This document shows, piece after piece, positions 1 through 23,714 of a DNA stretch of 23,714 nucleotides; the stretch's first letter is position 1, and each line of letters starts with the position of its first letter. The notes beneath the pieces were generated by a model. The model was not told where the DNA came from and made no database searches. It saw only the letters and a list, made by a program, of their open reading frames with translations. The translations under genes were made by a program, and so were the position numbers. Source of the stretch: a virus; the IMG/VR virus record IMGVR_UViG_3300047510_000269, positions 1 to 23,714 of that record. The stretch is one strand, 5' to 3'.

Positions 1-2
1 CC

Positions 3-818
3 TTAATTATATACGCCGTCTGACGCTACCAAGAATAACAAGAATATGCTCTCATCATATGCAGGGGTAGTGCCACTCGCGGGAAAACTGATCTTGATTC
101 TGCCTGTGAAACACGCTGGATCTGTAGCATTGATACCGAGATCAGGGTCACCAGGTAATCCACTGTATGTGACTTGCAAACTATCTCTGCCTATAGTAGC
201 CCATGTTTCCTCATCGATGACTAGTGTGAACGTGCCAGCGGCGTTGTCACGATTTGTTATACTTAATGATATGGGTAATGCTTCTATGCGATTCATCGTC
301 ATAGAACCACTTGCTGTAGTTAATGCAAACACTGTACCTGGAGTATACGTTGGTGCGGCTCCGCGAGTGTCACTGATCGTGAATGTTGTGTCTGTTATGA
401 TTTCTTTTACATAGTATGTGGTGTTGATAGCAACACCACCAAACACAGTTCCTTTGAACTGTACGGGCATACCTACGAATAACTCGTTTGTGCTTGCGCA
501 AGTCAATATGTTTGTGCCTGTAGTTGTTTGTGTGATCGTAGTGATTTGACTGATCAATGGATAGTCACGTATCTGAAAGTCATATCCACTACGACTGTCA
601 CGGAAGTTTGTGATGGCTCTGCGAATAATTGTCGCATCAATCGTTGCACCTGTTAAGTTGATTGGTGTAGTACCTGTCTGCCAACCACTTGGGTAACTTG
701 TGATGTTACTCCATGCTAAGTTCCAGAAATCTTTCTGGTTATAGACAAGTTCTTGTGCTAGTACTTGTCCATCGAATCCGCCCACTTGATTGAGCGTGTT
801 TTGACTGAATTTTGCCAT
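3..818 (-). CDS. Phage structural (tail/baseplate-type) protein, 271 aa
   Basis: This is the last gene of the leftward cluster that is complete in the window. It starts at ATG 818 behind a GCGAGGAAGC Shine-Dalgarno site. The N-terminus (MAKFSQNTLNQVGGF) and the region around residues 170-271 look like a soluble beta-rich phage structural protein, with no signal peptide or membrane segment. Residues about 90-170 hold an embedded module (TNELFVGMPVQFKG, then NTTYYVKEI and FTISDTRG). Modules with the same G-P-V-F-G / YYV / FTIS pattern occur inside many environmental phage virion proteins. It has its own promoter-like motif and a leader hairpin, and lies downstream of the collagen-like fibre, so a tail-tip or fibre-associated role is likely. 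I do not recognise the exact family. Confidence 0.8.
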   Translation of the reverse strand: MAKFSQNTLNQVGGFDGQVLAQELVYNQKDFWNLAWSNITSYPSGWQTGTTPINLTGATIDATIIRRAITNFRDSRSGYDFQIRDYPLISQITTITQTTTGTNILTCASTNELFVGMPVQFKGTVFGGVAINTTYYVKEIITDTTFTISDTRGAAPTYTPGTVFALTTASGSMTMNRIEALPISLSITNRDNAAGTFTLVIDEETWATIGRDSLQVTYSGLPGDPDLGINATDPACFTGRIKISFPASGTTPAYDESIFLLFLVASDGVYN

Positions 819-840
819 CTCTGCTTCCTCGCATTATGAC

Positions 841-868
841 CCCGATTTGCTACCTCGCAAATCTAGGG
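841..868 (-). promoter_or_regulatory. Leader hairpin upstream of the 271-aa gene
   Basis: Arms GATTTGC and GCAAATC (844-850 and 857-863) pair perfectly around a six-base loop, with an outer CCC/GGG extension. On the transcribed strand the loop reads GAGGTA inside TGCGAGGTAGC. This closely matches the true ribosome site TGCGAGGAAGC just before the start at 818. It lies between the NATAAATA motif and the start codon, so it would be in the 5' leader. Confidence 0.55.
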
Positions 869-878
869 TGTTATATTA

Positions 879-886
879 TATTTATA
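879..886 (-). promoter_or_regulatory. Late-promoter-like motif TATAAATA
   Basis: TATAAATA on the minus strand lies directly after the stop codon of the fibre gene and about 60 bases before the next start. It matches the T4 late promoter core exactly, and the cyanophage late motif NATAAATA. It is one of seven minus-strand copies, six of them in or at intergenic gaps. It would drive the 271-aa gene. No -35 element is needed for this class and none is evident. Confidence 0.55.
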
Positions 887-3560
<2,674 letters not shown>

Positions 3561-3581
3561 GTTCGTAGTTTCCTATAATAT

Positions 3582-3589
3582 TATTTATT
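3582..3589 (-). promoter_or_regulatory. Late-promoter-like motif AATAAATA
   Basis: AATAAATA on the minus strand lies in the 42-base gap between the tip gene and the 174-aa gene. The 15-mer ATAAATAATATTATA (3574-3588) is identical to the sequence at 17733-17747 upstream of the 103-aa gene, which argues for a shared regulatory element rather than chance AT-richness. Confidence 0.55.
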
Positions 3590-3602
3590 CGTGATCGTTT
3601 TT

Positions 3603-6362
3603 TTATAGTATCGATCCTGCACTTGGTATTTTTTGTTGTGTACTTGCACTACCCGCTACGCAAGTTAAATCTGTTCCTGAATTCATATTTCTAAGATAAT
3701 ATCCAAACCCAATCAATGTGTTTGATGCCTCGCTTGCTTGTGTAATCGATACACCTAAACCTCCTAATGGATTAGTAGTATAAAAATTCATATATTGTGT
3801 TTGCAATACATTGTTACTACTATCATTGCTAAATCTTGCAAAAGGTACTAATTGAAAATCAACATTCGCTACGTCTGAAAAAAATTGAAATGATGATTCA
3901 GTAATAATCACTTCATTAGTGGTTAATTGGACATTTGATAAATTAACATCTATCAATTTATACCAACCTTGATAACTAGATGCTGAATTTGCTATATTTA
4001 AAATTGCTGATGCATTAGGTGTAAATGCTGCCGTGCTATTTGCAGCATAACCATTCGCAGTACTTGATGTACCTTGTAAATATGGATATTCATAACCTGC
4101 TGTTATTGAATAGCCAGGATATATCAATGGTACATTTCGTGTGCTAGTAGAATTAGCATAAACCGGTATTAGTAAATTTCCACCAAAATTCGCAACATCA
4201 TAATTGGTAACCACGACTGAAGTAGGCAAAAATATATTTGCAGTGTTTCCACTAGCGGTAATATCAAATCCATCACCAATAAAATTTAAACTTTTAGCAT
4301 TTGCTAATACTAAATTTCCACCTTCTGAAACATTGATACCAGTTATAAAATTGGAACTACCTACGATCGCATTAGCAGGAATGCTATTTGGTCTATAGAC
4401 ATTTCCAGGAAGACCGCCATTACCTGTATTGCCATTATAAGGTTGTATGTTGGCGCCGCCCCATGGGAAAACATTGCTTGAGCCACTTCGTCTACCTGCT
4501 GTATTGTTTCTAGCGGTAACAGACCAATATAAGTTACCTGCAGGGAGATCATTGACATCTACCGTGACTGCTGTGACGTTACCATTTGCTATATCAGGAC
4601 TTGGCGTGAATGGCACGCCATCGCTTTGTTGCACTGTGCGATATAATAGATGTGTCAATACGTTGCTGTTGTTACCATAGTTGAAATCCATGTACAACAC
4701 AAGACCTTCTTCTGGTACGCAACTATCTACTTTAAAACCTGTGATCAGTCCATCTGTGTCTGTGAAGTTAGTGATGACAGGATCGCATGGTGCTGATATG
4801 ATGTTAGGATCTTTCAGTCCTGTATTGAATGCTGGCACGAAATCTTGTACTGGATCATCGACATATACTGTGGCATTATATTCAAAAGCACGGAAACTTG
4901 CAAACAAGTTACCATTACCATCTTTTTCTTCTATGACTTCACTGACACGGAATAATTTACCATCAGGAAATCCATTATCTGCATCCCAACCATATGTCTC
5001 ATGATACACACGTATGACATCACCTGCTTCTACCTGTATACCACTATAATCAGTACGGAAACTGATGACTAGATCCTCACGGCTTTGAAACAAACGTCTT
5101 GCTGCCAAATATTTGGCTTGTACTGCGTTGTTGACTAGAGGTAGCGTGACATTCAATCTATTGATTGCTTCGTTCTGGCTCAATAAACTAGGAACGCTAT
5201 CAAATAAGTTGATGATCTGATAATCAGTTTGATCTTTTACATTGAAATTTGGATATGCGACTTCTACTTGATTGAATGTCTCGTTTAGATCGATAGGACT
5301 TATCTCAATACCACCAACAAGATTACTGCTATTGACAATGAATAGATCATTTACACTTTGAGCGTCTGGACTTTGCGTGTATGCTTTATTGATGACTACT
5401 TTCCATTTGCCTTGTAGTTCACTGTACTGTAACCAACTATCGCAACTGTCTACTAAGAATTGTAGATTATCCAAGCAATTCTGTGCTGTATCTAATGGTC
5501 CATTGATGCGATATCTTGCTTGCGAGGCACTACCGCCTCCTACAGGTGTATATGTGATAGTCTGATCACTATATTGATTTAAGTCTTGTAAACTAGCAGT
5601 ATCTATTTGACTTAAAGGTATAGCACAACCATAACGTGTGTTGGACATGTAATCTCGTATAGCAGTTCCAGGTCTATATGCACCAGTGTCAAAGCCTACG
5701 TATACTTGTTCAGTATTTCTGACTTGTGCTGTTATAGCACCTAATCCTGTAGTGCCTGCATCTGTGCTATATTTCACTACTATGATAGCAAATGCGCAAT
5801 TTGTCATAGCATCGGTGCTAGTCCAATTTGGCATGACATCATATGCGTTCTGTGTAGTGTTAGTACCGCTAGTAGCACCTGTGCTACCATTCCTATAAAG
5901 ATATATGTTTAGATATCCATTGACTCTGGTATCTATTTGTGATGGAGTAGTGCTATTATTGACTAATTGTGTTACTTTAGTAGTGCCACCTGAGCCGTCA
6001 CTGCCAAATGTCACTAATTTACCATCATAATAGATATCACCATAACTTATAGTACCATTATCAGTTTTTTCTGCTAATGCTACAACATAATACATGGTCT
6101 TTTGATCAGGTGTCAGATAAGCGTCTATGATGCTACCACCTAAGAACGCACTACCATAAACTACAGGTATCTTGTTATCTGTTGCTGGTGGCAATTGCAC
6201 ACGACCACCGCCATCGCCACCTGCGGCTGCTTTTTTCATGGCACGTTTTGCCAATAATCTGCTCACACCAATGCTTAATGCTGTGGTGACAACGAATTTT
6301 ACTACAGCGGCTACTGTGATTTTTGCGGCTACTGCGGCTACGAATGCGACTACTGGTGCCAT
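3603..6362 (-). CDS. gpJ-like central tail tip / host-specificity protein, 919 aa
   Basis: Large tail-tip hub protein, probably a trimer that closes the tail tube and carries fibres. Residues 1-40 are unusually hydrophobic (AFVAAVAAKITVAAVVKFVV), followed by a basic Lys/Arg stretch. This may be a membrane-interacting or core-packing segment, as in other tip proteins. Residues 60-110 (IPVVYGSAFLGGSIIDAYL) open the J-like region. Residues about 400-500 (AARRLFQSREDLVISF, GIQVEAGDVIRVYHE, FRVSEVIEE) match the lambda J/TipJ pattern of a GDVI strand followed by an RV strand. Residues 520-630 look like an FN3-type beta domain (LYWSVTARN). Residues 686-712 resemble a segment of the neighbouring fibre. 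It follows the GNAT gene with a one-base gap after its stop. Family assignment is good; the exact domain borders are inferred. Confidence 0.82.
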   Translation of the reverse strand: MAPVVAFVAAVAAKITVAAVVKFVVTTALSIGVSRLLAKRAMKKAAAGGDGGGRVQLPPATDNKIPVVYGSAFLGGSIIDAYLTPDQKTMYYVVALAEKTDNGTISYGDIYYDGKLVTFGSDGSGGTTKVTQLVNNSTTPSQIDTRVNGYLNIYLYRNGSTGATSGTNTTQNAYDVMPNWTSTDAMTNCAFAIIVVKYSTDAGTTGLGAITAQVRNTEQVYVGFDTGAYRPGTAIRDYMSNTRYGCAIPLSQIDTASLQDLNQYSDQTITYTPVGGGSASQARYRINGPLDTAQNCLDNLQFLVDSCDSWLQYSELQGKWKVVINKAYTQSPDAQSVNDLFIVNSSNLVGGIEISPIDLNETFNQVEVAYPNFNVKDQTDYQIINLFDSVPSLLSQNEAINRLNVTLPLVNNAVQAKYLAARRLFQSREDLVISFRTDYSGIQVEAGDVIRVYHETYGWDADNGFPDGKLFRVSEVIEEKDGNGNLFASFRAFEYNATVYVDDPVQDFVPAFNTGLKDPNIISAPCDPVITNFTDTDGLITGFKVDSCVPEEGLVLYMDFNYGNNSNVLTHLLYRTVQQSDGVPFTPSPDIANGNVTAVTVDVNDLPAGNLYWSVTARNNTAGRRSGSSNVFPWGGANIQPYNGNTGNGGLPGNVYRPNSIPANAIVGSSNFITGINVSEGGNLVLANAKSLNFIGDGFDITASGNTANIFLPTSVVVTNYDVANFGGNLLIPVYANSTSTRNVPLIYPGYSITAGYEYPYLQGTSSTANGYAANSTAAFTPNASAILNIANSASSYQGWYKLIDVNLSNVQLTTNEVIITESSFQFFSDVANVDFQLVPFARFSNDSSNNVLQTQYMNFYTTNPLGGLGVSITQASEASNTLIGFGYYLRNMNSGTDLTCVAGSASTQQKIPSAGSIL

Positions 6363-6363
6363 A

Positions 6364-6819
6364 TCAGTCCTCTACACTTATCCATGTTTCTGCGGTCTTG
6401 TCATAACCAAATCTAGTGAATTCTATGTCGAACATAGATTTCGCAGTAGTTATGGTATGATATCTTATGCGTTTCTTTTGTATCATCTCTTCGCAAATCT
6501 CTTGATACTTTTTCAGCAATAGATATCCCGCTCTTGTATGTCGATATTCTTCATCGACATACCATAATATTTCATTCATCAATAATGTCTTGTCTGACCA
6601 AATATTTGGTGATATCAGTGCAAGCATGATGCCTATAGGTTCATCGCTTTCTGCGATCAACACTAATCCACCACCATTGATAGCAGTGGCAAACATGACA
6701 TTGAGGTACTCATCATCTAATGGTACATCGAATTCACCAATCTCACCTTTCTCATGTATCTCATGTACTTTTCTGAGAAAGTATGGTAAGTCAAATTTAT
6801 TTGCTAGTCTTATGTTCAT
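6364..6819 (-). CDS. GNAT-family N-acetyltransferase, 151 aa
   Basis: Predicted acyl-CoA-dependent N-acetyltransferase. The order of elements fits GNAT: N-terminal IRLANKFDLPYFLRKV (motif C), a central beta pair GGLVLIAESDEPIGIMLALI (about 50-69), then NEILWYVDEEYRHTRAGYLLL (82-102). The last carries the acetyl-CoA pyrophosphate loop R93-x-x-R-A-G98-Y-L, and a C-terminal FTRFGYDKTAETW motif B region follows. The length is typical for a single GNAT domain. It sits between a distal-tail protein and the tip protein, four bases downstream of the former's stop. GNAT genes are repeatedly found in this position in phage tail operons, but the substrate is unknown. It could modify a virion protein such as the tip, or a host protein. 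Confidence 0.85.
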   Translation of the reverse strand: MNIRLANKFDLPYFLRKVHEIHEKGEIGEFDVPLDDEYLNVMFATAINGGGLVLIAESDEPIGIMLALISPNIWSDKTLLMNEILWYVDEEYRHTRAGYLLLKKYQEICEEMIQKKRIRYHTITTAKSMFDIEFTRFGYDKTAETWISVED

Positions 6820-6822
6820 TTG

Positions 6823-7647
6823 TTAATTTTGATTTAAACCTCTTGTTGGGTCGAATCCTGGTGGGAATCCTCCACCACCTGGGAAACCACCTTGTCCTGG
6901 CACAGTGACTTTGCCTTTTGGATCTTGTCCAAAGTCAAATTGCACGCCTGATATAGAATATACATTGTCCATGCTAGTGTCTGTGCTATTGAAGAACTGC
7001 CAACTTTCCTTGTTTGTCTTTCTTCCTGCAATTCTATTTTCTAACACTGCTTTATATGGGCTTGCGCTCACGCTGACTGTGAAATTATCTTCTTGTCCTT
7101 CACGATCTTCAGTTATCGCATATGTAGTCACGATGCCACGGAATCTTGCATACACAGGACTCTCTAGATTCATATTGGCGTCATAGAAACCACGCAATAT
7201 CTCCATCTCGCTACCACGTATCTTTGTGGCAAGCACGTTGAATATGTTGTTGCCATCGATGCCGCTCAATGATATAGTAGTATCACCTTGCGCAACACGA
7301 ATGTTTCTAGTCTGTGTGCCCACTTGCAATAGTCCTTGCAATGCGCTATAAACGTTACCATCGATGGTCTCATTCTTATAACTTGTGCTTGCTGTCAATA
7401 CTGTGACATTGCTTGCAGTGCCTGTACCTGTACCTGCGCTATTAGCAGTGAAGTATGTACCTACTGCGTTGCTATTTGCACCTATACTAGTCCAGTTTGT
7501 GTTGCCTGAAGTCTGTATGATGTAAGTAGTGTTGGCTGTGATATTGGCAGCGACTGTTGGTGGATACTCATTGTATATCGTGAGTTTCACGAACTCTGCG
7601 CTATTGATCTGCGTAGCATTATTGCTTACTTGAGGTATAGTCTGCAT
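6823..7647 (-). CDS. Distal tail / tip-assembly protein, 274 aa
   Basis: I chose ATG 7647 because it overlaps the previous stop as TAATG and has GTAGGA eight bases upstream; a GTG six codons earlier (7665) is also open. Residues about 32-85 carry a recognisable insert (TTYIIQTSGNTNWTSIGA, GTYFTANSAGTGTGTASN) of a type scattered through environmental phage structural proteins. After it, RNIRVAQGDTTISLSGIDGNNIF, IRGSEMEILRGFYD and YARFRGIVTTYAI follow the layout of DUF2163/lambda gpL-like tail-tip assembly proteins, in the matching gene position before the tip hub. The C-terminus is a Gly/Pro-rich tail (GGFPGGGGFPPGFDP). The role in forming the tail tip is inferred from position and this pattern. 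Confidence 0.7.
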   Translation of the reverse strand: MQTIPQVSNNATQINSAEFVKLTIYNEYPPTVAANITANTTYIIQTSGNTNWTSIGANSNAVGTYFTANSAGTGTGTASNVTVLTASTSYKNETIDGNVYSALQGLLQVGTQTRNIRVAQGDTTISLSGIDGNNIFNVLATKIRGSEMEILRGFYDANMNLESPVYARFRGIVTTYAITEDREGQEDNFTVSVSASPYKAVLENRIAGRKTNKESWQFFNSTDTSMDNVYSISGVQFDFGQDPKGKVTVPGQGGFPGGGGFPPGFDPTRGLNQN

Positions 7648-8333
7648 TATGCTGTTCCTACCCACTCGAATAACTGAAAGTCATCATTGAATTCTATCAA
7701 TGCATTGTTCACTGTCACGCCATTGCTACTGACGTAACCACCTGGCACTAACTTGTATGTAGGCATGTTAGGGCAGAACATATAAAATTCGCAACTATTT
7801 CCCACAGTCAAGCCTGCACCTGCCACTGCACCTGTTATGATGTTTGGTCTATTGGTAGTCACTGTGACCGTACCTGCAGTGCCTCTTGTCACACGGGTAG
7901 TGCTAGTGAATGGATATTTGTAATTACCAATCTGTATCAGATCGTTTGGTTCAAAGATCACACGACTTGAAGGTACTACGGGTAGACCACTGAGTACTAA
8001 CTGATTGCCTGTGAAACTACTGACTGTTAAATTATTCAATTGACTCTGTGTCAATTGACCTTGATATCTGAATATCCAACTCAAGCAAGCATTGTTACCG
8101 AACGTGACATATTCAGGCTGATATCTGTCGATCTTGTCTAATTGCTCTAGTAAGTCACGATTGTTATAGTATCTTAGACTTGCTGGCATAGTCAACGTAA
8201 AGCGCCATGGCTGTTTAGTTGGTGTGAGGCTAGTGCGAGGTATCTCGTTTCGTGTGATCTGCACACCTACGACCTTTCTACGATCTATGGTCATTGCGCT
8301 AGCGTTGTTTATGATTGTTTGTAAGCCTGCCAT
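7647..8333 (-). CDS. Distal tail protein (minor tail), 228 aa
   Basis: Protein of 228 aa directly after the tape measure gene, the usual place of the distal tail protein that starts tube assembly. The N-terminus MAGLQTIINNASAMTIDRRKVVGVQITRNEIPRTS, followed by PWRFTLTMPASLRYYNNRDLLEQLDKIDRY, looks like the split-beta-barrel start of Dit/gpM-like proteins. Residues about 120-170 (LVLSGLPVVPSSRVIFEPNDLIQIG) form a second beta domain. It starts at ATG 8333 with AGGA upstream, and its stop overlaps the next start by one base, so the two are translationally coupled. No enzymatic motif is seen. Assignment rests mainly on gene order. Confidence 0.65.
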   Translation of the reverse strand: MAGLQTIINNASAMTIDRRKVVGVQITRNEIPRTSLTPTKQPWRFTLTMPASLRYYNNRDLLEQLDKIDRYQPEYVTFGNNACLSWIFRYQGQLTQSQLNNLTVSSFTGNQLVLSGLPVVPSSRVIFEPNDLIQIGNYKYPFTSTTRVTRGTAGTVTVTTNRPNIITGAVAGAGLTVGNSCEFYMFCPNMPTYKLVPGGYVSSNGVTVNNALIEFNDDFQLFEWVGTA

Positions 8334-8346
8334 ATATTAGTTCCTA

Positions 8347-10566
8347 TTATGCGTATGCCATTTCTCTGCGTGCAGTCTCAGTCACGCCTAGCAATGTCTT
8401 GCGATTCTCAGCGAACAACTGCGCTACAGATTTAGCGTCTAACGCACTTATGTTATTAGTTATGTAATTGTTAGTGATCGGTGCATTAACTTGACCTCTG
8501 CCAGTTGCCATAGCCTCTGTACTTGCACCTAACTTATTATTTGGTATGACTGTACCTGCTTGTTTAGGTACGAATAGTTCAGGACCTTTCTCACCGACGA
8601 TATATGGTTGACCTGCTTTTGCTGGACCACCTTCTGCTAACCCTGGTAAACTCAAACCAAAGAATCCTAACGTCGCTTGTATGGCTTTGAATATCTGTGC
8701 CTTGATGATCATTTTAGCAAGATCGGCTATGACGCTACGTGCGAAATCACCAAATTTAAATTTACCTGTAGTCACAAATTCATCTACAGCGTTTGATATT
8801 TTGCCCCATGTATCTAATACTGCTTTCTGCATCATGTTATAAGGTTTGAATTGTTCTTGTAATTGCGTCATCGCAGCAGTCAATCCGGAAGCAAAACTTT
8901 GTTCCTTGTTTTCTCTATAACTTACATTTTCATCATATTTTTTTATGGCTTCTTGATTGCTTTTACGTACTGCATCTAAATCATTATTCAATTGTTTCTT
9001 AGTAGCATTATTTTTTTCATTAGCGATTCGTTGTTCTAATTGGCGCTCTTTGCCTAATCCTTCTTCTACTAATTTAAAACGTGCTAATTGATCTTGCATC
9101 TGTTGCTCAGATATCTGACCACTTATCACACCTTGACGCAATCTGGCTTCTTCATCTGCTATTGTTTTTTGTGTTTGCTGTCCTATGATACCTAATTGTT
9201 TTTGTAACTCTATAGTTGTTTGTTTCTCAGCAAAATTTCTATTCACTGCTTCTTTGTTGAGATTAGCCATGGCGACTAATTGTTCATCAGCAAGTTTCTT
9301 TTGTGTTTCTAATTCAGTGATCTGTCCTTTATTCTTACCACTCGTATCTGCTTTCAATGCGGCGATCTGCTTCTCATATTGTGCTTCTGATTTAGCACGA
9401 TCTTGTTTAAGTTGAGCATCTATCTTTGCGATGTCCGCTATTTCTTCGCTCATGCCAATAGTGCCATTAATCGTTCTTTGATATTGTAACGCGGCAGCAT
9501 TTTGTTTGCGTAATTCTTCAGTAGTTGCTTTGGCTGCTTCTAACGCTTTTTGCGCAGGTGTCTGACCAACATCACGTTGTGGTCCTGCAGGTGTTGCTGG
9601 TGCACCTGGTGTTGTTGGCGCACCGTCTAATCTTTCTTTCTCATCGGCAGCATCGCCCATAGCCTTGCCCAATGCTACATAGGCTGCTGTGGCTGCTACG
9701 CCTGCGGCTGCTACTGCGGCTAATCCAACGCCACTCAATCCTGCTAAGAATGCTCCGGCAGTACCTGCGGCACGCATAGCACCACCTAATGCTTGTATCG
9801 CTTGTACAACTCTTGTGATTTGTATGACTGTGGCTGCGGCAAATGCACCTGCTATGATAGCACCTAATACTTGCATAGCCTTCTTAGCATCTTCAGCACT
9901 GAATTCAAATTGTGATATCGCTTCTAATACAGGTGCTATGGCTTGTAACGCAGCCAATTGTAGATTTCTAAATGCTACTTCAATTTGACCAACAGCATCG
10001 GCTGCTAACTTAAGATTTTTTTCTACATTTGGATCTACTGATTGATTCAATCCATCTGCTAATTTTTTAAAGTCTAATGTCGCGGCACTCTTACCAAATA
10101 AATCGACTGCGATCTGTGTCTTGGTAAATCCATCTTCCATGTTGGCAAGACCTTGCACAGCACGATTGAATAATTCTTGATCACTTAAATTTTGTAATTC
10201 GCTAGCACTTAAACCTAATTTTGTCAGTGCATCTATAGTGGTCTCGCTACCTTTTTCGATATCGCCAATAGTTCTGCTGAATGCCATGAGAACTTTGCCG
10301 CCATCATCAAACTTACCACCGCTTGCTTCTAATGCGGCACTTAATTGATATAATTTACCTACACTTATACCGGTAGCATCTGCAAGATCGACAAGACCAT
10401 CTGCCATCACTACAGCACTACCTGCTAATGCAGTGAATGCGGCTACACCTGCGGCAGCAGTCTTCGTCAATGTACCTTGAAGTTTATCTAGGCTATCGTT
10501 TAAATCAACGACTTGTTCTTCGCCATCTACTGTTATTTTTATTTTATATTGATCAATGGTAGCCAT
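8347..10566 (-). CDS. Tail tape measure protein, 739 aa
   Basis: Determines tail length and is held inside the tube. It is the expected long gene after the chaperone pair. The N-terminal third (residues 1-190) has the tape-measure pattern DLADATGISVGKLYQLSAALEASGG and TKTQIAVDLFGKSAATLDF. Hydrophobic segments occur at about 230-300 (GAIIAGAFAAATVIQI, AGLSGVGLAAVAAAGVAATA), followed by a long Gln/Lys/Glu-rich coiled-coil region (about 330-560). Near the C-terminus, QKAVLDTWGKISNAVDEFV and GDFARSVIADLAKMIIKAQIFKA match the lambda gpH-family C-terminal domain. At about 1.5 angstrom per residue it would suggest a tail of about 110 nm (inference). Its ATG overlaps the previous stop as TAATG. Confidence 0.93.
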   Translation of the reverse strand: MATIDQYKIKITVDGEEQVVDLNDSLDKLQGTLTKTAAAGVAAFTALAGSAVVMADGLVDLADATGISVGKLYQLSAALEASGGKFDDGGKVLMAFSRTIGDIEKGSETTIDALTKLGLSASELQNLSDQELFNRAVQGLANMEDGFTKTQIAVDLFGKSAATLDFKKLADGLNQSVDPNVEKNLKLAADAVGQIEVAFRNLQLAALQAIAPVLEAISQFEFSAEDAKKAMQVLGAIIAGAFAAATVIQITRVVQAIQALGGAMRAAGTAGAFLAGLSGVGLAAVAAAGVAATAAYVALGKAMGDAADEKERLDGAPTTPGAPATPAGPQRDVGQTPAQKALEAAKATTEELRKQNAAALQYQRTINGTIGMSEEIADIAKIDAQLKQDRAKSEAQYEKQIAALKADTSGKNKGQITELETQKKLADEQLVAMANLNKEAVNRNFAEKQTTIELQKQLGIIGQQTQKTIADEEARLRQGVISGQISEQQMQDQLARFKLVEEGLGKERQLEQRIANEKNNATKKQLNNDLDAVRKSNQEAIKKYDENVSYRENKEQSFASGLTAAMTQLQEQFKPYNMMQKAVLDTWGKISNAVDEFVTTGKFKFGDFARSVIADLAKMIIKAQIFKAIQATLGFFGLSLPGLAEGGPAKAGQPYIVGEKGPELFVPKQAGTVIPNNKLGASTEAMATGRGQVNAPITNNYITNNISALDAKSVAQLFAENRKTLLGVTETARREMAYA

Positions 10567-10871
10567 TATATTCTGATCCCTAATGTATTATAGACATATT
10601 CTCTGATATGTTCTAGTGTAGGCTTGCTCATGCCTTCAGGTGCTTGTGTGCTTCCACGCATGCCTCTGTTAGTCATATGTCTACCTTTATCTAACACAGT
10701 AGCATATGGGTATTGAGCATCTATCGTGTTACCTTTTAGATAAGTCTGGCTTCTAGCATGACCAGTACGTACAGGCGTGACATCACGGAAAAACGTATAC
10801 GCTTCTTGCGATATGTTTTTGTCGTTAAGTGTGTCTAACACTTTGTCTAATCGCCTGCTTATGTTGCTCAT
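10566..10871 (-). CDS. HK97 gp10-like tail-completion/neck protein, 101 aa
   Basis: Small soluble protein with the gp10-family signature: TPVRTGHARSQTYLKGNTI, then AQYPYATVLDKGRHM and QAPEGMSKPTLEHI. In this family the TPVxTGxAR and YPYA-x-x-LD-x-G motifs define head-tail joining or tail-completion proteins. Members normally sit between the capsid gene and the tail-tube gene; here it lies after the chaperone ORFs and directly before the tape measure. It overlaps the T-part ORF by an ATGA junction and the tape measure by TAATG, so the whole block is translationally coupled. Family assignment is good; its exact site in the virion is not shown. Confidence 0.78.
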   Translation of the reverse strand: MSNISRRLDKVLDTLNDKNISQEAYTFFRDVTPVRTGHARSQTYLKGNTIDAQYPYATVLDKGRHMTNRGMRGSTQAPEGMSKPTLEHIREYVYNTLGIRI

Positions 10872-11092
10872 TGTTTTTGCTTACCTTTATTCAGTATCGC
10901 TAACATTTTTTCTTCACTTAAGTTATATAACTTAGGATCTATCGTGCCACCTTTTGCTTTTGTTTTAGCCTGCATGTAATTTTCGTATGCAGCAAGGACA
11001 TCGGTGATCATGAAGTCGTATGTAGTAGCACGTTGTTCCACTTCATGTGGAAGCATGTGATACTTTTCTGCCATACGACCTATCGTGATCAT
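10868..11092 (-). CDS. Tail assembly chaperone T-part (GT extension), 74 aa
   Basis: This ORF lies in the -1 frame relative to the 114-aa ORF and begins exactly at its stop (ATGA overlap). It encodes AEKYHMLPHEVEQRATTYDFMITDVLAAYENYM, the pattern of the C-terminal T part of lambda G-T-type chaperones (short helix, then TTYD-x-M-I/L-x-DV). It probably reaches the virion assembly pathway as a fusion made by -1 frameshifting at CAA AAA TGA. Independent starts at the overlapping ATG are also possible. The T part in lambda binds the tail tube protein while G binds the tape measure. It is followed by the gp10-like gene with a four-base overlap. Confidence 0.75.
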   Translation of the reverse strand: MITIGRMAEKYHMLPHEVEQRATTYDFMITDVLAAYENYMQAKTKAKGGTIDPKLYNLSEEKMLAILNKGKQKQ

Positions 11093-11097
11093 TTTTG
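11086..11097 (-). promoter_or_regulatory. Candidate -1 frameshift site in the tail chaperone pair
   Basis: The minus strand reads GTG CAA AAA TGA across the end of the G ORF, with five A residues before the stop. A single P-site AAA slipping back one base onto AAA would bypass the TGA and continue in the T frame as GEVQK-MITIG. This is the direction used in lambda G/GT. It is not a canonical XXXYYYZ heptamer, and no strong downstream pseudoknot is obvious by eye. Confidence 0.5.
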
Positions 11098-11433
11098 CAC
11101 TTCCCCAACTGTTTGGATCGATGCCTTGCTCTGTGATTTTCCCAAGATTTCTCCGATCTTATTGATCGTCGCGGCAGCGATGTCTATGGGTAGATCCTCA
11201 TCATCACCAAGTACTTGTTTGCCATCTTTATCCAAGATCATTGATTTCATCATCTTGTCAAGATTGCTAAACTCATTATTGCTACGTGCGTTGAAGAAAT
11301 CAAAGTACGTACTCATGCGTACAATGTTATAGGTATAGAATGTGATTGGTTCGCCATACTTCTCGATTAGATCAGCATTATCGAGCGTGACTTCCATCAG
11401 TTCTGGTTTGCTTGCGAATTCTTTGATGTTCAT
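11089..11433 (-). CDS. Tail assembly chaperone G-part, 114 aa
   Basis: Assembly factor that holds the tape measure protein before the tube polymerises; normally absent from mature virions. The sequence has the family pattern: ITFYTYNIVRMSTYFDFF in the middle, then MMKSMILDKDGKQVL (about 61-75) and LPIDIAAATINKIGEILGKS (81-100). The motif LDEDGKPVL...LP-x-DV...INK is characteristic of siphovirus chaperones. The start at ATG 11433 has CAGGAGCAATAA upstream, a strong ribosome site. It is the first gene after the NATAAATA motif at 11467, downstream of the terminator that closes the tail-tube gene. It overlaps the -1-frame T ORF. Confidence 0.82.
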   Translation of the reverse strand: MNIKEFASKPELMEVTLDNADLIEKYGEPITFYTYNIVRMSTYFDFFNARSNNEFSNLDKMMKSMILDKDGKQVLGDDEDLPIDIAAATINKIGEILGKSQSKASIQTVGEVQK

Positions 11434-11447
11434 TTATTGCTCCTGTG

Positions 11448-11642
11448 TTATTTGTTTTCACTATTATATTTATCGATATCCTCTTCAAGAAGTTGATTGA
11501 GGAGAGCGAGTCTGAATGTTTGTTTTGCTTTTAACTGCTTTAATGTTGCTAGCATATTGTCTAGCATGGGAATCATCTTCGCTTCGTCAGCGATGAGGCT
11601 ACGCAGTTTTTCTTCCCGTGTGATTAGATATGGATTATTCAT
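11448..11642 (-). CDS. Small helical protein of unknown function, 64 aa
   Basis: This 64-aa charged protein (MNNPYLITREEKLRSLIADEAK, then LATLKQLKAKQTFRLALLNQLLEEDIDKY) is predicted to be almost entirely helical, possibly a short coiled coil. I recognise no family. It starts 18 bases after the terminator U-tract with AAGG upstream. It lies between the tail tube and chaperone genes, so it is probably a tail-morphogenesis accessory. The late-promoter-like motif for the chaperones lies inside its last codons. Confidence 0.6.
   Translation of the reverse strand: MNNPYLITREEKLRSLIADEAKMIPMLDNMLATLKQLKAKQTFRLALLNQLLEEDIDKYNSENK
11467..11474 (-). promoter_or_regulatory. Late-promoter-like motif GATAAATA
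   Basis: GATAAATA on the minus strand, followed by TAATAG, lies near the 3' end of the 64-aa gene and about 34 bases before the chaperone start at 11433. This is the right distance to restart transcription of the chaperone-to-tip genes after the terminator at 11660. Because it overlaps a coding region it is weaker evidence than the intergenic copies. Confidence 0.45.
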
Positions 11643-11659
11643 ATATACCTTGATTTGTT

Positions 11660-11691
11660 AAAAAAGGGAGAGCATATCTCTATGCCCTCCC
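11660..11691 (-). terminator. Rho-independent terminator after the major tail protein
   Basis: On the minus strand GGGAG-G-GCATA, loop GAGA, TATGC-T-CTCCC form an 11-bp stem (with one G-U pair) followed at once by six U residues. The hairpin begins nine bases after the tail-tube stop. It is the clearest intrinsic terminator in the window and would separate high-level head/tail-tube expression from the lower-copy tail genes. Confidence 0.92.
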
Positions 11692-11699
11692 ATTCGCTG

Positions 11700-12233
11700 T
11701 TAAGCGCCTGTACCTGATCCCATGTCACCGTTGACAGCGATTGTCAATGGTGAAACCCATACTGGGCTATCTGGTGATACAGTTGGTGCTAAACTACTGA
11801 TGTATCCAACACCGCTATAGAAATATGCGTTTGCTGGAACCGCATTTCCTACGTTTGCGCTGTTGTTCATCTGTACTCTGAATGCAACTTCAACTCTGTT
11901 CTTTGAAAGACCAGAAACACCTAAGTCCTGCGCAGTGGTACCAGCACTGTTTGCACCGAACCAACCTGTTGGGTCGATAACGATGTTAGTGCTGATTTCA
12001 TTGTCGCTAGGAGTAGTGACTTTGTTGATCGCTGCCGAGCAGAAATCAGTCCAACTGAATATACCAGTACTGTTAGTAATAGTAACATCCTGAAGGCAAG
12101 TCACGTTCAATAGTGTTGCTGAGTTACCGGCAACGAAACCGTTACCAGTAATACCAACGTTGGAGTTAGCAACATCAGTTGACAAGATTAGAGCAGGGAA
12201 AGTACCTGTCTCATTTACTGTAATGTATGCCAT
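11700..12233 (-). CDS. Major tail tube protein, 177 aa
   Basis: Likely tube subunit forming the hexameric rings of the long tail. The evidence is position (after neck genes, before the chaperones and tape measure), size, a beta-rich sequence (residues about 20-120: NVGITGNGFVAGNSATLLNV, DNEISTNIVIDPTGWFG) and separate strong expression signals. It has an optimal AAAGGAG ribosome site eight bases before ATG 12233 and an immediate strong terminator. High-copy virion proteins commonly carry this combination. The sequence itself gives no unmistakable tail-tube motif, so a minor possibility is a head decoration protein. The C-terminus is flexible (GDMGSGTGA). Confidence 0.75.
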   Translation of the reverse strand: MAYITVNETGTFPALILSTDVANSNVGITGNGFVAGNSATLLNVTCLQDVTITNSTGIFSWTDFCSAAINKVTTPSDNEISTNIVIDPTGWFGANSAGTTAQDLGVSGLSKNRVEVAFRVQMNNSANVGNAVPANAYFYSGVGYISSLAPTVSPDSPVWVSPLTIAVNGDMGSGTGA

Positions 12234-12259
12234 TTTAAGTCTCCTTTAAGTTAGTGGCG

Positions 12260-12682
12260 TTAATCATTAAAATCCAAACGTTTAAGATTGAATGTATAGG
12301 TATGTTTTTCGCTACGATTACCTAAGACTTCTGTTTTACTAAAAGTCACTTCGTAATAGCCATCGAAAAACTGGCTATCTGCGGCTAGATCATTGATTCG
12401 TCCTAATACAACTAATGACTGCGGATCATCTTGGAAAGATACGTAAAGTATCTCAAACTGATCAGTGACAGTGTAAAAACTACCACATCTAGTCACACCA
12501 AGTTGATTGACTTCTCTGCTGATTGGATGACAATCTCTGACATATACGCCAAACGGCACAACGTCATCATTACTAGGATATATGCCACTGACTTCTACGA
12601 TTGGAGTGAGTTCATCACACACTACTTTCATATAGTCAACTAACATCTCCTTAGTGATGTATGGTTGATGTCCGCTTGCCAT
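12260..12682 (-). CDS. Tail terminator / tail-completion protein (probable), 140 aa
   Basis: This 140-aa protein lies between a neck protein and the tail tube. Its N-terminal helix (ITKEMLVDYMKVVCDEL) is followed by strands VVPFGVYVRDC, DQFEILYVSFQ and a C-terminal YYEVTFSKTEVLGNRSEKHTYTFNLKRL. This alpha-then-beta arrangement and position suit a gpU/gp17-type tail terminator that caps the tube. No decisive motif is visible, so the call is mainly by synteny. It starts at ATG 12682, overlapping the upstream stop by one base (TGATG). Confidence 0.55.
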   Translation of the reverse strand: MASGHQPYITKEMLVDYMKVVCDELTPIVEVSGIYPSNDDVVPFGVYVRDCHPISREVNQLGVTRCGSFYTVTDQFEILYVSFQDDPQSLVVLGRINDLAADSQFFDGYYEVTFSKTEVLGNRSEKHTYTFNLKRLDFND

Positions 12683-13209
12683 CAGAAATATCTCCTATCA
12701 TTGTTGAAGTAATCTACGTCTGCTGTCCAATTCTCTTCTAACTTCGTTGTGGGTCCGTTAGGAGCATCTTGGTTCAGATCATAGAAATTCATCAATTGTA
12801 ATGCCTTCTCATACTCTGCTTCAAATCTACGCAATGCGTGACTGAAGTTGACATTATCAACGTCATTGACGTTTGATGTATCAGAGACGATACTCTCATA
12901 GAAGATTTTCACCGCCATGAAAGTATCGAGTCTGATTAATGTCTGATCATTTTTGATCAACAGACTAGGATTGAAACTACTGATCAAACTGCCGTTAGGT
13001 AAGTTAGTATAATAAGTCGCACCAAGCACGGTGTCGCAGTACTTAGGCCACCATCCAAACTCAAGTTTATATAGGATCTCTTGACTACCTACTTTGAAGT
13101 AATCATCCCAATTAACATTCATTTGGCTGGCGCGCCTCTCTGCGGCAGGATCATAAAATATGATATCCTGCACAGTTGCATTGCTGATTCGTTGATATGG
13201 TACGCTCAT
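12682..13209 (-). CDS. Head-tail connector / neck protein (probable), 175 aa
   Basis: First gene after the major capsid protein, at the usual site of the adaptor that joins portal and tail. It is a mostly helical, acidic, Tyr/Phe/Asn-rich protein (DIIFYDPAAERRASQMNVNWDDYF, LRRFEAEYEKALQLMNFYDLN). There is no enzyme motif or membrane segment. I do not recognise a named family with confidence. It starts at ATG 13209 after GGAATGTAAAAA, and its stop overlaps the next start, coupling it to the tail-terminator candidate. Confidence 0.6.
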   Translation of the reverse strand: MSVPYQRISNATVQDIIFYDPAAERRASQMNVNWDDYFKVGSQEILYKLEFGWWPKYCDTVLGATYYTNLPNGSLISSFNPSLLIKNDQTLIRLDTFMAVKIFYESIVSDTSNVNDVDNVNFSHALRRFEAEYEKALQLMNFYDLNQDAPNGPTTKLEENWTADVDYFNNDRRYF

Positions 13210-13237
13210 TTTTTACATTCCTATACTAGTTCAATTC

Positions 13238-14143
13238 TTAGGCCTGGAGAATATTGATCGCTCCGCCACGACGCTTATCGGCTACACCTGCACCCATATA
13301 AGCAAGACCTGTCAACCACATCTGCAAGCCACCTGGCTTCTCACCCATCTTGATCTGCAAGCCTTCTTTGAGAACTGTGAAGATCGCAGTCTCGTGGAAG
13401 TAACCACCAACAAGCACTGGGCTAGTTGACAATTGACCAAGCATAACGCGGTTTGCACCTGACAAGAATGTAGTGAAGATCACTGCGCAACCATATACTG
13501 ATTCGATGCGACCTGTTGACAACAATTCGTTACCAAGAGCAGATAGGTTTGAACCACCTGATTGTGATACAGCACCACCTGTCAATTCAGCAAGCATACG
13601 ATTCAATGAAGAACCATCTTGTCCTGCTGGAGTTGCAGATACAACTGCGGCGTCACCATTGCTATCCAATACGATGATTGGAGTGCCTGGCAAGCGAGCG
13701 ACTTTGTAGTTCTGCTTGACGTTACGTACTAACTGTAGTACGCTGTTTGCTGTGAAGCCATCAGTCCAACCTGCAGTAGTAGCAGGAAGACCAGCCTGCA
13801 CCAACTCCATTGCACCTAACTCTAATGGACGAGCAAAGCCGTCTGCTGGAGTTGGTGAATAGTTAGTGTTGCCTGGTGTTGCCTTGAATGATAAGAAAGC
13901 CTGACATACACGGATGTCAACCTTTTCACCATATGACTCACCAAGTTCAGCACCTAATGTTGCGGCTAATTCGAATGAAGTAGTCCATGCGTAGAATACG
14001 TCAAACGCTGTTGCGGCAACTGCTGGTGTTGCTGTGATTGAACCTTGACCCAATGCAGGATTCTGCTCGACAGCCAATGGTGATGGGCCAAAGCCGTCGC
14101 CACTGCTTGATCCAGCAGGATTATAATCCTGATATGTAATTGG
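13238..14143 (-). CDS. Major capsid protein, exon 2 (residues 55-355)
   Basis: This is the 3' exon of the split capsid gene. From 14143 it reads PITYQDYNPAGSSSGDGFG, in frame with the long ORF that continues to the stop at 13238, giving 301 residues. The only start candidate for a shorter product is TTG at 14077, with no convincing ribosome site. Joined to exon 1 it gives VPNFA-PITYQDYNPAG without any gap, a normal capsid N-terminal arm. The total is 355 aa, typical of an HK97-fold shell protein. Later segments such as LVGGYFHETAIFTVLKEGLQIK fit capsid beta structure. Its position after the scaffold and before the neck gene supports the call. Expression requires RNA splicing of the 263-nt intron. 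Confidence 0.88.
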   Translation of the reverse strand, partial: PITYQDYNPAGSSSGDGFGPSPLAVEQNPALGQGSITATPAVAATAFDVFYAWTTSFELAATLGAELGESYGEKVDIRVCQAFLSFKATPGNTNYSPTPADGFARPLELGAMELVQAGLPATTAGWTDGFTANSVLQLVRNVKQNYKVARLPGTPIIVLDSNGDAAVVSATPAGQDGSSLNRMLAELTGGAVSQSGGSNLSALGNELLSTGRIESVYGCAVIFTTFLSGANRVMLGQLSTSPVLVGGYFHETAIFTVLKEGLQIKMGEKPGGLQMWLTGLAYMGAGVADKRRGGAINILQA

Positions 14144-14406
14144 CTTTTGTGTTGATTAGAGTTCGTTACTCTCTAACTCTGCTTTCGCAGACTGTATATT
14201 TCTATACAGATCAGACTATATCTTGATCTATTTCTAGATCCTGGGTACTTCGTGTCACTTGACACTACGAGAAACTACTCTCTAGTCGTTGAACCTTCAT
14301 CTTTCGATGCTCGGCTGCTGATTGTCTTTGCCTTTACGCAGTAAGATGTTCCAGCAATTCTCCCAGTTTTCATTATAATATTGCTATTATAAGCGCCCCA
14401 AAATTA
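14144..14406 (-). ncRNA. Group I self-splicing intron (subgroup IA-like, 263 nt) in the capsid gene
   Basis: All group I core elements are present in order on the minus strand. P is AATTGCTGGAAC (about 14348-14359). Q is AATCAGCAGCCGAGC (14309-14323). R is GTTCAACGACTAGA (14281-14294). S is AAGATATAGTCT (14213-14224). Helices read by eye: P1 CGCU/GGCG with the U-G splice pair; P10 UUGG/CCAA, contiguous with the P1 guide; P2 with a GCAA loop (14373-14392); P3 CTGGG/CCCAG (14362-14366 with 14241-14245); P4 GCTG/CAGC; P6a CATC-GAAA-GATG; P7 GACTA/TAGTC; P7.1 GAGA/TCTC; P7.2 GTGTC/GACAC; P8 GATCTA-GAAA-TAGATC (14225-14240); P9-type hairpins with GAAA loops (14192-14209, 14179-14190). The last base is G (14144). 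The presence of P7.1 and P7.2 suggests subgroup IA. There is no internal ORF. The unspliced RNA would stop at TAA 14404-14406. Confidence 0.95.
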
Positions 14407-14568
14407 AGCGAAGTTCGGTACCAAATACTGATTACCCTGGTTAGGGGCAACCACCTGTGTGAACTCTACGAGTCCTGTGCTTTCGTGCATTGCACGTAAA
14501 GCGAAGTTTGCGATGGCAGTTGTGAAGCCGTCTGCTTCATTCTGTCCACCACCTAGTACGTATGCCAT
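14407..14568 (-). CDS. Major capsid protein, exon 1 (residues 1-54)
   Basis: This is the 5' exon of the capsid gene, 54 codons from ATG 14568, with an optimal AGGAGA ribosome site six bases upstream. It reads MAYVLGGGQNEADGFTTAIA and, further on, VEFTQVVAPNQGNQYLVPNFA. The phrase VVAPNQGN-x-Y-x-VPNF is typical of the N-terminal arm of environmental phage capsid proteins. It ends in GCT at 14407, exactly at the predicted 5' splice site. Without splicing, translation would end one codon later at TAA. It begins 22 bases after the scaffold gene stop. Confidence 0.9.
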
Positions 14569-14589
14569 GATAAATCTCCTTTAGTTGGC

Positions 14590-15372
14590 TTATACAATTT
14601 TTCTAGATGCTGTGCTGACACTCGCACTAACGCTTGCACCTTTCAGTCCTACTCTCTTGCCTAAGCCCATCTTGCTTGCCCATGCATTGAAGGCAGCAGG
14701 ATCTTTGCTATAGTCTGGAATAGATTCTGTAGGCGCACCTGCGAAATTGCTTTGTCCAGGGCGCAGTCCAGATCCGCTTGACATCTGACCTTGCTTGAGT
14801 AATTTAGGATTACCCTGAGCAACTTCTTCTACCAAGCCTCTCAATGAAAGTGGATTACCGTCCATGCCGTAACGTTCTTGACCCTTCGAATTGATGATAG
14901 AATAACTGCCATCACGCTTGAACTGTAGATTTGCCTTGATCTTTTGCAATGCATAATCTTGTAAATCAGGATCGAATCTATCGCCCATGTTGCGTAATAT
15001 TTCAGTATCTAACTCTTTCATACGTAATGCTCTATCTTTTTGAGCGAGATCACGCTGTAGTCTCATGAACTGATCACGTAAGTCGGTATTGTCATCACCT
15101 GCTTCACGCCCCATGCGTGATTCTATTGCTGGTTCTGACTCCACTGGCTGTGCGTTGCCACCGGAACGTTGACTTGAAGTGCGTGCCACATATGCTAACG
15201 CTGCCTCTACACTTTCAAAATTCTGTCCGCTTGCCTGTGACAATGCGTTAAGAATAGAACTTGTAGTGCTTTTACGGATAGCACCTGGATTCACTTTACC
15301 ATCAGCGGCATCATTTGTACCCTGTTCTGCTTCAGGGGCTGTATCGTTGCCAACGAATTGATTTTCTAACAT
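14590..15372 (-). CDS. Capsid scaffold-like protein, 260 aa
   Basis: Probable scaffolding protein that directs prohead assembly and is later lost. It has a polar, acidic N-terminus (NDTAPEAEQGTNDAADGK) and a charged helical or coiled-coil stretch at about 97-130 (LRDQFMRLQRDLAQKDRALR, then KELDTEILRNMG). The C-terminal third is Gly/Ser-rich with a basic end (KRVGLKGASVSASVSTASRK), as expected for contact with capsid. It lies between portal and capsid genes, the canonical scaffold position. No separate prohead protease is found beside it, and no Ser/His catalytic pattern is seen in it. It starts at ATG 15372 with AAAGGA upstream. Confidence 0.75.
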   Translation of the reverse strand: MLENQFVGNDTAPEAEQGTNDAADGKVNPGAIRKSTTSSILNALSQASGQNFESVEAALAYVARTSSQRSGGNAQPVESEPAIESRMGREAGDDNTDLRDQFMRLQRDLAQKDRALRMKELDTEILRNMGDRFDPDLQDYALQKIKANLQFKRDGSYSIINSKGQERYGMDGNPLSLRGLVEEVAQGNPKLLKQGQMSSGSGLRPGQSNFAGAPTESIPDYSKDPAAFNAWASKMGLGKRVGLKGASVSASVSTASRKIV

Positions 15373-15389
15373 TTAATTTTTTCCTTTAG

Positions 15390-15782
15390 TTATACGTAAC
15401 AAACGAGTTTTTGTTTTGCTCTAAATCTAAGTTGCCCTAATCGATTTGCCAAACATCTTTCAGTACTATGTTTGACACCTTTAAGGCTATTAGATTTTTT
15501 CGCAATTGTTTCGGGTGATTGTTTAGTCCCTCTAAACTTATCACCTGAATTCTTTACACATTCATTTATATAGACATTATCAATGCTATATGGGCCTGTG
15601 TCGCCTTTTCTGCTCATGCAATATTTACCCTTACCTCTACCACGCAATTCCCATTTGCCTGATTGTTCCCATACTTCAGACCACTCTTCGTATGTCAACA
15701 ACCATTCAATCTTTCTATGTTTTGCCATGCATTTCTGTCTGACAAATATAGATTTTTTTTGATCACCGTGATGATAATTCAT
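15390..15782 (-). CDS. NUMOD3-type free-standing homing-endonuclease-like protein, 130 aa
   Basis: A small, very basic protein inserted between portal and scaffold genes. Residues 84-118 carry the NUMOD3 DNA-binding signature (GTKQSPETIAKKSNSLKG, then VKHSTERCLANRLGQ). This module accompanies GIY-YIG and HNH homing endonucleases. The N-terminal half has YEEWSEVWEQSGKWELRGRG and CMSRKGDTGPYSIDNVYI. The second is a conserved Arg/Asp/Asn core seen in small phage proteins of this type, but not a standard HNH or GIY-YIG motif. The start taken is ATG 15782, one base after the portal stop. ATG 15728 (MAKHRKIEW) is an alternative that would begin at the conserved part. Its composition differs from the flanking virion genes, suggesting a mobile insertion. 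Confidence 0.72.
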   Translation of the reverse strand: MNYHHGDQKKSIFVRQKCMAKHRKIEWLLTYEEWSEVWEQSGKWELRGRGKGKYCMSRKGDTGPYSIDNVYINECVKNSGDKFRGTKQSPETIAKKSNSLKGVKHSTERCLANRLGQLRFRAKQKLVCYV

Positions 15783-15783
15783 A

Positions 15784-17388
15784 TTAGCGACCTGTATTGA
15801 TTCCTTGCAACTGAGTTGCTATGGCTTGGTTCGTGTAAAAACTCTGACCTGTGTAAGTCACAGGCGTGCCGATGCCGTCACCATTGACATCATATCCTTC
15901 AGCACTGTCATACTCTGTGTCATCGCCATAGATCGGTTCGTTTTCACCAAAATCTTCTGGTGTCACTACTTGATCAGCGAGGTCACGACTGTATACTGCT
16001 TGATTATCTTGAGTCATCAAATCTTTGACCACAGGATCTGTGATCGTATCTATGTATGCTTGCTCATATTGCGGGATCTTTTCAGCAGGAGCAAGCATGC
16101 CGATAATCTCTTTGACTATCAAGTTGTCGATTATCGGATTGTTCTGCACTAGACTCTTTGCCTGACCCATTAATGCGAGTCTATAATTTGTGTCATGTGC
16201 TTCATAATCTGTGTTGTAATGTACTTCACCTGCCCAACGTACTCCCATGAAACGTGCGGCATAAGTGAATATTAATTCTTCAGCGATCTCCATCAAGCGG
16301 GCTTTGCTCTTTGCGAGTCTGTGTAATGTTTTTCGTTCCTCTATGATGGCTACGCCACTTGCGATCTGGTTCTTGCTGTTACGCAATCCACCTAGACCAG
16401 TCAATGCTTCGATCTGTTCTAATATTTCACGCTGTCTGCTAGTGACTTTATCGACATCACCAGTATCGACAGGAATAGTCTCTACTTGACCTTGACTTGC
16501 ACGAACGATGGCGCCTGCGTGTACAGGAATCGCTACGCCTTTATCTGCACGAATGATAGTCTTAGCGAATTGCACTGATGTATATGCTTCGCATTCTAAT
16601 TTATAATGTTCTCTCTGTGCGTCACTTGCTGAGTCGATATCACTCACGCCGATATCGATTGTTCTTGGATCACGACGACCATATGCTATGAAGCCTGGTA
16701 TTGCCATGCCTGCAGGATAAACACCTTCGCCAATCTCTTCTACATCTTGTTTGCTTATGTTCTTACCAACACGATAACTCTTCCAATAACTTGGATATTC
16801 ATTTGTACCAAGATGATAACATTTTAGATAATAATTTTCTTTGTCTTCGGCTTCTAGTATCTTTACATGCTTGACCATTGGCTTGCCGCCGAACCATTCC
16901 CATTCCCAATTCCATACGTTCAATGGATTGATGGCAACAACATATGGTCTGCCAAGATTGCCTTCGTCTGCTTTAGGCATATCGACAAAGATCCAACAAT
17001 GTCCATAGATGCTAGTGAGATCGCCCACTTGTTCCATGAACGCATCTAATGATCTATTTTGTAGATCGGCATCTAACAACAATAATTCTGCCCACTCAGT
17101 GTTCTTAGGATCGATATAAGCACCTGTTGGCGTGCAGAATTTTAATTCACGTTTCACTCCCGGCTCGAACAACACATCGTTGATAGTGTCAACAATGTAT
17201 CTGCAAATAGGCTGTGCGACTGTGTTGTTTACTAGATCGATGTAAAGATTGCTATCTTCGCTTGGGCGCTTTTTACGAACATATGTCTTGAATATCTGTC
17301 CACCAAGATAGGCGTATTGATAAGCAAGCATCTGTTCATAGATAGCATTGTATATGGGACTCTTGTGTGTTAGTTCGTGTGCATTCAT
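15784..17388 (-). CDS. Portal protein, 534 aa
   Basis: Dodecameric ring at the packaging vertex. Length and synteny (after terminase, before scaffold and capsid) are right. The sequence shows the portal layout: N-terminal PIYNAIYEQMLAYQYAYLGG and ICRYIVDTINDVLFEPGVKR; a wing region with DLTSIYGHCWIFVDMP and AINPLNVWNWEWEW; a stem/crown helix region DVDKVTSRQREILEQIEALTG, followed by SKNQIASGVAIIEERKTLHR and LMEIAEELIFTYAARFMG. The acidic C-terminus (EDFGENEPIYGDDTEYDSAEG) is likely flexible. It starts at ATG 17388 with TAGGA upstream and is followed one base later by the NUMOD3-type gene. Confidence 0.9.
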   Translation of the reverse strand: MNAHELTHKSPIYNAIYEQMLAYQYAYLGGQIFKTYVRKKRPSEDSNLYIDLVNNTVAQPICRYIVDTINDVLFEPGVKRELKFCTPTGAYIDPKNTEWAELLLLDADLQNRSLDAFMEQVGDLTSIYGHCWIFVDMPKADEGNLGRPYVVAINPLNVWNWEWEWFGGKPMVKHVKILEAEDKENYYLKCYHLGTNEYPSYWKSYRVGKNISKQDVEEIGEGVYPAGMAIPGFIAYGRRDPRTIDIGVSDIDSASDAQREHYKLECEAYTSVQFAKTIIRADKGVAIPVHAGAIVRASQGQVETIPVDTGDVDKVTSRQREILEQIEALTGLGGLRNSKNQIASGVAIIEERKTLHRLAKSKARLMEIAEELIFTYAARFMGVRWAGEVHYNTDYEAHDTNYRLALMGQAKSLVQNNPIIDNLIVKEIIGMLAPAEKIPQYEQAYIDTITDPVVKDLMTQDNQAVYSRDLADQVVTPEDFGENEPIYGDDTEYDSAEGYDVNGDGIGTPVTYTGQSFYTNQAIATQLQGINTGR

Positions 17389-17405
17389 AAAGTGTTCCTA
17401 GACGA

Positions 17406-17717
17406 TTATTCGTTATCGTCAAGATATTCGTAATAGTCGCCACCGAACTTTTCATTGACATATTCTTCTTGTTCCATGGCAGCATACTCTTCTGGATCCA
17501 TGTCCATGACATCTTCTGTCTCTTGAGTATAGACGCTGTATTCGTCTAAGGCTTTCATGACTTCAGGAAATTCGCCGAAATATCTTTCGATCTCAGCATC
17601 ATCATGACCCATATCAGTGAGATATCTCACGACATCTTTGGCTAAATCATAATGATCGTCTTGAGGTATATAAAATTTTGAGATTGCGTACATCTCGACC
17701 ATCATTTCGAAATCCAT
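17406..17717 (-). CDS. Acidic hypothetical protein, 103 aa
   Basis: This 103-aa, very acidic protein (DPEEYAAMEQEEYVNEKFGG, ending YYEYLDDNE) has an N-terminal helical part (FEMMVEMYAISKFYIPQDDHYDLAKDV). I recognise no family. It lies between the HNH homing gene and the portal, behind an intact TATAAATA motif, so it is likely the first gene of the head operon. Acidic proteins here could act as assembly factors or DNA mimics, but that is speculation. The start at ATG 17717 has TAGGTGAT upstream. Confidence 0.65.
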   Translation of the reverse strand: MDFEMMVEMYAISKFYIPQDDHYDLAKDVVRYLTDMGHDDAEIERYFGEFPEVMKALDEYSVYTQETEDVMDMDPEEYAAMEQEEYVNEKFGGDYYEYLDDNE

Positions 17718-17740
17718 ATTATCACCTATAGTTATAATAT

Positions 17741-17748
17741 TATTTATA
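17741..17748 (-). promoter_or_regulatory. Late-promoter-like motif TATAAATA
   Basis: An exact TATAAATA on the minus strand overlaps the stop codon of the HNH gene, 24 bases before the 103-aa gene. It would drive the 103-aa/portal/scaffold/capsid/neck/tube unit down to the terminator at 11660. The 15-mer ATAAATAATATTATA at 17733-17747 recurs exactly at 3574-3588. Confidence 0.6.
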
Positions 17749-18196
17749 CTTTCTTTCGCAAATACTTGCTATACTTATTAAGCATGCCTGGATAACAATG
17801 TTTATGTCTGCGGCTAAACCATGTATAATAACTCTTTTGTAAACAGTGTGGGCATTCTTTATAAGGATCATCAGGAATATGCCAATCGCTACCATATTTG
17901 TTTGCTATGCGTTCTGCTCTATCTTTTGCATTGCCATACACAAGATGATCAGGATTCACGCATATTTTGTTCATGCAGGTATGATTGATCTCTTTAGTGA
18001 TATCCATACCTTTATGTCTTGCTGATACACGATGCACGGTGATCATTTTGATATCTATACTACTGTCTTCCTTGATCATACCATATCCTGCGTTATTGAC
18101 AGGACCAGTCCATTCCCAACATTTTGTTTTGTCTAATGGTATATGTGTTCGTTTCATCAATCTATCATAGACAGGTGTTATTTTTTTTCTAAACAT
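17744..18196 (-). CDS. HNH homing endonuclease, 150 aa
   Basis: Free-standing HNH (HNH_3-type) endonuclease, expected to cut an allele lacking it and spread by repair. Residues 26-40 (CWEWTGPVNNAGYGM) and 54-90 carry the fold: H55 (VHRVSARHKG), N71-H72 and C74 (NHTC), C79, N81 and H84 (CVNPDHL), then YGNAKDRAERI. This is the standard HR...G...NH-x-C...C-x-NP-x-HL pattern, so the metal site appears intact. The C-terminus has a second Cys/His set (CPHC at 115-118, H131, H133, C134), probably a small zinc-binding DNA-contact element. It has a strong CAGGAG ribosome site before ATG 18196 and lies between large terminase and the 103-aa gene, with promoter-like motifs on both sides. Confidence 0.88.
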   Translation of the reverse strand: MFRKKITPVYDRLMKRTHIPLDKTKCWEWTGPVNNAGYGMIKEDSSIDIKMITVHRVSARHKGMDITKEINHTCMNKICVNPDHLVYGNAKDRAERIANKYGSDWHIPDDPYKECPHCLQKSYYTWFSRRHKHCYPGMLNKYSKYLRKKV

Positions 18197-18227
18197 GATT
18201 TGTTCTCCTGAGTTGAATTGCTATTAT

Positions 18228-18235
18228 TATTTATT
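18228..18235 (-). promoter_or_regulatory. Late-promoter-like motif AATAAATA
   Basis: AATAAATA followed by ATAATAG on the minus strand lies in the 40-base gap between the large terminase stop and the HNH gene start (18196). It shares ATAAATAATA with the motif on the other side of the HNH gene, so the gene is bracketed by near-duplicate promoter-like sequences. Confidence 0.55.
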
Positions 18236-18236
18236 C

Positions 18237-19676
18237 TTAATATATCATGTGATCACTTTCTTCAGTGTCACCATTGATGATCTCTTCCCAACTTGGTCCA
18301 CCTGGATACAATGGGCTTTCAGGCTTGTATTTGTTTGCAGGATCACCCATGTTTGCGAAACGTCTATCCATACCAACGTACTCTGCAAAACTTTGTTCAT
18401 GTGTTATGGGGAACAAGTGATGTATGCCATAACGCAATGCATCACCAAGACCGTCTATGTGTGCATATTTTTGTTCAGTATATTTGACGAGGCGTTTGCG
18501 ACTTGCATCTTCGAAATGATATGTCTGCAATGCATCTAACAACATCTTGTCGTCGGTGCGTACTCTTAACCTATCACTGTTGATAAAAGCATTAACAGTA
18601 TTATCAGTATCACTAACAAGAGGATTGCTTTTGCGACTGTTGACAATTGTAAAACCGTATTTTTCCAATATGATACGATCTGTGATTCCGAAAGGGCTAG
18701 TTGTGTCACGATTGACTTGAGTACCTGACATGTCAATAATACTGAAGAGTCTACGCTTGGGGAAGTCTTGACGTATCGCATCAGCAATACCTTCTGTCGA
18801 GCAATCAGGTATAGCATATGATTTAAGAATCTGCATCGTGCCATTCTTTTCTCCTGGTCTTGTGACTTGTGCGACTACTGCACACATGACACGTTTGTTG
18901 AAGTCATGAAATGTATATAGATCACCACCACGATCGGTAATGTCGTCACTACAATGTTTGTGTTTGTCAAATGTATAATAGAACTGATCAGCAACACTTT
19001 CCCATGCGCATAGATAATCTTGCGCAAATTTCAATGGGCTTAATATGCGTTTTTGTTCTTCGATGTACGTTTTGTTACCTGAACGCATTTGTTCATAATT
19101 GTAGTGCCGTACGATGTACTTTTCGGGCCTTTCAAGAGCCATCTTGAATAGGTCGTACAGTGGTCCTGTGCCATTGGGCGTGGATATGACGATAAGCCTA
19201 CCTTGGCTATCTGGTTGGCCCACACTAGGACGCAAACGGTTTGTGATCTCTTGTAATGTGTCTGAGGTATATAGTGCTGCTTCGTCAGCGACCCATACAC
19301 CTACGTTGAGACCGCGTAAGTTCTCACGTTGTTCTGCACTCTTGCAACGAATGAAGACGCCGTTAGGAAATTTTATAGTCAACTCACTGTTATTGATATC
19401 GATACCATCACGTAAGTTGAAATGGTTCATGCAACTTTTCTTTAATGGTTCCCATATCAAACTCTTGATCATGGCACCTGTTGGTGCTGAATATATTATG
19501 TCTTTGTTTTTGTGATAGCGAACGTCAGTGGCAAAGATAGGCAATGCTATGCTTGCTAAGAATGTCTTTCCGCTACCAACAGGCACGATATGGATACAAT
19601 GCTTGTCACTGTCAAGCATGTCTTTGAGTAAAGTACTCTGTTCACCAAATAATGGTATATCAATCTTTGTTGGCAT
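18237..19676 (-). CDS. terL: Terminase large subunit, 479 aa
   Basis: Packaging motor ATPase plus headful nuclease that docks on the portal. ATPase: Walker A VPVGSGKT (31-38), Walker B VGVWVADE (125-132) with catalytic E132, coupling motif ISTPNG (164-169). Nuclease (RNase H-like): D258 in FHDFN, D315 in IIDMSG, D412 in GLGDALRYG, the three acidic metal ligands. The length is normal. It starts at ATG 19676 inside the small-subunit gene (17-base overlap), so translation is coupled. The gene is uninterrupted, with no intron or intein, although it is followed directly by an HNH homing gene. Confidence 0.96.
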   Translation of the reverse strand: MPTKIDIPLFGEQSTLLKDMLDSDKHCIHIVPVGSGKTFLASIALPIFATDVRYHKNKDIIYSAPTGAMIKSLIWEPLKKSCMNHFNLRDGIDINNSELTIKFPNGVFIRCKSAEQRENLRGLNVGVWVADEAALYTSDTLQEITNRLRPSVGQPDSQGRLIVISTPNGTGPLYDLFKMALERPEKYIVRHYNYEQMRSGNKTYIEEQKRILSPLKFAQDYLCAWESVADQFYYTFDKHKHCSDDITDRGGDLYTFHDFNKRVMCAVVAQVTRPGEKNGTMQILKSYAIPDCSTEGIADAIRQDFPKRRLFSIIDMSGTQVNRDTTSPFGITDRIILEKYGFTIVNSRKSNPLVSDTDNTVNAFINSDRLRVRTDDKMLLDALQTYHFEDASRKRLVKYTEQKYAHIDGLGDALRYGIHHLFPITHEQSFAEYVGMDRRFANMGDPANKYKPESPLYPGGPSWEEIINGDTEESDHMIY

Positions 19677-20013
19677 CAGTTGTTATAGTTACCGGTATGT
19701 TTGACCAGTCTGCTAATTCACGCTGTGGAAAAACGAATTGCGCACCAACAGTCTCGCCATTGCTTGTGACATCAACTTTGTCTGCGACAACTTTACCAAG
19801 TATGGTCTTCTCATAATCTCTGACTGCTTGCCAATCTTGTCTGACCATGCTTTCCATGTAATGCTCTGCAAGCAATTGCTCAAAGCGTTTTCCAGTGGTG
19901 CGTTGTATTTGCTTGAGAATCTCTGAACCACTCAGTTTTTGTATCATTCCCTTCTTGCGTCCCGCACCAGGGCGTGCGCCCCCACGATTCGATTTCTTTT
20001 GTTCTTCTAACAT
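19660..20013 (-). CDS. terS: Terminase small subunit (probable), 117 aa
   Basis: Likely the DNA-recognition partner of the large terminase. It begins KKSNRGGARPGAGRKKGMIQ, the Gly-Ala-Arg-Pro-Gly-Ala-Gly-Arg-Lys motif at the N-terminus of many phage small terminases. A helical segment follows (SGSEILKQIQRTTGKRFEQL, HYMESMVRQDWQAVRDYEKT) of the kind that oligomerises in this family. Position, size and the 17-base overlap with the large subunit support the call. The start at ATG 20013 has GGGAG upstream. Confidence 0.85.
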   Translation of the reverse strand: MLEEQKKSNRGGARPGAGRKKGMIQKLSGSEILKQIQRTTGKRFEQLLAEHYMESMVRQDWQAVRDYEKTILGKVVADKVDVTSNGETVGAQFVFPQRELADWSNIPVTITTDANKD

Positions 20014-20027
20014 TTATAATGCTCCCA

Positions 20028-20243
20028 TCACTTTTTATCAATTTTAGTGGCACTATATCTGCCACAACAGGCTGTTGCGAGTTCGTAGCCATGTATGGTA
20101 AGTCTATCACTGACTGCTTGTTTGACATCGTTGAATTGCTCCTTTGTCATGAATGGCATATATTTTAAATTACGAACCTTGAGAAGGATCTGTTTCTCAT
20201 CCATGTTCTTTATGCGATTGATCTCTACAAGATGTTCGTACAT
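20028..20243 (-). CDS. Hypothetical protein, 71 aa
   Basis: Small basic protein (YEHLVEINRIKNMDEKQILL, FNDVKQAVSDRLTIHGYEL, then ACCGRYSATKIDKK). It is predicted helical, with a Cys-Cys near the C-terminus. No family is recognised. The start at 20243 overlaps the upstream stop by one base (TGATG). It lies immediately upstream of the small terminase, so it may be part of the packaging transcription unit. Confidence 0.6.
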   Translation of the reverse strand: MYEHLVEINRIKNMDEKQILLKVRNLKYMPFMTKEQFNDVKQAVSDRLTIHGYELATACCGRYSATKIDKK

Positions 20244-20545
20244 CAGATCACACCTTCGTCACGCAATATCTTTTGTGCCCATGTAAGTCCTGCAGGGCCT
20301 CCCCATAACAAGTATGCTTGCGTACCTTTAGTGTTCTCGCCTGGCTTGTAATAAACTCTTGCACGGCTCAAGAACTGATATGTGCGCATCACAGTCTCTA
20401 GACTAACTGCTTCACGCTTTGCAAACTGATTGGCACGTGCTAATCCTACTTGTGTGCCACCTTTATTGCTAGGCGTGCTTTCGTCACGCATCTTGAGACC
20501 GCGCTTGGCATTGTTTGCCATTTGTTCTGTAGGCCGGTAACTCAT
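20243..20545 (-). CDS. Conserved phage GGT-VGxxRA / LLWGG domain protein, 100 aa
   Basis: The sequence holds a pattern I recognise from many phage head- and packaging-module proteins, alone or fused to larger ones. It has NAKRGLKMRDESTPSNKGGT, then QVGLARANQFAKREAVSLET, VMRTYQFLSRARVYYKPGEN and a final LLWGGPAGLTWAQKIL. The general form is RG...R-x-K...GGT-x-VG-x-xRA...L...LLWGG-x-AG-x-xWA. Its biochemical role is not established to my knowledge; it may contact nucleic acid or other head proteins. The N-terminal ATGA overlaps the stop of the 49-aa gene and its own stop overlaps the next start. Confidence 0.75.
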   Translation of the reverse strand: MSYRPTEQMANNAKRGLKMRDESTPSNKGGTQVGLARANQFAKREAVSLETVMRTYQFLSRARVYYKPGENTKGTQAYLLWGGPAGLTWAQKILRDEGVI

Positions 20546-20691
20546 TTCTTTTTCACTGGCGTGCAGACATCTCTGCCTTTAACAGTGCCACTATAGCGAT
20601 AGCCTGGCCAACATGCTTTATTGTCAGCGCCAACTTTCTTGCCTTGCTGATTTGTCTGTGGTAATTTTATAGGTTTAGTTGTGTTTTTCAT
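20542..20691 (-). CDS. Small basic protein, 49 aa
   Basis: This short ORF fills the gap between two genes with ATGA overlaps at both ends (start 20691 within the upstream stop; stop within the next start), which strongly supports translation. It encodes MKNTTKPIKLPQTNQQGKKV, then GADNKACWPGYRYSGTVKGR and DVCTPVKKK. It is very basic, with two Cys (C27, C43) framing a WPGYRY core. No family is recognised; it could be a nucleic-acid-binding or structural accessory. Confidence 0.65.
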   Translation of the reverse strand: MKNTTKPIKLPQTNQQGKKVGADNKACWPGYRYSGTVKGRDVCTPVKKK

Positions 20692-21062
20692 ACGTATACT
20701 TTCTCCCAATCATCTGGATTATCTGTTGGATCTAGACCATCGTATAATGTCTTATCACTAGTGTCTAGTTTGCTCTTGTACTTCAGTGTACCGAACACAC
20801 TTAACAACTTTTGATTGTTTTGCTTCCATTGTTCTACGATCTGTTCATAACGATCACTGCCAAGAATCAATTTCAATTGTGTCTTGCAATCTGTGACAGT
20901 AGGATTTATATCGAACTTGCTTTCTTCGATCTGATACATGAAGTCCATGCAACGGTCTAACTCGATATCGTGCATGTACACACTGAGTTCGGTGACCATC
21001 TTGTTCATGATATCGACCTTCTTGTTATCGAATTTACGATTCCAAACGTCTGTGGCAAACAT
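20688..21062 (-). CDS. Hypothetical protein, 124 aa
   Basis: This 124-aa, mainly helical protein (KKVDIMNKMVTELSVYMHDI, FDINPTVTDCKTQLKLILGS) ends in a polar acidic tail (DGLDPTDNPDDWEKVYV). There is no recognisable domain, signal peptide or membrane segment. It is coupled on both sides: start TGATG with the 88-aa gene, stop ATGA with the 49-aa gene. It belongs to the small-gene block upstream of the terminase genes. Confidence 0.65.
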   Translation of the reverse strand: MFATDVWNRKFDNKKVDIMNKMVTELSVYMHDIELDRCMDFMYQIEESKFDINPTVTDCKTQLKLILGSDRYEQIVEQWKQNNQKLLSVFGTLKYKSKLDTSDKTLYDGLDPTDNPDDWEKVYV

Positions 21063-21328
21063 CAGTGTACGCTCCCTTTATCGTTTGTTTCTTCTTTTGA
21101 ATTAGCGACCATCTCATTGACACTTTGCTCAGTCAATAAACTGCCTAGAAAGTTATACACGCTTTCCATGGCAAGTATAGTAAAGTCTACGCCACGCTTG
21201 TCATCACTGTCCATATCAGTGACATCGATGTTCTTGGCATTATCTAATGCTTGTCTAACTTCTGTCATCAGTGGTTGCACTGTTACCCACACGATGCCAT
21301 CTTCTGCTCTTACCATTTTATAGTTCAT
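21062..21328 (-). CDS. Hypothetical protein, 88 aa
   Basis: Small acidic protein (MVRAEDGIVWVTVQPLMTEV, then LTEQSVNEMVANSKEETNDK). A short beta-rich N-terminus is followed by helices around 40-75. I do not recognise a family. The start at ATG 21328 lies inside the end of the upstream gene (11-base overlap), with AAGGAGAAAACAA upstream as a good ribosome site. The stop overlaps the next start. Confidence 0.65.
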   Translation of the reverse strand: MNYKMVRAEDGIVWVTVQPLMTEVRQALDNAKNIDVTDMDSDDKRGVDFTILAMESVYNFLGSLLTEQSVNEMVANSKEETNDKGSVH

Positions 21329-21896
21329 TTGTTTTCTCCTTGAATTGTTCTATAGTTATGTTAGTGAAATTCTTCATGTCAATGTTTGGAGTATAGTTAT
21401 TACCATTGACTCTTATGAAGTTAACGTCTTTATACTGACGCATTATCCTAGTCAATCTAGTCTGCCATACTGGAGGCAAACTATAGTGACTTTCTTTGTT
21501 ATAATTCTGTGTGTTAGAATAGACATTGTTAGTAGTGTAATCTATGCCTATCATGTATATGTTCTTGTGACCATTTTGGCATGCTACCAAGATAGCACTG
21601 TTGCCGCTATCATAACCTTCTTTGTAACCATAATGTATGATCTTGTAATGTTTTTTCAGTTCATGATTGTCAAAATGGCTATGTCCCTGTATGTACAATT
21701 CTGTCTTGAGATAAACTTCATTTTTCAGTATCTCATAAATCATGTTAGGATCAACTGCTACAAGATTGTCAGGAACATGGTCACGATATAGTGCATTGCA
21801 CCCATACGTAGTGAATATGTCTTGCAATTGGTTCAAGTCAAACTGTAATCTTGACTTGCCATTGCCTATGATCAATGCATTACTTTTTCTTGCCAT
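21318..21896 (-). CDS. DUF115/MptE-like Rossmann-fold protein, 192 aa
   Basis: The start is taken at ATG 21896 (MARKSNALIIGNGKSR), because upstream codons are already used in another frame by the 47-aa gene. The N-terminal IIGNGKSR followed by YGCNALYRDHVPDNLVAVDP, and the later YDSGNSAILVACQNGHKNIY with MIGIDY, match the DUF115/MptE-like layout. That layout is a G-x-G/N-x-S nucleotide-type loop, then PD-x-x-VAVD, then a GIDY strand. Relatives are linked to sugar or pterin nucleotide chemistry and occur in phages without known role. It could modify a glycan or small molecule, but no substrate can be named. It overlaps genes on both sides (17 and 11 bases). Confidence 0.65.
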   Translation of the reverse strand: MARKSNALIIGNGKSRLQFDLNQLQDIFTTYGCNALYRDHVPDNLVAVDPNMIYEILKNEVYLKTELYIQGHSHFDNHELKKHYKIIHYGYKEGYDSGNSAILVACQNGHKNIYMIGIDYTTNNVYSNTQNYNKESHYSLPPVWQTRLTRIMRQYKDVNFIRVNGNNYTPNIDMKNFTNITIEQFKEKTNEL

Positions 21897-22023
21897 AGCC
21901 ACTAGCGTAGATCGCTTTACCTTGTTTCTCGGCATCTTCACGTTTGCGGTAAACTTTACCACTGTCTCCCCAACGATAACCTATCGTTTTACCACTAGTG
22001 TTTTTGACTTCTTTTACTGGCAT
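21880..22023 (-). CDS. Small basic conserved phage protein, 47 aa
   Basis: This ORF is MPVKEVKNTSGKTIGYRWGD, then SGKVYRKREDAEKQGKAIYA and SGYGKKK. The pattern W-G-x-SGK-x-Y-x-x-R-x-x-AEKQG-x-AIYASGY is a small conserved phage/bacterial protein I recognise by sequence but without known function. It explains why the longer frame of the next gene (start at 21962) is rejected. It starts at ATG 22023, just after the stop of the zinc-finger-like gene (22026), and overlaps the DUF115-like gene by 17 bases. Confidence 0.75.
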   Translation of the reverse strand: MPVKEVKNTSGKTIGYRWGDSGKVYRKREDAEKQGKAIYASGYGKKK

Positions 22024-22025
22024 GT

Positions 22026-22217
22026 TCAATCCTCAAGATCACGTTTCTTTTTAGGCCCCAGACAATTACCTATATGGCGTATCATTTCTAATCGTATAGT
22101 CTGGTAATGTTTAGTGCAGTCCGGACATTTATAACCTACTACAAACCAACCATTCTTTTTACGCTGATGTAAGCGTATCCAATAGTCTGGTATGTCACTG
22201 TCGGTATATTTTGTCAT
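22026..22217 (-). CDS. Small Cys/His zinc-finger-like protein, 63 aa
   Basis: This 63-aa protein (DIPDYWIRLHQRKKNGWFVV, then GYKCPDCTKHYQTIRLEM, IRHIGNC) has one C-x2-C...H-x3-C set: C31, C34, H48, C52. This would make a single C2HC zinc finger, so a nucleic-acid-binding or regulatory role is plausible. The basic C-terminus (GPKKKRDLED) agrees. The start at 22217 has no Shine-Dalgarno site and lies inside a perfect palindrome with a NATAAATA motif five bases upstream, so translation may be leaderless or structure-controlled. Confidence 0.7.
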   Translation of the reverse strand: MTKYTDSDIPDYWIRLHQRKKNGWFVVGYKCPDCTKHYQTIRLEMIRHIGNCLGPKKKRDLED

Positions 22218-22231
22218 AAAGTATTTATGAC
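22213..22231 (-). promoter_or_regulatory. 19-base palindrome over the start of the 63-aa gene
   Basis: GTCATAAA-GTA-TTTATGAC is a perfect inverted repeat with 8-base arms. It contains the ATG (22215-22217) and a CATAAATA motif (22222-22229). It could be an operator or an mRNA hairpin blocking the start, and it coincides with a promoter-like sequence. Confidence 0.5.
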
Positions 22232-22263
22232 ACGATGAATAAAACGTATATGAAATATTGATA

Positions 22264-22291
22264 GTTGATCAACGGTATTTTATAAAATACC
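22264..22291. promoter_or_regulatory. Adjacent palindromes GTTGATCAAC and GGTATTTTATAAAATACC
   Basis: In the 94-base gap before the 63-aa gene, GTTGATCAAC (22264-22273) and an 18-base perfect palindrome (22274-22291) stand directly next to each other. No U-tract follows on the minus strand, so a standard terminator is unlikely. Regulator binding or a processing site fits better. Confidence 0.45.
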
Positions 22292-22311
22292 TTTCTCAAT
22301 AAACAATAGTT

Positions 22312-22737
22312 TTATAGACTGAAAAGACGTTGACGGAATTCTAGTTTCTCTATGTTACCTACGCCAGGCTGTAGATTGAGTCCTCTAACAGCGTCATAGA
22401 TCAACTCCATGTTTGCTGATATGTTCTCTAATGCATCCATCTGTATCTGGCTGAAGTCGTTTTGATTACCGAACATGATATTGTTCAATAGTCCTGATAT
22501 AAATGTTTCAGGTGTGTTCCATCCATCTTTACCCTTAGGTAATGTCTGTGTGCGTTTTCTATACCATTGATTGATGATATTCTGCACTTCACGATCACGA
22601 TTCTTTGATAGTTCTCCCATGAGGCTAAGATATCTGATCAGTTCTGCTTGCACTAGATCCATGTCGGACTTATCTATCTTGTTATATTGAGTTTTTGCCT
22701 GAGTTGTTTTCGGGTCATAATTGATTTGTTTTGCCAT
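22312..22737 (-). CDS. Hypothetical protein, 141 aa
   Basis: First gene of the leftward cluster. This 141-aa, charged and largely helical protein (YDPKTTQAKTQYNKIDKSDM, LVQAELIRYLSLMGELSKNR, then IINQWYRKRTQTLPKGKDGW, MDALENISANMELIYDAV) has no recognisable domain. The start at ATG 22737 follows TATAAT and AATAAATA motifs; the ribosome site is weak (CAGAGATATAACTC). A 94-base palindrome-rich gap follows it. Confidence 0.65.
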   Translation of the reverse strand: MAKQINYDPKTTQAKTQYNKIDKSDMDLVQAELIRYLSLMGELSKNRDREVQNIINQWYRKRTQTLPKGKDGWNTPETFISGLLNNIMFGNQNDFSQIQMDALENISANMELIYDAVRGLNLQPGVGNIEKLEFRQRLFSL

Positions 22738-22762
22738 GAGTTATATCTCTGATATTATGTTC

Positions 22763-22793
22763 TATTTATTATAACTCACATATTTGTTCATTT
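22763..22793 (-). promoter_or_regulatory. Promoter region for the leftward cluster
   Basis: On the minus strand TTATAATAAATAG combines a perfect TATAAT -10 box with the AATAAATA motif (22763-22770). A TTTAAA (4 of 6 matches to TTGACA) lies 17 bases upstream of TATAAT. Both a host sigma70 and a late-type reading are therefore possible, 26 bases before the 141-aa gene. Confidence 0.55.
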
Positions 22794-22796
22794 AAA

Positions 22797-22838
22797 GCGT
22801 CTCGGGCGAGACGCAACCCATCGCTATCGCTCTGGGTT
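22797..22838. repeat. Two consecutive stem-loops (GC-rich hairpin plus AACCCA/TGGGTT)
   Basis: GCGTCTCG-GG-CGAGACGC (22797-22814) is a perfect 8-base-arm hairpin, the most GC-rich one in the gap. AACCCA and TGGGTT (815-820 and 833-838) enclose the direct repeat ATCGCT-ATCGCT. The plus strand continues with a T-rich stretch (TTTCTTTTTGTTTT), so a plus-strand terminator is possible although no plus-strand gene precedes it. Confidence 0.6.
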
Positions 22839-22918
22839 ATGATTTCTTTTTGTTTTATTGGCCAGGGGCAAATGATTAAATTACTTGGTGTTTATTTGTT
22901 TGTATTTGTTTTATGGAA

Positions 22919-22981
22919 CACATTATCTGAAGGTATAGGGGTAGATATAAAATCTACGACCCATACCAATCACATTATCTG
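22919..22981. repeat. 11-base direct repeat flanking a 36-base stem-loop
   Basis: CACATTATCTG occurs at 22919-22929 and 22971-22981. Between them GGTAT-A-GGG-GTAGAT / ATCTAC-GA-CCC-ATACC (22932-22967) forms a 14-bp stem with small bulges and an ATAAA loop. The arrangement resembles an iteron/hairpin pair or a short mobile repeat with target duplication. Confidence 0.55.
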
Positions 22982-22983
22982 TG

Positions 22984-23250
22984 AGGTGTTTTAGGTTCCA
23001 ACTCTTAGCATTTACCGTCGCGGATTGACTATATCAAACGCACCTGTTTGTCAGGCTGCTATCGTGTTCACTAATAACATAGACCGTTTGTTGGTGATTG
23101 TCTATGTCTAGTACAGGCCCTCTACCCTTATTTTACTATGACCTGTCGCATTGTTACCATTACGTCATGAGAAATGTTGTCTTGATTCAAGACTCATTTA
23201 AGGCATCCCTATTGGGGTAGTCTCATGATATAGTGTTGATCTTCACTAAC
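22984..23250 (+). ncRNA. Candidate structured RNA or origin segment
   Basis: Successive pairings: AGGTG/CACCT (22984-22988 with 23041-23045); CCTG/CAGG; ACATAGAC/GTCTATGT (23077-23084 with 23100-23107); ACAGG/CCTGT; a branched domain closed by TCATGAGA/TCTCATGA (23165-23172 with 23221-23228); and AGTG/CACT. The branched domain encloses GTCTTGA-T-TCAAGAC extended by AAATG/CATTT, plus an ATCCC/GGGGT hairpin. One G-U pair favours plus-strand RNA, but no promoter is clear and a DNA-level origin is equally possible. Confidence 0.35.
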
Positions 23251-23293
23251 ATACCGTCACACATCAGAACGGAGTTTTCATATTTTCTGCGTA

Positions 23294-23393
23294 ATATGGA
23301 ACGCATACGATCAATTGATTAGTGTTGTTTGAGTTGGTCTCTGAGTATTTTTGCTTTGTACATTTATCTATCTGATATTTACACGTTCCATAT
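23294..23393. repeat. 10-base inverted repeat ATATGGAACG / CGTTCCATAT
   Basis: Perfect arms at 23294-23303 and 23384-23393 are separated by 80 bases of AT-rich DNA. They could be paired binding sites for a dimeric regulator looping DNA, or the stem of a long hairpin. Confidence 0.45.
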
Positions 23394-23491
23394 AAAAATA
23401 TCGGTTTAAGAAGTGTTTTTTGGGGATTTTCGCCTATGTTGCACAAATACAACAGATTTTGGGTAGTTTTTTAGTGGAAAAAACTCGTTTA

Positions 23492-23547
23492 AAATCAACA
23501 ACTTACAGAACCTCAGGAAAAACAGTATATAAATCAATAACTTACAG
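23492..23547 (+). repeat. Direct repeats AAATCAAYAACTTACAG upstream of the rightward promoter
   Basis: Two 17-base copies (23492-23508 and 23531-23547) differ at one base and are 39 bases apart. The second ends 38 bases before the -35 box. AAATACAAC also occurs twice nearby. Their position suggests activator or repressor operators for the rightward promoter. Confidence 0.5.
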
Positions 23548-23585
23548 TTGTTGCGAAAATACAACGAAAAAAGTCGAAAAAACGC

Positions 23586-23614
23586 TTGACACAGGCATAC
23601 AGATTTGATACTAT
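23586..23614 (+). promoter_or_regulatory. Sigma70-type rightward promoter
   Basis: A perfect TTGACA (23586-23591), a 17-base spacer and TACTAT (23609-23614) form a strong host-type promoter. The transcript would begin near 23621 with a GTAGC/GCTAC hairpin (23622-23637). It reaches GAGGTG and ATG at 23662. It most likely drives early genes, away from the late cluster. Confidence 0.85.
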
Positions 23615-23661
23615 ATGTACTGTAGCAATGTCGCTACGAACTTTGACGACTGAGGTGACTT

Positions 23662-23714
23662 ATGAAATATGTAATCGTTTCTTATTCTGACGTTCCTAGC
23701 AGAGATACTCAAAC
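23662..23714 (+). CDS. Start of a rightward gene, truncated by the window end
   Basis: ATG 23662 follows GAGGTGACTT, a good ribosome site, 41 bases after the expected transcription start. The visible part is MKYVIVSYSDVPSRDTQ, open to the end of the window. It is too short to assign a family; the beta-strand-like start KYVIVSYSDV suggests a cytoplasmic protein. As the first gene of the divergent transcript it is likely early-expressed. Confidence 0.6.
   Translation, partial: MKYVIVSYSDVPSRDTQ

Follow-up and report, generated by a model that had tools for sequence, protein, structure and literature searches.

A group IA-type intron in a phage major capsid gene and its relatives at other capsid-gene positions

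The locus and its interrupted capsid gene

The window, by which we mean the whole 23,714-base stretch of DNA that was analysed, is one virus record. Its late genes lie on the minus strand in the order terminase, portal, scaffold-like gene, capsid and tail genes. The terminase large subunit gene (18237..19676, -) was recognized by a PF03237 match (E 1.8e-8), and the portal protein gene (15784..17388, -) by gene order together with a PF05133 match under the curated cut-off (E 0.0013). The gap between the portal and scaffold-like genes holds hnhA (15390..15782, -), a putative free-standing homing endonuclease gene that matches phrog_16521 (E 8e-25) and, weakly, the homing endonuclease family phrog_314. 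The gene directly upstream of the capsid gene (14590..15372, -) is called scaffold-like because of its position; family searches with it gave no match above the cut-off. An HNH endonuclease gene, hnhB (17744-18196; PF05551, E 1.1e-6), is found between a gene coding for a 103-residue protein and the terminase gene, and a predicted tail-fibre-like protein (887-3034) has collagen-like GATGATGP repeats close to the N-terminus.

The capsid gene is read in two parts on the minus strand, 14568-14407 and 14143-13238. The 5' exon (14407..14568, -) comprises codons 1-54 and ends in ...AACTTCGCT, and the 3' exon (13238..14143, -) contributes 301 codons and the stop in the reading frame of the joined gene. 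Between them lie 263 nucleotides (14144..14406, -) that an earlier note on this DNA had taken for a group I intron. Its boundaries and its claim that splicing would restore the frame proved exact: without 14406-14144, the 54 and 301 codons join into 355 with no intervening stop. As also anticipated there, mechanical ORF calling starts the second part at a TTG and thus yields a shortened capsid protein.

That the interrupted gene codes for the major capsid protein was borne out through its relatives. The window protein itself matches no family, a PDB profile search returned nothing, and the joined capsid sequence had no tblastn match in 50,697 phage records. The phrog_267 family ('major head protein') was matched by 20 of 24 homologues, with a best E of 7e-12. 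When a homologue with 94% identity was modelled, the eight top-ranking structural matches were all HK97-fold capsids (best E 0.006); we take this as support only, since the model is poor (pLDDT 54) and the matches are weak. The position of the gene after the portal and scaffold-like genes agrees with this identity. In viral contigs the joined protein has 80 relatives, most of them continuous through VPNFA-PITYQ. These supplied 75 homologues uninterrupted across the junction, 31 of them distinct, in line with the expectation that homologues would have no insertion at residue 54.

Anatomy of the intron

The Rfam Intron_gpI model (RF00028) matches the minus strand at 14416-14192 over the full model, with 93.8 bits and an E of 2.9e-23 (threshold 50). 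The earlier note had predicted such a covariance-model match, which is the sole Rfam match within the window. The intron strand folds better than 200 of 200 shuffled sequences (z -3.58). We drew its core structure by hand, with helices P3, P4, P5, P6, P6a, P7, P7.1, P7.2 and P8, and aligned it on 17 related introns. Across these relatives 96.5% of the cells are paired and 21 of the 44 pairs show compensatory changes, values that none of 500 shuffles equalled. P3 pairs CTGGG (14362..14366, -) with CCCAG (14245-14241) and has compensatory changes in three of its five pairs. P7 (GACTA at 14283..14287, -, with TAGTC at 14218-14214) and P6 are invariant in the 17 relatives, so that covariation is silent for both helices. 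The hairpins P7.1 (14282-14269) and P7.2 (14265-14252), which occupy 14252..14282 (-) between P7 and P3, mark subgroup IA. Both are kept in the relatives, with compensatory changes in two of four and four of five pairs, respectively, which upholds the subgroup assigned from the letters.

The internal guide sequence UUGG-GGCG (14394..14401, -) reads as first proposed. Its GGCG part (14397-14394) pairs with CGCU of the 5' exon to form P1, with a U.G pair at the cut, and its UUGG part (14401-14398) pairs with CCAA of the 3' exon to form P10. The terminal base of the 5' exon is a U and that of the intron a G. In two relatives, L202 and L207, the P10 strand varies along with the 3' exon. A third one, L201, whose intron lies at codon 54 as in the window, retains just two P10 pairs, and P10 is thus not conserved across all relatives. 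The 263 bases contain no reading frame of note, and hence no internal homing endonuclease ORF, in agreement with the description of the intron as ORF-less.

Judged by its anatomy, this element is near certain to be a complete ORF-less group I intron, and it very probably removes itself from the capsid message. The internal guide would direct guanosine-dependent excision and exon joining, and the spliced message would code for the full-length, 355-residue capsid protein.

Related introns in capsid genes

We scanned viral contigs irrespective of the host gene, using patterns built from the intron core only. The strict window-type pattern retrieved ten stretches, counted as 12 loci including window duplicates, and all 12 are in capsid genes. 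A looser pattern retrieved 43 stretches, at least 41 of them in major capsid genes, a host bias that is partly ascertained because the patterns were drawn from capsid introns. Thirty-six of these cluster with SU10_MCP/phrog_1328 (E 5.9e-91) and five with the capsid family of the window; window-type introns are thus found in SU10_MCP genes as well. In the window's own gene family they lie after codon 54 (window, L044 and L201) or codon 23 (L202 and L207). The members of the lineage are metagenomic contigs, with no cultured representative, and none of the phage records covers 80% of the window intron.

A second class of introns

Introns of another kind, hereafter type 2, interrupt the same capsid gene family at three other codons. 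A 239-base insertion follows nucleotide 116 in L036 (codon 39, phase 2; L036:1975-2213), a 231-base insertion is found at codon 45 in L077 (L077:234-464) and a 260-base insertion at codon 102 in L061/L062 (L061:4403-4662). With these taken out, the restored reading frames run for 356, 333 and 355 codons, respectively. The introns of L036, L077 and L061 are mutually related, scoring 176-186 bits with their own model versus 15 bits for the window intron, and type-2 introns are widespread in viral contigs, further ones occurring in loci L081-L198. Guide pairings were read by eye as AGGU/GCCU with P10 AGUU/AACU in L036, GGGU/GCCC with P10 AAU/AUU in L077, and CGAU/GUCG in L061, whose P10 is not clear.

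RF00028 does not match these introns, even at E 10 for L061, and on 20 further type-2 loci it matched no type-2 intron, its one match lying elsewhere in L111. Type 2 is therefore called group I by anatomy and not by model. The 42 distinct cores have the group I core with its P7 pseudoknot and are devoid of P7.1 and P7.2; 97.4% of their cells are paired and 24 pairs show compensatory changes. Covariation amounts to 0.529 versus 0.153 after shuffling, with P7 itself invariant. The match in L111 (1380-1676, 82.1 bits) corresponds to an ordinary RF00028 intron, and the same contig contains a type-2 intron as well. One record, L081, harbours two type-2 introns ~270 bases apart (4-58 and 277-329, -). 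Long insertions in the P6 region are present in 19 of 124 type-2 matches (L141, L164, L165, L190, L193 and others), a few of them with short reading frames.

The type-2 scan gave at least 120 matches. Among those listed, the 3' exon could be read at 109 loci, 94 of which are in capsid genes, as are 55 of the 66 distinct 3' exons. The host genes belong to five capsid families, namely P22 coat (phrog_283, PF11651), phrog_1357, phrog_9953, SU10_MCP and the window's own. Among the non-capsid hosts are a P22-type portal gene (4) and a gene whose weak matches are to endonuclease VII and HTH (5). Based on where the 3' exons start, a hand count of groups among the matches listed gives roughly 25 positions, with about 7 in P22 coat, about 17 in phrog_1357 and others in the remaining families. 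Type 2 matches a single phage record, MW202674.1 (L361), in which a P22 coat gene (2691-4206), split by the intron, is annotated as two CDS separated by a spurious hypothetical protein. A search of GTDB genomes yielded just two metagenome-assembled contigs.

Changes of position and spread

Near-identical introns are found at different positions of the same gene. Those of L201 (codon 54) and L207 (codon 23) are 98% identical, and their genes 79%. Roughly the last 220 bases of the two introns are identical; what differs is the P10/guide strand and P2, with a change of CATAG/CTATG to CCTAG/CTAGG in the latter helix. Both 5' exons read AAYTTCGCT over nine bases, and the unused sites read TTCGCG (codon 23 of L201) and TTTGCA (codon 54 of L207). 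In SU10_MCP genes, the intron follows codon 29 in L216 and L234 and codon 59 (phase 1) in L238. The genes are 92.7-95.8% identical; for L216 and L238, 258 of 260 intron bases are identical in genes that are 95.8% identical. The unused first site of L238 reads GCCG instead of GCCT, and the T at its occupied site is absent from L216 and L234. Thus, the position has changed within the gene at least twice. At each occupied site the matching T accompanies the intron and is not found without it. This argues against the intron having simply inserted where a match already existed; it is compatible with DNA recombination via a short stretch of common sequence, or with selection acting once the intron was in place.

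The introns of the window and L202 are 87% identical and their genes 69%. At the first SU10_MCP site, 138 divergent pairs are alike in 95% of intron positions, in 90-91% of the nearest 15 exon bases and in about 77% of those beyond 30. This is the trace expected of co-conversion during homing, to which a conserved protein segment could add.

We estimate at about 0.9 the probability that the window contains a self-splicing group IA intron between capsid codons 54 and 55, from a lineage almost confined to major capsid genes that spreads by DNA recombination with an occasional switch of site. Such an intron would be passed from phage to phage through recombination of DNA at a site already established, presumably driven by a nuclease. 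Now and then it would shift elsewhere within the gene, to a point where a short 5' exon fits the guide. The window intron belongs to a known ribozyme class, and its assignment to a capsid-specialised, site-switching lineage, as sampled through our patterns, is well supported.

A candidate for a trans-acting mobility partner is hnhA. Its slot between the portal and scaffold-like genes is filled in the window and in the intron-bearing L207, and most intronless relatives have a 32-90 base gap there. L077 has an hnhA homologue directly behind its capsid gene, and other homologues are present in T4-like phages of Aeromonas, Salmonella and Klebsiella. Spread could then proceed by collaborative homing, as for the cyanophage psbA intron: hnhA, 1 kb upstream, would cut the intronless capsid region, and repair would transfer intron and nuclease together. 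We consider this account possible, albeit somewhat doubtful. L044, L036, L061 and L202 carry introns and have no hnhA in that slot, the intronless lineage L048-L054 does have it, no hnhA homologue was found at the SU10_MCP loci, and movement between sites is left unexplained by collaborative homing itself. The other endonuclease gene, hnhB, was rejected as a partner, since nearly every relative with the terminase-portal region in view has it, with or without the intron.

Alternatively, free intron RNA might enter the mRNA of the capsid gene, which is more abundant than any other late message, by reverse splicing at matches to four guide bases and then be copied to DNA. The absence of an ORF, the preference for the most expressed gene and the many sites with just a short common motif, such as the nine bases shared by the codon-23 and codon-54 sites, would all be accounted for. 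In its simple form, however, this mechanism needs the match beforehand, and at codon 54 the guide target CGCT is found in none of the 75 empty alleles and in all three intron-bearing ones (L044, L201 and L017, a near-identical copy of the window). As the sequences are related, the p-value of this association (1.7e-4 on distinct empty sequences) is just indicative. At codon 23, CGCT does not separate intron-bearing from empty alleles, being present in 39 of 74 empty ones. In the SU10_MCP genes as well, the matching base of the L238 site accompanies only the intron. We consider reverse splicing rather unlikely.

The capsid bias might itself be an artefact, either of descent in place in capsid genes or of a collection favouring contigs with hallmark genes, by which viral contigs are partly recognized; the patterns were derived from capsid introns, and many rows are near-duplicates. 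Nevertheless, a generic group I pattern run as a control on the same collection gave at least 120 matches. Among those listed, 110 3' exons fell into 64 clusters, which include RNA polymerase, tail sheath, terminase and DNA polymerase, and 17 of the 110 look capsid-like. The difference from this control has a p of 4e-21 even after adding ten capsids to the control, with rows that are not independent. The bias of type 2 holds on distinct 3' exons, and a distribution over five capsid families and about 25 positions is not that of descent in place. We hold such an artefact to be improbable. Lastly, although a 279-codon ORF starting at the TTG exists, it is hardly credible that the phage uses this shorter product around a degenerate, non-splicing intron, as the core, guide and splice-site bases are intact and the first 76 residues, missing from the TTG product, are highly conserved in homologues.

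Returning to capsid-specialised introns that change position, we are inclined to extend this reading to both types. There would be two small group I lineages, one of them unseen by the standard model, specialised on major capsid genes of unrelated families and moving within the gene; a possible reason is that no other RNA target is as abundant as the capsid message.

Relation to known introns and significance

Phage group I introns have generally been described in genes of replication and nucleotide metabolism, and they are thought to home to one fixed site via endonucleases. Like the window intron, T4-type and other phage group IA2 introns (td, nrdB and nrdD) have the core, the P7.1 and P7.2 hairpins and the same guide logic, but they reside in nucleotide-metabolism or replication genes, often with an ORF (PMC3984707). 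The phage intron targets named in that review are polymerases, reductases and terminases, and capsid genes are absent from its text.

The description of a capsid-gene intron as unusual in the earlier note needs qualifying, since such introns have been published (PMC3706429) and since the capsid gene is the rule within the lineage. Mycobacteriophage LittleE has a probable group I intron in its major capsid gene that is reported to splice efficiently in late infection, and it resembles the window intron in its host gene, the U ending the 5' exon and the terminal G of the intron (PMC3706429). In contrast, the LittleE intron is a single case, measures about 819 bases and contains an endonuclease ORF, whereas that of the window is ORF-less and IA-type, with relatives at several sites and in several families of capsid genes. 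Lactococcal phage Tuc2009 likewise has an intron in its capsid gene, which we know through its citation in PMC3706429. The collaborative homing system of the cyanophage psbA intron also features an ORF-less intron near a free-standing endonuclease (PMC10448857), but the association with hnhA is partial here, and the action of the nuclease conjectural. Introns of eukaryotic rRNA genes offer another parallel: a single gene with high expression houses related introns at many sites, although it is not a phage protein gene. The Rfam model has been reported to be incomplete (PMC11878797), and type 2 is in line with that.

Our literature search, of partial coverage, found no report of capsid-specialised introns. 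Single capsid introns are already published, and a capsid-specialised, site-switching lineage is a new and testable case. Capsid genes from metagenomes are in many cases reported in truncated or split form (MW202674.1 is an example), and Rfam overlooks an entire class of phage introns, type 2. How introns reach new sites is a long-standing question, for which a lineage tied to one functional gene class, with near-identical copies at different positions, provides natural experiments.
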